DNA from: Methanofollis formosanus | GTDB lineage: Archaea; Halobacteriota; Methanomicrobia; Methanomicrobiales; Methanofollaceae | Assembly (NCBI RefSeq): GCF_019633745.1 | Contig: NZ_CP037968.1 | Coordinates: 2,176,789-2,240,788, forward strand | Reading direction: 5' to 3' | Length of the DNA: 64,000 bases | Shown: positions 1-64,000 of the stretch, one piece after another | Layout: the number at the start of each line of letters is the position of its first letter | Position numbering within the stretch: the first letter of the stretch is position 1 | Notes under the pieces: generated by a model | Told to the model about the DNA's origin: nothing | Databases searched by the model: none | What the model saw: only the letters and a program-made list of their open reading frames with translations | Program-made: the position numbers and the translations under genes

Positions 1-1
1 A

Positions 2-313
2 GGCAAGAAGTTCCTCTATGTCAGGGATGAGCGACGGCACGATGATGTGCTGGAGGAGAAGTCGGTCGAAGAGATCGCCGAAGAAACCGGTGAAGAGGCG
101 CTTGAGGTCAGGGACGAGGCGCCCGGGCCGGTAGACTGTTATGAGCGCGTCGAGTCGATCCGTATCGTCGGCCCTGGGTCTTATGAACTGAATATCGAGA
201 AACTCGCCCAGAGCGATGATATGGTGGTCGGTCTGGGGAATGAAGGGAAGTACATGGTCGATATCCTCTCTATGGGTCGAGAGCGTCGGAAACGACGTTT
301 TTGGAAGGACTAA
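2..313 (+). CDS. Unknown protein, C-terminal part
   Basis: The reading frame is open from the window edge (frame of base 2) to a TAA at 311-313, so this is the last 103 residues of a longer protein. I do not recognise the family. The visible part is acidic, with a Glu-rich stretch followed by a segment around GPGSYELN and ending in a basic tail RRKRRFWKD. It has no membrane segment and no cysteine cluster. The gene to its right starts 174 bases later and has its own ribosome binding site and probable promoter, so there is no sign of an operon with it. Confidence 0.6.
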   Translation, partial: GKKFLYVRDERRHDDVLEEKSVEEIAEETGEEALEVRDEAPGPVDCYERVESIRIVGPGSYELNIEKLAQSDDMVVGLGNEGKYMVDILSMGRERRKRRFWKD

Positions 314-330
314 CCATCTTTCCGATTGTC

Positions 331-376
331 TATATCTTTTTATATCATCGGGGGTATAGGATCTTGTGCTATACCC
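331..376 (+). promoter_or_regulatory. AT-rich TATA-like tract plus 8-bp hairpin upstream of the KamA gene
   Basis: An AT-rich tract at 331-346 resembles an archaeal TATA region. It is followed by a perfect inverted repeat, GGGTATAG at 352-359 and CTATACCC at 369-376, with a 9-base loop. From the TATA position the start of transcription would fall near 365-372, so the hairpin would be an operator or the very 5' end of the leader. There is no T-run after it, so it is not an obvious terminator. The role is inferred. Confidence 0.35.
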
Positions 377-487
377 GGACGGCATGAGTATGGGGGTGCT
401 CTATGCTGTCCGAGCCCGGTTTTTTGAGTGAAATGTACCTTTCCTGGCTGGTCCAGGACAGATCCGGGTAAACGGAGGTGAATGGAG

Positions 488-1609
488 ATGAAACCACGAT
501 ACCTGACACGAGTTGACCAGATCGATGCCCTGAATGTTGAAGAAAAGACCCGCCTCAAGAAGGTCGAAGATACGTTTGCCTTCCGCTCAAACGAATATTA
601 TCTCTCTCTCATCGACTGGGATGACCCGGTGGATCCGATCCGGAGGATCGCGGTTCCCGACCCGATGGAGCTGGATGATCGGGGCGTCCTCGACCCTTCG
701 CAGGAGAAGAATTACACGGTGGCCAGGGGACTCCAGCATAAGTACCGGGAGACAGCCCTGCTCCTGGTCTCGGATGTCTGTGGGTCGTTCTGTCGATTTT
801 GCTTCAGAAAACGGTTGTTCATCGAGAGGGGCGCCGAGGTGACGCGGGACGTGACCGAGGAACTTGCCTATATCAGGGACCATCCTGAGGTCACGAACGT
901 CCTCCTGACCGGAGGAGACCCGCTGATCATGTCCACGTCGAAGCTCGAACCGATCGTGCGCGCGGTGCGGGCGATCGAGCATGTGAAGATCATCAGAATC
1001 GGGTCCAAGATGCCGGCCTTCAATCCGTTCAGGATCACGGAGGACCCTGCGTTGCTGGAGATGATCCGGCGTTACTCGACACCGGAGAAGCGGATTTATA
1101 TCATGGCCCAGTTCAACCACCCGCGTGAGCTCACCACCCAGGCGGTGGAAGCGCTCTCTCTTCTGATGGAGGCCGGGGCGGTGGTGGTGAACCAGACGCC
1201 TCTGTTGCGCGGGGTCAACGACGACCCGGAGGTGCTCGCGAAATTGTTCAAAAAACTTTCGTTCATCGGGGTGCCGCCGTACTATGTCTTCCAGTGCCGT
1301 CCGACGCGAGGGAACGGGATGTTTCAGGTCCCGATCGAGGAGACCTATGAGATCTTTGAGGAAGCAAAGGCACAGGTCTCGGGGCTTGCAAAGCGGGCGA
1401 AGCTGGTGATGTCCCATATGAGCGGGAAGATCGAGATTGCGGGTCTGACCGACGAGTGTGTGTATTTCAAGTATCATCAGGCGGCCGACCCGGCAAATAT
1501 CGGGCGGTTCATGGCGTTCAAGCGCAATCCGGCCGCACTCTGGTTCGATGACTACACCGAACCGGTGAAGGAGCGTGTCGATCTGCCGGGACTGACCTGT
1601 CCGATCTGA
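488..1609 (+). CDS. KamA-family radical SAM enzyme (lysine 2,3-aminomutase-like)
   Basis: This 373-residue protein belongs to the KamA family of radical SAM, PLP-dependent amino-acid 2,3-aminomutases. The 4Fe-4S ligands are Cys98, Cys102 and Cys105 in CGSFCRFC, followed by the conserved RKRLF. The segments LLTGGDPL and RIGSKMPA are typical of KamA, and the NQTPLLRG and QCRPTRG segments lie in the C-terminal half. In methanogens AblA makes beta-lysine for the osmolyte N-epsilon-acetyl-beta-lysine together with AblB, but no AblB acetyltransferase is adjacent, so lysine is not certain as substrate; glutamate or another amino acid is possible. It is shorter than clostridial KamA (about 416 residues). 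I chose the ATG at 488 rather than 482 because GGAGGTGA at 474-481 is then 6 bases away. Confidence 0.85.
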   Translation: MKPRYLTRVDQIDALNVEEKTRLKKVEDTFAFRSNEYYLSLIDWDDPVDPIRRIAVPDPMELDDRGVLDPSQEKNYTVARGLQHKYRETALLLVSDVCGSFCRFCFRKRLFIERGAEVTRDVTEELAYIRDHPEVTNVLLTGGDPLIMSTSKLEPIVRAVRAIEHVKIIRIGSKMPAFNPFRITEDPALLEMIRRYSTPEKRIYIMAQFNHPRELTTQAVEALSLLMEAGAVVVNQTPLLRGVNDDPEVLAKLFKKLSFIGVPPYYVFQCRPTRGNGMFQVPIEETYEIFEEAKAQVSGLAKRAKLVMSHMSGKIEIAGLTDECVYFKYHQAADPANIGRFMAFKRNPAALWFDDYTEPVKERVDLPGLTCPI

Positions 1610-1620
1610 TCGTTCTCTTT

Positions 1621-2975
1621 TTTGGGCTTTGTAGAATTGGGCATGAGGCGTCCTTTCGCCTCAAGAGCGATTACCATGAGCATATCCCAAATGTATCCGG
1701 GGCTCGATCGATCGAGAGATCGAGACTCTTCTCAGCCATTATTCCTCTGCCTTCCTCGCTTCAATCACAATCCCGGGGATTCCTGGGGCGCTGCCCCCAT
1801 TGTGATGAATGGAGGAAGGCATGATGATCGATCTGCCGCCCACAGAGAGATAAAGAGTGTTTCCTTGCTCTCTCGCGCCGGGGGGAGACCCGCCGGGTCC
1901 CCCCACGACGAAGATAGGGACGGGGCGGCAGCAATCTCTTGAACGAAGCCGTACTTCAGAAAAATCTTCAGGTCACATAGCAAGGCCGGAGAGTTTTGGA
2001 ATGACCTCTGAGCATATCCCGAAAGTATTCTGGTCTCGATCAATCCTCAGGATCAAGAGTCTTCCCGGCCATTTCTCTTCCTTCGCCGCTTCAATCGCCA
2101 TCCTGGGGGTTTCGGTGCCGGCGATCCCGGCGTGATTGATGGAGGAAGGCAGACCGATCTGACGTGCCGCCCGCAGAGAGAATAAATGATTTTTTCGGCT
2201 TTGTAGAATCGGGCATGAACCCTGGGCTCAAGCATACGGGATGAACATTTCTCGTCGTTTGCTCTCTCTCTCTATTCAAGACAGGAGAATCTGGGGGGAT
2301 CGTGTTCCATCGCCGCCCCCCGGCTATCTTCGTCGTGGGGGGTCCGGGGGGTTTCCCCCCGGCGCGAGATGGCAGGGAAATCTCGTCGATGGGGGCGGCC
2401 GATCCATCAGAAGAATATTCTATCCTCTGCGTATCGGCTTCAACGGGATATGGCAAGTTCAAACTCTCATGAAAACCTGAAGAGAGGATCGTCAGGATTA
2501 TTTTCATGGTAAATCATCTTGATGGTTCTCTTCGACGGGGAGCGTGCCGCCCCCCGAACCCCCCGCGCGAGCGATAGGCGGGGGACTGCAACCCCCCTTT
2601 CATATTCATTGCTCCGCCTTCCACCCCAATCTTCATCCCGGGGATCCGGGGGCAGGGCCCCAGGCGCGTATGGTATGGGAAGGCATGATGATCCGACATG
2701 CCGCTCTCATTGTAGAACTTCCACTGTCGTCTCGCACCGGGGGGTTGCACCCGTCGGACCCCTACGACGAAGATAGCGGAGGGGCGGCACGATGTTCGAC
2801 TTCGATTCACCCCTCGAACGGAAGGATGAGGGTCAAGAATTGATCAAATTTGGTATGAAATTTTCATCGCGTATGCTTGAACTGGGGGTTATGGTGAATT
2901 ACCATGAAAAACTTTTCATGTGGTATGCTTGAGGCGTCCTCTCACCTCATGTCCAATTCTACAAGCCCAGAAAAA
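1621..2975. mobile_element. Composite MITE-like element with inverted ends (1.35 kb)
   Basis: The left end (GGGCTTTGTAGAATTGGGC, about 1624-1642) and the right end (about 2950-2972) are inverted copies of each other, and both carry the palindrome arms GAGGCG/CGCCTC or a near version. A second forward end lies at 2197-2245, so the region is nested or composite. The interior holds GC-rich hairpin boxes near 1787, 1880, 2330, 2550, 2640 and 2740. A block of about 155 bases at 1708-1860 is repeated imperfectly at 2037-2195. Short reading frames here are translations of the repeat and lack ribosome binding sites; no transposase is present. It begins 12 bases after the KamA stop codon, directly behind a T-tract. 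Confidence 0.75.
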
Positions 2976-3018
2976 AAAGCACTTCGGTTCGAAGGGATGT
3001 TCAAGCCCCCGGAGAGAA

Positions 3019-4995
3019 TCAGCGGAGGGAGTAATGGCTGACCGATCCGGTGAACCAGATGCTGTTGGATGGGTTGTTCAGATTCATTCTGCCGTCCTGT
3101 GCCGGCACCAGGTTGTAGAGGACAATCTCCTGGCTGTCTGTTCCATAGACAATGGATCTGTCATCCACTCTGAGATCTGTCCACTTTTGTTTTGACGGGA
3201 CGTTCAGTGTCAGGGTCGAGGTGAGGGAGTCATGGCTCCTGATATAGATCCCTCTGATATTTCCTCTTTGTTTCTCGTCTCCGTTGATGTACAGCGTCAC
3301 ATCGTCGTAGTCGAATTGTGAGATCATCGGACCGTTGATATCGATGTGGCCATAACCATTCTCTCTGATTTCAAGTCGCACCATGTCGCCGATCTCGAGA
3401 TCGTAGTGTTCATTCTGAATGTTCACAGAGGAGTCGGCCCCTGTTACTCTGAATTCCAGGTACGTACCCGGGATGAGATGGCCGGCTTTGCCGTTTGCCG
3501 TGTTGAGCCTGACCTCGTATCCCGTCGGAGGGGATGTGACGGTGATATAGTCTGTCTTGGCTGTCGTGTGTGAGCCGAAGAGGTTGGTGGCGGTGAGGCT
3601 GACCGTGTAGGTGCCCGGTGCGTCGTAGGTGTGTGCCGGGTTTTGCTCGGTCGAGGTCTCACCATCGCCGAAGTCCCAGGACCATGCGGTCGGGTCGCCG
3701 ACGGAGCGGTCGGTGAACCGGACGGTGAGGGGTACCTCTCCTGATGTCTGATCGGCGGTGAAGTTGGTCTCGATCGCGGGTGGGCCCTGGCAGAAGGATT
3801 CGACGGGCCGTCTTTCAAAGGCGGAGGAGGACCACTCCAGGTGGAAGACGGCCTCCCCTTCGTTCTCGAACATGGTTGCCCGGATCGGGTGGGGCCCTGC
3901 AGTGAGATGGACCGATGTTGTCTTCTCCTGTACCTTGTGGTAGCCCCAGTTGTCGATCAGGGGTTCGTTGCTCTCTGCGACTGCATCCACCCAGAGTTTC
4001 GAACCGTCGTCAGAGGACAGGTAGAACGTATATGTGTCGTCTGCCGGCACGACGAGGTATCCCTCGTAGATCACACTGAACTGGTCTTGTTTCCCGAGCG
4101 TTGACTGGGGCCAGTCATATTCGTCGGTCTCGGCCCGGATCCAGGGTGTCGTGTTGGCTTTCCGGTCTGCAAACCAGATCCTCCGGTCGAGTCTCTGGAC
4201 TGACGTGCCGGTAAAGTCTCTGGTCGGGTAATAGGTTCCTGTGATGCCCGGGGAGGAACACCGGTAGACCATGATGTATCCGGTCCTGGTGAGATCGTCG
4301 GAGCCGCCGGAATTGGCTATGGTGAGGCTGACGGTGTAGATCCCCGGCTCAGTATAGGTATGGAGGGGGTGCCGCTCGGTCGAGTGCGTGCCGTCGCCGA
4401 AGTCCCAGGACCATGCAGTCGGGCCGCCGACGGAACGGTCGGTGAACCGGACGGTGAGGGGTGCGGTGCCTGTCGTCGGCTCGGCGGTGAAGTCTGCCGT
4501 GAGGGGCTCCGGGGTGGGTTCGGTCGTCGGTATGGTCGTCGGGTCGGCGGTCGGTGTCACCGTCGGTTCGATCGCCGTGCCGTTCCCGAGGTCGTGGAGA
4601 AGCCAATCGGTGCCGGTGCCCTCCACACCTTCGGCGACGATCCGGATGTCGGGACTCTCGGTTGCCGGTACGTCGCGGAGGACGAGGGTCTGTCCGGTCG
4701 CCCATGACGTCCAGTCGTGCTCCTCGACGCCTGAGGCGTTGATGAGGACGGCGTCGCCCGTCCGGTCAACACCGTTGATGAGGATCAGAAAATGGCCGCG
4801 TTCGAGAGGGTCGCCGCCGTCGTGGTAGACGGAGACGGTCTCGTCCTCGGTCTCGATGTGGGCGAGCATCGCGGGGGGCAGATCGCCTGGAGGGTGGGAG
4901 AGGATGGCGACGCCGACGACCGCCGCCGCGGTTACGAAGATGGCGATGAGGGCCATGACGGCGACGAGTTCGCTGGCGGCGGTGTCGGTCTGCAT
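3019..4995 (-). CDS. Pilin-like surface protein with two PKD domains and a PA14 domain
   Basis: This 658-residue protein is predicted to be exported and anchored by an N-terminal pilin-type segment: [18 protein letters not shown] followed by a long hydrophobic stretch, as in archaeal Pilin_N (DUF1628) proteins. After a Thr/Pro linker comes a PKD domain (around [10 protein letters not shown]), then a PA14-like carbohydrate-binding region (about residues 255-385, with [14 protein letters not shown]), a second PKD domain ([10 protein letters not shown]), and a C-terminal beta-rich domain shared with the next gene upstream. The start at 4995 was chosen over the longer frame because it gives a clean pilin signal and follows TAAGGA; the longer start would overlap the upstream gene. 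It is the third gene of a minus-strand operon. Role inferred: adhesion or cell-surface polysaccharide binding. Confidence 0.8.
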
Positions 4996-5020
4996 CGTTC
5001 TGTCCTTATTGTTTCTCTGG

Positions 5021-6121
5021 CTAGAGGATGGTGTAACTCTCCGCCCCGCCGTCATAGTACACGGATTTGCCAACATGGCTGATGCTGATGAGGTCGAGGT
5101 TCATCACACCGAATGAGTCGGGGATGAGGTGGGTGAGGACAAACCCGCTCCTGTCTTTCCAGTCCTCGACGACGACCTCGTCGTCGACTTCGAAGTAGGT
5201 CCATTTGTTCTTCGGCTCGACCGAGAGAGTGAGAGTGGAGTTCAGGTCGTCGTAGCCGCCGATCCAGATGTCGCCGAAACCGATCGCACCCTCGCCGAGG
5301 AGTTCGCCGTTGACGCTGACCCTGACGTCAGGAAACTCAAAGGTACTGATCGAAGATATGCCGATATGGATGAGGCCTTTCTGGTCGCTTAAGAACGTGA
5401 TTTCGACCCGGTCGCCAGGGGAGAGGGCCTGATACTGTCCGTCGACGTTGATGGAGGACCACAGACCGGTGACCCTGAATGCAAAGGTGCCGCCGCCGTT
5501 GATTACCCCCTCTTTCGGGTGCTCTGTTATGAGGGTGATGTCGTGGCCTGTGACGGGGTGCGGCGTTGTCGGTATTGTGGTCGGGATCGTCGTCGGGATT
5601 GTCGTCGGCGTCGTGGTCGGGATCGTCGTTGGTCTCACGGTCGGTACCGTGCCCGAACCCCCGGCGTCCGCCTGTGACCCCCCGCCGTCCGCCCCGCCTC
5701 GATCTCTCTGGTAGGAGGGTTCGGCAATGACAATCTCGCCGCCTCTGGTATCGACGGCCGAGACAACGACCCTTTCGGGTCTGCCCTGGCCCGTATAGGT
5801 GAGGGTCTCGCCGATCGACCAGAGGCTGTCGTTCCCGGTGAGGTTGAACGCGGCCGTTCTGTCCTCAAGTCCGGCGCCGGTATCGACATAGACCCGGTAC
5901 TTCCCCTCGGCAAGGGGATCGCCGCCTTCATGGAAAAGGATAAATGAACCGTTGCTGGAGTTTCCCGCGACGATGCTCGCGTGCGGCACCTCTGCCACAT
6001 GGGGTTGGGAGAAGAGCGTCACCACCACGATCGCCACCGCAAGCACCACCAGAGCGATCAACAGGACGCTCCCGATGATCTCAGAGACGCCTTCCTCGTC
6101 TGGTCTTTGCAGGTATGCCAT
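5021..6121 (-). CDS. Archaeal pilin-like protein with Thr/Pro stalk
   Basis: This 366-residue protein begins with a charged segment and the archaeal pilin signature [20 protein letters not shown], which is the expected substrate of a class III (PibD/EppA-type) signal peptidase cutting before the hydrophobic stretch. The middle contains about eight TTIPT-type repeats forming a Thr/Pro stalk (around residues 165-190). The C-terminal domain, about 170 residues, resembles that of the downstream PKD/PA14 protein (TLTLSV..K.KWT..EVDD motif), so the two probably share a common module. An alternative GTG at 6136 overlaps the upstream stop, but the ATG at 6121 has a GAGG site nearby and is preferred. 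Likely a minor pilin or surface filament component. Confidence 0.75.
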
Positions 6122-6132
6122 CGTTGTTCGCC

Positions 6133-7038
6133 TCACTCGATCAGGGATGCCGCATTGAAGACCGTCACTGCATAATCTGCCGTCGTGACACTGAGGGCGA
6201 CGTCGGGGGTTCCTTCAGGCCCGGGGCCGTCGACCCGGATGGATACTGTTCCCCCGGCGTCGGTGCCGACCGAGTACCACTCCGCGGGCACGCCGCCGTT
6301 TCTGGTCGCCTCACGGAAGACCTGTTTAAGGGCCTGCGCTTTCCCGGCATCTCCGGTCTCAACGGTGATCGTCACATTCTCGTAGAGGCCGTCAAGGTCG
6401 TACGGCGGCATGTCCCGCAGCCGCGACTCGATCCGCACCGGACCTGACCCGGCGAAGAGGGCCGAACCGGTGATGTTCACCGGGGTGAACCGCACGGCGG
6501 CCGTGGTATTGTTGATGTTGTAGACCGAGAGCGGGGGGGCCACCCGGACGGTCGTTCCCCCCTCCTGTGTCAGGAAGACCGCACCCATCTGGTAGGTCCA
6601 GGTCTGATCGACCCAGTAGTTGTTCCCGGAGACGTACTGCACCAGGCCCAGGGGGATCCTCACCCCGCCGGGGTTGTCGCCGGTGGCGATGGTGACGGCC
6701 CCTGCGTCGGACCTGACCTCGACCGCGCCCGACGACCCCACCGGCGCGAGGACGGGAAGAGCGATCCCTCCGCCCTCAGTCGCCGCCGTGCCCGACCCGA
6801 GGTCGAAGGCCGTCGAGAGAGTGACGCCGTTCAGGTGGTTCACCCAGAGCGAATCGAGCGCGATCTTGTAGTCGGTGAACCGGTCTTTCACCTGGTTCAT
6901 ATGCGCGATCTCGTTCTCCCGCCCTGCTGCCGGCACCGCATAGAGTTGATAAACCGAGAGTGCAAGCACGAGGACGCCGAGGAGGAGGACAAAACCCACT
7001 ACTTCAGAGAGTCCTTCATCGTCCTGTGCCCGAATCAT
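6133..7038 (-). CDS. Archaeal pilin-like membrane-anchored protein
   Basis: This 301-residue protein starts MIRAQDDEGLSEVVGFVLLL, a pilin-type signal with acidic residues before a Gly/Leu/Val-rich transmembrane segment. The rest is predicted extracellular, beta-rich, and close to DUF1628/DUF7289-type proteins of methanogens and haloarchaea. It is the first gene of the three-gene pilin-like operon and overlaps the next gene's region by only a few bases. The frame extends to 7077, but an AT-rich TATA-like box at about 7060-7070 and the lack of a ribosome site suggest leaderless transcription starting at the ATG at 7038. The specific structural role is unknown. Confidence 0.7.
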   Translation of the reverse strand: MIRAQDDEGLSEVVGFVLLLGVLVLALSVYQLYAVPAAGRENEIAHMNQVKDRFTDYKIALDSLWVNHLNGVTLSTAFDLGSGTAATEGGGIALPVLAPVGSSGAVEVRSDAGAVTIATGDNPGGVRIPLGLVQYVSGNNYWVDQTWTYQMGAVFLTQEGGTTVRVAPPLSVYNINNTTAAVRFTPVNITGSALFAGSGPVRIESRLRDMPPYDLDGLYENVTITVETGDAGKAQALKQVFREATRNGGVPAEWYSVGTDAGGTVSIRVDGPGPEGTPDVALSVTTADYAVTVFNAASLIE

Positions 7039-7041
7039 GGT

Positions 7042-7057
7042 ACCGATGTACATCGGT
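7042..7057. promoter_or_regulatory. Perfect 16-bp palindrome at the pilin operon start
   Basis: ACCGATGTACATCGGT is a perfect inverted repeat lying between the probable TATA box (7060-7070) and the ATG at 7038 of the first pilin-like gene. Its position over the expected transcription start is where an archaeal repressor would block the polymerase. The regulator is unknown. Confidence 0.5.
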
Positions 7058-7115
7058 GCGATATTTATGTTTTTCAAATGGGCCTGCCATGCCGTCTAGG
7101 ATATGGTTAAGGATG

Positions 7116-7135
7116 ACCGTACGTACATATACGGT
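7116..7135. promoter_or_regulatory. Inverted repeat around the promoter of the radical SAM gene
   Basis: ACCGTA at 7116-7121 and TACGGT at 7130-7135 form a 6-bp inverted repeat with an AT-rich centre (ACATAT) that could itself be the TATA box of the gene starting at 7147. It faces the pilin operon promoter about 60 bases away, so the two divergent units may share control. Confidence 0.35.
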
Positions 7136-7146
7136 GGACGGGTTCT

Positions 7147-8163
7147 ATGAACACAGACGAAACGGGTCGTACCGGCGGCTGCGGGCCGCATCTCTCTGAT
7201 GGGTGTGTCCTCTGCTATGAGGGGGCGAAGATGGTTCTTTTCGTGACCGGGGTGTGCGGGAGAGACTGCTGGTACTGTCCGCTCTCCGAGACGCGCCGGG
7301 GACGGGAGGTGGTCTACGCGAACGACCGACTGGTGAAGAGCCCAGACGACATCGTTGAGGAGGCCGAGATGATGAGCGCGCTCGGCACCGGCGTCACCGG
7401 CGGCGAACCCTTCCTGGTGCTGGACGAGGTCGTCTCGTACTGCCGTCTTCTCAAGGAGCATTTCGGGCCCGACCATCATATCCACCTCTATACCGGGATC
7501 GCCCCCACGAAGGCGCAGCTCGAACCTCTCCGCGGGCTCGTGGACGAGGTCCGTCTCCACCCGCCGCAGGAACACTGGGCCGATATCCTGGCCGGTCCGT
7601 ACGCTGCCTCGGTGCGGACCGCCCGCGATCTCGGGTTTTCCATCGGGATCGAGGTTCCGTCTCTCCCGGGCATCGAAGCCCTCGCCGCGATCCTGCCTGA
7701 ACTCGATTTTCTCAACATCAACGAACTCGAGTGGAGCGAGACCAATGCCGTGGCCATGCGGGAACGGAACCTCGACCTTGAGGACGGTCTCCACAATGCC
7801 GTCGGCGGGGCAGAGGCCTGGGCCGCTCCTCTTCTTGACGACCCGAAGGTCCACTTCTGCTCCTCGGCCTTCAAGGACTCGGTCCAGCTGCGGGAAAGGC
7901 TCAAAAGAATCGCGGCCAACACGGCCAGACCTTTCGATGAGATTACCGAAGACGGAACGGTCGTATATGGGGTTCTCGAACTGGAAGACGGCGATCTTCC
8001 GCTGCTCCTTCAGGAAAATATATATGAGATCGAAGTCTCTGGTAATCAGGTCGAGATGGCGTGGTGGATGCTTGCTGAGATGCGAGACCAGTTGCCCGGG
8101 CGCAAATATGTCGTGGAGCGGTATCCCAATGGCGGGATAGTCCTGGAGGTGACGCCACTCTGA
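7147..8163 (+). CDS. Radical SAM protein, pyruvate formate-lyase-activating-like (COG2108 type)
   Basis: This 338-residue protein carries the radical SAM cluster motif Cys37-x3-Cys41-x2-Cys44 (CGRDCWYC), a Gly-rich GTGVTGGEP SAM-binding segment and a TIM-barrel-like pattern. Extra cysteines at 12, 20 and 23 precede the motif and could bind zinc or another cluster. It resembles the archaeal COG2108 group, described as related to pyruvate formate-lyase activating enzyme; the substrate is not known. Its stop codon TGA at 8161-8163 overlaps the start of the cis-prenyltransferase gene, so the two are probably translated together. Confidence 0.75.
   Translation: MNTDETGRTGGCGPHLSDGCVLCYEGAKMVLFVTGVCGRDCWYCPLSETRRGREVVYANDRLVKSPDDIVEEAEMMSALGTGVTGGEPFLVLDEVVSYCRLLKEHFGPDHHIHLYTGIAPTKAQLEPLRGLVDEVRLHPPQEHWADILAGPYAASVRTARDLGFSIGIEVPSLPGIEALAAILPELDFLNINELEWSETNAVAMRERNLDLEDGLHNAVGGAEAWAAPLLDDPKVHFCSSAFKDSVQLRERLKRIAANTARPFDEITEDGTVVYGVLELEDGDLPLLLQENIYEIEVSGNQVEMAWWMLAEMRDQLPGRKYVVERYPNGGIVLEVTPL
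8145..8152 (+). promoter_or_regulatory. Strong ribosome binding site deciding a CTG start
   Basis: GGAGGTGA is a full match to the archaeal 16S anti-Shine-Dalgarno sequence. It sits 7 bases before a CTG at 8160, and no in-frame ATG, GTG or TTG exists close by in the frame of the cis-prenyltransferase. Confidence 0.7.
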
Positions 8164-8924
8164 ATCTCAGAGGCCAGATTGAACCGCTTTACGAGCGCTA
8201 TCTCAACTGGCAGTGCAAACATATTCCTGCCCATATCGCCATCATCCAGGACGGCAACCGGCGATATGCAAGGCTCAACAACGTCGGCACCATAGACGGG
8301 CATCGGGCGGGTGCGGAGACCACCCAGCGCGTCCTGGAGTGGGCGCAGGATCTCGGGATAAGGACGATCACCCTGTACTCCTTCTCAACCGAGAACTTTA
8401 AGCGCGATCCTGCCGAGGTCGACTATCTCTTCGAACTCTTCAAGAGGAAGTTTGCGGAGATCCGTGAGGACGACCGGGTGCACCGGAACCAGATCAGGGT
8501 CCAGATGATCGGCGACCGTTCGATGCTACCCCATGATCTCCTCGAGATCATCGAGGCTGCGGAGGACGCCACCCGCCACTATAGCCGGTACTTCCTCAAC
8601 ATCGCCCTGGCGTACGGCGGGCGCAACGAGATCGTCCATGCCGCCCGGGGAGTCGTGGCAGGGGTGAGAGAGGGTACGGTGAAGGCCGACGCGATCACCC
8701 CCAAGACGGTCGAGTACTACCTGTACGACGGGATCCATCTCCCCCCGGTCGACCTCATCGTGCGGACCGGGAACGAGCGGCGGACCTCGAACTTCCTGCC
8801 CTGGATGGCAAACGGGAACGAGTGTGCGGTGTACTTCTGCGCCCCGTACTGGCCGGTCTTCAGGAAGATCGACCTGCTGCGGGCGATCCGGGTGTACGAC
8901 CAGCGGGTGCGGAGACGCCGGTAA
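8160..8924 (+). CDS. uppS: Cis-prenyltransferase (undecaprenyl-diphosphate synthase family), CTG start
   Basis: This 254-residue protein makes long-chain polyprenyl diphosphate, the lipid carrier for glycan assembly, by adding isopentenyl units in cis. The catalytic Asp31 is in the motif QDGNRRYA, followed by GHRAGAET, the SFSTENFKR segment and, at the C-terminus, RTGNERRTSNFLPW, all hallmarks of the family. The usual N-terminal segment (YERYLNWQCKHIPAHIA) lies upstream of the first GTG at 8478, so the true start must be further 5'. Only the CTG at 8160 fits; it overlaps the preceding stop codon and has a perfect GGAGGTGA 7 bases upstream. A second, degenerate family member lies at 11002-11592. 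Confidence 0.88.
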   Translation: MNLRGQIEPLYERYLNWQCKHIPAHIAIIQDGNRRYARLNNVGTIDGHRAGAETTQRVLEWAQDLGIRTITLYSFSTENFKRDPAEVDYLFELFKRKFAEIREDDRVHRNQIRVQMIGDRSMLPHDLLEIIEAAEDATRHYSRYFLNIALAYGGRNEIVHAARGVVAGVREGTVKADAITPKTVEYYLYDGIHLPPVDLIVRTGNERRTSNFLPWMANGNECAVYFCAPYWPVFRKIDLLRAIRVYDQRVRRRR

Positions 8925-8946
8925 CCTTTTCCTGGTCCTGAATGGT

Positions 8947-9180
8947 GGCTGTGTAGAATTTTGCATGAGGCGAACGCCCGCCTCAAGCATACGGGATGAA
9001 AATATCAGATCAGATCTGGATCGATTCTTGACCTTCATCCTTGCGTTCGAGGAGTGAATCGAAGTCAAGCACCATGCCGCCCCTCGGCTATCTTCGTCGT
9101 GGGGGGTCCGGGGGGCAAAGCCCCCCGCAGAGAGAGCAATCCAGATGATTGCAACAAAGCCCGAATCCCCATTATAATCG
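8947..9180. mobile_element. MITE-like element, short copy
   Basis: A forward end at 8951-9003 carries palindrome arms GAGGCG (8967-8972) and CGCCTC (8979-8984). A GC-rich hairpin box follows at about 9090-9135. The right boundary is uncertain; CAACAAAGCCCG near 9150-9161 looks like a decayed inverted end. The flanking 9181-9319 contains the probable promoter of the PolX gene and nothing else recognised. Confidence 0.65.
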
Positions 9181-9319
9181 CGGAGGCCGACATTCTGGAT
9201 CATTATCATAATAGGACCTGAAGCGTGTTTCTGCTTCGTGCTCGATACTCCAGGGCTTTTTCCGATACAATTTTTCCGGAGCCCCACACCGATAAATATC
9301 GAGGACACAACTCCCATCT

Positions 9320-11005
9320 ATGGACGCGACCAACCGGCAGGTTGCAGAGGTGCTTGCGGAGATCGGCGCCCTGCTCGAGATCCTTGGCGAGAACCCCTTC
9401 AAGGTGCGGGCCTATGCGAGGGCCGCCGAGGTGGTCGGGCACCTGGGCCGGTCGGTCGCGGGGATGGACAGAGACGAACTCGAGGTGCTTCCCGGGATCG
9501 GGAAGGCAATTGCAGAGAAGATCACCGAGATCGTCGAGACCGGCACCTGCAGGGAACGGGAACGTCTCCGCGAGGCGATGCCGCCCGGGTTACCGGCGCT
9601 GCTGGACCTCCAGGGTGTAGGCCCAAAGACCGTCCGCAGACTCTGGAAAGATCTCGGGGTCGGTGGGCTCGACGACCTCGAGGCCGCGGCACGGGGGCAC
9701 CGGATCCGGACGCTCAGGGGCTTTGGCGAGAAGAAGGAGCATGAGATCCTCAGGGCGGTCGGCGTCGCCAGGAGGGGTTCCGAACGGATGAGCCTGACCG
9801 AGGCCGAACCGCTGGCAGACCTGCTGCTCGCCGCCATCCCCGGGGAGGCACGGGTGGCCGGCAGCCTCCGGCGCGGCCGGTCCACCATCGGCGACATCGA
9901 TATCGTCACCCTCGCACCAGCCGCCGAGACCGCCCTGGCCCTGGCCGGGGTCGCCGACGAGGTCATTGACGCCGGGGAGAAGAAGGTCTCGGTCAGGATC
10001 GGCGGACGGCGGGCCGACGTCAGGTTCACCGCTCCCGACGAGATCGGGGCGATGCTCCTGTATCTCACCGGCTCGAAGGCCTTCAACATCAGGCTCAGGG
10101 AGGTCGCCCGGTCCGCTGGCATGCGCCTGAACGAGTACGGGCTGACCGACCAGGAGACCGGCGGACTCAGGCGGTTCAGGACCGAAGATGAGGTTTTTGC
10201 GGCGCTTGGGATGAGTCCGGTCCCGCCGGAACTGCGTGAGGACCGGGGAGAGGTGGAACTGGCCCTCGAAGGGGCTCTTCCTTCCCTCGTGGACGTGCAG
10301 GAGGTCAGGGGCGACCTCCATGTCCACTCAGATTGGAGCGACGGCTCGATGAGCCTGGAGGAGATCGCCGCCGCCGGGGAGGCGAGGGGCTACGAGTATG
10401 TCCTGGTCAGCGACCACTCGGCAAGCCTCGGGATCGCCCGCGGCCTCGACGCCCCGGGGCTTGCACGGCAACAGGCGGCGATCGAGCAGGTGAACCGCAC
10501 TGCAGGGTGCACGCTCCTTGCCGGGGTGGAGGTGGACATCATTGCCGACGGGAGGCTCGGCCTCCCCGACGAGGCGTTGGAGGGCTGTGACCTGGTCATC
10601 GCATCGGTCCACTCGGCCTTCGGCCAGGACGAAGACGTGATGACCCGGCGGGTGATCGCCGCCATCGAGAACCGCCGCGTCGATATCATCGGCCATCCGA
10701 CCGGGCGGATCATCGGCCGGCGGCCGCCGGTGGCCGTCGACATGGAGCGAGTCATCGGCGCCGCAGCCGAAAACAGAACGGCCCTGGAGATCAACGCCTC
10801 CCCCGGCCGCCTGGATCTGGATGATATTTATATTAAGCAGGCCCATGAAAGGGGCGTGAGACTTGCAATCGGAACAGATGCCCACGCCCCCTCTGAACTC
10901 GCGAATATCAGATATGGTCTCGCCCTCGCACGCCGGGGGTGGTGCGGGCCCGGCGACATTCTCAATACCCGGTCACTTGCGGACCTGACGGGGCGGCACG
11001 GATGA
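9320..11005 (+). CDS. polX: Family X DNA polymerase with C-terminal PHP domain
   Basis: This 561-residue protein has the bacterial/archaeal PolX layout. An N-terminal HhH region (about 1-130, LPGIGKAIAEKI and LQGVGPKTVRRLW) is followed by a nucleotidyltransferase palm with GSLRRGRSTIGDIDIV, whose two Asp residues bind metal, and a third acidic residue in RADVRF. The C-terminal PHP domain starts near residue 335 (DLHVHSDWSDGSM, LVSDHS, IIGHPTGR, GTDAHAPSEL), normally giving 3'-5' exonuclease or AP endonuclease activity with Mn. The length matches the family (about 570). Expected role: gap filling in base excision repair. The ATG at 9320 has no clear ribosome site, so a leaderless transcript is likely. 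The stop overlaps the next start as ATGA. Confidence 0.92.
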   Translation: MDATNRQVAEVLAEIGALLEILGENPFKVRAYARAAEVVGHLGRSVAGMDRDELEVLPGIGKAIAEKITEIVETGTCRERERLREAMPPGLPALLDLQGVGPKTVRRLWKDLGVGGLDDLEAAARGHRIRTLRGFGEKKEHEILRAVGVARRGSERMSLTEAEPLADLLLAAIPGEARVAGSLRRGRSTIGDIDIVTLAPAAETALALAGVADEVIDAGEKKVSVRIGGRRADVRFTAPDEIGAMLLYLTGSKAFNIRLREVARSAGMRLNEYGLTDQETGGLRRFRTEDEVFAALGMSPVPPELREDRGEVELALEGALPSLVDVQEVRGDLHVHSDWSDGSMSLEEIAAAGEARGYEYVLVSDHSASLGIARGLDAPGLARQQAAIEQVNRTAGCTLLAGVEVDIIADGRLGLPDEALEGCDLVIASVHSAFGQDEDVMTRRVIAAIENRRVDIIGHPTGRIIGRRPPVAVDMERVIGAAAENRTALEINASPGRLDLDDIYIKQAHERGVRLAIGTDAHAPSELANIRYGLALARRGWCGPGDILNTRSLADLTGRHG

Positions 11006-11592
11006 TCCACTGGCTCTACGAGCGGCTCCTCCTCAGGAACCTGGATAAACTCCCTCACCATGTCTGTTTCATGATCACCGGCGAGGACATGATCGAAGCG
11101 CCCCGCCAGATCGTCGAGACGACGGAGTGGTGCCGGGAGGTCGGGCTCAGCGGGGCGACCTTCCATATCTCGACCGATCGGCCGGACGAGATCAGGGCAT
11201 GTCTCCCGGCGATCCGGAAGGTCGGAGACATCGCCAGCCTCAACCTCTACTATGCCGAGAACGTCGAGACGGCCGGCGAGGGGATGGAGGTGACCGTTGC
11301 CGTCGGAAAGAGCGGCCGGGAGGAGATCGCCGCATGTATCAGAAAGATCGCCGAAGAAGGGGTCGACCCTGCGGAGATCGACGAGGAGACGATCGAGCGC
11401 CACCTCACCTTCAGGTGCATGCCCGACCTGGTGATCAAGACCGGCGGCAACTATCTCACCGACTTTCTCATCTGGCAGTCCGTCTACTCTGAACTCTTTT
11501 TCCTTGATGTGAACTGGAAGTGGTTCAGGAAAGTCGACTTTCTCAGGGCCCTCAGGGACTACCAGTCCAGGGCGCGTCGGTTCGGGACCTGA
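11002..11592 (+). CDS. Cis-prenyltransferase-like protein without the catalytic motif
   Basis: This 196-residue protein aligns along its length with the cis-prenyltransferase at 8160-8924. The N-terminus WLYERLLLRNLDKLPHHV matches YERYLNWQCKHIPAHI, and the C-terminus SELFFLDVNWKWFRKVDFLRALRDYQSRARR matches the end of that enzyme in shorter pieces. The catalytic motif DGNRR is replaced by TGEDM, so the essential Asp is gone, and the RTG...SNFLxW segment has become KTGGNYLTDFLIW. It is also about 60 residues shorter, with a deletion after the first strand. It therefore looks like a non-catalytic partner subunit, comparable to Nus1/NgBR in eukaryotic heteromeric enzymes. The start overlaps the polX stop (ATGA), so it is translationally coupled to polX. 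Confidence 0.8.
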   Translation: MIHWLYERLLLRNLDKLPHHVCFMITGEDMIEAPRQIVETTEWCREVGLSGATFHISTDRPDEIRACLPAIRKVGDIASLNLYYAENVETAGEGMEVTVAVGKSGREEIAACIRKIAEEGVDPAEIDEETIERHLTFRCMPDLVIKTGGNYLTDFLIWQSVYSELFFLDVNWKWFRKVDFLRALRDYQSRARRFGT

Positions 11593-11659
11593 ACAGGGCG
11601 CGGGGCGGCAGGGTTGCCGGGGGGTGCCCCGGATCCCCGGGATGGCGATTGGGCCGGAA

Positions 11660-12205
11660 AGGCAAAATCGGGCCCTGTAGAAAGCATCCCCCTTTTCATC
11701 ATCTCAACCCCCCTGTGAACCGCGAATCCATCGCCTTCCTTCATGCTCACGCCGGGGACGTTGCCCCTGGACCCCCACGACGAAGATAGGGGTGGGGCGG
11801 CAGCACGCTCTTGAACGAAACCGTACTTCAGAGCCTTCATTCCCCTCACCTGTCAGGGCCAGGGGAGTTTTGGGATGACCTCCATGAAAATGATCCCGAA
11901 GATTATCTCTCCGGGTTTGCATGAGAATGTGCACTCACCAGATCTCTTTGAAGATGATACACAGATGATAGAACATTCTTCAGAGTGATCGGCCGCCTCC
12001 AATCGTTGAATCTTCACCGTCGTCTCGCGCCGGGGGGCGTTGCCCCCGAACCCCCCCCACGGCGAGGATAGGCAGGGGCGGCGGTTGAACGAAGTCTCCA
12101 CCGATTCTTCTGTCTTGAAAAGAGAGAGAAAACAAGCGACGGAAAATGTTCATCCCGTGTGCTTGAGGCGTGCTTTCACCTCATGAGCAATTCTACACGG
12201 TGTGC
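11660..12205. mobile_element. MITE-like element
   Basis: The left end GGGCCCTGTAGAAA (about 11669) and the right end (about 12158-12203, arms GAGGCG and CACCTC, then AGCAATTCTACAC) are inverted. The interior has GC-rich hairpin boxes near 11760 and 12030 and a module also present near 1935 and 25570 (ending TTTTGGGATGACCTC). No coding sequence was found inside. Confidence 0.7.
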
Positions 12206-12365
12206 GCCCCATAAATTGCCCCTCGATTTGGGCTTCTCTTCCGCCCTTTTCAGGGGCGTACCTGGAGTTCATGGCCCCATCATATTACCTTGGGTCATAC
12301 CGACGCTCAGCGGCCCTTGAGAGGCCCGGTTTCTTCCATGCATTGAGGTAAATACGGTCTCTATG

Positions 12366-12448
12366 CCTATATCCCCAAAGACGCCCGATACGGGCCCGGA
12401 TCGGGGGGTCTGTCCCGGGATCCGGCGGCGATATGGCCGTATTTGGGG
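12366..12448 (+). ncRNA. Candidate structured RNA or leader upstream of the iron operon
   Basis: Three nested inverted repeats lie in the gap 12206-12604. CCCCAA at 12373-12378 pairs with TTGGGG at 12443-12448, ATACGG at 12388-12393 with CCGTAT at 12437-12442, and CCGGATC at 12396-12402 with GATCCGG at 12419-12425. A TATA-like CTATATCC is at 12366. It ends about 155 bases before the DtxR-type regulator, which has its own TATA-like ATCCATAAGAC near 12569. It could be a small RNA, a leader structure or simply a palindromic repeat; no family was recognised. Confidence 0.3.
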
Positions 12449-12604
12449 GAGAGCCGTCGTAACGGGAAGGCAAGGAGATGAGCGTGAAGAAGGGAGTGCT
12501 GTCCTCGCCGATCCTCATTAAAGGAGAGTCCGGGGGAAGGGCGGACCCGTCGCGGTCTGCAGGGAACCAAATCCATAAGACTGGAAACCCCAAACAATGT
12601 AGGT

Positions 12605-13273
12605 ATGAGTTCTTCCGTCCGGGAAGACTGTCTTGAGGCGATCCTGACCCTGGTGCAGGAGCACGAGCGCCCGGTCAGCGCCATGGAGATCGGCGAAGCG
12701 GTGGAGGCAACCGCGTCCGAGGTCACGACATCGGTCCAGGCGCTGGTCGAGGAAGGGTGCCTCAGGGGTGAGGACGGAGGATATCTGCTGACGCCTCGGG
12801 GGAGAAGTGCAGCAGAGGCTGTTTTAAGGAAGCACCGCGTGCTCGAGTGTTTCCTGCATGAGATGCTCGGGATGGACGAGAACACCGCCTCGAAAGAGGC
12901 CTGCATCCTTGAACATACCGTCTCGGACGAAGCCATCGATCGGCTCTCCAGTTATATGGGGAACCCTCGCAGCCGGGCACGGGGACGGGGAGGGCTGCGG
13001 CGACATGGCGCTCCCCCGGCCGACTGCCCGATGGATCCCATCCACAACGGCCACCGCCCGCTCCTGGACTTTTCCGAAGGGGCGACGGTGAAGGTCGCGA
13101 TGATCCGGTGCATCGGCCGGAACCGTCGGCTCATCGACCTCGGGATCCTTCCGGGCAGAGAGATCACGATCCGGCGCAAGCTCCATAACAACGCCCTGGT
13201 GGTCGGCGTGATGGGTGCCGACATCGCACTCTCTCCAGAGATCGCATCGATCATCTTTGTGGAGAGGACTTGA
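12605..13273 (+). CDS. DtxR/MntR-type metalloregulator with FeoA domain
   Basis: This 222-residue protein starts with a winged helix (about residues 5-70, ending in GYLLTPRGRSAAEAVLRKHR), then a metal-binding and dimerisation region (VLECFLHEMLGMDENTASKEACILEH, with His and Glu ligands), and ends with an FeoA/SH3-like domain (about 150-222, LLDFSEGATVKV...LIDLGILPGREITI). Such proteins repress iron or manganese uptake genes when metal is bound. It overlaps the feoB start by one base, so it very likely controls the ferrous iron transporter encoded next. A Cys plus His stretch (ADCPMDPIHNGH) in the middle might bind metal. Confidence 0.85.
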   Translation: MSSSVREDCLEAILTLVQEHERPVSAMEIGEAVEATASEVTTSVQALVEEGCLRGEDGGYLLTPRGRSAAEAVLRKHRVLECFLHEMLGMDENTASKEACILEHTVSDEAIDRLSSYMGNPRSRARGRGGLRRHGAPPADCPMDPIHNGHRPLLDFSEGATVKVAMIRCIGRNRRLIDLGILPGREITIRRKLHNNALVVGVMGADIALSPEIASIIFVERT

Positions 13274-15129
13274 TGAGGTGCGCGCTTGTCGGGAACCCGA
13301 GCGTCGGCAAGTCGCTCATCTTCAACCAGCTCACCGGCCTCGGCGTCGAGGTGAGCAACTATCCTGGCACGACCGTCGAGTTGATGCAGGGGACGCTCTG
13401 TTACCAGCGTTCCTCGATTGAGGTCGTCGACCTCCCTGGCATCTATTCTCTGGACGGCGATTCGGCCGAAGAGGAACTGGTCCGGACGTACCTGATGACC
13501 GATGCGCCGGAAGTCATCGTTGCAGTCCTCGACGCCACCCGGCTTGAGCGCAACCTCTACCTTCTCCTCCAGGTGGCCGAGTATGGGATCCCGACCGTCG
13601 TCGTCCTGAATATGATCGACGAAGCGGCGGCCCAGGGGATCGCCATCGACCGCGAACGCCTCGCCGAACTCCTCGGCCTGCCGGTGATCGAGACCGCCGC
13701 CTCCCAGGGACAGAATATCGGCGAGATCATCCCGGCGGTCCTGACCGCGACGAAGACCGCGACGCTCTCGGTCCCGTACAACCCCCAGGTCGAGGCCGGG
13801 ATCAGGAGTCTGGAGAAACTCTATGGTGCCTCCAGGCTCCGGGCTCTCCAGGCCCTGCAGGGGATCGGCGACGATGCCGAACTCCTCGAAGGGGCCCAGA
13901 CGATCGCGGAAGAGATCGAGGCCAGGAATCATATGGCCCCCCACCAGATCGTCGCCGCCAACCGCTATCTCTGTGCCCGGCGGATCATCGAGGCCGTCAT
14001 CGGTGCCCAGGAACCGGACCACCGGTTCTCTCTTGACCGCCTCCTGACCCGGGCCTTCCCCGGTATCCCGATCCTCGCGCTGGTCCTCCTCTCGATGCTG
14101 GTCACCGTCTTCATCGCCGGCTCGTTTCTCGAAGAACTGATCGTCGAGAACTTCAACCTCTATATCATCGAACCCTTCCTGGCCCTCTCCCTCCATCCGC
14201 TTGCCGAGACCCTCGGTCACGCCGCGCTCCTTGCGGTGGTGGCAGGGCTCGGGATCGCCTTCCCGTTCGTCTTCATCTTCTACATCCTCCTCTCGATCAT
14301 CGAAGACACCGGCTATATGACCCGGGCCGCCTTCCTCGCCGACCGCTCAATGCATCACCTCGGCCTCCACGGCGGGGCCCTCATCCCGATGGTGATGGCG
14401 TTCGGGTGCAATGTCCCTGCCGTCATGGCGACCGGGCAGATGCGGAGCGGCAGGGAACGGACCATCGCCGCCTTCCTCATCACGATGGTCCCCTGCTCGG
14501 CCAGAACGGTGATCATCGCCGGGATCGTCGCTGCGTTTGTGGGGATCGGCGCGGCCCTCTCGGTGTACCTCATCGTCCTCGCTCTCATCCTGCTCACCGG
14601 GTATGTCATTGCCAGGTACGTTCCCGGAGGACAGTACGGCATGATCCTGGAGATGGCCCCCCTGCGCCGCCCTGACCCGGTCCTGGTGCTACGCAAGTCA
14701 TGGGAACGGATCAAGGAGTTTCTCTTCATCGCCATGCCGCTCCTTCTGGTCGGCAGCGTCGTCCTGGGCGCGCTGGACTATTTCGGCTACGTGGAAGCCT
14801 TTTCCCGGGCGGTCGCCCCTATCTCCGAAGGGCTGCTCGGCCTCCCCGCCTACGCCTCCACCGCCCTCCTCTTCGGGATCCTCAGGAAGGAGATGGCCTT
14901 CGAGACCCTCGCCGTCCTGGCCGGGACCACCGACCTTGGATCGGCGATGACCGCGGTCCAGCTCTACACCTTCGCCGTGATCAGCGTTCTCTTCGTTCCC
15001 TGCATATCCACCATCGCCGTCCTCCTCAAACAGGTGGGGACAAAGATCACGCTTGCCGTTTCGGCATACACGATCATGCTCGGTTTTTTGGTGGGCGGGA
15101 TCATACACCTGATCACAGGTATGGTCTGA
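13273..15129 (+). CDS. feoB: Ferrous iron transporter FeoB
   Basis: This 618-residue membrane protein imports Fe2+. The N-terminal G domain has G1 GNPSVGKS (residues 7-14), VSNYPGTTVE, DLPGIYSL and the G4 motif NMID, followed by a helical spacer. The membrane part, from about residue 270, contains the Nramp-like gates (GYMTRAAFLADRSMHHLGLHGGALIPMVMAFGCNVPAVMATG and VPCSARTVI, given here as landmarks only in part: GCNVPA and PCSART). The start ATG overlaps the regulator's TGA (TGATG) with GGAGAGG 5 bases upstream. FeoA is not a separate gene; its domain is fused to the regulator. The next gene starts one base after the stop, suggesting a longer operon. Confidence 0.95.
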   Translation: MRCALVGNPSVGKSLIFNQLTGLGVEVSNYPGTTVELMQGTLCYQRSSIEVVDLPGIYSLDGDSAEEELVRTYLMTDAPEVIVAVLDATRLERNLYLLLQVAEYGIPTVVVLNMIDEAAAQGIAIDRERLAELLGLPVIETAASQGQNIGEIIPAVLTATKTATLSVPYNPQVEAGIRSLEKLYGASRLRALQALQGIGDDAELLEGAQTIAEEIEARNHMAPHQIVAANRYLCARRIIEAVIGAQEPDHRFSLDRLLTRAFPGIPILALVLLSMLVTVFIAGSFLEELIVENFNLYIIEPFLALSLHPLAETLGHAALLAVVAGLGIAFPFVFIFYILLSIIEDTGYMTRAAFLADRSMHHLGLHGGALIPMVMAFGCNVPAVMATGQMRSGRERTIAAFLITMVPCSARTVIIAGIVAAFVGIGAALSVYLIVLALILLTGYVIARYVPGGQYGMILEMAPLRRPDPVLVLRKSWERIKEFLFIAMPLLLVGSVVLGALDYFGYVEAFSRAVAPISEGLLGLPAYASTALLFGILRKEMAFETLAVLAGTTDLGSAMTAVQLYTFAVISVLFVPCISTIAVLLKQVGTKITLAVSAYTIMLGFLVGGIIHLITGMV

Positions 15130-15130
15130 T

Positions 15131-15841
15131 ATGGATCCGTTCAAGACAGGCATCCAGGCGATCGACGAGACCACAGGAGGGATCCCTCCGGCTTCCAATC
15201 TGCTTCTTCTTGCTCCTCCCTTTGCCGGTGCCGATCGTCTGGCATATCATCTGGCCCAGCCCGGAGAGAGCGACTATACGGTCGTCATCTCTGCCGACGG
15301 CGATGCGCTGGATGTCGAGGATTCATTCGATCTCTCTGAAGAGGAACGCCGCCGCCTCTGGATCATCGACTGCATCACCAGGACGATGGAGCCCACCGCT
15401 ACCGACAGCGACCGGGTGAAGTACGTGGCGAGTCCGGTGGACCTGACTGGCATGGGGATCAAGTTCACCAGGATCCTGGAGGAGATCAAGGCTGAAGAAG
15501 CGGCCGGGGGCACCGGCGGGGTGCCGCGGGTGCGGTTCTGTGTCAACTCTCTCTCGAGTTTTCTCATCTATTCAAAACTCGAGGCGATTTACCGGTTCTT
15601 CCATATTCTCTCCGCCAGGGTCAGGCGGATGAACGGGTTTGCCGTCTATCTGCTCAACCCCACCGCGGTCGACGAGAAGACCATCTCGACCCTTGAACAG
15701 TTGATGAACGGGGTCATCGAGGTCTCGGCTGATGACCGCGGCGACGGGGTGAGATCGCTGGACCTCAGGACGAAGGGTGGTGTCGTCGTTCGGGACGTCC
15801 GCTACCACATTGCAGGAAACGAACTTGTGGTGGAACCATGA
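15131..15841 (+). CDS. RecA/KaiC-like (RAD55-type) protein lacking a Walker A motif
   Basis: This 236-residue protein has the start typical of archaeal KaiC/RAD55 ATPases (FKTGIQAIDETTGG), but the P-loop position reads LLAPPFAGADRLA, with no GKT/S, so ATP binding is doubtful. A Walker B-like strand RVRFCVNSLSSFL and the segment RVRRMNGFAVYLLNP follow. It starts one base after feoB and overlaps the next gene by four bases (ATGA). Related single-domain proteins are common in methanogens and haloarchaea, usually in signalling contexts; the function is not known. Its location next to a KaiC-like/GTPase fusion suggests the two proteins form one complex. Confidence 0.7.
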   Translation: MDPFKTGIQAIDETTGGIPPASNLLLLAPPFAGADRLAYHLAQPGESDYTVVISADGDALDVEDSFDLSEEERRRLWIIDCITRTMEPTATDSDRVKYVASPVDLTGMGIKFTRILEEIKAEEAAGGTGGVPRVRFCVNSLSSFLIYSKLEAIYRFFHILSARVRRMNGFAVYLLNPTAVDEKTISTLEQLMNGVIEVSADDRGDGVRSLDLRTKGGVVVRDVRYHIAGNELVVEP

Positions 15842-17013
15842 TCCGGACCGGTATCCTTGCGTTCGACAGAATGATCGGGGGGGGCGTACCGAAGGGAAAA
15901 GGGGCCCTCTTCTCGCTGGGGCTTGGGGTGGAAGGGCAGCAGTTTCTCTTCAGCGCCCTCAAGAGCGCCAGGCGGCAGGAACGACGTTGCCTGGTGGTGG
16001 TTCCCCACGCTACCAGAGATGCGTTCCTTGCCGGGTTTGCCGGGACACCGTACCGTGTCGAGGCGGGAACGGGGATCGAGTTCTTTGACGCTTCGGTCTT
16101 CGAGGAGATCGACGCCGGACGCGCCGCCACCCCGGAGAGCGAGGCCGGGATCTGGGAGGAACGGGTCGATACGGTGTTGGAGGAGCATGCCATCGACGCG
16201 GTCTTCCTGTACTCCAACCGTCTCTGTGACGCTCTCGGGACATGCCGGGCCCTCCGGCTCTTTGTCGATCTTTGCGCAGCGCGAGGCGTGACACTCTTTG
16301 TGGAGTATCTCAACCTCTATGACGACCGCCATCTCGAGGAGATCAGGGCCACCGTCCCCTTCGACCTGGTGGTGACGGCCGGCGAGGGGTTCGGGAACCA
16401 TATGTTCCTGAACTATTTCAGGGTGGAACAGGTATCATGGATGGATATCCCGTCCCGTCCTCTCCCCTTCGTGGTCCATGAAGACGGCCGTCTCGTCCCT
16501 CAGATCCCGAAGATCGTCGTCACCGGGCCGATGGACGCCGGCAAGACCACCTTCATCAGGACAGTCTCGAAGATGTGGGTCTCCTCGGATCATGAAGGGC
16601 TTTCAGGCACCCCGACGACGGTCGCGATGGACTTTGGAAATCCTGCGGTTACCTGCAGTGGTTTTGAGATCAATCTCTTCGGCACGCCCGGACAGGAACA
16701 CTTCGGGCCGATCATCAGGCACCTGCTCACCAATGCGACGGGGGTGGTCTTCATGGTGGACGGTTCCAGCGCCAGGGGCCTCGATGGGGCGCAGGGGATG
16801 CTGGCGCATGTGCTGGCCCTGGACGTCCCCTTTGTCGTGGGTGTGAATCGAAAGGACCGCCCCGGGGAGATCGGCGAAGAAGTGGTGCGGGAGAGGATCG
16901 GGATCCCTGAAGGGGTGCCGGTCATCTCGTTCTCGGCCCGGAAGCGGGACGAGGCGACGGCGGTGGTCGACGCCCTCGTGGGACTGATCGTCCACGGACA
17001 ATCTACGGAGTGA
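15838..17013 (+). CDS. KaiC-like domain fused to a CvnD/COG2229-type small GTPase
   Basis: The N-terminal half of this 391-residue protein (about 1-210) begins like a KaiC/RAD55 domain ([20 protein letters not shown]), but the P-loop is degenerate (LGLGVEGQQ). The C-terminal half (about 222-391) is a Ras-like GTPase with G1 GPMDAGKT (230-237), G3 in the form FGTPGQEHF (281-289) where the usual Asp is Gly, as in the COG2229 group that includes Streptomyces CvnD and relatives of MglA, G4 NRKD (337-340) and G5 SARK. Such GTPases act as switches with Roadblock proteins and sensor kinases, none of which is seen here. The gene overlaps the preceding RecA-like gene by 4 bases. Confidence 0.78.
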
Positions 17014-17020
17014 ACGAGTG

Positions 17021-17770
17021 ATGCTGACATTTATCGGACTTGGTCTCTTTGATGAGAACGACGTATCGGTCAAGGGGCTGGAGCGGATCCGGCGGGCCGA
17101 CCATGTGTTTCTTGAATGCTATACCTCGGTCCTGACCGGGACGACCATTGAACGGATGGAGGAGTTCTTCGGGAAGGAAGTGAAGACGCTTGGCCGGGAC
17201 GACGTCGAGGGGCATCCTGAAGATTTTCTCGGGCTTGCAAAAGATTCGGACGTGGCGTTTCTCACCGCGGGCGATCCCATGGTCTCGACGACCCATATCG
17301 ACCTGCGGATCAGGGCCGCGGGCATGGGGGTCAGGACGGAGATCATCCATGGAGCCTCGATCGTGAGTGCGGTCTGCGGCCTTACCGGTTTGCAGAACTA
17401 CCGGTTCGGGAAGTCGTGCTCTCTTCCGTTCCCGTATGGGAAATGGGCGCCGAAGACTCCGATCGAGGTGATCGAGCACAACATGGCCGAGAACCTGCAC
17501 ACTCTCGTCTATCTGGACATCCAGCCTGACCGGTACATGCGGGTTCCTGAAGCGGTGGCGCTCCTCGAGGAGATGGCCGCCGAACGCGGTCTCTCGGTCC
17601 CGGTCTATGTGGGGGTGGCCAGGGCCGGGTCGGCCGAACCGATGGTCGCGGCCGGGACCGCCGGCGACCTGGCGACCGTGGACTTCGGCGGGCCGCTTCA
17701 TATTCTTGTCGTGCCCGCCGACCTGCACCATATGGAACGGGAATATCTTGAGACCTTTGCCGGCCTATGA
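17021..17770 (+). CDS. dphB: Diphthine synthase
   Basis: This 249-residue SAM-dependent methyltransferase trimethylates the modified histidine of elongation factor 2 during diphthamide synthesis. It has the family's N-terminus [20 protein letters not shown], the [13 protein letters not shown] and [20 protein letters not shown] segments (quoted as landmarks) and the expected length. GTG at 17018 is directly before the ATG at 17021; GGAGTGA at 17007-17013 is 7 bases from the ATG, so the ATG was chosen. It lies 7 bases after the GTPase gene and overlaps the next gene as ATGA. Confidence 0.93.
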
Positions 17771-18333
17771 CACTGCCGCTCCGCGACGCCCTTGCCGCCG
17801 ATCTCTCCGCGGTCGCTCCCGCTCCTCCGGAGGGTTCGGCCCTTGCAGGGGTCTGTGCCTGTGTCCTGCGGATGGTCTCGTCCTATCTCTCTGACGGGAC
17901 GGTCTTTGCCGATGGGGGCGATCTGGTCAATGCCCATGCCAGTTTTGCCTATGCCTACGGGTGGCTGGACGCCGGCGCCTTCCTCGGGCTCTATCATGGC
18001 AGGACGGTTCCGGGCGACTATGACCTCTCCGCCTCGACCGGCCCGGACCTCCGCGCCCATCTGGAGGAGAAGACGGCCCGGTACGAACGGCTCCTGGCCG
18101 AGGCGACCGCGTCGGTCTCCCCGGCACCCGATCCCGAGACCCCGATGTACCGGGCGGCATGCCGGATCGCCGATGAGGGCCGGGCCGCGCTGGTACGGGG
18201 ACAGGAGTGTGCCGCCGACCTGCAGCTGGAAGAGGCGCTCGGCTGGTATTCGTACGGCTACGGCTGGCTTGACGCCGGGGTTCAGGCCGGAGTTTTTGGA
18301 ATTGTGGGGAGACGGGATATTTTTACGGTCTGA
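17767..18333 (+). CDS. DUF357-family protein (duplicated domain)
   Basis: This 188-residue protein contains two copies of the DUF357 signature, [15 protein letters not shown] near residue 58 and [15 protein letters not shown] near residue 163, indicating an internal duplication. DUF357 is an archaeal helical domain of unknown function. Its ATG overlaps the dphB stop codon. It ends a run of six genes from the DtxR-type regulator onward in which every gap is under 10 bases, so it may be cotranscribed with the iron uptake genes. Confidence 0.75.
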
Positions 18334-18407
18334 ATAGGCTTTTTCCCCATTTTTTCGAGAGAATATATTCATATCTCCTCTTCTTCCTATTCCCGATACT
18401 CAAAGGG

Positions 18408-18466
18408 TTTATACTATGGTCCATAACCTTAGTGGAACAGAACGCACCCGGTCCTCCGCCGGGTGC
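18408..18466 (+). promoter_or_regulatory. TATA box and 8-bp leader hairpin with a TCCTCCG loop
   Basis: A BRE/TATA-like AAAGGGTTTATAC is at about 18402-18414, with a small inverted repeat TATGG-T-CCATA at 18415-18425. The leader then holds GCACCCGG (18444-18451) and CCGGGTGC (18459-18466), a perfect 8-bp stem. Its 7-base loop TCCTCCG resembles the anti-Shine-Dalgarno sequence and could pair with the ribosome site AGGGTG at 18468-18473. Confidence 0.45.
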
Positions 18467-18477
18467 AAGGGTGCCAG

Positions 18478-19503
18478 ATGAAGAGATCGCAGTGGAAGTG
18501 GCTTGCCGTTTCGCTTGGGTTCAGCAGTATCGTACTCATTCTGGTTCTCTACTTCACCTTTGACGAGAGGACACTGACCTATCTCTCCAGGCTCAACCCC
18601 TGGTATCTCGCCCTTGCTCTGGTTGCCCACATCGCGGCCCTCGGGATCTGGGCACTCAGGATGAAACTCCTCTCCCGTTCGCTTGGATATCGGGTCGGAT
18701 TGTTCGGATGTCTCAACGCCGTCTTCGCAAACCTGCTCATTGCGGGGATTACCCCCTCACAGGCAGGCGGCGAACCGGTGCGTGTTCACGAACTCTACCG
18801 TTCAGGCGTCAAACTTGGCGATGCCACGGCGGTGGTGATCATGGAACGGATCCTGGACGCTGTGGTGCTGGTGGCCATCAGCATTGTCTCGATGGTCCTG
18901 CTGGGCCAGCAGTGGCAGAGTATCGGTTCGGGCCAGGCAGGTCTGATCTATGCGTCGTGGGTGCTCATCGCCGCCTTTGTCCTGCTCCTGCTCTATCTGT
19001 TCAGAAACCCCCATGTGCTGAAGGAGTGGCTGAAGAGGATCTCGCTCTGGCTTGATAAGAGGAAGAGAAAACGGAATGCCGAAAAACTGGCCGCGTTTCT
19101 TGGCAAGATCGACAGCGAGGTCGACAACTTCCACGGGAGTCTGGGCATGTTTGTCAGCCGCGGGAAGTTCGGGCTTTTCCTGGGGATGGTCTGCACCGCA
19201 CTCTTCTGGATCATCGAGTTCGTCATCGCCTCGGTCATCCTGATGGGTCTGGGGGAGCAGCCGTACTTTGTGGAATCGTTCATCGCCCAGATCCTCATCG
19301 CCCTCCTGATGATGATCCCGCTCACGCCCGGTGGATCGGGGATTGCGGAGGTGAGCGCCACCTCGATCTACGGGATCTTTGTTGACTCTGCGATTGTCGG
19401 GGTCTTTGTCCTCCTCTGGCGGATGATCTTCTACTATTTCAACATCTTCGTCGGTCTGGTGGCGAGCATCGGCATCCTCAAGCGTGAGGTCAAGAGACTC
19501 TGA
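18478..19503 (+). CDS. Flippase-like integral membrane protein (LPG synthase TM family)
   Basis: This 341-residue protein has about eight predicted membrane helices and belongs to the TIGR00374/UPF0104 group related to the membrane part of lysylphosphatidylglycerol synthase. Conserved landmarks are AGITPSQAGGEPVR, which resembles the family's TPxxxGGEP motif, and IPLTPGGSGIAEVSATSIYG near the C-terminus. A basic linker (DKRKRKRNAEKL) lies in the cytoplasmic loop. The family is often considered to move lipids or to act in lipid-linked glycan pathways; the substrate is unknown. The ATG at 18478 was chosen because it follows the ribosome site; an upstream in-frame TTG/CTG region lies in the leader hairpin. 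Confidence 0.75.
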   Translation: MKRSQWKWLAVSLGFSSIVLILVLYFTFDERTLTYLSRLNPWYLALALVAHIAALGIWALRMKLLSRSLGYRVGLFGCLNAVFANLLIAGITPSQAGGEPVRVHELYRSGVKLGDATAVVIMERILDAVVLVAISIVSMVLLGQQWQSIGSGQAGLIYASWVLIAAFVLLLLYLFRNPHVLKEWLKRISLWLDKRKRKRNAEKLAAFLGKIDSEVDNFHGSLGMFVSRGKFGLFLGMVCTALFWIIEFVIASVILMGLGEQPYFVESFIAQILIALLMMIPLTPGGSGIAEVSATSIYGIFVDSAIVGVFVLLWRMIFYYFNIFVGLVASIGILKREVKRL

Positions 19504-19544
19504 CCGCCGCAACCCTTAACAGCCGTGAGATGATCTCGTAACTC

Positions 19545-19994
19545 ATGGGAGCCGTGGACGCGACTGTACGGGGAGTGTTCTTCACTGCCAGTGCCGGGGG
19601 GGCGGTGCCTGCTGTCCTGCTTGGTCTCCCCTCCGGAAAGGCGTTGCCGATTTATATCGGGCTGTGGGAGGCGATCTCGATCAACAATGCCCTCAACGAC
19701 GATCTCCTCCCCAGGCCCGGGACACATGACCTTTTTGTTGCAATGATGGAGTCGTACGGGATCAGGGTGACCGGGCTCACGATCGACGACCTGCGGGATG
19801 GCGTCTTCTATGCCAGGCTCCTTTCGGTGCGCGAGGAGGGGGAGGAGAGTCTGGACTGCCGTCCCAGCGACGGGATTGCGATCGCCCTCCGGGCCGGGGC
19901 GCCGATCGGGATCGAGGAGATGGTGGCCGAGAAGGCTGGAGTCGAAGAAGAGGATCTGCCGGATTTTGTCGATCTCTCCACGTATCTTTCGTGA
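19545..19994 (+). CDS. DUF151 bifunctional nuclease family protein
   Basis: This 149-residue protein matches the DUF151 (BFN) family: LPIYIGLWEAISINNAL, RPGTHDLF and CRPSDGIAIALRAGAPI are characteristic. In bacteria and plants members have been described with RNase/DNase activity; in archaea the role is untested. It lies 41 bases after the flippase gene with no clear ribosome site, so it may start leaderless at 19545. No membrane segment or cofactor motif is visible. Confidence 0.85.
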   Translation: MGAVDATVRGVFFTASAGGAVPAVLLGLPSGKALPIYIGLWEAISINNALNDDLLPRPGTHDLFVAMMESYGIRVTGLTIDDLRDGVFYARLLSVREEGEESLDCRPSDGIAIALRAGAPIGIEEMVAEKAGVEEEDLPDFVDLSTYLS

Positions 19995-20118
19995 CGGTGG
20001 AGAGACCAAAAAAAGGTCCTTAAGAAATCATCATCTCTTCCAGGATCATATCCAGGAACGTTCTGAGGCCTGGATTCTCGGTCGAGCCAGAGCACTTTCT
20101 TTCTGGAATTCTGAACGG

Positions 20119-20800
20119 TAGGTTCTGTTGAATTTTTCATGAGGCGAGCGCCCGCCTCAAGCATACGCGATGAAAATATCAGATCAGATCTGGATCGATT
20201 CTTGACCCTCATCCTTGTATTCGAGGAGTGAATCGAAGTCGAGCATCATGCCGCCCCTCGGCTATCTTCGTCGTGGGGGGTCCGGGGGGTGCAACCTCCC
20301 GGCGCGAGATGGCAGGAAAATCTCGACGACGGGGGCGGCCGATTCCATCAGAAGAATATTTTTATCCCCTGCATATCGGCTTCAACGGGATATGGCGAGT
20401 TCAAACTCTCATGCAAACCTGAAGAGAGGATCGTCAGGATCATTTTCATAGTAATTGGGCATGAACCTCGGGTTCAAGCATACGGGATGAAAATTTCTCG
20501 TCGTTTGATCGCTCTTTTTCAAGACTGAAGAACCGACGGGATTGTGTTCCATTGCCGCCCCCACCTATCTTCGGTCCGTGGAGGGTCCGGGGGGTGCAAC
20601 CCCCCGGTGCGAGACGGTGGGAAAGATTCTGCAATGCAACGGAAGGAGGAAGACATTTCAACCGTTCTCTCGCGCCTGAGGAGATCCGCCGGACCCTTCA
20701 GATGAGGATAGCAGGGAGTGGAGATTGAGCGGTGTTCACCCCCATCACCCTGTCGCGAGGATGGGATCGGGGGTTTTGAAACGCTCTTTTTCCTCAAACA
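20119..20800. mobile_element. MITE-like composite repeat region
   Basis: It contains a forward end at 20127-20170 (arms GAGGCG 20141-20146 and CGCCTC 20153-20158) and a second forward end at 20455-20490 with different but again complementary arms (GAACC 20463-20467, GGTTC 20471-20475). GC-rich hairpin boxes lie near 20280 and 20600. The stretch at 20320-20455 repeats that at 2390-2510. The gap 19995-20118 holds the end of the DUF151 transcript and a poly-A run but no gene. Confidence 0.7.
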
Positions 20801-20835
20801 CAACAACTATAGAAGAAGAAATCATCTCTTCTCCA

Positions 20836-21501
20836 ATGTACACCGTCACCGAAGTCTACAACAACGTTCCCTCCGACCCGGCGCTCAGGACGGCAAAGGG
20901 CTTCTCATGCTATATCGAGGAGGCAGCCCTCCTCTTCGATACCGGCGGCGATCCGGCCGTCCTTTCGGCGAACCTCCGGGCGCTCGGGATCGAGCCGGCC
21001 GGGATCAGGATGCTCGTCCTCTCTCACGACCACTGGGACCACGTAGGAGGGCTTCAGGCCGTGCTCGGCCGGAACCCTGACCTTGCCGTCTATATCCTCG
21101 ATACCTTCTCGGAGGAGACAAAATCAGCCGTTGCGGCGGGTGGCAGGACTGAGATCGTCGACGGGTGGCGGGAACTGGCACCCGGCCTCTTCTCCACCGG
21201 CCCATGCGGCGACAACCCCGCCGAACAGGCGCTCGCCCTCAGGACAGAGCGCGGATATCTGATCATCACCGGCTGCGCCCATCCCCACATCAGTGCGATC
21301 ATCAGGACCGTCGAAAGACATGGCCCGGTCATGGGTGCGGTCGGCGGGTTCCATTCAGTCTCCGAAGAAGACATTGAAAGCCTTAAGAAACTCGTCTATC
21401 TCTCACCGTCACACTGTACAGAAGGAATAGAGACAATCAGAGAGAAAAACACCGGAGCATTCAAGCAAGGGGGCGCGGGTCGGCAACACCGGTTTTCCTG
21501 A
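20836..21501 (+). CDS. MBL-fold metallohydrolase (COG1237 type)
   Basis: This 221-residue protein has the metallo-beta-lactamase signature LSHDHWDHVGGL, which gives the metal-binding His and Asp residues, plus ITGCAHPHI and GGFHSV in the second half. It resembles the COG1237 group, some members of which are annotated as ribofuranosylaminobenzene-phosphate-related enzymes in methanopterin synthesis; the true substrate is unknown. The frame extends up to 20725 into the repeat, but the ATG at 20836 matches the family's N-terminus (MYTVTEVYNN) and lies about 26 bases after a TATA-like ACTATAGAAG, suggesting a leaderless transcript. Confidence 0.8.
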   Translation: MYTVTEVYNNVPSDPALRTAKGFSCYIEEAALLFDTGGDPAVLSANLRALGIEPAGIRMLVLSHDHWDHVGGLQAVLGRNPDLAVYILDTFSEETKSAVAAGGRTEIVDGWRELAPGLFSTGPCGDNPAEQALALRTERGYLIITGCAHPHISAIIRTVERHGPVMGAVGGFHSVSEEDIESLKKLVYLSPSHCTEGIETIREKNTGAFKQGGAGRQHRFS

Positions 21502-21510
21502 TCATGCTCA

Positions 21511-21528
21511 GGGGAGAAAGTATATATA
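21511..21528 (+). promoter_or_regulatory. BRE/TATA promoter of the candidate small RNA
   Basis: GGGGAGAAAG followed by TATATATA (21521-21528) is a strong archaeal promoter match; transcription would begin near 21545-21552. Confidence 0.5.
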
Positions 21529-21544
21529 TGAAATTATAGAGATG

Positions 21545-21692
21545 AGTGGTTGGTCCATCCGCGGGTGGCCGGACATCCCGCCCGGGGGGACGACCAGACA
21601 TCTTCATTCCACTCAAACCCTCTATGAATCCGAGACTGAGCACCATGCCAGTGCGTGTTGGCCGGTATGTCAGACCTGCCAACCTTTTTTTT
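21545..21692 (+). ncRNA. Candidate structured small RNA with terminator
   Basis: Between the MBL gene and the NusA-like gene lies a unit with its own promoter and terminator. Nested stems are GAGTGG (21544-21549) with CCACTC (21609-21614), TGGTC (21551-21555) with GACCA (21592-21596), and GCGGG (21561-21565) with CCCGC (21577-21581). The end is a terminator-like hairpin, GTTGGC (21657-21662) with GCCAAC (21678-21683), followed by eight T (21685-21692). There is no convincing reading frame inside. It does not look like SRP RNA, RNase P RNA or a tRNA. It might alternatively be an attenuating leader of the next gene, but that gene has its own TATA box behind the T-run. Confidence 0.45.
21657..21692 (+). 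terminator. Hairpin plus T8 terminator
   Basis: A 6-bp stem GTTGGC/GCCAAC, with a further GGT/ACC pairing inside, is followed by CTTTTTTTT. Archaeal RNA polymerase stops at oligo-T, so it would end the small RNA before the NusA promoter. Confidence 0.6.
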
Positions 21693-21699
21693 GCTCTCA

Positions 21700-21713
21700 C
21701 ACAAACTATATAA
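21700..21713 (+). promoter_or_regulatory. BRE/TATA promoter of the NusA-like/HisE operon
   Basis: ACAAAC followed by TATATAA (21707-21713) is close to the archaeal consensus; the ATG at 21793 lies about 55 bases after the expected transcription start. Confidence 0.6.
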
Positions 21714-21792
21714 GAACACCCGACAGAATTTCCCACGAATTGCAAAAATCGAAAAGAAACGTTGGAAATACGCAATATCAGGAATTTTAAAA

Positions 21793-22248
21793 ATGGAACG
21801 GAGTATTGGCTTTAAAGAGAGACGATACATCGAGGAACTCCGCATTCTCACCAAATCAGTGGCAGTCGACTGCATCATCGACGACCGGTTCGACCGGGTG
21901 ATCTACGTGATCAAACCCGGGGACATGGGACTTGCCATCGGTAAAAAAGGTGAAAACATCCGAAAAATGCAGAAAGTCCTCGGTAAACGGATCGAGATGG
22001 TCGAATACGCAGAAGAGAGAGAGGCGTTCATCGCAAATATCCTCAGACCGGCAGAGGTGGACAGCGTCAAAACCGATGAAACCACCGGCAAACTGGAGAT
22101 CGTGATACGAAAAAAGAGCGAACTCGGGATCGCGATCGGCAAGGGGGGCAGCACCGTGGAAAAGGCAAGACTTCTGGTCAGACGCTTTTTCGGTGAGGAA
22201 GTCGGCGAGATCGTCCCGCCTCTCGAAGAGGAGATGCAAAACGCATGA
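21793..22248 (+). CDS. NusA-like KH-domain transcription factor
   Basis: This 151-residue protein consists of two KH RNA-binding domains, with GxxG-type loops in IGKKGENI (around residue 56) and IGKGGSTV (around residue 117). Archaeal NusA lacks the bacterial N-terminal and S1 domains and is thought to help in RNA polymerase elongation or termination. The length fits (about 140-150). The frame is open further upstream, but MERSIGFKERRYIEELR is the natural N-terminus. The start follows GGAATTTTAAAA, with a weak GGA site. The stop overlaps the hisE start (ATGA). It is unusual to find it beside hisE instead of the ribosomal/RNA polymerase cluster. Confidence 0.88.
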   Translation: MERSIGFKERRYIEELRILTKSVAVDCIIDDRFDRVIYVIKPGDMGLAIGKKGENIRKMQKVLGKRIEMVEYAEEREAFIANILRPAEVDSVKTDETTGKLEIVIRKKSELGIAIGKGGSTVEKARLLVRRFFGEEVGEIVPPLEEEMQNA

Positions 22249-22538
22249 AGAATCTGGAAGTCCTTGAAGAACTCTGGGCCGTCATCAACGAACGGGCCGA
22301 ACACCCCTCCCCTGACTCCTATGTCAGTTCGATTCTGACGCACCGGAAAGGGATCGACAAACCCCTCGAAAAGGTAGGGGAAGAGGCGACTGAGTTTATC
22401 CTTGCCGTCAAGAACGGAGAAAACGACCGGACCATCGAGGAAGGCGCTGACCTGCTCTTCCATTTCTTCCTCGCCCTCAGAGCAGCAGAGATCGACATCG
22501 AGGACGTCCTCGGGGAACTCGCTGCACGGAGGAAATAA
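22245..22538 (+). CDS. hisE: Phosphoribosyl-ATP diphosphatase
   Basis: This 97-residue enzyme performs the second step of histidine biosynthesis, removing pyrophosphate from phosphoribosyl-ATP. It is an all-helical MazG-like protein with the family's KVGEEATEFILAVKNGEN (landmark), EGADLLFHFFLAL and short C-terminus. The Glu-rich EExxE pattern that binds Mg is present. It overlaps the NusA-like gene by four bases. No other his gene is in the window. A T-tract and the left end of a MITE-like element follow within 20 bases. Confidence 0.93.
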   Translation: MKNLEVLEELWAVINERAEHPSPDSYVSSILTHRKGIDKPLEKVGEEATEFILAVKNGENDRTIEEGADLLFHFFLALRAAEIDIEDVLGELAARRK

Positions 22539-22545
22539 TCCTTTT

Positions 22546-23110
22546 TTGGCCCTGTAGAAAACATCCTCTTTTCATCACCACAACCCCCCTGTGACCTTCA
22601 TCCATCGCCTTCCTTCATGCTCACGCCGGGGGCTCTGCCCCCGGACCCCCGGGATTGCGATAGGGTCGGGAAGGCGGAGAGATGACCACAGAGAGGGGGT
22701 TGCAGTCCGCCCCCCTATCGTGATGCGGGGGGACCGGGGGGCGGCCAGCCCCCCGTCGAAGAGAACCATCACGATGATTTACCATGAAAATGATCCAGAC
22801 GATCCTCTCTTCAGGTTTGCATGAGAGTTTGAACTCTTCATATCATGTTGAAGCCGATACGCAGAGGATAGAATATTCCTCTGATGGATCGGCCGCCCCC
22901 AATCGTCAAATCTTTACCGCCATCTCGCGCCGGGGGCTCTGCCCCCGGACCCCCACGACGAGGATAGCCGGGGCGGCGATGAAACCAGATCTTCCAAAGA
23001 TCCTGTCGCGAGGATTGGGGTCCCGCCCACACGCCGTAGCGCAGCTCAGAAAATTTTCATCGCGTATGCGTGAGCCGAGGGTTCATGCTCGATTCTACAA
23101 AGCCCCTTTT
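22546..23110. mobile_element. MITE-like element
   Basis: The left end GGCCCTGTAGAAA (about 22549) starts 10 bases after the hisE stop at a T-tract. The right end (about 23058-23105) is inverted, with GAGCC and GGTTC arms and GATTCTACAAAGCCCC. The interior includes GC-rich hairpins near 22630, 22745 and 22935, and a stretch shared in inverted orientation with 2500-2540 and 25320-25358. Confidence 0.7.
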
Positions 23111-23114
23111 TTTT

Positions 23115-23310
23115 GCTTTGGAGAATTCGGCATGAACGCCGATCTCAAGCATACGCGATGAACGTTTTCTGAGCAACGCTTCAGAGGTTGGAGCGATCCC
23201 TCTCCTCACAACAGGGCATACGAGAGGGTTCCGTTCAATCGCCGTCCCTCTGTTATCTTCGTCCGTGGGGCGGCGCGCTCCCCCGCCTCCGTGGGATGGG
23301 AACGGGAAAG
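23115..23310. repeat. Decayed MITE-like end and GC-rich box
   Basis: A forward end at 23118-23165 (GGAGAATTCGGCATGAACG, imperfect arms) is followed by a weak GC-rich box near 23265. The rest up to 23412 shows no gene; it is the region downstream of the SIMPL gene on the minus strand. Confidence 0.5.
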
Positions 23311-23412
23311 GCCACGTCAAAGCAGCTGGAGAGCATCTTCCCCCCTCCAACTTTCAGGTTCACGCGGCGCTCCAGAAGAGGAATCAGACAGGAAAAAAAG
23401 GGTGCGGGTTTT

Positions 23413-24147
23413 TCAGGCGCAGAGATATGAGATCGAGACCGATGCCGTGACCTTCGCCTCGCCGACCTCGATCGGGGTCGGCATCCCGGCAGCGGCGTCC
23501 ATCGCCATCGGTGCGTTGAAACTGCGCTCATAGTACGGGATATACGTGCCGCCGATGGTGACCTCCTTGGGGCCGGTGATGATCACGCCTGCAGCGGCCG
23601 CAACGGCGTCGGCGTCAGATCGGGCGTGCTCGACAGCCTGGGTGAGCGCCTCGGCTCTAAGTGCCTGCTCCTTCTCGGGACTGAGCGTGAAGTACAGCCC
23701 GTTGACCTGGTTGACATCGTTCGCGACGGCGATGTCGATCACCTCGCCGGCCCGGTTCACGTCCTTAAGGGTGACCTGAAGGGTGTTGGAGACATGGTAG
23801 ATCACCGCCTGGGTTCTGAAGGGTTTGTCGTTGTCGGGTTTTTCATGCCAGATGTTGTAGCCGGTGGTCTTGAGATCTTCGGAGGCGATACCCGCAGCCT
23901 TGAGAGCGTTGATCACCTTGTTCATCGCCTGGCTGTTTGCTGCCTGGGCGGCTTTCGGGTCGGTGTTCTCGGTCTCGACACCGAAGGAGATGACTGCCCG
24001 GTCAGGGGTCGTCGTCACTTCGCCGGTGCCGGAGGCGTGGATGAGCCGCTCATCGGTGGTGGTGGTGGCTGCTGCGCTGGCACTCCAGATGCCGGCGGCC
24101 ACGAGCACCATGAGGGCGGTGCAGAGGATGAGTGTGCGCGTACGCAT
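23413..24147 (-). CDS. SIMPL (DUF541) domain secreted protein
   Basis: This 244-residue protein has an N-terminal signal peptide (MRTRTLILCTALMVLVAAG, ending near SASA) and a SIMPL/DUF541 domain: HASGTGEVTTTPDRAVISFG at its start, TTGYNIWHEK in the middle and a C-terminal strand. The family forms ring-like oligomers and includes bacterial BP26 and YggE; the function is largely unknown, with links to stress resistance. The frame extends upstream to 24213, but that would put charged residues before the signal peptide, so 24147 is chosen. It is a single gene with repeats on its 3' side. Confidence 0.85.
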   Translation of the reverse strand: MRTRTLILCTALMVLVAAGIWSASAAATTTTDERLIHASGTGEVTTTPDRAVISFGVETENTDPKAAQAANSQAMNKVINALKAAGIASEDLKTTGYNIWHEKPDNDKPFRTQAVIYHVSNTLQVTLKDVNRAGEVIDIAVANDVNQVNGLYFTLSPEKEQALRAEALTQAVEHARSDADAVAAAAGVIITGPKEVTIGGTYIPYYERSFNAPMAMDAAAGMPTPIEVGEAKVTASVSISYLCA

Positions 24148-24328
24148 GGTTATCAGGCTACTATCGAACCAGAAAATAAAAATACCTTCCCAAAACTCCG
24201 AAAAATTTCGCACTTATCAGGAGGGGTATCGTCCCGGGACGTGGCTGATGTCTGGTTGCAAATGGTCATTTTCGGCTCTGGAAATCCGCCTGATAATACG
24301 TCATGATCGGTCTACAGGGCGGTGAGAG

Positions 24329-24706
24329 ATGAAAAATTTAAAATTACGGAAAATTCGAGAAGTACATGAGATGCCACGTAAGATGAGAGAAGAAAAGGGT
24401 GAATTTTCCTGTGGGCCGGCTGCTGCAGAGGTCCCTGGAGGCGCTGAAATTTCGACGCCGGAGCGTATATGCTGTGAACTCTGTGGGGAGTGGTTTATTC
24501 CGCACTCTCAGGAGGAGGAAGAGAGAGGTCTCTGTCCGGTCTGCAGACGAGCATACACCCGGGTGTGCCCATACTGCGAGCGCCCTTTCAGGACCGATAC
24601 GTGGCCGCATGAGATCTGTCCTGAATGCTATGAGGACAACCTCTGGCAGAGTGACGGTCCTGTCGACGAGTACGAGGATGAAATGGACTGTCTTGAGGAC
24701 TACTAG
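24329..24706 (+). CDS. Cys-rich zinc-ribbon-like protein
   Basis: This 125-residue protein has three or four CxxC knuckles: CCELC, CPVC, CPYC and CPEC, between residues 48 and 101, consistent with two zinc-ribbon units. The C-terminus is very acidic (DEYEDEMDCLEDY). The start at 24329 follows GGTGAG; an internal ATG at 24371 is also possible. I do not recognise a named family. Similar small zinc-ribbon proteins in methanogens are usually left as hypothetical. It stands alone between divergent genes. Confidence 0.65.
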   Translation: MKNLKLRKIREVHEMPRKMREEKGEFSCGPAAAEVPGGAEISTPERICCELCGEWFIPHSQEEEERGLCPVCRRAYTRVCPYCERPFRTDTWPHEICPECYEDNLWQSDGPVDEYEDEMDCLEDY

Positions 24707-24904
24707 TCTCATTTTTCCCGCCGGCACTTCTCGGTGTCAGATCCCGTCTCTGAGAGTGATTTGAGGCCAGAAACTTCCAGGATATCTCTGGATCGCGCTG
24801 AGATCCGGGCACACTCGCCGCCCATATATGGCCGATGAGGGGGGGCCCGACCCTCTCCTATATCTTGCGCCCGGCGGGGTCTGCAGGAGCCGGCGAGATT
24901 CTTT

Positions 24905-25945
24905 TCTTTTTTCGGCTTTGTAGAATCGGGTATGAGCCCCGGGCTCAAGCATACGGGATGAAAATTTTCTGAGCTGCGCTACGGTGTGTGGGCGGGATCC
25001 CAATCCTCGCGACAGAACCCTTGGAAGATCTGGTTTCATCGCCGCCCCCTGGCTATCCTCGTCGTGGGGGTCCGGGGGCAGAGCCCCCGGTGCGAGATTC
25101 CAGGAAAGATTCTGCGATGAGGGCGGCACATCTGATCATCATGCCTTCCCGCACCCTTGCGCCGGGGGCTCTGCCCCCGGACCCCCGGGATGAAGATAGG
25201 GCCGGGAAGGCAGAGGCCCGATCATTCAGGAGATGCATCTGCAATCTGTGTATCAGTCCTGAAGGCGTTTGGTGGATTCAAACCATTATGGAAACCTGAA
25301 GAGAGGATCGTCAGGATCATTTTCATGGTAAATCATCTTGATGGTTCTCTTCGACAGGGGGCTTGCCGCCCCCCGAACCCCCCGCGCGAGCGATAGGCAA
25401 CGGACTGCAACCCCCCTTTCATATTCATTTCTCCGCCTTCCGCCCCAATCTTCATCCTGGGGGTCCGGTGGCGGAGCCCCCGGCGTGAGCATGAGGGAAG
25501 GCGATGGATGAAGGTCACAGGGGGGTTGAGGTGATGACGACAAAGATAGGGGCGGGGCGGCAACAATTTCTCGAACGACACCGTGCTTCAGAACCTTCTT
25601 CCACTCACCTATCAAGGCCAGAGAAGTTTTGGGATGACCTCAAAATATGCCGGGTATACCTCTGGAACAGGGGGGCCGATCCTGAAATCGCGGTTGATAT
25701 GGTCATATTTGTGTCGCGATGGGGGTGAGTGCCCCCCATTGCAGACTCTTCACCGCCTTCTCATGTCTGGGGGTTTCACCCCCCGGAACCCCCCACGACG
25801 AAGATCGGAGGGGGCGGCGATGAAGTGGTGGTCCCATGTGATTCCTGTTCTGAAGAGGGAACAAGGATCCACTCACCAGAGACCACCAGGAATGTTCATC
25901 GCGTATGCATGAGCCTGGAGTTCATGCCGAATTCTACGCGGCCGG
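24905..25945. mobile_element. MITE-like composite element (1 kb)
   Basis: The left end (24912-24965) contains a perfect palindrome, GAGCCC (24934-24939) and GGGCTC (24941-24946). The right end (about 25905-25945) is inverted, ending GAATTCTACGCGGCCG opposite CGGCTTTGTAGAATC on the left. Inside are GC-rich hairpins near 25070, 25170, 25365, 25465 and 25770, and the module TTTTCATGGTAAATCATC (25321). Preceding bases 24707-24904 hold no gene. Confidence 0.72.
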
Positions 25946-25958
25946 TTTCGGGGGAGAT

Positions 25959-27074
25959 CTATGCATCCTCTTTATCTCTCTTCTTTTTGCCGGTGAGGAT
26001 GATCCCGATGTTGGGGACGATGGCATAGACCGAGAAGTGGCCGCCAAGACAGTGGCGTTCAGGGCGGTAGGCGCTCAGCTGGATGAGAGTTTTTCGGATC
26101 CCGGTCAGTTCATCTGCGATCTCCTGATCGTCTTCTTCCGTCTCGGCCCGAACGGCCAGGTTCTCTGCGGCCGGGAGGAGGTGTTCTTTCATCCCCTCGA
26201 TCTCGGTCCTGTTCACCTCCAGGAGGAGCGATCTGGAGTACCTCCCCTGGAGGGCGCGGAGAAATACAAACTGTGCGAGCAGGAGCGGGACGACCGGCAG
26301 AAACGTCCTGAACCTGGAGACCGCCTCGACATCCAGGAGTCTGCCGAGGGTCATGCCAGGGAGGAGCATCGCCGAGACGACCAGGATCCCGGCGACGGCG
26401 GCGACGCCGCCGATCACCAGGAGAGCGACGAAGCCCGACCTGACGCCGCCCGCGATCCCGGTCTTGAGATCATGGCGCAGGCCGAGGACTCTCCCGAAGA
26501 AACCGGGCGAATAGGGTTTCATGTGCCAGATGGCGATGTAGAAGGCGATGATCGCGATAGACTGCACGCCGACGATCGCCGCCACCTGCCAGCCCGTCTC
26601 TCCGGTCGCGGTGAGGATAAGGACGAAGAGGATGTCCAGGGAGTAGATGAGCCAGAACCCCGGTGCCAGGGGCTGACTGTTGATGAAGAAGAGGTTCCAG
26701 AAGACCTCGGCGACCGCTCCCCGTCTGGTGGTGACGGTCTCCTTGATCGCACCGACGTCGCGGAGATAGCGGGTGTATTCGATGAGATCCTCTTTACTCA
26801 GTTTGGCCTTATCGGCCCCGCCCGAGGGGACGAACATGGCCAGCGGGTGGAACATATAAAGATAGAAACTGGCCACGATCCAGAAGAGGAGGGCCCCGTC
26901 GACGAAGAGAAAGAGGGCGGCGGTGGTGACGACGGCGAGGAAAAGCACAATACTTTCAGGCCAGGTCCGTTGTGGGGCCGCTTCCATGCCCCGGTTATAT
27001 TCCTCCGCACTCCTGACCGCCTCGCGCACCTCGTCCCTGAGGGCCGCGGCCTCGCCGGCGTACACGCTTCCCAT
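25959..27074 (-). CDS. Polytopic membrane protein of unknown function
   Basis: This 371-residue protein has about six predicted membrane helices: a pair near residues 43-78, then FWLIYSLDILFVLILTAT, WQVAAIVGVQSIAIIAFYIA, GFVALLVIGGVAAVAGILVV and FLPVVPLLLAQFVFL. It also has a cytoplasmic-looking helical N-terminus and an acidic C-terminal helix (ETEEDDQEIADELTGI). I do not recognise a family or catalytic motif. AAGGAG lies about 9 bases before the ATG. The stop codon lies just beyond the right end of the neighbouring repeat element, so the gene seems intact. MsrB is encoded 50 bases upstream on the same strand and could be cotranscribed. Confidence 0.7.
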   Translation of the reverse strand: MGSVYAGEAAALRDEVREAVRSAEEYNRGMEAAPQRTWPESIVLFLAVVTTAALFLFVDGALLFWIVASFYLYMFHPLAMFVPSGGADKAKLSKEDLIEYTRYLRDVGAIKETVTTRRGAVAEVFWNLFFINSQPLAPGFWLIYSLDILFVLILTATGETGWQVAAIVGVQSIAIIAFYIAIWHMKPYSPGFFGRVLGLRHDLKTGIAGGVRSGFVALLVIGGVAAVAGILVVSAMLLPGMTLGRLLDVEAVSRFRTFLPVVPLLLAQFVFLRALQGRYSRSLLLEVNRTEIEGMKEHLLPAAENLAVRAETEEDDQEIADELTGIRKTLIQLSAYRPERHCLGGHFSVYAIVPNIGIILTGKKKRDKEDA

Positions 27075-27123
27075 AAGAGAATTACTCCTTTATCTGGATT
27101 AAGCGTTTTCATCCGTTTTCTGC

Positions 27124-27564
27124 TCACTTTTCGGCGAAGACGATGGATGCGGAGTTGATGCAGTAGCGCAGTCCTGTCGGCGGCGGACCGTCCTCGAATA
27201 CGTGGCCGAGATGTGCGTCGCACCGGGCGCAGAGCACTTCGGTCCTGACCATGCCGAAACGCCGGTCAATCTGTGTCCTGATGTTCAGGTTTGAGACCGG
27301 GGCCCGGAAACTCGGCCACCCACTGCCGGAATCGAACTTCGTCTCCGAGAGGAAGAGGTCGGTGCCGCAGCAGACGCAGCGGTAGACCCCTGTCGCTTTC
27401 CAGGCGTGGTACTTCCCGGTGAAGGGCGGTTCGGTGCCTCCTTCTCTCGCTACCCTGAAGGCCTCGGGGGCGAGCCTCTGCCGCCACTCCTCCCCGGAGA
27501 GTCGGCACCGTGCCACGGTCCTCACCGTTCCCAAGGCGACGTCGTAAATCCTGACCTCGTCCAT
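27124..27564 (-). CDS. msrB: Peptide-methionine (R)-S-oxide reductase
   Basis: This 146-residue enzyme reduces the R form of methionine sulfoxide in oxidised proteins. All family marks are present: [11 protein letters not shown], zinc ligands Cys63/Cys66 and Cys112/Cys115, DSGSGWPSF, and the catalytic Cys135 in LRYCINSAS. No MsrA is seen nearby. For an anaerobic methanogen it is a protection gene against oxygen exposure. The length fits the family. Confidence 0.95.
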
Positions 27565-27934
27565 CGCCCCCCCTCATGCAGGGGTGAAGATAAGGGTGTC
27601 GGTACCTCGTGTCGAGTCAAGAACGAAAAGTTGTCAACACGATGCAATTGAACGAGAGCTCTCTCCTCGCGTGAAGAGATCGTAGGGATCGGCACGATCT
27701 TTTTCATGATTCGGCCCTTGCCTTCCCCCCTCTCTCTTCATCATATCGATCCATTCGTGCCGCCCAGATTGTTGAATCTTCATCCCCATCCTGCACCGGG
27801 GGGAAACCCGCCGGACCCCCCCCACGGTAAGGATAGGAGCGGGGCGGCGACGAAGTGGTGGTCTCGCTCGGTGCCCTGTCGTGAAGAGTGTGATCAGTGG
27901 CATCCCGGTCGGATAATTGAGTGATGATACGAGA
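27565..27934. repeat. Gap with GC-rich hairpin box of the repeat family
   Basis: A GC-rich box with CACCGGGGGGAAACCC and GGACCCCCCCCACGG lies at about 27795-27835, followed by GGGGCGGCGACGAAGTGGTGG as in other copies (shown in part). No inverted ends were found, so this is a partial or decayed copy. The rest of the gap shows no gene. Confidence 0.5.
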
Positions 27935-28366
27935 CTAGGCCCGTCTCCTGATCTCCATGAGGGTGAGGCTGAAGGTGAGATCTTTTCCGGCGAGCGGGTG
28001 GTTGGCGTCCACGACCACCCAGCGTTCGCTCACCTCCTTGATGGTGACGAGCGAGCTCTTCCCGTTCTCGAGGCTGACCCGTGCAATCCCGCCCGGGACC
28101 GGTTCCTCAGGGAGGTTGAGTTTTTTGCGTCTGATCCTGAAGACCAGTCTCATTTTGTGAGGTCCATATGCCTTTTTCGCCGGGAGAAAGACGGTCTTCG
28201 TCTCCCCGGGTGCCATGCCGATCAGTGTCTCCTCAAAGGCCGGATTGATCGTCCCTTCCCCGAGGGTCACCTCCTGCGGTTCCTCAGAGTGGTCGAAGAC
28301 GGTGCCGTCATCAAGCGTGCCGGTGTACTCGACGAGGACGACATCGCCCTGCGCTGCCCTCTCCAT
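27935..28366 (-). CDS. FKBP-type peptidyl-prolyl isomerase (SlyD-like)
   Basis: This 143-residue protein has the FKBP core (VVLVEYTGTLDDGTVFDHS at the N-terminus, GEGTINPAFEETLIGMAPGE) with an insert-in-flap region in the middle and the returning strands VVVDANHPLAGKDLTFSLTL at the end. This is the short archaeal/SlyD layout, acting as a prolyl isomerase and chaperone. The C-terminus has no His-rich metal tail. It is divergent from the surface protein gene at 28499. Confidence 0.92.
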   Translation of the reverse strand: MERAAQGDVVLVEYTGTLDDGTVFDHSEEPQEVTLGEGTINPAFEETLIGMAPGETKTVFLPAKKAYGPHKMRLVFRIRRKKLNLPEEPVPGGIARVSLENGKSSLVTIKEVSERWVVVDANHPLAGKDLTFSLTLMEIRRRA

Positions 28367-28498
28367 GCCTCTCTGGTGCGGCGGGCAGGGGCATAAAGGT
28401 GCGGCACAGCAAAGGTTTATTCTCCCTGATGATGAATGACCATCGATCTCTCCGGTTCCGGGATACGCTCCGGTCGGAGGAGGAATGGTGAAAATATC

Positions 28499-29320
28499 AT
28501 GTATAAGAAAATTCTTCTTGCCATGGCTCTGTGTCTCCTCTGTTCTGTGCCTGCCGCGTCGGCAGTGCTCCTCGAGGTCACGGAGAAAGGTACGATCACA
28601 GCACTTGATGTCGAGAATGGTACGATGACCATTCTGCCTGATGCGAGGTACGAGTGCAATTATTCGGTGACGCCGCCGTGCGGATGGGCCGCGATGAACG
28701 AGAGTGCCGAGGTCAACGGCACGGTCCCTGACCCGGCCGTCTTCTCGGTCTTCGAGGTCGGCGATGCCGTCGAGGTCACCTCGGTCGGCGGCGAGGGCGG
28801 TCGCTGGATCGCCGTCGGGAAACTGACGCCCTCGGAGGGAACCTGGTATGCGACCGATATCGTCGGCGACCCGGCCACCCTGCCGGCCCCGCTTCTCGGC
28901 AACTACACGCTCACCTACGAAGCGGTCCCTGACTGCGCCAACTGCACCGGTTCGGTCTGCCCGGCCGTCGAGATGAACGTTACCGTCCTGAGCGAAGGGA
29001 TGAAGGTCTTTGAAGATGTCCTCAAGCCCGGTGAAAACCTCACGTACAACGGAAGAAACGACAACTCGAGTGTTTCGATCACCTTTATCCGGGGAGAGGC
29101 CCTCTCATCCGCCTGTCCCGGCCAACCCGTTGTAGCCGGCCCACAACCGATCTCGGTTTTCCTGGTCCATGTGAACCCACCGATCGGTTTCGAGCCTGAG
29201 GAGACCGCGGTCCCGACGACGACCGTCACCACCACGACCGTCCCGACCTCTTCAGGCGGACTGCTGGTGCCGCTGGCCGCGGGTCTTCTCGGGTGTGCCG
29301 CTGCCATCAGGCGGCGCTGA
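28499..29320 (+). CDS. Secreted surface protein with C-terminal membrane anchor
   Basis: This 273-residue protein has a signal peptide (MYKKILLAMALCLLCSVPAASA), a beta-rich extracellular domain with several cysteines (CNYSVTPPCGW and CANCTGSVCP), N-glycosylation sequons, a Thr/Pro linker (TTTVTTTTVPTSSGG) and a C-terminal hydrophobic anchor LLVPLAAGLLGCAAAIRRR. The tail resembles archaeosortase-type or simple C-terminal anchors, though no PGF motif is visible. The ATG at 28499 follows GGTGA by 7 bases; the longer frame from 28436 lacks a site. The function is unknown. Confidence 0.7.
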   Translation: MYKKILLAMALCLLCSVPAASAVLLEVTEKGTITALDVENGTMTILPDARYECNYSVTPPCGWAAMNESAEVNGTVPDPAVFSVFEVGDAVEVTSVGGEGGRWIAVGKLTPSEGTWYATDIVGDPATLPAPLLGNYTLTYEAVPDCANCTGSVCPAVEMNVTVLSEGMKVFEDVLKPGENLTYNGRNDNSSVSITFIRGEALSSACPGQPVVAGPQPISVFLVHVNPPIGFEPEETAVPTTTVTTTTVPTSSGGLLVPLAAGLLGCAAAIRRR

Positions 29321-29329
29321 TCTTTTTTT

Positions 29330-30010
29330 TGGTTTTGTGGAAATCCTCACATTTCAGGGTGTGAACACGACGCAATCGCCTCCTTCTATGTTTGTGCCGG
29401 GGGCTTTGCCCGCGGACCCCAGGGATGGCGATGGAGATAGGAAGGCAGAGCGAAGAAGATGAGGATGAGATGCAATCCCCCGCCAATCTTCATCGGTGGG
29501 GGGTCCGGGGTGCGACGCCCCCCTGGTGAAGGATATGGTCAGAATGCCTGGAGGGAAGCACTTCGGTTGGAGGAGATGTTCAACCCCGGAGAGTTTTGAG
29601 ATCTGCTCGTGTGGAAGGATCTTCGATCTCTTTCCTCGAACAGGGCGGCGTATGGAGATATCACTCAATCGCCGCACCTCCCCCGTCGCCGCGACCACGA
29701 AGATAGAACCAGGACGGGAGGGAGTTGATCGCTTTTCAGGGGATCACGCCACCCCGTGCCGTCCCCGTCCTATCCTCTCGCGAGACGGCAGAACAAACGA
29801 AGTGATGAGGAGGGGCGGCACGTTCGATCGTCACGCTTCCCCCTCGTCGCGACCCCGGAGATAGAAGCGCCCGACTCTTCTTGTCACGAAAGTGCAGCAG
29901 AGAGGAACACTGCCTCGTGCCGTCTCCCGTCGAGGAGAACGATCCAGAGGATATCTCCAGAGCCGATCTTCGAGCGTTCGGTCCTCCGGGGAGATGCATC
30001 GGTCTGGAAT
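29330..30010. repeat. Mixed repeat region: MITE-like end plus two 135-bp-family units
   Basis: A decayed left end (GGTTTTGTGGAAATCC, about 29331) lies 10 bases after the surface protein stop at a T-tract. GC-rich boxes follow near 29400 and 29500. From about 29690 to 29880 there are copies of the other repeat family seen in tandem at 39703-40130 (landmarks CCTATCCTCTCGCGAGACGG and CGCGACCCCGGAGATAGAA). Nothing coding was found. Confidence 0.6.
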
Positions 30011-30021
30011 AAATCCATTGA

Positions 30022-30519
30022 TCACAGCCTGATCAGGTGCACCTCTTTCGTCCCGGTCTCCAGGACGGCGAGAGTCGGTGTGCCGGTGAGATATCCACAG
30101 GTCTCGCCCGGGTTGATCATCAGCGTCCTCCCATGCCGACCGATGAGGGGATGGTGGGTGTGGCCGGAGACAAGGACGTCGAGGTCGCCGCGCTCCATGA
30201 GCGAGGTGAGCAGGGCGGTGTCATGACCATGGACAAGCCCGATGGAGAGGTCTCCGACGCTGGTCCTGGCGCAGTCGCCGCGCAGGTCGACGTTGCCACC
30301 ATCCAGTGCGGTTTTTCTGAGTGCTTCCCGGTCACCGTCATTGTTCCCGAATACGCCGATCACCGGCGCCTCCAGTCTTTCAAGGGCCTTCATGGTGAAA
30401 GGGGCGACATAATCGCCGGTGTGGAGGACCAGCCCGACGCCCTCCCTGTTCAACACCTCGACCGCCCGTTCCACCAGGGGGAGACAGTCATGAGTATCTG
30501 CCATGATACCGATGCGCAT
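30022..30519 (-). CDS. YfcE/MJ0936-type metallophosphoesterase
   Basis: This 165-residue protein has the calcineurin-like motifs GIMADTHD, TGDY, FGNND, LVHGHD and SGHTHHP with the two-metal ligands Asp, His and Asn in order. MJ0936 and YfcE are small phosphodiesterases with unclear natural substrates. The ATG at 30519 is chosen because the conserved start is MRIGIMADTHD; the longer frame adds nine poorly fitting residues. It is divergent from the first ABC transporter operon. Confidence 0.9.
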   Translation of the reverse strand: MRIGIMADTHDCLPLVERAVEVLNREGVGLVLHTGDYVAPFTMKALERLEAPVIGVFGNNDGDREALRKTALDGGNVDLRGDCARTSVGDLSIGLVHGHDTALLTSLMERGDLDVLVSGHTHHPLIGRHGRTLMINPGETCGYLTGTPTLAVLETGTKEVHLIRL

Positions 30520-30660
30520 AGATCCCTGATGGGTGCCGACCGCCATAGCGCTTTTGCCATGCGAGGGGGCGGTGGCACTCCCTCTCCCGGCCGATCAGAA
30601 CTCCTTAACTTACGCTCATTTCGGTTAACCTGCGCCCGTGGACGTTCCCATTTCACAAGG

Positions 30661-30670
30661 GCTATATATT
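30661..30670 (+). promoter_or_regulatory. TATA box of ABC operon 1, leaderless start
   Basis: GCTATATATT lies about 25 bases before the ATG at 30692, and no ribosome site precedes the ATG, so transcription probably begins at or next to the start codon. Confidence 0.55.
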
Positions 30671-30691
30671 GTCGTGGGCCGATCATATTTT

Positions 30692-31540
30692 ATGGACAAA
30701 AGGATCCTGACCGCTTTTGTTGCAGCGATCGTCGTTCTGGCGGTTGCTCTCTGCGGATGCACCGGTACTTCCCCCGATGTGCCGGAACCCACTCCTGCAG
30801 TCACCCCTGCTGCTGAGACGAACGCCACTGAGACCACCCCTGCTGCTCAGACCGGCGAGAAGACCAAGTACATCGTGGGCATCGACGGCGACTATCCGCC
30901 GTACTCCTCGATGACCCTTGATGGAAAGCCCACCGGCTTTGATGTCGAGTCGATCCAGTGGATCGCCGACGAGATGGGCTTTGAAGTCGAGATCAAACCC
31001 ATGGCCTGGGACGGCATCATCCCCGCGCTCCAGCAGGGCAAGATCGACATGGTCTACTCGGGCATGACCATCTCCCCCGAACGCCTCGAGAAGGTGAACT
31101 TCTCCAAGCCCTACTGGATCGTCAACCAGGCTGTCGCTGTCCGTGAGGGCTCCGACCTCACCATCGAGGACGTCAAGGAGGGCAAGGTCGTGATGGGTGT
31201 CCAGCGCGGCTGCACCGCCCACACCTGGATCGACCAGCACCTCGTCGAGACCGGGAAGCTCTCCGAAGACAACCGCAAGCTCTACAAGAACGTCCAGCTC
31301 GCCCTGACCGACCTCCAGAACAAGCGGGTCGACGCGGTGATGTACGACGTCCCGGTGATCAAGGAATCCATCCAGGGCAAGCCCCTGGTGATGCTCGGTG
31401 AGATCCAGACCGATGAGGAGTACGGCGTGGCCGTCCGCAAGGAGGACAACGAGCTGCGTGCCACCATCAACGAGGGCCTGGACAAACTGATGAACTCCCC
31501 GAAGTGGGACGAACTCAAGCAGAAGTACGAGATGGAGTAA
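30692..31540 (+). CDS. Amino-acid ABC transporter substrate-binding lipoprotein (operon 1)
   Basis: This 282-residue protein is a family 3 periplasmic-type binding protein. A signal with lipobox (AVALCGCTG) anchors it outside the membrane, a Thr/Ala/Pro linker of about 40 residues follows, then the two-lobe domain starting YIVGIDGDYPPYSS. The segments GFDVESIQWIADEMGFEVE and KIDMVYSGMTISPERLEKVNFS are typical of polar amino-acid binders. It is similar to the protein at 36531 across the binding domain, but the linkers differ. It heads an SBP-permease-ATPase-permease operon. Ligand not determined. Confidence 0.9.
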   Translation: MDKRILTAFVAAIVVLAVALCGCTGTSPDVPEPTPAVTPAAETNATETTPAAQTGEKTKYIVGIDGDYPPYSSMTLDGKPTGFDVESIQWIADEMGFEVEIKPMAWDGIIPALQQGKIDMVYSGMTISPERLEKVNFSKPYWIVNQAVAVREGSDLTIEDVKEGKVVMGVQRGCTAHTWIDQHLVETGKLSEDNRKLYKNVQLALTDLQNKRVDAVMYDVPVIKESIQGKPLVMLGEIQTDEEYGVAVRKEDNELRATINEGLDKLMNSPKWDELKQKYEME

Positions 31541-31659
31541 GCGCCTCCCTTGCGCTTCTTCATCCCCTCTACCTTTTTCAATGATGGTGCTCAATTCTTA
31601 TCAAACGTGATTCGAGCCCCCATGTTTCGGACTGGACGGGGTTCCCTGCGGTGTGGTGA

Positions 31660-32343
31660 GTGCAGGTGACCGGTGTCCTTGAGGTGATCGCCCAGTCGCT
31701 CCCCTATCTTGTAGAAGGGATAGTGGTCACGCTCGTCCTCGTCCTTGCCGCTCTCGGCCTGGGCCTCCTGATGGGGCTGCCGATGGCCGTCGCCCATGTC
31801 TATGGGTCCAGGGCGGTCAAAGGGCTTATATCGGTCTATGTCTGGTTTTTCAGGGCGCTTCCGAACCTGGTGCTGCTCTTTCTCTTCTTCTTCGGAGTCT
31901 TCCCGCTCATCGGTCTTGGAGACGTCTCGCCCTTCGTGGTGGCCATCATCGTCCTGGGACTGAGATCAGGGGCCTACCAGTCGCAGATCTTCCGCGGTGC
32001 GATCCAGTCGCTGGGAGAGGGGCAGATGACCGCCGCCAGGTCGCTCGGGATGAGCAGGGGGCAGGCGATCAAGAGCATTATCCTGCCGCAGGCGGCGAGG
32101 ATCGCCCTGCCCGGGTGGTCGAACGAGTACCCGATCCTCCTCACCGACTCGGCGGTCTGCTATGCGATCGGGGTGATGGAGATCCTGTTCCGGGCCGACC
32201 AGATCGTCTCGGTGACCTACGAGCCGATGACCGTCTATGTCGGGGCGGCGGTCGTGTACATCCTTCTCAACTATGGCGGGATGTGGCTCTTCGGCAGGGT
32301 TGAGAAGAAGATCAGCATCCCGGGATTCGGAAAAGGAGCATAA
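31660..32343 (+). CDS. Polar amino-acid ABC transporter permease A (operon 1)
   Basis: This 227-residue permease has about five membrane helices and the HisMQ-type cytoplasmic loop GQMTAARSLGMSRGQAIKSI-ILPQA that couples to the ATPase. It starts at a GTG at 31660, or possibly the GTG at 31666, which is 5 bases after GGTGAG. It is closely related to the permease at 37485 but clearly diverged. It probably forms a heterodimer with the permease at 33108. Confidence 0.88.
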   Translation: MQVTGVLEVIAQSLPYLVEGIVVTLVLVLAALGLGLLMGLPMAVAHVYGSRAVKGLISVYVWFFRALPNLVLLFLFFFGVFPLIGLGDVSPFVVAIIVLGLRSGAYQSQIFRGAIQSLGEGQMTAARSLGMSRGQAIKSIILPQAARIALPGWSNEYPILLTDSAVCYAIGVMEILFRADQIVSVTYEPMTVYVGAAVVYILLNYGGMWLFGRVEKKISIPGFGKGA

Positions 32344-32347
32344 AAAT

Positions 32348-33115
32348 ATGGGTTCAGAGGATTGCATCCTCCGGGTCGAGGATATTCATAAGAAGTATGG
32401 TGAGCGGGAGGTGCTCCGCGGTGTCTCCTTCGAGGTGAAGAAAGGGGAGACGATCGTCTTCATCGGTCCTTCCGGGACCGGGAAGAGCACGCTGCTGCGG
32501 TGCATCAACCAGTTGACCGAGCCCGACGCGGGGCGGGTGTTCCTGCACGGGGAGGAGGTGACGCACTCCGGTGCACGGATCAACTATTTCCGGCAGAAGA
32601 TCGGGATGGTCTTCCAGAACTTCTACCTCTTCGACCACCTGACGGCGCTCAAAAACGTGGAGATCGCGCTGCTGAAGGTGAAGAAGATGGACCCTGCTGC
32701 GGCGCGTGAGAAGGCGCTTGCGGAACTGCGTCGTGTCGGGATGGAGGACTGGGCGGAGAACTATCCTGCCGAACTCTCGGGCGGTCAGGCGCAGCGCGTC
32801 TCGATCGCGCGTGCGCTGGCGATGGACCCGGACGTGATCCTCTTCGACGAACCGACCTCCGCCCTCGACCCCGAACTGACCCGTGAGGTGCTCGAGGTGA
32901 TGAAGGCGCTCGCCCGGCAGGGCATGACGATGCTGGTGGTGACGCACGAGATGAGTTTTGCCCGCTCGGTTGCGAACAAGATCGTCTTCATGGAGCACGG
33001 CAAGGTCCAGGAGCAGGGATCCCCCGACGAACTCATGACCAGTCCGGCGTTCGTCCGCACACGCGAGTTCGTCGGATCATTCACCGAATCATTGACTGGA
33101 ACGCAGGATGACTGA
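32348..33115 (+). CDS. Polar amino-acid ABC transporter ATPase (operon 1)
   Basis: This 255-residue ATPase has Walker A GPSGTGKST, the signature LSGGQAQR, Walker B VILFDEPTSALD and the switch His in VVTHE, as in GlnQ/HisP. It differs from the copy at 38164 at only a handful of residues before the divergent C-terminus (SFTESLTGTQDD). At DNA level two long blocks (32352-32520 and 32714-about 33045) are virtually identical to the other copy, while the middle differs at many third positions. The start follows the permease stop by 4 bases and the stop overlaps the second permease by 8. Confidence 0.93.
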   Translation: MGSEDCILRVEDIHKKYGEREVLRGVSFEVKKGETIVFIGPSGTGKSTLLRCINQLTEPDAGRVFLHGEEVTHSGARINYFRQKIGMVFQNFYLFDHLTALKNVEIALLKVKKMDPAAAREKALAELRRVGMEDWAENYPAELSGGQAQRVSIARALAMDPDVILFDEPTSALDPELTREVLEVMKALARQGMTMLVVTHEMSFARSVANKIVFMEHGKVQEQGSPDELMTSPAFVRTREFVGSFTESLTGTQDD

Positions 33116-33776
33116 AGCAGATTTTTTCCTTGAGACCCTCCTCCCCGCCCTCCTGAGCGGGACGATCATCTCCCTGCAGTTGATCGTCCTCTCGGCCCCC
33201 TTCGGGTTCCTGTTAGGCACCGGCATCGCCGTCGGCCGGACCTACGGCGGGAGGCTTCTCTCGTTCCTCTGCAAACTCTATGTCATCTTCTTCAAGGGGA
33301 CGCCCCTCCTCCTCCTCCTCTTCATCCTGTACTTCGGCCTGCCGTCGATCGGGATCGTCTTCGAACCCTTTGTTGCGGCCGTGATCGGTTTTGTCCTCTG
33401 TAATGGGGCCTACAACTCCGAATATATCAGGGGTGCCCTTCTCTCGGTGAAGGAAGGGCAGATCACCGCGGCCCAGGCGCTCGGGATGACGCGTCTCCAG
33501 GCGATCAGGAGCATCGTCCTCCCGCAGGCGCTCCGCCGGGCGATCCCCGGGGTCTCAAACGAGTTCATCTATCTCATCAAGTACTCGTCCCTCGCCTACC
33601 TCATCACGGTACCCGAACTGACCGGTGCGGGCGCCGACATAGCGTCCAAATATTTCGTATTCTTCGAGGCATTCGCCATGGTCGGGGTATTCTATCTCAT
33701 CATGGTCACCGGGGCCACCATCGCCGTCAACTGGCTGGAGAAGCGGACCGCCATCCCGGGCATGGTCACGTCCTGA
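33108..33776 (+). CDS. Polar amino-acid ABC transporter permease B (operon 1)
   Basis: This 222-residue permease carries the coupling loop EGQITAAQALGMTRLQAIRS and helices such as LLLLLFILYFGLPSIGIVF. It is the last gene of operon 1 and overlaps the ATPase gene. Its counterpart at 38932 is similar in the core but diverged at both ends. It is expected to pair with permease A. After its stop, 33777-33989 holds no gene. Confidence 0.88.
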   Translation: MTEADFFLETLLPALLSGTIISLQLIVLSAPFGFLLGTGIAVGRTYGGRLLSFLCKLYVIFFKGTPLLLLLFILYFGLPSIGIVFEPFVAAVIGFVLCNGAYNSEYIRGALLSVKEGQITAAQALGMTRLQAIRSIVLPQALRRAIPGVSNEFIYLIKYSSLAYLITVPELTGAGADIASKYFVFFEAFAMVGVFYLIMVTGATIAVNWLEKRTAIPGMVTS

Positions 33777-33989
33777 GAATATCCGGCGCTCTCTCCCAAT
33801 TTTCGGCCAGAATGGGCCAATTATACAACTCTAACTATAATTCTGAAGGGACCGGGGTATACCCCGTAAATCCAGATTGATCTGCTCTTCTGAGAGAATT
33901 CAATGATAATTTGTGACCAAATCATTAATCTGAACTCTCAGGAAACGTTTTTTCAGTATTATGGCAGAAGATCAGCGTTGGAGTTCTCG

Positions 33990-34557
33990 AAAAATGGCTT
34001 TGTAGAAATCATCTTGATGGTTCTCTTCGACGGGGGGCTTGCCGCCCCCCGAACCCCCCGCGCGAAGATAGGCGGGGAACTGAAACCCCCTTTTCATGGT
34101 CATTTCTCCACCTTCCCGAACCTATCTTCATCATGGGGGTCCGGGGGCGGAGCCCCCGGCGTGAACATGAGGGAAGGCGATGGATTCAATTCACAGGGGG
34201 GTTGAGATGATGAAAAGAGGATGGTTTACCATGAAAATGATCCCGACTATCCTCTCTTCAGGTTTGCATGAGAGTTTGAACTCGTCATATCCCGTTGAAG
34301 CCGATACACGGAGGATAGAAAATTCCTCTGATGGATCGGGCGTCCCAAATCGTCAAATCTTTCCCGCAATCTCGCGCCGGGGGGAACCCCCCGGACCCCC
34401 ACGACGAGGATAGCCGGGGGACGGCGATGAAACCAGATCTTTCAAAGGTCCTGTCGCGAGGATTGGGGTCCCGCCCACACGCCGTAGCGCAGCTCAGAAA
34501 ATTTTCATCCCGTATGCTTGAGCCCGGGGTTCATGCCCGATTCTACAGAGCCCGAAA
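33990..34557. mobile_element. MITE-like element fused to the NSS transporter gene
   Basis: The left end TGGCTTTGTAGAAATC (about 33995) and the right end (34510-34555, arms GAGCCC and GGGTTC, ending GATTCTACAGAGCCC) are inverted. Interior GC-rich boxes lie near 34050, 34140 and 34380. Its right end directly abuts the first conserved codons of the transporter at 34559, and the transporter's frame stays open back through the repeat to 34331. Confidence 0.75.
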
Positions 34558-34558
34558 A

Positions 34559-36025
34559 ATGTTCATTCTCACCGTTGTCAGTTCGGCGATCGGCCTGGGA
34601 AACCTCTGGCGTTTCCCGTACGTTGCGTATGAGAACGGTGGCGGTGCGTTCCTCATTCCCTACCTGCTTGCGCTGTTTACCGTCGGTATCCCTCTCCTCA
34701 TCCTGGAAACCGGGGTCGGGTATAAGACCCGTTCTGGTCCGCCGCTGGCATTCAAACGTCTCCTGGGCAGAGGGTACAGTGTGATCGGATGGGCCGCCGT
34801 CCTGGTTGCGTTCCTGATCGTCACGTACTATTCGGTGATCGTGGCATGGAGTTTTGACTATCTGGGCTTTTCCTTCAGTCTTGCCTGGGGCAGTGACCCG
34901 AGTGCGTTCTTCTACGACGACTTTCTCCAGCTCTCTGACGGGTTCTTCTCCATCAGCGGCCTGAACCTGATGGTCCTTGCCGGTGCAATTCTCGCCTGGA
35001 TCTGGATCTATCTCTCCATCTTCAAGGGCGTCAGGTCGGTCGAGAAGATGGTCTGGGTCACCGTCGTCGTCCCCTGGCTGTTGATCATCATCTTCGTGCT
35101 CAGGGGGATTACCCTGCCGGGCGCGATGGACGGGCTTGCCTACTATCTGACCCCCAACTTCTCGGCCCTCCTGGATCCCGGTGTCTGGATCGCCGCCTAC
35201 GGCCAGGTCTTCTACTCGATGTCGATCGGGATGGCGATCATCATCGCCTACTCCCGGTTCCTCGGCGAGAAGTCCGATGTGGTGAAGAACGCGGTGTTCA
35301 TCGCCATCGCCGACTGTTTCACCTCGATCTTTGCCGGTATCGCGGTCTTCTCCACCCTTGGCTATCTTGCCTTCACTCACGGCGTCTCGGTGACCGAAGT
35401 GGTCAGGGGCGGGATCGAACTGGCGTTCGTGACCTATCCTGCGGTTATCAGTGCGCTCCCGGTCCTTCCCCAACTCTTCGGCGTCCTCTTCTTTGCGATG
35501 CTCATCACCCTCGGGGTCGGTTCGGCCTTCTCCCTGGTGCAGGCGGTGAGCGCCAGTCTTACTGATTACGTCCGGGCCGAACGCTGGGTTCTCACCGGTG
35601 CGATCTGCATCGCCGCCTTTGCTGTCAGTCTCATTTATATGACCGATGCCGGTATCCTCTGGCTTGATATCATCGACCACTATGTCAACAACTTCCTGAT
35701 CCTCCTGGTCGGGTTTGCCGAGGCGGCCGTTATCGGTTATGTCTATGGCGCTCCGAAGCTGCGCGAGTTCGTCAACCGGTTCTCTGACTGGAAGGTCGGG
35801 CGCTGGTGGGACGTCTGTATCTGGGTCGTCATCCCCCTCTTCCTGGGCCTGGCCCTGATCATCAACGTCATCGACGGGATCGCCGATCCCTATGGCGACT
35901 ACCCGCTCGCGGCCAACCTGCTCGGGTGGGCCGAGGTCGTCGTCCTCCCGCTTGTTGCGGTGGTCCTCGCCTTTGTCTACCGGAACCATGAAGGCGTAGA
36001 CGTGGACGAACAGGCCTCTGAATAA
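34559..36025 (+). CDS. NSS-family Na+-dependent amino-acid symporter, 5' end altered by repeat
   Basis: This 488-residue transporter has about eleven helices and the LeuT-type first helix SSAIGLGNLWRFPYVAYENGG, where GLGNLWRFPY is diagnostic. SNF family members import amino acids or osmolytes with sodium. In relatives about 10-15 residues, including a conserved Trp, precede this helix; here those codons are missing and the sequence runs straight into the repeat element. Starts available are the ATG at 34559 (no ribosome site) or the ATG at 34514 inside the repeat, which adds MLEPGVHARFYRARK. It may be functional with a new N-terminus or impaired. It is placed between two amino-acid ABC operons. 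Confidence 0.85.
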   Translation: MFILTVVSSAIGLGNLWRFPYVAYENGGGAFLIPYLLALFTVGIPLLILETGVGYKTRSGPPLAFKRLLGRGYSVIGWAAVLVAFLIVTYYSVIVAWSFDYLGFSFSLAWGSDPSAFFYDDFLQLSDGFFSISGLNLMVLAGAILAWIWIYLSIFKGVRSVEKMVWVTVVVPWLLIIIFVLRGITLPGAMDGLAYYLTPNFSALLDPGVWIAAYGQVFYSMSIGMAIIIAYSRFLGEKSDVVKNAVFIAIADCFTSIFAGIAVFSTLGYLAFTHGVSVTEVVRGGIELAFVTYPAVISALPVLPQLFGVLFFAMLITLGVGSAFSLVQAVSASLTDYVRAERWVLTGAICIAAFAVSLIYMTDAGILWLDIIDHYVNNFLILLVGFAEAAVIGYVYGAPKLREFVNRFSDWKVGRWWDVCIWVVIPLFLGLALIINVIDGIADPYGDYPLAANLLGWAEVVVLPLVAVVLAFVYRNHEGVDVDEQASE

Positions 36026-36039
36026 TTTTTTTATTTCAG

Positions 36040-36378
36040 GGCCCTGTAGAAATCATTTCTGTTGAATCGGGCATGAGCCCGGGGTCCATGGTGAATTACC
36101 ATGAAGATGATCCCGGAGATCGGTTCTGTAGTGGTGAATGAAGATTTTTCCACGCCGCACTCCCGCACGGATTTGAAACATAGAAGACACGCAGATTCTT
36201 TCCCGCCGTATCGCGCCGGGGGTTTCACGCCCGGACCCCCACGACGAAGAGGGGCGGGGCGGCGGTGGATTGAGGTCTCCACCGATTTTTCTGTCTGAAT
36301 ATGGGAGATCAAACGACGAGCAATGTTCCTCGCGTATGCTTGAGCCTCAGGCTCATGCCCAATTCTACACAGCCTGAT
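36040..36378. mobile_element. MITE-like element, compact copy
   Basis: The left end GGGCCCTGTAGAAATC (about 36040) starts 14 bases after the transporter stop at a T-tract. The right end (36333-36377) has perfect arms GAGCC (36342-36346) and GGCTC (36350-36354), then CAATTCTACACAGCC. One GC-rich box (about 36215-36245) lies inside. At 340 bp this is one of the simplest complete copies and a good reference for the family. Confidence 0.78.
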
Positions 36379-36494
36379 CCGGATGAATGATCATGGGCGC
36401 TCCTGGCCTATGCATGGTTCGAAACAGCCATTGTATCTCTATTCATCCGAAGATCCTGGTCTTTTCTTTCCTGGCTCTCCGTTTCACAATTCAT

Positions 36495-36507
36495 AAAAGA
36501 TATATCA
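36495..36507 (+). promoter_or_regulatory. TATA box of ABC operon 2
   Basis: AAAAGATATATCA lies about 27 bases before the ATG at 36531, again with no ribosome site, suggesting a leaderless transcript as in operon 1. Confidence 0.5.
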
Positions 36508-36530
36508 GGGCCGACCCAAATTTTCTATGA

Positions 36531-37334
36531 ATGAACATGAAGTTGGGTGGTGGTCTGCTGGTCCTCATACTTGCCTTTGCAGTCTGCTTTGCAGGGTGTA
36601 CAGGGAGCGAGGCCCCGGCCGACCAGGGTCAGGACGCTGGCGGCTCCGACAATGTCCCCACGTACATTGTCGGTGTCGACTCAGCATATCCTCCATATGC
36701 CTATATGGAGAAGGACGGAACGATCACCGGGCTTGACGTCGAGTCGATCCAGTGGATCGCCGAGAAGAAAGGTTTCAAGGTCGAGATCAAAGGCATGGAC
36801 TGGGACGGCATCATCCCCGCGCTCCAGCAGGGCAAGATCGATATGGTCTACTCAGGCATGACCATCACGCCGGAGCGTCTCGAGAAGGTGAACTTCTCCG
36901 TGCCGTATCTGACGATCAACCAGTCCTTTGCCGTCCATGATGACTCCGGACTTACGATGGACGACATCATGGCGGGCAAGGCCGTGATCGGCGCCCAGCG
37001 TGGGACGACCGGTGCGTACTGGGTGGAGCAGAACCTCATCGAGAAAGGCATCATACCCAAGGAGAACCTGAAGTACTTTGACAGCTTCCCGATCGCCGTC
37101 ACTGCCCTGAACAACCGGCAGGTCGATGCGACGATCTACGACAAGCCCCCGCATATGAACTCGATCCAGGGTCTGCCTCTCCATATCGTAGGTGAGATCT
37201 ACACCGGCGAGAACTATGGTGTGGCTATCCGCAAGGAGGATAACAAACTCCTCGCGACCGTCAACGAAGGTCTGGGCGAATTGATGGCCTCCCCGACGTG
37301 GGAGGAGCTTCTCAAGAAGTACGAGATGCTCTGA
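36531..37334 (+). CDS. Amino-acid ABC transporter substrate-binding lipoprotein (operon 2)
   Basis: This 267-residue lipoprotein has a signal peptide with lipobox VCFAGCTG, a short linker and a family 3 binding domain beginning YIVGVDSAYPPYAY. It shares KIDMVYSGMTI-PERLEKVNFS and the C-terminus with its paralogue at 30692, but ligand-lobe residues differ (RGTTGAYW against RGCTAHTW), so the two may bind different amino acids. Two small hairpins follow the gene before the permease, a common arrangement that gives more binding protein than membrane parts. Confidence 0.9.
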   Translation: MNMKLGGGLLVLILAFAVCFAGCTGSEAPADQGQDAGGSDNVPTYIVGVDSAYPPYAYMEKDGTITGLDVESIQWIAEKKGFKVEIKGMDWDGIIPALQQGKIDMVYSGMTITPERLEKVNFSVPYLTINQSFAVHDDSGLTMDDIMAGKAVIGAQRGTTGAYWVEQNLIEKGIIPKENLKYFDSFPIAVTALNNRQVDATIYDKPPHMNSIQGLPLHIVGEIYTGENYGVAIRKEDNKLLATVNEGLGELMASPTWEELLKKYEML

Positions 37335-37351
37335 GCGGCCGCTCTGTTCCG

Positions 37352-37388
37352 GATGCTTTGCATCTGGCTGGGTAAGGGGTTAAACCCC
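37352..37388 (+). terminator. Two hairpins between binding protein and permease
   Basis: GATGC-TTT-GCATC (37352-37364) and GGGGTT-A-AACCCC (37376-37388) could form stem-loops after the binding protein gene. They may protect the 3' end of its mRNA or partly terminate transcription. Confidence 0.4.
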
Positions 37389-37484
37389 AAACCTTTTCTG
37401 AAATGCAGGATAACCATGAAATACTGTATTCCTGGTGAACACATAGAATGTGGCCGCTCCTTTGTGTGGCCATAGGGACTGAAC

Positions 37485-38159
37485 ATGGATGTTATAACTA
37501 TCCTGGTGGACTGGTTCCCGTATCTCTTTGAAGGAATCGTCCAGACCCTTGCTCTGGTGCTTGCCTCCCTCAGTCTGGGGCTGCTCTTCGGCCTCCCTAT
37601 GGCGCTCGGCCAGATCTATGGGAGTCGGGTTCTCCAGAGTGTCATATCGGTATATGTCTGGTTTTTTAGAGGTCTGCCGGTCCTCGTGCTCCTGTTCCTC
37701 TTCTTCTTCGGGATATTCCCCACCTTGAACCTCGACATCTCGCCGTTCCTCGTCGCTGTCGTCGTGCTGGGACTGAGGGGGGCGGCGTACCAGTCTCAGA
37801 TCTTCCGTGGCGCCATCCTCTCGATCAGCGAGGGGCAGATGATCGCCGCCCGGTCGCTCGGGATGACCCGGATGCAGGCGATCCGGAGCATCATTCTCCC
37901 GCAGGCGGTACGGATCGCTCTGCCGGGATGGTCGAACGAATACCCGACGGTGCTGACCGATACTTCGGTCTGTTATGCGATCGGCGTGGCCGAGATCCTG
38001 ACACGGACGACGCATATTGTGGCTCAGACCTATATCGCGATGCCGATCTATCTGGCTGCCGCCGGGATCTATATTCTCCTCAACTATGCAGGGATGAAGG
38101 GACTGCACATTCTGGAGAAGAGGATCAGTATCCCTGGATTTGGACAGGGAGGTGTGTGA
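37485..38159 (+). CDS. Polar amino-acid ABC transporter permease A (operon 2)
   Basis: This 224-residue permease has the same helices and coupling loop (EGQMIAARSLGMTRMQAIRS) as the operon 1 permease A. It starts at the ATG at 37485, 150 bases after the binding protein. The divergence between the two permeases is much larger than between the two ATPases. A GGTGTGTGAAGAG stretch overlapping the stop serves as the ribosome site for the next gene. Confidence 0.88.
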   Translation: MDVITILVDWFPYLFEGIVQTLALVLASLSLGLLFGLPMALGQIYGSRVLQSVISVYVWFFRGLPVLVLLFLFFFGIFPTLNLDISPFLVAVVVLGLRGAAYQSQIFRGAILSISEGQMIAARSLGMTRMQAIRSIILPQAVRIALPGWSNEYPTVLTDTSVCYAIGVAEILTRTTHIVAQTYIAMPIYLAAAGIYILLNYAGMKGLHILEKRISIPGFGQGGV

Positions 38160-38163
38160 AGAG

Positions 38164-38919
38164 ATGAGTTCAGAGGATTGCATCCTCCGGGTCGAGGATA
38201 TTCATAAGAAGTATGGTGAGCGGGAGGTGCTCCGCGGTGTCTCCTTCGAGGTGAAGAAAGGGGAGACGATCGTCTTCATCGGTCCTTCCGGGACCGGGAA
38301 GAGCACGCTGCTGCGGTGCATCAACCAGTTGACCGAACCGGATGCAGGACGGGTGTACCTGCACGGTGAAGAGGTGACGCACTCCGGTGCACGGATCAAC
38401 TATTTCCGTCAGAAGATCGGGATGGTCTTCCAGAACTTCTACCTCTTCGATCACCTGACGGCGCTCCGAAACGTTGAGATCGCGCTGTTGAAGGTGAAGA
38501 AGATGGACCCCGCCGCCGCCCGCGAGAAAGCGCTTGCGGAACTGCGTCGTGTCGGGATGGAGGACTGGGCGGAGAACTATCCTGCCGAACTCTCGGGCGG
38601 TCAGGCGCAGCGCGTCTCGATCGCGCGTGCGCTGGCGATGGACCCGGACGTGATCCTCTTCGACGAACCGACCTCCGCCCTCGATCCCGAACTGACCCGT
38701 GAGGTGCTCGAGGTGATGAAGGCGCTCGCCCGGCAGGGCATGACGATGCTGGTGGTGACGCACGAGATGAGTTTTGCCCGCTCGGTTGCGAACAAGATCG
38801 TCTTCATGGAGCACGGCAAGGTCCAGGAGCAGGGATCCCCCGACGACCTCATGACCAGTCCGACCTTCACCCGCACACGCGAGTTCATCGGATCGTTCCA
38901 GGACTTCGACGAAGACTGA
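38164..38919 (+). CDS. Polar amino-acid ABC transporter ATPase (operon 2)
   Basis: This 251-residue ATPase is nearly identical to the operon 1 copy: same Walker A GPSGTGKST, LSGGQAQR signature and DEPTSALD. Differences visible are Ser2 for Gly2, Tyr for Phe in RVYLHGEE, Arg for Lys in TALRNVE, and a different last 15 residues (SFQDFDED). Blocks 38168-38336 and 38530-about 38861 match operon 1 almost base for base, including third positions. Each ATPase could serve both permease pairs. Confidence 0.93.
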   Translation: MSSEDCILRVEDIHKKYGEREVLRGVSFEVKKGETIVFIGPSGTGKSTLLRCINQLTEPDAGRVYLHGEEVTHSGARINYFRQKIGMVFQNFYLFDHLTALRNVEIALLKVKKMDPAAAREKALAELRRVGMEDWAENYPAELSGGQAQRVSIARALAMDPDVILFDEPTSALDPELTREVLEVMKALARQGMTMLVVTHEMSFARSVANKIVFMEHGKVQEQGSPDDLMTSPTFTRTREFIGSFQDFDED

Positions 38920-38931
38920 CGTGGCGAGACG

Positions 38932-39591
38932 ATGGACGATATAGTATTCCTGACGACAGTTCTCCTCCCCGCCCTCTGGGAGGGTGTCCTGGTCACCCTC
39001 CTCCTCATTGCAGCGGCGGCTCCGTTCGGTTTTCTTCTGGGAATCGGTCTTGCGGTCGGCAGGACCTATGGGGACCGGTGGGTCTCGTTCCCCTGCAAGG
39101 CCTTTGTCACCTTTGTCAAGGGGACGCCCCTCCTCCTCCTGCTCTTTATCCTGTACTTCGGGATGCCGTCGATCGGGATCAGGTTCCCGTCGGCCGAGTG
39201 GGCGGCGGTGGTCGGTTTTATCTTCTGTAATGGGGCATACAGCTCCGAGTACATCAGAGGTGCGCTCCTCTCGGTGAAGGAAGGGCAGATGACCGCGTCC
39301 CAGGCACTCGGGATGACCCGCTCCCAGGGGATCCGCTACATCGTCCTCCCGCAGGCGCTCCGCCGTGCCATTCCCGGACTGACCAACGAGTTCATCTATC
39401 TCATCAAATACTCCTCGCTTGCCTACATGATCACGGTCATCGAACTGACCGGTGCGGGCAAACTGGTGGCGACAAAGTACTTCACCTTCAACGAGACCTT
39501 CATCGTGGTCGGTATCGTCTATCTCTTCCTGGTCACGGTCACCACCCTGGTCGCGAACAGGCTCGAGAAGAAGTACGCCGTCCCGGTGTGA
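38932..39591 (+). CDS. Polar amino-acid ABC transporter permease B (operon 2)
   Basis: This 219-residue permease has the coupling loop EGQMTASQALGMTRSQGIRY and the FLLGIGLAVGRTYGDRW and LLLLLFILYFGMPSIGI segments shared with the operon 1 permease B. It ends operon 2. A short T-tract (CTATCTTTTTT) lies 8 bases after the stop and may terminate transcription before the repeat array. Confidence 0.88.
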   Translation: MDDIVFLTTVLLPALWEGVLVTLLLIAAAAPFGFLLGIGLAVGRTYGDRWVSFPCKAFVTFVKGTPLLLLLFILYFGMPSIGIRFPSAEWAAVVGFIFCNGAYSSEYIRGALLSVKEGQMTASQALGMTRSQGIRYIVLPQALRRAIPGLTNEFIYLIKYSSLAYMITVIELTGAGKLVATKYFTFNETFIVVGIVYLFLVTVTTLVANRLEKKYAVPV

Positions 39592-39689
39592 GACTCCCAC
39601 TATCTTTTTTCAGAGCGGCCTCTGTCAGGCGCGGAGGATCGGGTTCACGTCTTTTTCACCGGGGCGGAGGATCTCATGAGACGGCGGGA

Positions 39690-40250
39690 ATATTCGGTGA
39701 TGGGGAGCGGCATGGTCGATCATCACGCCGTCCTGTCGTCATGACCCCGGGGATAGAACCCGGACGGGAGAAGGTCGATCTTTGTTGCCGTCCCCCGCTC
39801 TATCCTCTCGCGAAACGGCAGGAAAGATCAGATGATGAGGGGACGGCATGGTTTGATCATGACGCTGTCCTGTTTTCATGACCCCGAGGATTGAACCGGA
39901 CGGGGAAGGTCAATCTTTGTTGCCGTCCCCCGCCCTATCCTCTCGCGAAACGGCAGGAAAGATCAGATGATGAGGGGACGGCATGGTTTGATCATGACGC
40001 TGTCCTGTTTTCATGACCCCAAAGATAGACCCGGGACGGGAGAGGGCTGATCTTTTTTCGGAGGGATCACGCGCCTCATGCCGTCTCCCGCCCTATCTTC
40101 TCGCGAGATGGCAGGACAGTTCGTGCGAGAGGGGACGGTATACCCGGGACAGGAGAGATCCGGCGATGGGAGGCGGCGACATCTCAGATCATCGCACCCT
40201 CCACCACTCACACCGGGTGCGTTGCCCCCTGAACCCTGGCATGAAGAGAG
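39690..40250. repeat. Tandem array of about 135-bp repeats
   Basis: Three adjacent units begin near 39703, 39841 and 39976 (periods about 138 and 135). Units 2 and 3 are identical for at least the first 45 bases; units 1 and 2 share TTTGTTGCCGTCCCCCGC and CTCTCGCGAAACGGCAGGAA. A more diverged end lies at 40040-40250. Related units occur at 29690-29880. It is not the same as the TGTAGAATC elements, although a GC-rich box of that family appears at about 40200-40250. It lacks the short conserved repeats and spacers of a CRISPR array. Confidence 0.75.
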
Positions 40251-40444
40251 GAGCGAGATTTTCCTGGCTGTGATCCTGATCCTCTCTCTTCCAACAGCCA
40301 TCCGATCATCACTCCTTCACTCCCTCTGATCCCGCACGCTCCCTTTTGAGTTAGGTTTATCCGCCGCGGCAACCCATGCCCAGCAGACCGGGGGGGCCGG
40401 ACTGAGATGATTTCAGGGTATGTCTGTTCGAGAGGTGAGTGCGA

Positions 40445-40687
40445 TTGATCGATGAGGAGGTTCCGGCACGGGAACTGGACTGTGTCGGGCTCTTCTGCCC
40501 GGAACCGATTGCACGAACGAAAGAGGAGATCGAGAAGGTCGCCGTCGGAGAGGTGTTGAAGGTCGAGGCCGACGACCCGGCGGCTGAAGAGGACATCACC
40601 CGCTGGGCGAAGCGGACCGGACACGAGATTGTTCGTTTTGAGAAGGAGGAGGGGATCCTGACCTTCTATATCAGGAGGACGACGTGA
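40445..40687 (+). CDS. TusA-family sulfur carrier protein
   Basis: This 80-residue protein has the TusA/SirA signature LDCVGLFCPEPI, with the persulfide-carrying Cys in CPEP. It receives sulfur from a donor and passes it on. The frame has a GTG at 40439 only 0-1 bases behind GAGGTGA (40432-40438), which is too close, and a TTG at 40445 with 6-base spacing, so a TTG start is preferred. It is the first of four sulfur genes (TusA, DsrE-like, IscS-like, IscU) with gaps of 9-16 bases. Confidence 0.85.
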   Translation: MIDEEVPARELDCVGLFCPEPIARTKEEIEKVAVGEVLKVEADDPAAEEDITRWAKRTGHEIVRFEKEEGILTFYIRRTT

Positions 40688-40696
40688 GGTGGTGAG

Positions 40697-41056
40697 ATGG
40701 CGAAGATACTGTATGTCCAGACGAGCGGACCCGATACGCCGGAACGGCTGTACGCCCCGTTCATCCTCGGGGCGACGGCGGTGAACATGGGGGACGAGGC
40801 GGCAATCTTCTTTATGATCAAGGGGGTGATGGTCGTCAAGCAGGGTGAGGCCGAGAAGGTCGGGGTCGGGGCCTTCCCGCCGCTGGCCGAGGTGATGCGG
40901 CAGGCGCTCGATGCCGGGGTGAAGGTCTATATCTGCGAGCAGAGCACGCAGCTGCTCGGGATCCCGAGGGGCGAGTTCATCCCCGAGGGAGTGATCGCCG
41001 GCGGGGCGACGCTCAACGACCTGGCCCTGGAGGCCGAGGCGGTCCTGACCTTCTAA
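40697..41056 (+). CDS. DsrE/DsrF-like protein
   Basis: This 119-residue protein has the DsrE-like fold pattern: ILYVQTSGPDTPERLYAPFILGATA at the N-terminus, FFMIKGVMVV and a single Cys in VYICEQST followed by GGATLNDLA. DsrE-like proteins work with TusA in sulfur transfer, the Cys carrying persulfide. GAGGTGGTGAG precedes the ATG. Its place between TusA and the IscS-like gene supports a sulfur-relay role. Confidence 0.85.
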   Translation: MAKILYVQTSGPDTPERLYAPFILGATAVNMGDEAAIFFMIKGVMVVKQGEAEKVGVGAFPPLAEVMRQALDAGVKVYICEQSTQLLGIPRGEFIPEGVIAGGATLNDLALEAEAVLTF

Positions 41057-41071
41057 GGGGGGGTGGAAGCA

Positions 41072-42220
41072 ATGGTCTACCTGGACCACGCGTCGGCGAT
41101 GCCGGTGGACCCACGTGTCCTTGCCTTTGCCAGGCGGTACCTGGAGGAGGAGTTCGGCAACCCCTCTTCCCTGTATGACCGCGGGCTCTCGGTGCGGCGG
41201 GCGGTGGAGGCGGCCAGGGGGCAGGTCGCGGCCCTGATCCGTGCGGCGGACCAGCGGAAGATCGTCTTCACCGGGAGTGCGACCGAGTCGAATAACCTGG
41301 CGATCAGAGGGACGGCACTGCGAAACCGGAAGAAGGGGAAGAAGGTTCTTGTCAGTGCGGTCGAGCATATCTCGGTGATGAACCCGGCCAAAGATCTCCA
41401 GAAACAGGGGTTTGAACTGGGGTTCATCCCGGTCGACCGCTACGGGACGGTCGACCTGGCCGCCCTGGAGGCAGAACTCACGCCCGAGACCGTTCTGGTC
41501 TCGGTGAATTACGCGAACGACGAGATCGGGACGGTCGAACCGATGCGCGAGGTGAGCAGGCTGGTGCATGGGGCGGGGGCGTATCTCCATGTGAACGCCA
41601 CCGCCGCGGCCGGTCGGGTTTTGATCGATGTGCAGGAGGACGGGATCGATCTCCTGACCCTCTCCGGAAACGACCTGGGCGGGCCGCGGGGCGCGGCGGC
41701 GCTGTACGTCGGGCCGGGGGTGAAGGTGCAGTCGGTGATGCCGGGCGGCGGGCAGGAGCGGGGGCTGCGGTCAGGGACCGAGAACGTCTTTGCCATCGCC
41801 GGGATGGGCGAGGCGGCGCGGCTTGCGGCAGAGGAGATGGCCGAGGAGATGGCGCGGGAGCAGGCGATCCGCGACCGCCTGATCAGGGAAGTCCTGGAGA
41901 TCGAGGAGGCGGCGCTCACCGGCCACCCGACCGCCCGCCTCCCGCATCACGCGAGTTTCAGGTTCAGCAGGATCGAGGGGGAGAGCATCCTCCTGAACCT
42001 GGACACCTTCTTCGACATCCAGGTGGCGACCGGGTCGGCCTGCTCGTCCAGGACGCTGGAACCCTCCCACGTCCTGCTTGCGATCGGGCTGACCCACGAA
42101 CAGGCGCATGGCTCGGTGGTGATGACCTTGGGACGGTCGAACACCGTCGCCGACGTGCAGTATGTCGCCGATGCGATGCGTGAGACGGTGGGGCGTCTCA
42201 GGGGGATCTCCCCGTTATAA
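41072..42220 (+). CDS. IscS/NifS-like protein lacking the PLP lysine
   Basis: This 382-residue protein is a full-length class V aminotransferase homologue of cysteine desulfurases: YLDHASAMPVDPRVL, TGSATESNNLAI, GGGQERGLRSGTENV, and the Cys loop ATGSACSSRTLEPSHVL with Cys324. However, the PLP-binding SGHK motif reads SGND (198-201), so the Schiff-base Lys is Asp201. The Asp that holds the PLP ring nitrogen is Asn175, and the usual Gln is Ala178. His99 is kept. Archaeoglobus fulgidus IscS is known to carry Asp in place of this Lys. It may act as a persulfide or cluster scaffold partner for IscU, encoded next. ATG 41072 is preferred over GTG 41063. Confidence 0.88.
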   Translation: MVYLDHASAMPVDPRVLAFARRYLEEEFGNPSSLYDRGLSVRRAVEAARGQVAALIRAADQRKIVFTGSATESNNLAIRGTALRNRKKGKKVLVSAVEHISVMNPAKDLQKQGFELGFIPVDRYGTVDLAALEAELTPETVLVSVNYANDEIGTVEPMREVSRLVHGAGAYLHVNATAAAGRVLIDVQEDGIDLLTLSGNDLGGPRGAAALYVGPGVKVQSVMPGGGQERGLRSGTENVFAIAGMGEAARLAAEEMAEEMAREQAIRDRLIREVLEIEEAALTGHPTARLPHHASFRFSRIEGESILLNLDTFFDIQVATGSACSSRTLEPSHVLLAIGLTHEQAHGSVVMTLGRSNTVADVQYVADAMRETVGRLRGISPL

Positions 42221-42236
42221 TTCAGAGGTGGAAGAT

Positions 42237-42650
42237 ATGGAGGACAGGCCACAGATTGGCTACTCGAAGCGGGTCATGGACCACTTCATGAACCCGAGGA
42301 ACGTGGGCGAGGTCGAGAATGCCGATGGTCTCGGGCTGGTGGGCAACCCGGTCTGCGGCGACCTGATGCAGGTCACCATCAAGGTCGAGGACGACGTGAT
42401 CACCGATATCAAGTTCAAGACCTTCGGATGCGGCTCTGCGATCGCGACGGCGAGCATGGTCACCGAACTCGCGATGGGCAAGCACCTGGACGAGGCGCTG
42501 GCGATCACCCGCCAGGACGTCGCCGACGAACTGGAGGGGCTGCCGCCGGTGAAGATGCACTGTTCCAACCTTGCGGCCGACGCCCTGCACGAAGCGATCG
42601 AGGATTATCAGGAGAAAAAGAAGAAGAAAGAGGCTGAGATGGCGGCATGA
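42237..42650 (+). CDS. iscU: IscU-type Fe-S cluster scaffold
   Basis: This 137-residue scaffold has YSKRVMDHFMNPRNVGEVEN, the three cluster cysteines in GNPVCGD, FGCGSAIA and MHCSNLA, and the family's GKHLDEALAI helix. The LPPVK motif, recognised by HscA in bacteria, is present as GLPPVKMHC. The C-terminus is a Lys/Glu-rich tail. GAGGTG lies 6 bases before the ATG. It assembles Fe-S clusters, probably with the IscS-like protein; in methanogens the sulfur source may be sulfide rather than cysteine. Confidence 0.93.
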   Translation: MEDRPQIGYSKRVMDHFMNPRNVGEVENADGLGLVGNPVCGDLMQVTIKVEDDVITDIKFKTFGCGSAIATASMVTELAMGKHLDEALAITRQDVADELEGLPPVKMHCSNLAADALHEAIEDYQEKKKKKEAEMAA

Positions 42651-42674
42651 ACCCGTCGGAGCCAGACCGACAGG

Positions 42675-43322
42675 ATGATGTACCGTTATGCTCCAAGTTC
42701 CACTATGGTAGAGGAGTGCTACAGCATCGTCGACCTGATGCTCCTGACCTCTGAGAAAGTTGCCGAGACGGCCCGAGGCCTGGACCAGGAGCAGGCGTCG
42801 GGTTTCATCGACCACCTCCTTGCGGCGCGCCGGATCTATGTGGTCGGTGCGGGCCGGTCTGGGCTGGTGGCCCGGGCGTTTGCGATGCGGCTCTGCCATC
42901 TGGGGGTGGAGGCCTATGTGGTCGGGGAGACGATCACCCCGGCGCTGGGGAAGGGGGACACCCTTGTCGCTTTCTCGGGATCGGGAGAGACGACGTCGGT
43001 CGTCGACTTCTGTGAGACAGCCCAGGAACTCGAAGGCCGGATCTGTCTGATTACGGCCACCCCTGATTCGCAGCTCGGGCGCATGGCCGACTGTGTCGTG
43101 GACCTGGGCGCCTCGGCCCCACCGATCCAGGTTGATTCGGGGCAGTACGAGGTCCGTCAGCTCACCGGAGAGTATCGGTCGGTCTCTCCGGCGTTTGCTC
43201 CGTTCGGGACATTGTACGAGACAGCCGCCCTCATCTTCTCAGACGCTGTCCTCTCGGCCCTGATGGAGTTGAAGCACTGCAGTCTTGAAGAGGTAAAGGG
43301 GCGGCTCGCGAATATCCAGTGA
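42675..43322 (+). CDS. 6-phospho-3-hexuloisomerase-like SIS-domain protein
   Basis: This 215-residue SIS protein resembles the PHI isomerase of the ribulose monophosphate pathway, which archaea use with HPS to make ribulose 5-phosphate. Landmarks are IYVVGAGRSGLVARAFAMRL, VAFSGSGETTSVVD, and FAPFGTLYETAALIFSDAVL, the latter typical of PHI. A 25-residue insertion-like stretch (IQVDSGQYEVRQLTGEYRSV in part) precedes the last motif. Start uncertain: tandem ATGs at 42675 and 42678, or 42705. No HPS gene is adjacent. Confidence 0.82.
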   Translation: MMYRYAPSSTMVEECYSIVDLMLLTSEKVAETARGLDQEQASGFIDHLLAARRIYVVGAGRSGLVARAFAMRLCHLGVEAYVVGETITPALGKGDTLVAFSGSGETTSVVDFCETAQELEGRICLITATPDSQLGRMADCVVDLGASAPPIQVDSGQYEVRQLTGEYRSVSPAFAPFGTLYETAALIFSDAVLSALMELKHCSLEEVKGRLANIQ

Positions 43323-43340
43323 GCAGTTCTGGAGAAACGG

Positions 43341-43372
43341 ACGTGAACCCCGGGTTCACGCCTATGTGATGA
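43341..43372. repeat. Isolated palindromic end of the MITE-like family
   Basis: GTGAACCC-C-GGGTTCAC (43343-43359) is a perfect palindrome, followed by a degraded version of the usual ATACGGGATGAA. It lies 20 bases after the hexuloisomerase stop and next to a full element. Confidence 0.55.
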
Positions 43373-43380
43373 ACATTGGG

Positions 43381-43976
43381 CTCTGTAGAATCCGGCATGA
43401 AGCGAGGACACCCCTCAAACATACCAGAGGAACATTTTCCGTTGTTTGATCGCTCTTTTTCAAGACAGGAGAATCGGTGAGGATCGTGTTTACTCGCCGC
43501 CCCCGCCTATCTTCGCGCGGGGTCCGGGGGGCGGCCAACCCCCGCAGAGATGACTGTCTAGAGGAATTACTATGAAAATGATCCTGAAGATCCTATCTTC
43601 AGGTGTTCCATAAACGCCTTCAGGACTGATATGCAGATTGCAGATGCATCTCATGAATGATCAGGCCTCTGCCTTCCCGCCCCTATATTCATCACCGGGG
43701 TCCGGGGGCAGCGCCCCCGGCGCGTATGATGGAGGAAGGCACGTCGATCCGAGGGGCCGCCCCCTCCCGTCGAATCTTCACCGGTATCTCGCACCGGGGG
43801 TTTCACCCCCGGACCCCCACGGACGAAGATAGCCGAGGGGCGGCATGACGCTCGACTTTGATTCGCTCCTCGAACGCACGGATGAGGGTCACGAACCGAT
43901 CCAGATCTGATCTGATATTTTCATCGCGTATGCTTGAGGCGGGCGCTCGCCTCATGAAAAATTCTACAGAGCTGAA
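43381..43976. mobile_element. MITE-like element
   Basis: Ends CTCTGTAGAAT (43381) and ATTCTACAGAG (43962-43972) are exact inverted copies. The right palindrome has perfect arms, GAGGCG (43936-43941) and CGCCTC (43948-43953); the left one is decayed. GC-rich boxes lie near 43525, 43700 and 43805. The unit next to the right end (43860-43930) is the reverse complement of 8990-9075. Confidence 0.78.
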
Positions 43977-43977
43977 A

Positions 43978-44216
43978 TTCTGGCTCTATAAAATCGGGCA
44001 TGAGCCTTTTGGGCTCAGGTATACCTGATGAAAATTGCTCTGAGCAGTGCTTCAGGGTGTGGATGGCCTCATTCCTTGCGACAGGGCATCTGGAAGATAC
44101 GGTGTCCAGCTTCAAAGGCGGAGCAAGGATCCACACACTGATAACCCCCTAGAATTTTCATCCAGTATGCTTGAGACATGCTCTCGACTCATTGATCGAT
44201 TCTACACGGCCCGATG
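43978..44216. mobile_element. MITE-like element, about 240 bp
   Basis: The left end TGGCTCTATAAAATCGGGC (43981) has perfect arms GAGCC (44002-44006) and GGCTC (44012-44016). The right end is at about 44160-44216 (GATTCTACACGGCCC). It lies head to tail with the preceding element, separated by only a few bases. Confidence 0.65.
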
Positions 44217-44223
44217 GGCCGTT

Positions 44224-44556
44224 TCATTCGGTCCCGTCGTCGGGTCTTCCCTCGATCTTCTCGACTTTATTTCTGATCTCGTCGACCGAGCGCTTCAGGT
44301 CGGCGAACTCCCGGTTCATCCCGATCCTCTCGCGGTGACGACGGTCCAGCCATGCCCTGAGCCCGAAGAGAGTATAGACCAGAAGGGTGAAGCCTGCCAG
44401 GAGGAGGACGACCACCGAGAGGGCGTGCAGATGGTCCAGGTACCGAGAGATATTGCCGGTGAGTATGTATCCTGCCCCGCCTACCACGAAGAGCCCGCCG
44501 GCCGCGGCCCAGGCCGAGAGGACGGCCAGTTTCAGAGGATCTCTGCCCATATGCAT
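44224..44556 (-). CDS. Small membrane protein with C-terminal coiled coil
   Basis: This 110-residue protein has two predicted membrane helices (LAVLSAWAAAGGLFVVGGAGYIL and ALSVVVLLLAGFTLLVYTLFG, each quoted only as a landmark) and a charged helical C-terminus with heptad-like spacing (FADLKRSVDEIRNKVEKIEG). No family is recognised. The start could also be the Met at 44550. The 300 bases upstream (44557-44852) hold no gene, only AT-rich sequence. Confidence 0.6.
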   Translation of the reverse strand: MHMGRDPLKLAVLSAWAAAGGLFVVGGAGYILTGNISRYLDHLHALSVVVLLLAGFTLLVYTLFGLRAWLDRRHRERIGMNREFADLKRSVDEIRNKVEKIEGRPDDGTE

Positions 44557-44852
44557 ATCACCAGACGGTACGGCCGGAGGGGCGCTGAAGAATAGGCTAT
44601 CCTGGTTAGTGTTTCTCTCGGGTGCTTGATTGGATTATGGTGGGAGGGGTGCTGCACCGCCGGCGGCGTGCCATGTTATTGAGCATGTACCTGCCATGAG
44701 CATTATAATTTTTGTATATTTGTGATGGCATATCGGTATTGTATGCATTTTTTTTATTGGGGCTGTTCCTGAGGGTTTGTTCGGTGCTTCTGTCCCCAAC
44801 GTCGTGAAGGGTGAGAGATGATGGTGACCCTGGAAGTAAAATGATCGTGTCG

Positions 44853-45037
44853 GTGACTCAGAAAGAAGGACACTTTGAGAAGGGACAGGGGTTGAGGATG
44901 AGGAACCGGCGTCTGATACACCGTCGGCACCTTCGAGGGACGATCTCATTGATGGGGCCCCGAAGTTGATACGCAGGGTGACACTGGAGCGTGCCATCAT
45001 CGGAGTGGTTGGAAAGATGCGGCAGGGCCGCGAATAG
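44853..45037 (+). pseudogene. Decayed copy of the 94-residue gene at 45903
   Basis: The start TGACTCAGAAAGAAGGACAC and following bases match the intact gene at 45903, giving VTQKEGHFEKG. Then a frameshift occurs after the 11th codon, a large internal deletion removes the region encoding VGDVTALGRHLFLTEEGRG, and the last part (CTGGAGCGTGCC to GGCCGCGAATAG) again matches. The copy is about 100 bases shorter and cannot make the protein. Between it and the parent lie the DUF3795 gene and a MITE-like element. Confidence 0.75.
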
Positions 45038-45076
45038 GAAGAATGATCCGGTTGGAGTCTGCCGACCCCATAACTT

Positions 45077-45376
45077 TTATTCTTCTCTCCTCCTGGTGAG
45101 GAGCCGGCTCTTCGTCGCGTCGAGGGCGGCGGCGGCCTCTTCATCGGTCATCTCGGGATTCTTGAAACGTGTGAACCGCTCACAAACGAGTTCCGGGCAC
45201 TGTCCGCAGTGTTCGAGATGCCGCTCCCCCACACAACATCCATAGATCGGGCACTCTTCGGCTCCGACATATGCCGTCCAGAATGGCCTGCCTCGAACCG
45301 CTTCGCACCCTCCACATTCCGAAAAATGGTTGCAGTCCGTACAGATCATTCCACAGACCTCGATATTTTGTTCCAT
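45077..45376 (-). CDS. DUF3795-type Cys-rich protein
   Basis: This 99-residue protein has about ten cysteines in the pattern of DUF3795: CGMICTDCNHFSECGGCEAVRG (landmark, shortened), CPIYGCC, and HCGQCPELVCERF. Members are found in anaerobes and methanogens and probably bind zinc or a metal cluster; the function is unknown. The ATG at 45376 is preferred to the longer frame that runs into the repeat. The C-terminal helix is basic. Confidence 0.75.
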   Translation of the reverse strand: MEQNIEVCGMICTDCNHFSECGGCEAVRGRPFWTAYVGAEECPIYGCCVGERHLEHCGQCPELVCERFTRFKNPEMTDEEAAAALDATKSRLLTRRREE

Positions 45377-45439
45377 CTGATGGCACTCTGACGGGTCGGT
45401 ATATATTTCTATGCTCTGCGGAGCGTTTGTAAATTTGAG

Positions 45440-45803
45440 ATTAAATGGCTCTGTTGAATCGGGTATGACACTCGGGCTCAAGCATACGTGATGAACATTC
45501 TTGTGGGTTTATGGGGTGTGCGTGGATCCGTGCTCCTCCCTCGGAGCGGGACACCAGGTGGGAACACCACTCAACTGCCGCCTTTGCCTGTCCTTGTCGA
45601 GGGGGATCAGGGGGGCACTCGCCCCCCCCCGGTGTGAGATTGTGGGAAAAGTTCTACGATTGAGGGCGGCAATGAAGTGGTGATCCCATGTGGTGTTCTG
45701 CTCCGAAGAGAGAACAAGGATCCACACACCGGAGACCACCAGGATTTTTCATTCCGTATGCTTGAGGCATGCTTTTCCCTCATGCTCAATTATGCAGAGT
45801 CTT
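45440..45803. mobile_element. MITE-like element, compact copy
   Basis: Left end GGCTCTGTTGAATCGGG (about 45447) and right end at 45755-45800 (GAGG and CCTC arms, then CAATTATGCAGAGTC) are inverted. A GC-rich box lies at about 45598-45640. Together with the copy at 36040 it shows the basic plan: end palindrome, AT-richer arm, GC-rich hairpin, arm, end palindrome. Confidence 0.72.
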
Positions 45804-45902
45804 GAATTCGGGTTCTATGGGCTCGTCTCTATGGCCCGGCCCGGTGACCGGACTGACGGCCCGGCAAGGGTATTTCCCTCAGGCGCGGAAAAGATCTATT
45901 CG

Positions 45903-46187
45903 ATGACTCAGAAAGAAGGACACTTTGAGAAGGGGCGGTGGGTCGAATATGAGGAACCGGCACCCGCAGCACCATCGGCACCCTCGGTGGACGACCTCAT
46001 CGACGAGGCCTCGAAGTCGGTGCGTCGGGCGGTTGGAGACGTGACCGCACTCGGTCGTCACCTCTTCCTCACCGAGGAGGGACGCGGCCACCTGGAGAAG
46101 AAGGCACGGGACGCCGGGTCGGCGCTGGAGCGTGCCGTCAATGAGGTTGCCGAGAAGGCACGGAAGGGCCGCGAAAAGAAGGAATGA
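45903..46187 (+). CDS. Small helical protein of unknown function
   Basis: This 94-residue protein begins MTQKEGHFEKGRWVEYEEP, then an Ala/Pro linker (APAAPSAPS) and a long amphipathic helical region with VDDLIDEASKSVRRAVGDV, GRHLFLTEEG and a Lys/Arg/Glu-rich tail. It has no membrane segment or cysteine. The frame extends upstream into the repeat, but the decayed duplicate at 44853 starts at the same Met codon position, which supports this start. I do not recognise a family. Confidence 0.65.
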   Translation: MTQKEGHFEKGRWVEYEEPAPAAPSAPSVDDLIDEASKSVRRAVGDVTALGRHLFLTEEGRGHLEKKARDAGSALERAVNEVAEKARKGREKKE

Positions 46188-46293
46188 ACAGGCGGGGCCC
46201 TCTCATTCTCATATCCTTTTCTGTTTTGTGTTCGCCGCACCCTGTTCCGTTGTCGCTTCGGGCCACGGAACTGACCGATCGGTATCGTGCCGT

Positions 46294-47079
46294 CTATTCA
46301 TCATCGAGGGTCGCCATCGCCCCTTCGATCATCGAGCGTGCCGCCCGGATTTTTGACCTGGCCGTCCTGTACTCGCCGGTGTCGCACGCCTCTTCGGCCT
46401 CGGCAAAGAGGCGTTCGGCCCGGTCGGCCCGTGCTCGCACCTTCCTGCCCTTCCCCTTCTGGCCGTCCTCCTCGAGAAGGTCGATCTCCTCGCTGAGCGT
46501 CAGCAGGTCCCCGGAGATCTCCTCGAGTTCGGTGCGGATCTCGTCCTCCTCGGCCTCGACCTCGGCCCGCCTCTCTCTGGCGCGTTCGCGGTTCGCCTCC
46601 TGCGCCTCGGCTTGGGCATTTTTGATCTCCCAGATCTCGTCTTCCACCTCCTTGACCTTCTCTGCGACGAGGGCGGCGAAGGCGGTCCTGTCCTCTCGTG
46701 ACTCCTCATATCCGTGGTAGGCCTCGTACGCCCCGCCGGCGGCGGCCCCGCCGAGGGCGTCGGTGATGCTCCCGTCGTCGCGGCGGAGGATGCCGCCGAG
46801 GACACTCCCGACGCCGGCGCCGACAAGACCTCCCATCAGGCCGCGGGCGACCTCTTTTTTCTCGCGGATGACGGTGTAGGTGACCTTCACGTCTTTCCCC
46901 GACGGCATCACCAGCAGGGTACCCTGCTCGCCGGTTCTTTTGACGCCCATGGTGGCGGTCTGGTCGTTCCGTTTTTCGTCGGTGATCTCGGTTCCTTCAA
47001 GGGCGAGATGGGAAACCAGGCGCTCCAAAAAGTCGTCGTACCAGTCGGCCACGCCCTGGCCGTAGTATATGAATGGCAT
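46294..47079 (-). CDS. Glycine-zipper and coiled-coil protein of unknown function
   Basis: The N-terminal domain of this 261-residue protein (about 1-80) is a beta/alpha region starting MPFIYYGQGVADWYDDFLER. A Gly-rich stretch, GLMGGLVGAGVGSVLGGILRR, follows with GGAAAGGAYEAYHGYEESRE (both quoted as landmarks), resembling a glycine zipper that may insert into a membrane. Residues 130-230 are a highly charged coiled coil, and the end is a short helical hairpin. No known enzyme motif. It is convergent with the small helical gene. Confidence 0.6.
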   Translation of the reverse strand: MPFIYYGQGVADWYDDFLERLVSHLALEGTEITDEKRNDQTATMGVKRTGEQGTLLVMPSGKDVKVTYTVIREKKEVARGLMGGLVGAGVGSVLGGILRRDDGSITDALGGAAAGGAYEAYHGYEESREDRTAFAALVAEKVKEVEDEIWEIKNAQAEAQEANRERARERRAEVEAEEDEIRTELEEISGDLLTLSEEIDLLEEDGQKGKGRKVRARADRAERLFAEAEEACDTGEYRTARSKIRAARSMIEGAMATLDDE

Positions 47080-47181
47080 GATAATTGAGTTCTTATTTGC
47101 AAAATAAAATATAATGGTATCGGTATATCGCTGGAGGGGTTGTCACTTATCCTTGTGTCCCTGTCCGGGCACTGAAGAGAC

Positions 47182-47445
47182 TCAGAGCGGGATCCCCAGG
47201 AGATGGAGGATCACCACGATGATCACGCCGATGATCCCGCCGAGGGCACTGATGAGTACGGTGATGATGTCGATGGGGATGTCGGGCAGTCCGAAGAGGC
47301 TCATTACGTTGAAGAGGTTGATCAGGTAGAGGATGACGACGCCGACGACGGCGTTGATCACGAGGGCGATCCCTTTTCTCAGGACAAAGAAGAGGAGCAG
47401 CGCTACGAGGAGTGCGAGAAGGATCCCGATGATTGGTCCGAGCAT
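47182..47445 (-). CDS. BofA-like small membrane protein
   Basis: This 87-residue, very hydrophobic protein has three predicted helices and ends in IVVILHLLGIPL, resembling the pro-sigmaK processing inhibitor BofA family (PF07441), which is also widespread in archaea without a known role. No spore-related function is implied. It follows the membrane protein at 47487 on the same strand with a 41-base gap and may share its transcript. Confidence 0.7.
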   Translation of the reverse strand: MLGPIIGILLALLVALLLFFVLRKGIALVINAVVGVVILYLINLFNVMSLFGLPDIPIDIITVLISALGGIIGVIIVVILHLLGIPL

Positions 47446-47486
47446 GCCTGTACCTCGGTATGCTGGATAAATAGGTTGCGGTCAAC

Positions 47487-48302
47487 TCACCTGTTTTTTC
47501 GTATCATCAGCCAGACCTGCCAGATCCCGGCGGCAAGGACGGCAGCCCAGAGGGGGGCGACCCCTGCAGGGTTCCAGGGGAGAGCAACGAGTGCCGTCGC
47601 GAGGGCGAGGGCCTGTGCTGCCCTCACCCTGCCCGGGTCCAGTGGTCCTCCTCCGCCGTCGCCCGAGGACCGGACGGTCGATGAGGCAACGATCGCCCGG
47701 AGGAAGAGCACCGTCGCGACGACGATGGTGATGCCGATCGGGAGGGGAGGGGTCGTGATCGCGGTGCCCCGTCCGGCGAAGAAGGCCGTCGCCGCGGCCG
47801 CAAGCGCGAGGGCCGCGGCGGGGATGCGGTGGGGGGCGGGCTTCCTCAAGGTTCCGTCGAGGATGAGCGCCGCGGCCGCAATCGGCCCTGCGATGAGAAA
47901 CCCCTGCCTGAGGGGCCAGAGGGTGAGGATGAGCACGAGCGCGACGTCCGTGGTCGTTGCCGCACGCCCGGTCGTCCGGTTCACGACCCGCAGGAGAAGG
48001 AGGAGCCAGAGGAGAGTGATGACGTCGAAGACCGGCAGGACGAGGAGAGCGGCGGCCGTGAGCGCCGCCGCCAGCAGGGCGGAATAGGCATGATCGGGGT
48101 CGACCTCCCGCCCGAGGGCCCAGGCGAGAAAGACGGCCAGGCCAGCGGCGGCGCCCGGGATCGTCGACCCGACGATCCCGATGCCGGTGAGGGCCGTCGC
48201 CGCCGTTCTGGTGACGAAGACCGCGAGGGAGAAAATGACAATTGCACGGTTTGTCGGATAGGAGAAGTCAAGGGGCCGGGCGATCCCGCTCACAGGCTGC
48301 AT
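47487..48302 (-). CDS. Polytopic membrane protein of unknown function
   Basis: This 271-residue, Ala/Leu-rich protein has about eight predicted helices, starting MQPVSGIARPLDFSYPTNRA. Segments such as VVNRTTGRAATTTDVALVLI and PLRQGFLIAGPIAAAALILDG suggest a conserved methanogen membrane family, but I cannot name it. The longer frame to 48422 has no start support. It is next to the LEA14-like lipoprotein gene on the same strand (55-base gap). Confidence 0.65.
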   Translation of the reverse strand: MQPVSGIARPLDFSYPTNRAIVIFSLAVFVTRTAATALTGIGIVGSTIPGAAAGLAVFLAWALGREVDPDHAYSALLAAALTAAALLVLPVFDVITLLWLLLLLRVVNRTTGRAATTTDVALVLILTLWPLRQGFLIAGPIAAAALILDGTLRKPAPHRIPAAALALAAAATAFFAGRGTAITTPPLPIGITIVVATVLFLRAIVASSTVRSSGDGGGGPLDPGRVRAAQALALATALVALPWNPAGVAPLWAAVLAAGIWQVWLMIRKNR

Positions 48303-48357
48303 GGTGGCAGGGTGGCGTGCGTGCAAAAAAGGTTGGTGCCGGTTGCGTGGCACCTTT

Positions 48358-48825
48358 TCAGTCCCGCACCACGACGTTCTCTGTCTTCTCAAAAGGCACG
48401 TCGAACGAAGCGACGCCTGCATCGATGGTCGCCATACCCTCGGCCTTCACCTCCAGTTCTCCGGAGAGGAGCAGGATCGCGGCCGCAGAGAGCATGGCCG
48501 CATTGTCCATGGTGATCGGGACCGTGAACTCCGTCCGGTTGGATGCCGGCACGATGATCGGTCCTGCGGTTCCTGAGCCGAGCAGCACTTCTGCTCTGTC
48601 TTTGGAGTAGGAGACGTCCAGCTCCACCTTGCTGATCGTCACCTCGATCGGGTTGGGGTTGTCCACGGCAAGGATGACCACCAGGTCCATGCTCTCCAGG
48701 CTAAGGTCACTGACGGCGACGCCGGTGACGGTGACCTTCGGCGGCCCGACCGGCGGTTCGGAGGTGCATCCGGCCGTGAAAACGGCGATCGCAAGAATGG
48801 CCAGGATCGGTGTGAGTTTCATCAT
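48358..48825 (-). CDS. LEA14/WHy-domain lipoprotein
   Basis: This 155-residue protein has a signal peptide with lipobox VFTAGCTS and a LEA type 2 / WHy domain (VAVSDLSLESMDLVVILAVDNPNP, shown as landmark; the DNPNP motif is diagnostic). Such domains occur in desiccation and stress proteins and in archaeal surface lipoproteins. Two tandem ATGs (48825, 48822) follow GAGGGAG; the longer frame upstream to 49512 is not supported. Divergent from the gene at 48889. Confidence 0.8.
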   Translation of the reverse strand: MMKLTPILAILAIAVFTAGCTSEPPVGPPKVTVTGVAVSDLSLESMDLVVILAVDNPNPIEVTISKVELDVSYSKDRAEVLLGSGTAGPIIVPASNRTEFTVPITMDNAAMLSAAAILLLSGELEVKAEGMATIDAGVASFDVPFEKTENVVVRD

Positions 48826-48888
48826 CTCCCTCTGCCGGGAGATGGGTGGCGGGGTATTTATCTGCTCCGCCGTCGAGGGCCTGCACCG

Positions 48889-49416
48889 ATGGAGGGGGGT
48901 GACGACGCCGAGACCCGCCGGGTGCTCGCTTTTCTTGGGGCCGAGTGGAGGCTTGCCGACCGTTTTTCTCTCCCTGCAGAAGCATTCCTCCCGGTCTTTT
49001 TCTCGATGCGTTTTGGGGGCGCCTGGAGTTATGCGGCAGAGGGGTTGAGGGCGGTCTCGGTCGTGAAGAAGACGACGGTCTATGAGGATGATGGGAAGGG
49101 GGCCACCATCGAAGAGATCTATCTCCTCGTCGACCCGGAGGTTCTCAGCGAGGAGGGGGCGGTCGCCAGGCTGGAGAAGTGCGGCGAGGAACCGGAACGA
49201 CTCCTGGTCGTCCGCCCTTCCCGCGTGCAGGTCAGGGTGCGCAGGGGAGTGCGGGTGCTGGTCGATCCGGCCAGGCGTGAGGTCTCGGCCGGGGAGGTGG
49301 CGGGGGACGTCCTCACCTTCGAGGGCCCCGAGGCGTTCGCCGTTGCCCACGAGATGGAGCACCTCGAAGCGCGGGAGGTCTCTGGGAGGAGGTTGTGGGA
49401 GTTCAGGTTTGTCTGA
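48889..49416 (+). CDS. Unknown soluble protein
   Basis: This 175-residue protein has alternating hydrophobic and charged residues (VVRPSRVQVRVRRGVRVLVD) suggesting beta structure, and no membrane segment or cofactor motif. There is one Cys (EKCGEEPER). The start is ATG 48889, in a Gly-rich leader region divergent from the LEA14-like gene. It is followed by a MITE-like element about 55 bases after its stop. I do not recognise a family. Confidence 0.55.
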   Translation: MEGGDDAETRRVLAFLGAEWRLADRFSLPAEAFLPVFFSMRFGGAWSYAAEGLRAVSVVKKTTVYEDDGKGATIEEIYLLVDPEVLSEEGAVARLEKCGEEPERLLVVRPSRVQVRVRRGVRVLVDPARREVSAGEVAGDVLTFEGPEAFAVAHEMEHLEAREVSGRRLWEFRFV

Positions 49417-49469
49417 AGAGCATCTCTCAAGAGTCGCTCGGGCCAGGACAATTGTCGGGATTGGAACGG

Positions 49470-50215
49470 ATTTTTTCCGCTCTGTAGAATCAGGCATGAA
49501 CCCCTGGCTCAAGCATACGGGATGAAAATTTCTCGTCGTTTGCTCTTTCTCTATTCAAGACAGGAGAATCGGGGGGGATCGTGTTCCATCGCCGCCCCCA
49601 CCTATCTTCGTCGTGGGGGTCCGGGGGTTTCCCCCGGCGCGAGATTGCGGGAAAGATTTGACGATTCGGGGCGGCCAATCTATCAGAGGGATATTCTATC
49701 CTCTGCGTATAGGCTTCAAAGGGATATGGCGAGTTCAAACTCTCATGCAAACCTGAAGCGATGATCGTCAGGATCATTTTCATGGTAATCTTGCATGAGG
49801 CGAAAGAACGCCTCAAGCATATGGGATGAAAATATCATCTCAGAACTGGATCGATTCTTGACCCTCATCCTTACGAACGAGGAGCGAATCGAAGTCGAGC
49901 GTCGTGCCGTACCTCGGCTATCTTCGTCGTGGGGGGTCTCCCCCCGGCGCGAGATGGTGGTGAAGATTCAACGATTGAGGGCGGCCGATCAGATCGACGT
50001 GCCTACCCACACCACCATGCTGGGGGCGCTGCTCCCTGACCCCAGGGATGAAGATAGGACCTGGAAGGCAGAGGGCCGATCGTTTTGAGAGTGACTATGT
50101 CCTCTGCGTATCGGTCATGAGGTGGCCGGCATTCTTCATTTTCCTTGGTGCGGTGTACTTTTCCAACGCACGCCATCCCCCTCCTATCTTCTGCGGGGAG
50201 GGGTCCGGGGATGAC
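49470..50215. mobile_element. MITE-like composite element reaching into the methylase gene
   Basis: The left end CCGCTCTGTAGAATC (about 49478) starts at a T-tract. A second forward end at 49790-49830 has perfect arms GAGGCG (49797-49802) and CGCCTC (49809-49814). GC-rich boxes lie near 49620, 49935, 50030 and 50200. The last box overlaps the 3' end of the methylase gene on the minus strand and supplies its stop codon. Confidence 0.7.
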
Positions 50216-53018
50216 CTCCGAGACTCCGCGCCCGCCCGGTCCGCTCCAGGACCATCTCGCAGAGGGCGAGGTAGACCTCCTCCTGCTCGGCGGGAGTCAG
50301 GCCGAAGGCCTCAAAGACCAGGGCGTCCAGGCGCGCCCGGTCAGGGAGGGGCCCGGGCCGCTGGTCCCGTATCGGTCGGCCGGGATCGATCCCGCACTCC
50401 TCGAAGACCGAACCGAGTTTCCGGTCCTCAAGGAGCAGTTCCCCGGAGAGCCCTTCGATCCCGGCCGGGACCGGCAGCCGGTTGACTTCATAGACCATCA
50501 ACGACCTCGCGCCCAGACCGAGGCTGCTGCGCGAGAGCGTCTCGGCCAGGAAGAGGGCCAGGGTACTGTTGACGGCGTTCTGAACCGCCACCGGGGCACT
50601 GGCGCAGTAGAAACGGCAGTCGCAGAGGATTTCGGTCTCGGAGACGAAACAGCCGAGCCGCTCGTAGGTCTCCTTCATCCAGAAGAGGGTGCCCCCCTTT
50701 GGTTCGAGGGCATACCATCGTTTCTTCGTTTCAAAAGAGCGGAAGTTCTGGTATCCCCTGGCCGCTCCCACTCGCTCCCCCCTTTCCCGCATCCTGACCT
50801 GCCGCTCCTCGCCTCTCTCGATGTAACGACCGGCACCGGTGCCGGCGAGGACGTCTTTCCCGCGGGTGCAGACGAAGGCCCGGTACTGCAGGGCGGCCGG
50901 GTCGATCCTGGTCGTCAGGCACTCGCGCGGGCTCTTGATCACCGGGACCAGGAACTCGTCCTCGATCCCCCACCGGTCCTGCCCCGCCCGGTCGAGATAG
51001 AAGAAGGCGTTCGCCCCGGTGGTCATCCCGCGCCTGAACGGCGCCACCTCGCCGATCCTGACGAACAGGCCCTGACCCTTCCTGAGCACCGTGTAGAAGA
51101 TCTCCGGGGCCCTGAGAAATTTCCCGGTCCAGGCACTCCCGGCGTACCTGCCGTCCCGCGTGTCCCGGCCCTCCTCGAGGAGGTCTGCCTGGAGGGCCGG
51201 GAAGGCCCGGCACTTCCCGACCTTTACGAGGTTTCCGGCCATCGCCGCGAGATTCCCATCCCGGGCCGCGGGCCTGGCCCTCTCGACTGCCGCGAGGTCC
51301 CCGGCGAGGTCCCGGTCACCGGGGGGTGCGGCGACCCGCACGAACCTGGCCGGATGGCCGAGGCACCTGTCCGACTCTTTTGAGGGTGAACCGAGGAGGG
51401 TGATGACGGTGTTCACGTCGGCGCCGGCGAAGGTGCGTCCGGGGAGGTCGTAGACCGCGATGATCGGGACATTTCTGAGAAGAAATTCCTGCAGCCCGCT
51501 GCCGTAGGCGGTGTCGAGCCAGGTGGTCGGGGTGATGAAGCAGAGAATCCCGCCGGGCCGCCTGAGCATCGCCAGCCCGCAGAGGAAGAAGTAGATGTAG
51601 AGGTCCGACCGGCGGTCAGGGCGCCCGAGGGCCGGGAAGACCGTCCCGGCCTTTTGGATCAGGGCATCCTTGTAGGCCTGCCGCTCGTGCGTCCCGGCCC
51701 CTTCCCAACCCGGAGGAGCGATCAGTTCCTGCCTGACATAGGGAGGGTTGCCGATGACGATATCGAAGCAGCCTTCCCAGGGGGCGGCGAGGGTGTCCCC
51801 GACGCGGAGATTCTGCCAGGGACTGGCCGCCCCTCCTCCCTCACCTGCACGGAGCCTGAGGAGGAGACGCAGACCCGCGGCCCTGACGGCGGCCGGCATC
51901 ACGTCGGTCCCATGCAGCCCCTCCCCGACGGCCCGCACCATCGTCCTGATCCCGGACCCCCCCAGGGCCCGGGCCGTCTCCTCGAGCACCCCCAGCATCC
52001 CGACGAGAAACGAGCCCGACCCGCAGGCCGGGTCGATGGCCGTGATCTCGTCGAGTGCGGCGAGGGCGCGGGCCCGGTCGGGCAGCCCTGCTGCAGACTG
52101 CGAAAAGACGAGAGCGTAGAGCGCCTCAGCCCCGACTTCAGGGAGGCGGACACTCAGTGCCTCGACCAGGGCGCGGCGGCACATGAACCAGACCTCCGCG
52201 ACGGGGGTGTAGAAGACCCCGGTGAGGCTGTGGTCGCCTGCCGGGGCGAGGTGCTCGGTGAGGAGGGCGATCGCCTCGGGTCCGACGGCGGCCTCCTGCT
52301 CGGCAGGCGTCTCTTCCCGGCAGGTGAAACGGTACCGCTCTATGATCTCCAGAATATTTTTGCAGAAGCGGTCCGGGACGTCGAGAGAGTCGGGCGGCCG
52401 GCAACCCTGCAGCGCCGCTGCGAGTGACGGTGCGGCCACCCCGGCGGCGAACCGGTCGGTGCCGTACCGCCCCCCGGCACGGTACCGCTCCCAGAGATCG
52501 CCCGGACCTTCTCCCTCGGCACCGGGCATGGAGAGCATCACGAGGTCGACGAAGAGGGTGAGGGAGCCCTCGCGGTCGCCGGTCGCCCGCGAGACCGACC
52601 CGAAGAGGGGGATGCACTCCTCCACGAACCGGCGCGAGGTGGCCGCCTGCCCGTAGTCTTCGCCGTCCCGGAGTGCGGTCAGCGCACGGCGGTCGCTCTC
52701 CCGCGGGTCAGCCGGGTCGAGGACGATCCTGGTGTGCCCTTCTCCCGACCGACAGAGCAGTGCGCCCTTCTCTCCAGCACTGACGAGCACCAGGGAACCT
52801 TCCGGCACCTCGATCTCTTCCCTGGTCCAGAGGGCGAGCGGCGCTTCCATGCTCCCGGCCAGGAGGAAGACGCCGCTGTTCTCCAGGGGGAGGGGGCAGG
52901 GGAGCGGGCGGATGCCGAGGGCCATGCAGAGTGCGGCGCCGCCTTCCGGTGACCCGAGTGCCTCGGTGATCTCCACGAGCCAGTCTGGCGGCCTGCTCCC
53001 CGGGTCGCCGGCGGTCAT
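50184..53018 (-). CDS. Type IIG / Eco57I-like N6-adenine methyltransferase
   Basis: This 944-residue protein has the amino-methyltransferase motifs DPACGSGSF (about residue 329) for SAM binding and GNPPYV (about 423) as the catalytic NPPY, followed by a long C-terminal region (about 560-900) of the TaqI/Eco57I target-recognition type. The first 300 residues could hold a nuclease domain as in type IIG enzymes, but no clear PD-ExK motif is visible, so it may be methylase only. There is no separate restriction enzyme or BREX gene nearby. Its last residues GGHPRTPPRRR are encoded by the repeat element. Roles in defence or regulation are possible. Confidence 0.82.
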   Translation of the reverse strand: MTAGDPGSRPPDWLVEITEALGSPEGGAALCMALGIRPLPCPLPLENSGVFLLAGSMEAPLALWTREEIEVPEGSLVLVSAGEKGALLCRSGEGHTRIVLDPADPRESDRRALTALRDGEDYGQAATSRRFVEECIPLFGSVSRATGDREGSLTLFVDLVMLSMPGAEGEGPGDLWERYRAGGRYGTDRFAAGVAAPSLAAALQGCRPPDSLDVPDRFCKNILEIIERYRFTCREETPAEQEAAVGPEAIALLTEHLAPAGDHSLTGVFYTPVAEVWFMCRRALVEALSVRLPEVGAEALYALVFSQSAAGLPDRARALAALDEITAIDPACGSGSFLVGMLGVLEETARALGGSGIRTMVRAVGEGLHGTDVMPAAVRAAGLRLLLRLRAGEGGGAASPWQNLRVGDTLAAPWEGCFDIVIGNPPYVRQELIAPPGWEGAGTHERQAYKDALIQKAGTVFPALGRPDRRSDLYIYFFLCGLAMLRRPGGILCFITPTTWLDTAYGSGLQEFLLRNVPIIAVYDLPGRTFAGADVNTVITLLGSPSKESDRCLGHPARFVRVAAPPGDRDLAGDLAAVERARPAARDGNLAAMAGNLVKVGKCRAFPALQADLLEEGRDTRDGRYAGSAWTGKFLRAPEIFYTVLRKGQGLFVRIGEVAPFRRGMTTGANAFFYLDRAGQDRWGIEDEFLVPVIKSPRECLTTRIDPAALQYRAFVCTRGKDVLAGTGAGRYIERGEERQVRMRERGERVGAARGYQNFRSFETKKRWYALEPKGGTLFWMKETYERLGCFVSETEILCDCRFYCASAPVAVQNAVNSTLALFLAETLSRSSLGLGARSLMVYEVNRLPVPAGIEGLSGELLLEDRKLGSVFEECGIDPGRPIRDQRPGPLPDRARLDALVFEAFGLTPAEQEEVYLALCEMVLERTGRARSLGGHPRTPPRRR

Positions 53019-53206
53019 CCCTCTCCCTTCTTCAGGGAAGTGTCTTCAGGCGAAGGGATGATGAAGGTTCCGACATGGTGCCGGGACCGAAGGCGGCCCC
53101 ATGCCGGGGCCGTTCTTGACGGACGGGTACTGGATCAGACCCCCTCCTCTCCGACAAAAGGCTGATGACGTACCGGCGTCCATGGAGAGACGAGGGGGTC
53201 GGCGAT

Positions 53207-54649
53207 ATGGGAGTGCCCGCCATCATATGTCCCGGACTGTTCGTCCTCAACGCCGTCTGTGCCCTCCTGATCATCTTTTTCGAGCGGAAAAATCCGGGCG
53301 CCGCCCTCGCCTGGATCGTCGTCCTGGTCTTCATCCCGGTGTTGGGGTTCGTCTTCTACCTTCTCCTCGGCCAGAACATCTACAAAAAACGGCTGTTCAT
53401 CCTGAAAAAAAAGGACGACGAGATGCTGAAAGGGATCCTCAGGGAGCAGGAGGGGTGGATGACGGCCGGCACCTCTCCTCTCAGCGGCCGCCTCGGGGCC
53501 TTCCGGCCCCTGGCCTCCATGCTGCTGCGCCACGACATGGCGGTCCTCTGCCCCGATAACGAGGTGGAGGTCTACACCGGGGGAGACGACAAGTTCTCGG
53601 CCCTCTTCGATGCGATCCACTCGGCCCGCGACCATGTCCATCTCCAGTATTACATCATCAGGGACGATAGCCTGGGCCGGCGGATGATCACGGCGCTTGC
53701 GGAGAAGGCGGCCGAAGGGTGCGAGGTGCGGCTGTTGTACGACGCCGTCGGGTGCCGACGGCTCAGAGCAGACTTTTTCAGGCCCCTGACCGAGGCGGGC
53801 GGTGAGGTGGCGAGTTTCTTCCCGTCGCGTTACCTCCCCTTCAACCTCAGGGTGAACTACCGCAACCACAGGAAGATCGCCGTCGTCGACGGGACGGTCG
53901 GGTTCATCGGGGGCTTCAATGTCGGTACCGAGTACCTGGGCGAGGATCCCCTGCTCGGCCCCTGGCGGGACACCCACCTGAAGATCGCCGGGAGCGCCGC
54001 CTCCTTCATGCAACTCAGGTTCTTCCAGGACTGGAACTATGCCGCCGGCGACGATCTCGGGTTTGAAGAACGCTACTTCCCGGCCCGCACTTTCACCGGC
54101 GACGCCGTCGTCCAGATCGTCTCAAGCGGCCCCGACTCGCTCGGGGAAGAGATCAAGAAGGGCTACCTCAAACTCATCTCCTCGGCAGAGAAGTCGGTCT
54201 ACATCCAGTCGCCGTATTTTGTCCCTGACGGGAGCGTGCTCGACGCCCTGACCATCGCCGCGCTCTCGGGCGTCGACGTGCGGGTGATGATCCCCTGCAA
54301 GCCCGACCATCCCTTCGTCTACTGGGCAACGTACTCGTACATCGGCGACCTTCTCGCGGCCGGCGTGCGGGCCTACACCTACGACGCCGGGTTTCTCCAT
54401 GCCAAGACTATCGTCGTCGACGGCGCCGCGGCCTCGGTGGGGAGCGCCAACTGGGATATCAGGAGTTTTTGCCTGAACTTCGAAGCCAACGCCTTCATCT
54501 ACGACGCGGAGGTGGCCGGGCGGCTTCAGGCGGTCTTCGAAGCCGACCTGGCCGCCTGCACCGAGGTGACGCCTGCGGTCTACGCGGCCCGGTCGCGGCG
54601 GGTGAAGGCGAAGGAGATGGTCTTCCGGCTCTTTTCAGGGGTGCTTTAA
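53207..54649 (+). CDS. Cardiolipin synthase-like phospholipase D protein
   Basis: This 480-residue protein has two N-terminal membrane helices (LFVLNAVCALLIIFF and AWIVVLVFIPVLGFVFYLLLG) and two HKD motifs, HRKIAVVDG and HAKTIVVDG, matching bacterial-type cardiolipin synthases (ClsA layout, about 480 residues). GAGGGGG upstream of ATG 53207 supports this start. In archaea such enzymes can make glycerol-bridged archaetidyl lipids, the archaeal cardiolipin analogues. The last 15 bases overlap the convergent PHP gene. Confidence 0.88.
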   Translation: MGVPAIICPGLFVLNAVCALLIIFFERKNPGAALAWIVVLVFIPVLGFVFYLLLGQNIYKKRLFILKKKDDEMLKGILREQEGWMTAGTSPLSGRLGAFRPLASMLLRHDMAVLCPDNEVEVYTGGDDKFSALFDAIHSARDHVHLQYYIIRDDSLGRRMITALAEKAAEGCEVRLLYDAVGCRRLRADFFRPLTEAGGEVASFFPSRYLPFNLRVNYRNHRKIAVVDGTVGFIGGFNVGTEYLGEDPLLGPWRDTHLKIAGSAASFMQLRFFQDWNYAAGDDLGFEERYFPARTFTGDAVVQIVSSGPDSLGEEIKKGYLKLISSAEKSVYIQSPYFVPDGSVLDALTIAALSGVDVRVMIPCKPDHPFVYWATYSYIGDLLAAGVRAYTYDAGFLHAKTIVVDGAAASVGSANWDIRSFCLNFEANAFIYDAEVAGRLQAVFEADLAACTEVTPAVYAARSRRVKAKEMVFRLFSGVL

Positions 54650-55507
54650 CCCTGCTCTCAACCGCTCGGGGATGCGGAGGAGGCGGGGGAGGTTCTGGTG
54701 CCAGTGGACCGCGAGGGAGGGGCCGAGGTACGGCAGGTACTGGGGGACGACCCCGGCGGCCATGGCGCACTTCTCGAGGGCGTTCTTCTCAAGCCCGACG
54801 ACCGTCGTCTCCCGCCTGGCGACGGCGTCGAGGAACGATCCCACATCCGCGGCGTCGGCACAGGTGACCACGGTGCCGAGGTCTGAGAGGAGGTGGCCGT
54901 CGGTCCCCCCGGTGACCCCGATCCCCTCTTTTTCAGCGAGGCGGGCGGCCTTCTCGTTCTGCCCCCTACCCATGCCGCCGCAGAGCGCTTCGACGGCGTC
55001 GAACTCGGAGAGGATCGTAGGTTCGAGGTACTCACGGTCGATGCACTTCTGTACCCCCTTGTTGAAGAGGAGGTAGCCGTACGGGTGGGCGGCCGAGACG
55101 ACGCAGGGGTACCCCGCGGCCCGCTCCAGGACCTCGGGGGTGGTGAGACGGGTGGCAAGGTACGGGCTTTTGCTCCGGGCGTCCCTGATATGGGACCGGT
55201 AAAAATCTTCCAGGTCGTGGGTGTCGTAAAAATAGACGAGGATGTGCGGACCGTCCCAGGCGCTCACCTCGATCCCGGGGACGACCGTCGTCTCCGTGCC
55301 CAGGCGCCGCGCCTCCAGGACGCCGCCGATACCGTTGTGGTCGGTGATCGCAAGCCCGAAACCGTGGTCTTCGGCCTTGCGGAGGGCGTCTCTGACCCGG
55401 GTCGGGGCGTCCGAGTGGTTCGTGTGGGTGTGCATGTCCACCGGCATGAGCCCCCTCTCCCTGAGGGCAGAGAAGTCGGGGCGGGCAAAGGTGACTGTCT
55501 GACGCAT
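54635..55507 (-). CDS. PHP-domain phosphoesterase
   Basis: This 290-residue protein has the PHP motifs DMHTHTNHSD, ITDHNGI, GIEVSAWDGPH, VVSAAHPYGYL and GGTDGHLLSDLG, giving the metal-binding His and Asp residues. It is a stand-alone PHP protein as found in archaea, likely a phosphoesterase of unknown substrate. The start ATG 55507 follows AGAGGGAT; the longer frame to 55684 overlaps the MATE gene and is not supported. Confidence 0.85.
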   Translation of the reverse strand: MRQTVTFARPDFSALRERGLMPVDMHTHTNHSDAPTRVRDALRKAEDHGFGLAITDHNGIGGVLEARRLGTETTVVPGIEVSAWDGPHILVYFYDTHDLEDFYRSHIRDARSKSPYLATRLTTPEVLERAAGYPCVVSAAHPYGYLLFNKGVQKCIDREYLEPTILSEFDAVEALCGGMGRGQNEKAARLAEKEGIGVTGGTDGHLLSDLGTVVTCADAADVGSFLDAVARRETTVVGLEKNALEKCAMAAGVVPQYLPYLGPSLAVHWHQNLPRLLRIPERLRAGLKHP

Positions 55508-55569
55508 GGGTTTATCCCTCTGATCTCCTCTGCCCCGGTCGGTGATGAAGGTCGCGGTTGGTGCACCTT

Positions 55570-56985
55570 TCAGACGGCCGCCTTCCCACCCATTTTGCTC
55601 ACCCTGAGGAGGCGGGCGATATAGATCCTGGCCCATCCGTACCCGACGATCCCGCCGAGGATGTTGCCGATGACGATCCCCCACCAGACCCCCGCCTCGC
55701 CGAGGCCGAGGGGAAGGGCGAGCAGGTACGCGAAGACGGCGATGAAGACGAGGTTGCGCAGCAGACTGAGGACGAGCGAGTACATCCCCTTCCCGGTTCC
55801 CTGAAAGACCGAACCCGACATGATGCCCGGCGGGACGAAGGGATAGAAGAAGCAGATCGTCCGGAGGAAGGCGACGATCGTCGGGGCGAGGTGGGCGCTC
55901 TCCGGGGAGTAGGTGAAGATGAGGGCGATCTGCGGGGCGAAGATCCAGGTGACGGCACTGATGGCGAGGGCGATCGCCACCCCCAGGCCGACCGAGAAGG
56001 TGTGGGCGGTCCTGAGATTTTCAAAGAGCCGCGCACCATAGGACGCACCGGCGACCGAGACGACCGAGGTGCCGATGGCGGCGAAGGGGATGATCGCAAA
56101 CATCACGACCCGCCACCCTGAGGTATAGACGGCGACGGCTTCGGTGCCGGCGACATGGACGAGGAGGCCGTTGATGACGATGACGACGATCGACATCAGG
56201 AAGAACTCCATGCTTGCCGGGAGCCCGACCCTGAGGATGTCTTTGACGATCGCCCGGTCAGGGGAGAAACCCTGCCAGGAGAGGGTGACATAGGTGTCTC
56301 TCCTGACGAGGAACCAGTAGAGCAGGACGACCGAGACGAGGGCGACGGCGATGACGGTGGCCCAGGCTGCACCGGCGATGCCCATCCCGGCCCAGTAGAT
56401 GAGGATGGGGTCGAGGACCATGTTGACGACGGCGGACACCCCCATGGCGTACATCGTCCGTCTGGTGTCGCCTTCGGCCCTGAGGACGGCATAGGCGATG
56501 TTGGTGAAGAGGATGAAGATCGTCCCGGAGAAGACGATGCTCCCATAGGTCGCCGCGAGGTCTGCGGTCTCGCCGGCACCGAGGGCGGCGGCAACCGGAC
56601 CGGCGAGGAGGGCGAGGGGGAGGGTGAAGATGACCGAGAGGAGGATGGTCAGGAGCATCGCGTGCATGGCCGCACGATCTGCTCCTGATTTATCTTTTGC
56701 ACCGATCCGGCGCGAGATGGCCGAACTCACCCCGGCCCCGAGGCCGTTCCCGAGGCCGATGAGGATCATGAAGACCGGGGTCACGAACCCGACGGCGGCG
56801 AGGGCGTCGTCACCAAGTCCTGCAACCCAGACGGCGTCGACGAGGTTGTAGACCGAGAGGAGGAACATCGCCATGATCATCGGGCCCGAGAGTTTGATGA
56901 TGGCCTTCTTCGGGTCGCCGGTGAGGATGGAGACGCCCTTTGTGGTGCCGGTCTCTTCAGGGCGTTTTGTTTTCGTTTCCTGCAT
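55570..56985 (-). CDS. MATE-family multidrug efflux pump
   Basis: This 471-residue protein has twelve predicted helices and the MATE repeats (KLSGPMIMAMFLLSVYNLVD with AVWVAGLGDDALAAVGFVTP, and the second half starting near LRVGLPASMEFFLMS). It exports drugs or metabolites using H+ or Na+. ATG 56985 lies 7 bases after GGAG, so it is preferred to 56991. It overlaps the 3' end of the MarR gene, which probably regulates it. Confidence 0.93.
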   Translation of the reverse strand: MQETKTKRPEETGTTKGVSILTGDPKKAIIKLSGPMIMAMFLLSVYNLVDAVWVAGLGDDALAAVGFVTPVFMILIGLGNGLGAGVSSAISRRIGAKDKSGADRAAMHAMLLTILLSVIFTLPLALLAGPVAAALGAGETADLAATYGSIVFSGTIFILFTNIAYAVLRAEGDTRRTMYAMGVSAVVNMVLDPILIYWAGMGIAGAAWATVIAVALVSVVLLYWFLVRRDTYVTLSWQGFSPDRAIVKDILRVGLPASMEFFLMSIVVIVINGLLVHVAGTEAVAVYTSGWRVVMFAIIPFAAIGTSVVSVAGASYGARLFENLRTAHTFSVGLGVAIALAISAVTWIFAPQIALIFTYSPESAHLAPTIVAFLRTICFFYPFVPPGIMSGSVFQGTGKGMYSLVLSLLRNLVFIAVFAYLLALPLGLGEAGVWWGIVIGNILGGIVGYGWARIYIARLLRVSKMGGKAAV

Positions 56986-57433
56986 ACTCATTCTCCAGGA
57001 TGATGTCGAGGCTGTTCTGGGCGATGGTCCTGAGGAGGGTGCGGACCATCGTTTGTTCTTCGTCGGTGAGGTCGGCGCAGACCTCTTTTTCCCATTCGTG
57101 ATCGATCCTGACGATCTCGGGGACGATCTTCTCTCCGTTTTCAGTCAGGAAGATCCTGACGGCCCGGCGGTCCTCGGGGTCGACGGTGCGGCTGATATAT
57201 CCCGCGTCCTCCAGTCGCCGCACGGCCCGGGCGACGGTGGCTTTGTCGACGTGGAAGCGGCGGGCCAGGGTCTCCTGGGTGATCCCCTGCTGGTGGGCAA
57301 GGTGGATGAGGGTGAAGAGCTGGCCTGAGGAGAGGCCGTACCGCTTCATCCGCTCGTCGATGATGATGTGGTGGGTCCGGTGGATGACCGAGACGAGGGC
57401 CCCGAGCGGAATCTTCTCGTGAGGGGGTCGCAT
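56957..57433 (-). CDS. MarR-family transcriptional repressor
   Basis: This 158-residue protein has a winged-helix domain, GLSSGQLFTLIHLAHQQGITQETLARRFHVDKATVARAVRRLEDAGYISR-VDPEDRRAV, given here as landmarks in part, with the DPEDRR wing typical of MarR. The start ATG 57433 is chosen; the frame continues to a TTG at 57493 but this lies in the operator. It is the first gene of a two-gene operon with the MATE pump and is expected to bind the palindrome upstream. Confidence 0.9.
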   Translation of the reverse strand: MRPPHEKIPLGALVSVIHRTHHIIIDERMKRYGLSSGQLFTLIHLAHQQGITQETLARRFHVDKATVARAVRRLEDAGYISRTVDPEDRRAVRIFLTENGEKIVPEIVRIDHEWEKEVCADLTDEEQTMVRTLLRTIAQNSLDIILENEYAGNENKTP

Positions 57434-57465
57434 GGAGATCAGGTTGGTGCCGTGAAGGGATAATG

Positions 57466-57494
57466 GTTGCCGACGCAACTGTTGGGTCGACAAC
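57466..57494. promoter_or_regulatory. MarR operator: 14-bp inverted repeat
   Basis: The arms GTTGCCGACGCAAC (57466-57479) and GTTGGGTCGACAAC (57481-57494) match at 12 of 14 positions when inverted, with one base between. A TATA-like TTAAAAAG for the minus strand lies at about 57510-57517, so the operator covers the expected transcription start of the repressor-pump operon. Confidence 0.7.
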
Positions 57495-57553
57495 TAGCTC
57501 CACCCGATCCTTTTTAATGCTGGCGGCCAATTGCCGCCTGAGGTGAATCAGTC

Positions 57554-57721
57554 ATGCCTGATGTTCAGAGAGGACCGCCCGGAAGGGGGCAAGGCCGGCG
57601 GGGCGTGCCGCCTGGAACCTGTGTATGCCCGGCGTGCGGGTATGAAAAACCAAAGGTCATGGGCGTGCCCTGCCGGGAGACCGAGTGCCCGAAGTGCGGT
57701 GTGCCGATGATGGGGAAGTGA
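57554..57721 (+). CDS. 55-residue zinc-knuckle protein
   Basis: A short frame starts at ATG 57554, 7 bases after GAGGTGA, and encodes MPDVQRGPPGRGQGRRGVPP followed by a zinc-binding part with CVCPACGYEKP and PCRETECPKCGVPMMGK. The paired CPxCG knuckles suggest one zinc ribbon. Similar C-terminal zinc-ribbon pieces occur in small proteins and DNA-binding proteins of methanogens. It is divergent from the MarR gene and about 60 bases from the operator, so the same repressor could control it. Confidence 0.72.
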   Translation: MPDVQRGPPGRGQGRRGVPPGTCVCPACGYEKPKVMGVPCRETECPKCGVPMMGK

Positions 57722-58164
57722 CCGGGGGTGATGACCCGGGGGGGTAAGGGCCAGAGCGGGAACCTGGTCGCCCGTTGTCTGTCTGCAATCATAACCCCAC
57801 CCCAACAAAATCACGCTCAGATCAACCTCCGTTCCGCGATCCCACCCTCTGATCCGGGCTCACATTGCAGAGATCCGAGGATCGGATAAATCTGCGTCTG
57901 TTCACGAAACGGGTCCGATATCATAGATCTATCCCGTCTCCTGAGGGGCCGTATGACTGGGGGTGATACAATCGTCCATGGACCCCCCGGACGGCGACAT
58001 ATGGCCGGGGATATCGCATGGAAATCACTGCGATTGGGAGGATGGAGGGGTTCGAGAGAAAGCCGGAAAGAGGGCCGTATAGAACGAGAGATGACGCGGA
58101 AGCACATCTCATGAGATTCTACCGGGCCGAAGAAATTGAAGTAGGATTTTGCCGGCCAGCCTCA
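57722..58164. other. 443-base gap, no gene seen
   Basis: A T-poor region with a GGGGTGA-rich start and AT-richer middle. A frame from 58018 runs on through the MarC gene antisense and is rejected. GAGATTCTACCGGGCC near 58112-58127 resembles a decayed inverted end of the MITE-like family, without a partner. No RNA gene was recognised. Confidence 0.4.
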
Positions 58165-58836
58165 TTAGATGCTCGGGTTGACGAAGCCGACGGTCAGTCC
58201 GCCGAGTCCCTGGAAGAACATCTGGATGGCGATGCCGGCGATGACGATCCCGAAGATCCTGACCACGATCTCAAGCCCCTGCTTGCCGAAGAACTGGAGA
58301 ATGTAGTCCGAGGCAAAGTTGCAGAGGGTGATGAGGATGCAGACGGTCAGGACAACGCCGAGGGCCGGGAGAAGGAGGGCATCGTCGGCCAGGGCCTGGT
58401 GGCCGTAGAGGACGAGAGCGCTGATCGTGCCTGCCCCGACATAGATCGGGATGACGAGGGGAACGATGACCTTCGGGATCACGGCCTCTGCACGCTCCCA
58501 GACTGACCCTTCGCCTGTCGCGGCGGTGAGAGCGTGGGTACGGTCGGTGTGGGTGCCCGAGAGCATGGAGAAGGCGATGGTCAGCAGGATGATCGCCCCG
58601 GCAATCTGGAAGGCCGGTATCGAGATGCCGAAGAACTTGAGGATGTCGGCGCCGAAGAACATGCACAGCAGCATCGTCCCGGCGATGACCCCGCCGAGGA
58701 GGAGGGCGACGGCGTGCCTGGTGCGGGTCGATGAGACGTCTGCGGTGTACATGATGAAGAAGGGTACGTTGCCGATCGGATTGGCGATCGCGAAGAGAGC
58801 GGCAAAGAACGCGGCGAAGAACGCGGTCGGGTCCAT
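58165..58836 (-). CDS. MarC-family membrane protein
   Basis: This 223-residue protein has six predicted helices and the MarC features FAIANPIGNVPFF near the N-terminus, GGVIAGTMLLCMFFGADIL and VIPKVIVPLVIPIYVGAGTIS (landmarks). MarC proteins were once linked to antibiotic resistance but their function is unclear. A TATA-like TTAAATAT (minus strand, about 58857) lies about 22 bases before the ATG, suggesting a leaderless transcript. Confidence 0.9.
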   Translation of the reverse strand: MDPTAFFAAFFAALFAIANPIGNVPFFIMYTADVSSTRTRHAVALLLGGVIAGTMLLCMFFGADILKFFGISIPAFQIAGAIILLTIAFSMLSGTHTDRTHALTAATGEGSVWERAEAVIPKVIVPLVIPIYVGAGTISALVLYGHQALADDALLLPALGVVLTVCILITLCNFASDYILQFFGKQGLEIVVRIFGIVIAGIAIQMFFQGLGGLTVGFVNPSI

Positions 58837-58861
58837 GCCGGGGATAGGGAGAGACGATATT

Positions 58862-59060
58862 TAAGGGCTTTGTAGAATCGGGCATGAACGTGGGGTTCAA
58901 GCATACGGGATGAAAATTTCCCGTCGCTTGATCGCGCTTTTTCAAGAGGGGAGAATCGGTGGGGATCGTGTTCACTTCGCCGGCCCTCGGCTATCTTCGT
59001 CCGTGGGGGGGTCCGGGGGGTTTCCCCCGGCGTGAGCATGAGGGAAGGCGATGGATGAAG
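58862..59060. mobile_element. MITE-like element, partial
   Basis: The left end GGGCTTTGTAGAATCGGGC (58866) has arms GAAC (58886-58889) and GTTC (58895-58898) and the usual CATACGGGATGAAAATTTC. A GC-rich box lies near 59005-59030. No right end was found, so this copy is truncated or decayed toward the surface protein gene. Confidence 0.65.
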
Positions 59061-59139
59061 GTTACAGGGGGGTTGAGGGTCCGGAACGGCACCCTGCTGA
59101 AGAGAGGGCCGGAAAAAAGAGGTGGGAGGAACGCGGAAG

Positions 59140-62100
59140 TCACCGCTTTCTTATCCTGGCCGCACCTGAGGCAACGATGATGGCAATTGAGGTGCCCAGA
59201 ATCCCGAAGATAACCGAAGGGCTCTGTGTCGGGGTTGTCCTGGTGGCTTCGGGGGGCGGTGTCGGTTCTGACGTGACGGAGGTGTTGGCCGCCGCTTCCC
59301 GTGCCGGTGCGGTCACTTCGGGGACGATTGTCCCGTTCTCTCGATAGACGATGGCGAAGTAGGAGAAGCCCGGGGTTTCGGCGGAGTAGTAGTAATACCC
59401 ATCTTTTTCTCCTTCAAACGTCGTCGGGATCTCGGTCCATACGCCGTTGTGGAAGCGCAGGAGGACGATGTCCGAGAAATGGTAACCCCTCTCGTCGAGC
59501 CATGCCTTCGACACGCTGAACCTGATCGTTGCGGTGGCGATGTCGCTGTCATTGGTGCGGTACTGCTCCACGTGCTCGATACAGTAGGTCTCATCGTCGG
59601 GGCAGGGTATGCCGGCCGGGAGAGAACCGGCGTCTTCGACGGTGAAGAGGAGGTCGCGGGTGGCGTCCGCAGCGATGACATCGATGACATAGATCGCCGT
59701 CCCTTTGAAACTGAGACTGCTCTGCTGGTCAGGCAAGAGAGGTTTTGCCGAGGCGGCAGAGGTCCTGGAGTTGCCGCCGCCACTGCCTGATGACGAGGAG
59801 GTGGGGGTCGGTGAGGGCTGAACAGATGCGGTCCTCGCGGTGGCGTTCACCCAGGTCTGGTTGATGTTGCCCGCGGTGTCGACGGTTCGTGTTCCGATCT
59901 GATACCCGGTATCGGGTGCAAGCCCGGTTGCGTTGAAGTGCTCGTCCCCTGCGGGTACCTCCACGTCCGTGCCGTTCCAGTACACCCGGACCGCGGCGAA
60001 GTCCGCATCTGCCGGATCGGTCCAGGTCCAGGTGATCGCGGTCTCCGAGATCGTGGCAGCGGTCAGGTCGGTAACGCCTGCCGGTGGGGTCTGGTCCGGT
60101 GCGGTTCTCGCGGTGGCGTTCACCCGGGTCTGGTTGATGTTGCCCGCGGTGTCGACGGTCCTGGTGCCGATCTGATAGCCGGTGTCGGGTGCGAGGTCGG
60201 TCGTGGTGTAGGTGCCGACGCCCGCCGAAACATTGGTGAGGAAGGTGCCGTTGAGCGATAGCATCACCCGGTCGAAGTCCGCATCTGCCGGGTCGGTCCA
60301 GGTCCAGGTGATCGCAGTCTCTGAGATCGTTGCGGCGGTCAGGTCGGTGACGCTTGCCGGTGGGATGCGGTCCGGTGCAGTTCTCGCGGTGGCGTTCACC
60401 CAGGTCTGGTTGAGGTTGCCCGCGGTGTCGACGGTCCTGGTGCCGATCTGGTACCCGGTATCGGGTGCAAGCCCGGTTGCGTTGAAGTGCTCTTCCCCTG
60501 CGGGTACCTCCACGTCCGTGCCGTTCCAGTACACCCTGACCGCGGCGAAGTCTGCATCTGCCGGATCGGTCCAGGTCCAGGTGATCGCAGTCTCCGAGAC
60601 CGTGGCGGCGGTCAGGTCGGTGACGCCGGCCGGCGGGGTGCGGTCCGGTGCGGTTCTCGCGGTGGCGTTCACCCAGGTCTGGTTGAGGTTGCCCGCGGTG
60701 TCGACGGTCCTGGTGCCGATCTGGTACCCGGTATCGGGTGCAAGCCCGGTTGCGTTGAAGTGCTCTTCCCCTGCGGGTACCTCCACGAGAGCACCGTCCC
60801 AGTACACCCTGACCGCGGCGAAGTCCGCATCTGCCGGGTCGGTCCAGGTCCATGTGATCGCGGTCTCCGAGATCGTGGCGGCGGTCAGGTCGGTAACGCC
60901 TGCCGGTGGGGTCTGGTCCGGTGTGGTCCTTGCGGTGGCGTTCACCCAGGTCTGATTGAGGTTGCCAGCGATGTCGACGGTCCTGGTACTGAGGAGATAT
61001 GCGGTGTCGGGTGCGAGGTCGGTCGTGGTGTAGGTGCCGACGCCCGCCGAGACGTTGGTCAGGAAGGTGCCGTCGAGGGCGAGCATCACCCGGTCGAAGT
61101 CCGCATCTGCCGGGTCGGTCCAGGTCCAGGTGATCGCGGTCTCCGAGACCGTGGCGGCGGTCAGGTCGGTGACGCTTGCCGGCGGGGTGCGGTCCGGTGC
61201 GGTCCTCGCGGTGGTGCTCACCCATGTGGCGTTGGCCTGGCCGCAGAAGTCGACGCTCCTGGTGCTGAGGAGGTAAGCGGTGTCGGGTGCGAGGTCGGTC
61301 GTGGTGTAGGTGCCGACGCCCACCGAGACGTTGGTCAGGAAGGTGCCGTTGAGGAAAAGCATCACCCGGTCGAAGGTCGGGTCTGCCGGGTCGGTCCAGG
61401 TCCATGTGATCGCGGTCTCCGAGATCGTGGTGGCGGCGAGATCGGTGACGCCGGGCGGGGGAGTGGTGCTGATGCCCACGCTCCGCATTCCGGTGACGTT
61501 CATGTTCCCGGCAGAGTCATTGGCATAGACGCGGTACCGGTGGACGCCGTCCCCGGTGATCTTCGCGCTGGCGTACACTGTCGTCCCGGCTCCGTCGAGA
61601 TTCATCGTGGCGTTGACGCCGTTCACTTCGAGGAGTGCCCCGGCGACGCCGACGTCGTCGGTGACGAGTACCTTTACCGTGACGTTCGCGGGCGACCTGG
61701 CCCCGTCCTCAGGGGTCGGCGCCACATAGGTGATCGCCGGGGGTTCGGTGTCCTTGAAGAGGCGGAGGGTCACGGTCGTGGGGCTGGAGAGGTCGGTGGT
61801 GTCTGAGGCCGAACCGATCGGAGCGCTGGCCGTCAAGGTGTAGGGTGTGGAGAGGACCGCGGGTGCGGTGCCGTTCCGGGTGTATTCTGTGAGGAGGTGC
61901 GGGCCGGTCCGGCCGTCTGCGCCGGTCTGTGCGGTGAGTGCCACGGTCCCGTTCACGTCGGCGGCGGTGACGTCCGCGCCGGCGACGACGTTCCCTGTCA
62001 GATCGGTGGTCGTGACGATGAGCGGCCAGAGGACGGCGAGGCGGGAGGTTCCGTCAAGCGTGACCTTTGTCCGGTCGTGGGTGGTGTTCGAGAGCGTGAT

Positions 62101-64000
62101 GTGTGCGTTCCCTCTCAGGTCGAGGTCTCCGGTGGTGCCGGCAAGGGCGGAGTCGGTGATCGTGGCGTTGATGCCGGTGATCTGCATGGCCTGGTTGTTT
62201 CCGGTGATTGTGGCGTTCTCAAAGACAAGGAGGGGCCGCTCGATGCCGGTCAGGACCATGCCGGTCCGGGCGTTCCCGCTGGCCTCGCAGTCGAGAACCC
62301 GTACTCCGCCCCTGGCCTTGAGTTCGATGCCGTGGTTCCCGGATCCTTCGACGGTGCAGTCCTGGAGGGTGATGTTCTTGCTCTCCGCACGACTTTCCTG
62401 CCCGACGATGATGCCGTTTCCTGTTGTGTTCCTGACCGTGACATTGGTGAGGACGATGTCGCGGACCGCGTGAGAAGAGTCGTCGTCGAGGACGATGCCG
62501 TTTTCGCTGGCGTTGGTCACGGTGCTGTCGCGGATGGTGATGTTTGCAAGGTTGGAAGAATAGTACTTCGTGATGCCCGCCGCCGGATCGGTGATGGTGA
62601 TGTTCGAGAAGATGGTGTTCGCACAGTCCCCCCTGAAGTAGATCCCGTGCTGGTCAGGGGAGGCGACGGTGATATTCTTGAAGGTGCTGTTTGTCACTGA
62701 GGCGAGGTAGAGGCCGTGGGTATAGGATTTCGGGCCGAGAGCGTGGTCGCGGACGGTGATGTTGTCGCAGTTTTGCAGATTATAGGGATACCCACCATTG
62801 TCCAGGACGGTGACGCCGTTGTCCAGAAGAAGATCGGAGACTTGTTCCAGATAGAGGCCGTTCCTGTTCTTCTCGACGGTGGTGTTGATGAGGGTGACGG
62901 TCGGGGCGTCGTATCCCTTGAGATAGAGGCCGTAATAGGTGCCGTCCCCGGCGTTGTCGCCGTTCTCTCTGGTCTCGACGCCGTCGATGACGGCCGTCCC
63001 TCTCGCCCTGAGTTCAACTCCGTACTTTTCTGCTCCTTCGACGGTGCAGTCCCGGAGAGTGATGTTCCTGCTCTCTTCACGACTGTCCTGCCTGATGATG
63101 ATGCCGTTTCCTGTTGCGTTCCTGACCGTGACATTGGTGAGGGCAATGTCGCGGACCGCGTGAGAAGAGTCGTCGTCGAGGGCGATGCCGTCTCCCCTGG
63201 CGTTGGTCACGGTGCTGTCGCGGACGGTGATGTTTGCAAGGTTGGAAGAATAGTACTTCGTGATGCCCGCCGCCGGATCGGTGATGGTGACGTTCGAGAA
63301 GACGGTGTTCGCACAGTCCCTGTAGAAGTAGATCCCGCTTTTGCCTGGTTTCGTGATGGTGATGGCGTCGAAGACAAGTCCTGTGGATGTGCCCTCAAAC
63401 CAGAGTGCGTCGCCGTTTGCTCTGTCGATGGTGATGTTCCGGAAGGTGCTGTTCGTCACTGCGGCGAGGTAGAGGCCGCGGGTATAGGGTTTCGGGCCGA
63501 GAGTGTTGTCCCGGACGGTGATGTTGTCGCAGCTTTGCAGATAATAGGGATACCCGCCATTGTCCCGGACGATGACGCCGCCGTCCAGGAGGATATCGGA
63601 GACTCCGTTCAGATAGAGGCCGTTCGTGTTGTTCTCAATGGTGGTGTTGGTGAGGGTGACGGTCGGGTCATCGTATCCCCTGAGATAGAGGCCATAATAG
63701 GAGCCGTCCCCGGCTTTGCCCCCGTTCTCTCTGGTCTCGACGCCGTCGATGACCACCTTGCCCCGGCCAAGCACCCGGACGCCGTTCTCACCTGCTCCTT
63801 TGACGGTGCAGTCGCGCACCGTAACATTCCCGCTCTGTGACGTGCGGTCCTGCCCGACGCTGATGCCGGTTTCTGTGACGTTCGTAACCGTGACGTTTGA
63901 GAGGACGATGTCGCGGACATAATAGGAACTGTAGTCATTCAGGACGATGCCGTTGTTGCCGGCGTTGGTCACCGTGCTGTCGCGGACGGTGATGTTTGCA
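59140..64000 (-). CDS. Giant beta-helix / FN3 surface protein with PGF-pre-PGF domain, N-terminus off window
   Basis: The frame is open from the right window edge to the stop at 59140, giving at least 1619 residues. The first 640 or so are parallel beta-helix (PbH1/NosD-like) repeats rich in NITVRDSTVTNA and GIYF-type turns. A segment with DVTAADVNGT and an Ig-like DVGVAGALLEVNGVNATMNL domain follows, then six fibronectin III repeats of about 91 residues (59830-61480), a Ser-rich linker, a PGF-pre-PGF-type domain (about 59330-59740) and a C-terminal membrane helix with basic tail (SGAARIRKR). It is presumably a cell-envelope adhesin. Internal DNA duplications are strong. Confidence 0.88.
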   Translation of the reverse strand, partial: ANITVRDSTVTNAGNNGIVLNDYSSYYVRDIVLSNVTVTNVTETGISVGQDRTSQSGNVTVRDCTVKGAGENGVRVLGRGKVVIDGVETRENGGKAGDGSYYGLYLRGYDDPTVTLTNTTIENNTNGLYLNGVSDILLDGGVIVRDNGGYPYYLQSCDNITVRDNTLGPKPYTRGLYLAAVTNSTFRNITIDRANGDALWFEGTSTGLVFDAITITKPGKSGIYFYRDCANTVFSNVTITDPAAGITKYYSSNLANITVRDSTVTNARGDGIALDDDSSHAVRDIALTNVTVRNATGNGIIIRQDSREESRNITLRDCTVEGAEKYGVELRARGTAVIDGVETRENGDNAGDGTYYGLYLKGYDAPTVTLINTTVEKNRNGLYLEQVSDLLLDNGVTVLDNGGYPYNLQNCDNITVRDHALGPKSYTHGLYLASVTNSTFKNITVASPDQHGIYFRGDCANTIFSNITITDPAAGITKYYSSNLANITIRDSTVTNASENGIVLDDDSSHAVRDIVLTNVTVRNTTGNGIIVGQESRAESKNITLQDCTVEGSGNHGIELKARGGVRVLDCEASGNARTGMVLTGIERPLLVFENATITGNNQAMQITGINATITDSALAGTTGDLDLRGNAHITLSNTTHDRTKVTLDGTSRLAVLWPLIVTTTDLTGNVVAGADVTAADVNGTVALTAQTGADGRTGPHLLTEYTRNGTAPAVLSTPYTLTASAPIGSASDTTDLSSPTTVTLRLFKDTEPPAITYVAPTPEDGARSPANVTVKVLVTDDVGVAGALLEVNGVNATMNLDGAGTTVYASAKITGDGVHRYRVYANDSAGNMNVTGMRSVGISTTPPPGVTDLAATTISETAITWTWTDPADPTFDRVMLFLNGTFLTNVSVGVGTYTTTDLAPDTAYLLSTRSVDFCGQANATWVSTTARTAPDRTPPASVTDLTAATVSETAITWTWTDPADADFDRVMLALDGTFLTNVSAGVGTYTTTDLAPDTAYLLSTRTVDIAGNLNQTWVNATARTTPDQTPPAGVTDLTAATISETAITWTWTDPADADFAAVRVYWDGALVEVPAGEEHFNATGLAPDTGYQIGTRTVDTAGNLNQTWVNATARTAPDRTPPAGVTDLTAATVSETAITWTWTDPADADFAAVRVYWNGTDVEVPAGEEHFNATGLAPDTGYQIGTRTVDTAGNLNQTWVNATARTAPDRIPPASVTDLTAATISETAITWTWTDPADADFDRVMLSLNGTFLTNVSAGVGTYTTTDLAPDTGYQIGTRTVDTAGNINQTRVNATARTAPDQTPPAGVTDLTAATISETAITWTWTDPADADFAAVRVYWNGTDVEVPAGDEHFNATGLAPDTGYQIGTRTVDTAGNINQTWVNATARTASVQPSPTPTSSSSGSGGGNSRTSAASAKPLLPDQQSSLSFKGTAIYVIDVIAADATRDLLFTVEDAGSLPAGIPCPDDETYCIEHVEQYRTNDSDIATATIRFSVSKAWLDERGYHFSDIVLLRFHNGVWTEIPTTFEGEKDGYYYYSAETPGFSYFAIVYRENGTIVPEVTAPAREAAANTSVTSEPTPPPEATRTTPTQSPSVIFGILGTSIAIIVASGAARIRKR

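Follow-up and report, generated by a model that had tools for sequence, protein, structure and literature searches.

Does a cis-prenyltransferase homologue without the catalytic DGNRR motif serve an intact homologue encoded nearby as its partner subunit, in the manner of the eukaryotic DHDDS/Nus1 (NgBR) pairs? Two genes of the methanogen Methanofollis formosanus raise this question. They lie in a stretch of 64,000 nucleotides, referred to here as the window (GCF_019633745.1, NZ_CP037968.1, positions 2,176,789-2,240,788, forward strand), within a complete genome of 2.97 Mb that carries two McrA genes. Across this whole genome, we found only two PF01255 genes, one with and one without DGNRR. What our analysis itself established concerns their gene content, motif partition, orthology, co-occurrence, and fold.

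The catalytic subunit and its probable start codon

The upstream gene (8160-8924, forward strand) agrees with the original prediction, which placed a catalytic homologue 2 kb ahead of the non-catalytic one: its DGNRR is intact, and the gap between the two genes, filled by a polX-type gene, measures 2.08 kb. The product of 254 aa matches PF01255 over the whole domain (E 2.7e-69) and retains all catalytic motifs, i.e., DGNRR, H, S/N/R, and R..R.S. The pyrophosphate-binding DGNRR is encoded at 8250-8264 on the forward strand (D31-G-N-R-R35 of the translation). The chain ends in VYDQRVRRRR, eight residues past LLRAIRVY, and carries no RXG.

The open frame of the gene spans 8079-8924. No ATG, GTG, or TTG occurs in frame before 8478, and a start at 8478 would remove the catalytic loop. 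The CTG at 8160-8162 overlaps the stop codon of the radical SAM gene that precedes it (CTGA), and GGAGGTGA is found upstream of the CTG, at about 8145. Because relatives have ATG, GTG, TTG, or CTG at the aligned position (CTG at five other loci), CTG 8160 is likely to be the start codon of the catalytic subunit.

The radical SAM gene (7147-8163, forward strand) lies directly upstream and adjoins the catalytic gene in 20 of 20 loci examined in the window's order. On the minus strand of the window, 3019-7077 holds consecutive genes for pilin/archaellin-like proteins whose N-termini are hydrophobic; one of the proteins has PKD-type repeats. In many families outside the window's order, catalytic subunits carry a C-terminal extension of ~40-60 aa past the last helix (seen at 11 loci), which is absent from the order itself. 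A role in oligomerisation, as for the C-terminal domain of DHDDS, is conceivable for this extension.

A homologue without the catalytic motif

The second gene (11002-11592, forward strand) starts with an ATG that overlaps the polX stop codon (ATGA) and encodes a protein of 196 aa, which we call the helper. It was predicted to be a cis-prenyltransferase homologue with TGEDM at the position of DGNRR, and this is what the translation and the profile match show: TGEDM stands at T26-G-E-D-M30 (11077-11091, forward strand), and PF01255 is matched with an E value of 3.4e-26, albeit only at model positions 106-219, the C-terminal half. TGEDM, which the prediction treated as marking a type, is not itself a conserved motif. 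Relatives of the helper have ITEQD, VSDAD, ITERD, and other variants at this position, and only the Asp (D29) is near-invariant; the conserved trait is the absence of DGNRR.

An AlphaFold2 model of the helper based on 35 sequences (mean pLDDT 83, pTM 0.80) has a cis-prenyltransferase fold, with an 11-residue helix starting at residue 2. Structure searches with the model return cis-prenyltransferases throughout. Human NUS1 chains are among them (Foldseek E 3e-10, TM about 0.6), and the best Z score, 15.7, is reached with a plant enzyme; a predicted fold of this kind cannot by itself tell helper from enzyme. In sequence profiles, NUS1 chains align to nearly the whole helper length, but UppS chains score better. 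No special kinship to NgBR is therefore shown, and we rejected an affinity to NUS1 as a sign of common origin.

The helper ends in an RXG motif followed by exactly one residue (R193-F-G-T196; 11578-11589, forward strand). Residues invariant in 32 diverse helpers include G105, E108, W158, Q159, E164, W172, R190, R192, R193, and G195. A decaying duplicate without function would account for the missing catalytic motif and the shorter N-terminal half, yet helpers form one ancient, phylum-wide clade (99% SH-aLRT), share many invariant residues over these 32 sequences, and yielded no broken copies. Such conservation shows strong purifying selection, for which reason we rejected a pseudogene and regard the probability of decay as negligible.

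In one family (f5), helpers from 11 genomes match in two pieces that are split near residue 47. This suggests that some 14-19 residues are inserted in frame near this point in the f5 helpers.

The two chains divide the motifs between them

PF01255-type proteins from 57 pairs, sampled across the window's phylum, were surveyed for their motifs. DGNRR is absent from all 57 non-catalytic homologues, and each of them terminates in (R/K)-X-G plus exactly one residue, with R in 55 and K in two. Conversely, 58 of 58 main-clade catalytic homologues contain DGNRR; a terminal R-X-G-X occurs in one of the 58, the L064 protein, which ends in R-A-G-E, probably by chance. In every complete pair sampled in the phylum, one protein has DGNRR, and the other lacks it and bears the RXG tail.

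Human NgBR ends in R290-L-G-K293, a tail that reaches over the interface and contributes to both DHDDS substrate sites (PMC7573591). In homodimer-type enzymes, RXG is highly conserved and resides in the same chain as the other motifs (PMC8131916). It is not an absolute rule, since yeast Nus1 is functional with Asn instead of the RXG Arg (PMC7573591). Homodimeric bacterial UppS shares fold, PF01255, and catalytic motifs with the catalytic subunit of the window and has DGNR and RXG in one chain. With DGNRR on the catalytic chain and RXG on the helper, the window pair therefore divides over two chains what UppS has in one. The RXG tail on the helper, which the prediction overlooked, is the strongest evidence for a heteromeric enzyme.

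The same distribution bears on the possibility that the catalytic protein works without a partner, as a homodimer, and that the helper has another task, e.g., lipid binding or regulation. Although the catalytic protein has all catalytic motifs, as a homodimer would, it lacks the RXG of homodimeric enzymes, which the helper retains in 55 of 57 relatives (the remaining two have K instead of R), and the co-occurrence of both genes is near-strict. A homodimer without RXG, MM_0014 of Methanosarcina mazei, is active, yet it makes shorter products and has a special TLGG tail (PMC8131916). We thus consider a self-sufficient homodimer very unlikely; very likely, the catalytic subunit requires its helper partner.

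Co-occurrence across the order and the phylum

The co-occurrence of the non-catalytic type with a catalytic copy, suggested by the original prediction as a check, is nearly complete: 116 of 120 genomes of the window's order have either gene, and 114 of the 116 have both types. Completeness is 77% and 62% for the two genomes that lack a catalytic match. At the level of the phylum, the helper query matches 288 of 295 genomes, almost all of them at least twice, and PF01255 was found in 73 of 77 sampled genomes. Such conservation over the phylum shows that the pair is not due to chance.

The family f12 deviates from this pattern. PF01255 was not found in the three f12 genomes searched for it, and no helper match was found in five mcrA-bearing f12 genomes. 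In four of these five, STT3 was not found either, and these four match neither of the cis-prenyltransferase queries tried. The f12 genomes are 75-91% complete, which weakens single absences but not the shared pattern: the lipid-carrier enzyme and the oligosaccharyltransferase appear to have been lost together. The joint absence of cis-prenyltransferase and STT3 fits a role of the product in N-glycosylation. The genome of M. formosanus has one STT3/AglB.

Alternatively, the heteromeric pair might serve another polyprenol use, e.g., polysaccharide carriers. The window gives no view of product use, and the radical SAM gene next to the catalytic gene has an unassigned role, which would leave room for such a use. 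Against it speak that the pair represents the only cis-prenyltransferase in a genome with one STT3/AglB, that both functions are jointly missing in f12, and that the M. mazei heteromer is assigned to glycosyl carrier lipid (PMC8131916). We regard a use other than N-glycosylation as unlikely, and the two kinds of use are not mutually exclusive.

Orthology with the Methanosarcina mazei pair

According to Okada et al. (2021; PMC8131916), who cite Emi et al. (2019), two paralogues of M. mazei, MM_0618 and MM_1083, form a heteromeric cis-prenyltransferase with C45-50 products; which of the two is catalytic is not stated there. We recognized the M. mazei genome in our set (G366) via MM_0014, which shows about 99% identity over 222 residues to 7caq, and took MM_0618 and MM_1083 to be the two other PF01255 genes of this genome, since it has exactly two besides MM_0014.

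In a tree of 77 proteins, from which eukaryotic and other-phylum archaeal sequences were left out, SH-aLRT support was 99 for the non-catalytic clade, 88 for the catalytic group, and 100 for the MM_0014-like group. Each window protein is placed in the group of its M. mazei counterpart, and each subunit forms one clade that tracks the species. Identity to the M. mazei counterpart is 47% over 248 aa for the catalytic subunit and, within the C-terminal 113 aa, 46% for the helper. RRYGK is the C-terminus of the M. mazei helper. By tree, the window pair is orthologous to the subunits of the M. mazei heteromer, with the same motif partition in both pairs, and the system is therefore already known.

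Several features set the two organisms apart. M. mazei has the third homologue MM_0014, whereas the window genome has no gene of this type; the M. mazei genes lie about 0.55 Mb apart, those of the window 2 kb; and catalytic subunits of the window's order lack the C-terminal extension. The versatile cis-prenyltransferase MM_0014/MA1831 has the PF01255 fold in common with the window proteins but belongs to a separate clade (100%), bears the TLGG tail, and consists of a single chain. The window proteins fall outside this clade and have no LGG tail; on both grounds, we rejected the reading as a paralogue of the MM_0014 type.

Gene order and inversion of the polX-helper block

A shared operon was not used as evidence for partnership, since the two genes converge in most genomes of the order and polX intervenes in the window. 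Among same-contig pairs of the order, 103 of 106 are convergent, 69 of them with under 300 bp between the genes. That in most genomes the two genes are convergent or near neighbours speaks for a partnership; that most genomes have them in separate transcription units speaks against it. The PolX/PHP-type DNA polymerase gene (9320-11005, forward strand) travels with the helper gene: it adjoins it in the same orientation in the window and at eight further loci.

The closest relative examined shows the order rSAM+ catalytic+ helper- polX- dtxR+, whereas the window reads rSAM+ catalytic+ polX+ helper+ dtxR+. Hence, the polX-helper block was inverted in place in the window. At one end of the block lies a dispersed repeat of ~190 bp (8951-9136, forward strand) and at the other end its inverted copy (12012-12198, minus strand); a partial further copy is present at 11764-11802. 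The genome contains 74 matches to this repeat, of which some 40 are near full length, with 83-93% identity. Recombination between the flanking copies would be the simplest cause of the inversion.

A probable two-subunit enzyme with a split active site

Taken together, the evidence indicates, with a probability of roughly 0.9, that the proteins encoded at 8160 and 11002 form a single heteromeric cis-prenyltransferase, the former as its catalytic and the latter as its non-catalytic subunit, and that this enzyme produces the long-chain polyprenyl diphosphate from which the glycosyl carrier lipid is made. The 8160 protein would bind the allylic and IPP diphosphates through its DGNRR, H, S/N/R, and R..R.S motifs and condense them. 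The 11002 protein, which has the same predicted fold and no catalytic loop, would pair with it in the usual cis-prenyltransferase dimer, and its RFGT tail would extend over the interface and thereby complete the active site of the partner and close it. We infer a physical dimer, helper-dependent activity, and a product near C45-50.

The heteromer of the DHDDS/Nus1 kind put forward in the original prediction thus finds support in co-occurrence, motif partition, and M. mazei orthology. It is not new: the prediction missed that the M. mazei enzyme already reported (PMC8131916) makes this a known system. Like the window pair, human DHDDS/NgBR (NUS1) has the same fold in both chains, the catalytic loop on one, and R-X-G plus one residue on the other. 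In contrast to the window proteins, NgBR has an N-terminal membrane segment and DHDDS a C-terminal tetramerisation domain.

A broader scenario would make the split-active-site enzyme ancestral and near-obligatory throughout the archaeal phylum, derived from one old duplication, and would see eukaryotic DHDDS/NgBR as inherited from such an archaeal pair instead of having evolved separately; we consider this rather unlikely, if conceivable.

The pair is a good but ordinary example of a two-part enzyme known from M. mazei and from eukaryotes, and what makes it of interest is the consistency of the partition throughout the phylum, not a new kind of system. A two-subunit enzyme described from one methanogen emerges as the rule across the phylum, with a consistent division of motifs. 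For the many UppS-like proteins of these genomes that lack DGNRR, the proper annotation is partner subunit and not synthase, and the M. formosanus genome, which has no third homologue, offers a clean setting for studying helper dependence and chain-length control.

Follow-up and report, generated by a model that had tools for sequence, protein, structure and literature searches.

Does the intergenic stretch between the MBL and nusA-like genes of Methanofollis formosanus carry a small-RNA gene of its own, as the original prediction for this DNA proposed, or does it serve one of its neighbours? We discuss a window of 64 kb, the whole stretch of DNA that was analysed, in which the region from about 21551 to 21692 on the + strand is best read as a predicted non-coding small-RNA gene, separate from the nusA-like gene. 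This reading is well supported by comparison within Methanofollis, as the position, promoter sequence, structure and linker of the unit are all conserved in the 8 of 12 genomes that carry it. On this comparison the small-RNA gene is real and new, lineage-specific and of a known kind, with a candidate transcript; we infer its transcription, the place where this begins and base pairing as the linker's mode of action. The promoter, hairpin and eight-T features first listed are all present, while some of the stems as then drawn are not kept, and the predicted RNA (21551..21692, start at about 21550-21552 from the TATA spacing, end in the T-run) is nearer to 140 nt than to the 145 nt claimed.

The MBL gene (20836..21501), for a metallo-beta-lactamase-fold protein (PF00753), lies on the 5' side, and on the 3' side are the NusA-like KH protein gene (nusA_arch; 21793..22248; TIGR01952 at 121.6 bits, cut-off 74.35) and hisE for phosphoribosyl-ATP diphosphatase (22245..22538; TIGR03188), all on the + strand. 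The intergenic stretches between 20000 and 26000 are full of repeats, for example at 22628-22650, 22932-22954, 25066-25088 and 25164-25186. One repeat, GGGGGCTCTGCCCCCGGACCCCC, has a palindrome-like core and occurs at 10 places in the window with 0 expected, the motif GATCATTTTCATGG is found at 9 places (0.05 expected), and inverted repeat copies of 95-135 nt at 90-91% also lie in these intergenic stretches. The small RNA belongs to none of these repeats, and BLAST of the RNA against the 12 Methanofollis genomes gave a single copy.

The putative promoter of the unit (21514..21529, + strand) consists of a BRE-like GAGAAAG at 21514-21520 and the TATA box TATATATAT at 21521-21529, just as first described. 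TATATATA is found once in the window, with 0.02 expected from shuffles. The TATA box is centred about 26 nt upstream of the first conserved stem and the spacing is almost constant among the 8 genomes, the TATATA centre lying 24-28 nt 5' of stem 1 in 7 of them; G007 has ATATAT only. The usual archaeal spacing from TATA box to start is about 26 nt, and the transcript should therefore begin at stem 1, after GAGTGG. The GAGTGG arm had been drawn as one side of an outer stem (GAGTGG/CCACTC, 21544-21549/21609-21614); it probably lies 5' of the transcript, and the stem is not kept, as its 5' side varies between species while CCACTC does not.

Going from 5' to 3', the predicted RNA starts with a hairpin whose apical loop is kept; a linker of 39 nt, for the most part unpaired, comes next, then a small hairpin, and last a hairpin with eight T after it. 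Hairpin 1 (21551..21596, + strand) is made up of TGGTC/GACCA (21551-21555/21592-21596), TCC/GGG and CGGGTGG/CCGCCCG, and its apical loop CCGGACATC (21569..21577, + strand) is kept as YCGRAC in all 8 genomes. The first of these stems had been recognised from the start, whereas the GCGGG/CCCGC register proposed with it fails in G001, the pairing kept in all four near genomes being CGGGTGG/CCGCCCG. Small hairpin 2 (GCAC/GTGC, 21640..21654, + strand) is kept only in part; it is ACACC/GGTGT in G001 and G003, with a compensatory G-C to A-U change. The hairpin and eight T that had been pointed out as a terminator (21657..21692, + strand) are indeed there, as GTTGGC/GCCAAC at 21657-21683 and the T-run at 21685-21692, and by inspection a possible hairpin followed by 6-8 T is found in 8 of 8 genomes, with the minimum-energy fold of G002 pairing this region otherwise. 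Runs of eight T are not unique to the unit, there being 6 in the window on either strand with 0.15 expected. A promoter and terminator of its own in the intergenic region are present as sequence features in the 8 genomes, the TATA box being weaker in G007. Termination at a U-tract fits present knowledge of methanogens (PMC8716108).

With regard to covariation, 98.1% of cells pair in a four-sequence alignment, with 2 pairs changed on both sides, although 19 of 500 shuffles score as high and this is a modest control. In a seven-sequence alignment, which was fitted to the structure and so leans towards it, 10 of 27 pairs are changed on both sides (7 of the 15 pairs of hairpin 1), and 93.1% of cells are paired, compared with 80.7% in shuffles, none of 500 being as high, and with 35-59% (maximum 59.2%) in slid versions of the alignment. 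RNAalifold on an unfitted eight-sequence alignment gave 11 pairs, all in hairpin 1 and 5 of them double-changed, at only -5.96 kcal/mol. Alignments and predicted folds both give a conserved secondary structure with a single-stranded region. The folding energy of the unit is ordinary (z -1.23, with 20 of 200 shuffles folding equally well), and the unit is absent from the output of a bacterial-type promoter and terminator scan. The case for the unit is thus a comparative one, because neither energy nor scan sets it apart.

The linker (21597..21635, + strand), mostly unpaired in predicted folds, is the proposed pairing region. Between G000 and G005, G001 and G003 it differs at 0, 0 and 1 of 39 positions respectively, that is 1 in 117 positions compared, whereas synonymous differences next door in the same genomes are 25-35% for the nusA-like gene and 37-45% for MBL (pS 0.25-0.45). 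In the four nearest genomes it is as constrained as the apical loop, and the distant genomes keep by eye a shorter CAUKCCA-like motif, G006 only loosely.

Of 120 genomes of the order, 119, among them 12 of Methanofollis, yielded a nusA-like gene. The unit is upstream of it in G000, G005, G003, G001, G004, G002, G007 and G006, always between MBL and nusA-like genes and in constant orientation (8/8). In the sequence upstream of the nusA-like gene it was not seen in the other four, G008-G011, nor was an MBL match found there at E 1e-25, so that MBL and unit are present or absent together (8/8 and 4/4). However G008-G011 form one clade on the nusA-like gene tree (support 97/99), and one joint loss therefore suffices; the co-occurrence proves no link with MBL. 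The original prediction had asked whether relatives sharing the gene order keep the stems: inside the genus they do, and in genomes of other families with MBL directly 5' of the nusA-like gene the unit is absent from all 7 gaps examined, which are only 62-143 nt. In family f4, several genomes (G034, G079 and others; L092-L113) have MBL no more than a few kb from the nusA-like gene, so the two are old neighbours.

Two models were built, R1 from the four nearest genomes and R2 from seven, with G007 left out. On a 67-kb set R1 picked out the corresponding locus in G006 (E 3.3e-5), G002 (0.022) and G004 (0.057), with G007 not scored, and on whole genomes with stricter filters it missed G006, G004 and G007 and gave G002 at 0.8. 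R2 found all eight in whole genomes, seven of them in its training set, with the best match always at this locus, and on the left-out G007 it gave E 1.3e-7 genome-wide and 2e-9 in a 28-kb locus set. Over the 120 genomes R1 gave weak matches in 12 of 108 non-Methanofollis genomes (E 0.0129 to 1); four alignments were read, as was a second place in G003, and all are poor. R2 gave 8 of 108 at E up to 0.5, the best (3.0e-4, G071) to hairpin 1 alone; three of the 8 were inspected, and those of G071 and G070 are inside long reading frames and that of G023 overlaps the end of one. The weak outside matches that were inspected look like chance, and these comparisons gave no convincing member outside the genus. 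At a second place in G007 (L145 740-774, G007:C7) a stretch of 28 nt matches hairpin 1 of the group A RNA at 90% (E 0.0028), with no terminator seen 3' of it.

Rfam searches assign the RNA to no family. None of 4227 Rfam families matched the window at its curated (gathering) score or better; at a loose E-value the unit gave chance-level lncRNA matches only, and the loci of four relatives nothing credible. A tRNA search of 19000-24500 found none. H/ACA and C/D guide RNAs are small structured archaeal RNAs defined by box consensus, and the unit was rejected as one of these, having no Rfam match and by eye no kept C/D boxes, ACA box or kink-turn. Searches of the open-licence PMC literature turned up no paper with a title or abstract describing this RNA or a Methanofollis small RNA.

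What might the RNA do? We suggest that transcription would be started by the TATA promoter at the base of hairpin 1 and stopped by the last hairpin and U-tract, giving an RNA of about 140 nt; its structured ends may protect it, and the kept single-stranded linker would base-pair with an mRNA or with several, probably across their ribosome-binding sites, altering their translation or stability. The mechanism that we think fits best, by analogy with sRNA162 of Methanosarcina mazei, is antisense action in trans with the linker as the pairing region, and for the explanation as a whole, an independent intergenic small-RNA gene of Methanofollis acting in trans in this way, we consider the balance to be somewhat in favour.

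Target searches by BLAST against the 12 genomes, by linker-complement patterns in four genomes and by pairing with selected initiation regions gave nothing significant. BLAST of the RNA against the 12 genomes pointed to flaH-like, reductase-like, membrane-protein-like and valS-like genes. The matches in the putative flaH-like genes (G005, G003, G001) and in the reductase-like gene (G007) spell a GFEWK codon stretch inside coding sequence, and that in the membrane-protein-like gene is in the wrong orientation. In the case of valS (group A) the initiation region forms 13 pairs with the linker with one mismatch, which 0-2 of 500 shuffled linkers equal; this pairing (L154, L156, L148, L150) is seen in G000 and G005, with near-identical sequence in G003 and G001. 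It was rejected as a target, being within background (25 of 3986 random window pieces reach the pairing) and not kept in G004 and G002. In four genomes, three patterns complementary to the linker (at most 3 mismatches, self-matches excluded) gave 21, 23 and 12 matches against 28, 16 and 5 for backward controls, and few of the places were read. The real linker pairs with the initiation regions of the window no better than shuffled linkers do. Taken singly, 116 of 500 shuffled linkers do as well for MBL and 159 of 500 for nusA; for hisE 3 of 500 do so, and 483 of 3984 random window pieces reach its -19.4 kcal/mol.

That no mRNA target came from these searches also suits another reading, in which hairpin 1 and its loop would be a protein-binding site, used for example to sequester an RNA-binding protein, and the RNA would not be antisense at all. 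The loop is kept as YCGRAC throughout while the stems covary, and the neighbouring gene encodes a KH-domain protein. However that neighbour is near-universal in the order and the RNA is not, and protein binding does not need a linker as constrained as the loop; we regard it as unlikely, if deserving of attention. A related thought is that the family is young and lineage-specific and was born beside the KH-domain NusA-like gene, whose protein would serve it as RNA partner or chaperone. To our knowledge such a role has so far not been assigned to archaeal NusA-like proteins, and we give this version very little credence.

Position might also suggest that the unit serves the nusA-like gene as its 5' leader or as an attenuator, expression being set by read-through at the terminator, perhaps under the control of the NusA-like protein, as was raised when the locus was first described. 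The terminator is about 100 nt before the gene, and the orientation never varies. However the gene has a separate TATA box, CTATATAA (21706..21715, + strand), as the original prediction had noted, which is 3' of the terminator and is found as well in the 4 genomes that lack the small RNA, and the linker does not pair with the nusA initiation region. Attenuation is unlikely because the unit ends before the gene's own promoter, and we hold out little hope for this reading.

There is similarly little to recommend the view that the unit is no gene in its own right but only ends the MBL mRNA, as its terminator or 3' end, the promoter-like bases being there by chance. Co-occurrence with MBL is as this view would have it, and the single joint loss explains it. 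A unique TATA box at constant spacing, a near-invariant linker and a covarying 5' hairpin are more than a terminator needs, and MBL genes elsewhere in the order have no such element, neither in the 7 gaps above nor 3' of MBL in the 13 of 22 further loci that were read. Finally, a very short protein gene is most improbable: contrary to the claim of no reading frame, a 25-codon frame (21550-21627; TTG, GTG or ATG start, possibly leaderless) is open in the four nearest genomes with a valid start coinciding with the predicted transcript start and a TGA stop (once TAA), but it lacks protein-level constraint, the amino acid being altered in 6 codons and the change purely synonymous in 1, with most changes in stems, and by inspection G004, G002, G007 and G006 have no matching peptide in any frame.

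The preferred reading, a trans-acting small RNA, can be set beside two RNAs of Methanosarcina mazei, sRNA162 being compared by layout. sRNA162 and the RNA predicted here are both intergenic methanogen small RNAs with their own promoter and terminator, have stem-loops flanking a 39-nt single-stranded linker, and are confined to close relatives (PMC3510493). The sRNA162 linker masks a ribosome-binding site (PMC3510493). However sRNA162 is 191 nt long with a tested target, and its linker is its most variable part (PMC3510493), whereas that of Methanofollis is the most conserved among near relatives. The second, sRNA154, is likewise conserved at genus level with a stable predicted fold, but is reported to act through two loops on nitrogen-fixation mRNAs (PMC5867862); among the targets looked at here there were none of that sort. 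Archaeal small RNAs have been studied in few cases and a handful of lineages (PMC5867862). Lineage-specific intergenic small RNAs are an expected kind, and this case is useful rather than startling: it offers a well-delimited, single-copy candidate gene in a methanogen genus, with a 39-nt linker as a clear region for test and a clade of relatives naturally without the unit for comparison.
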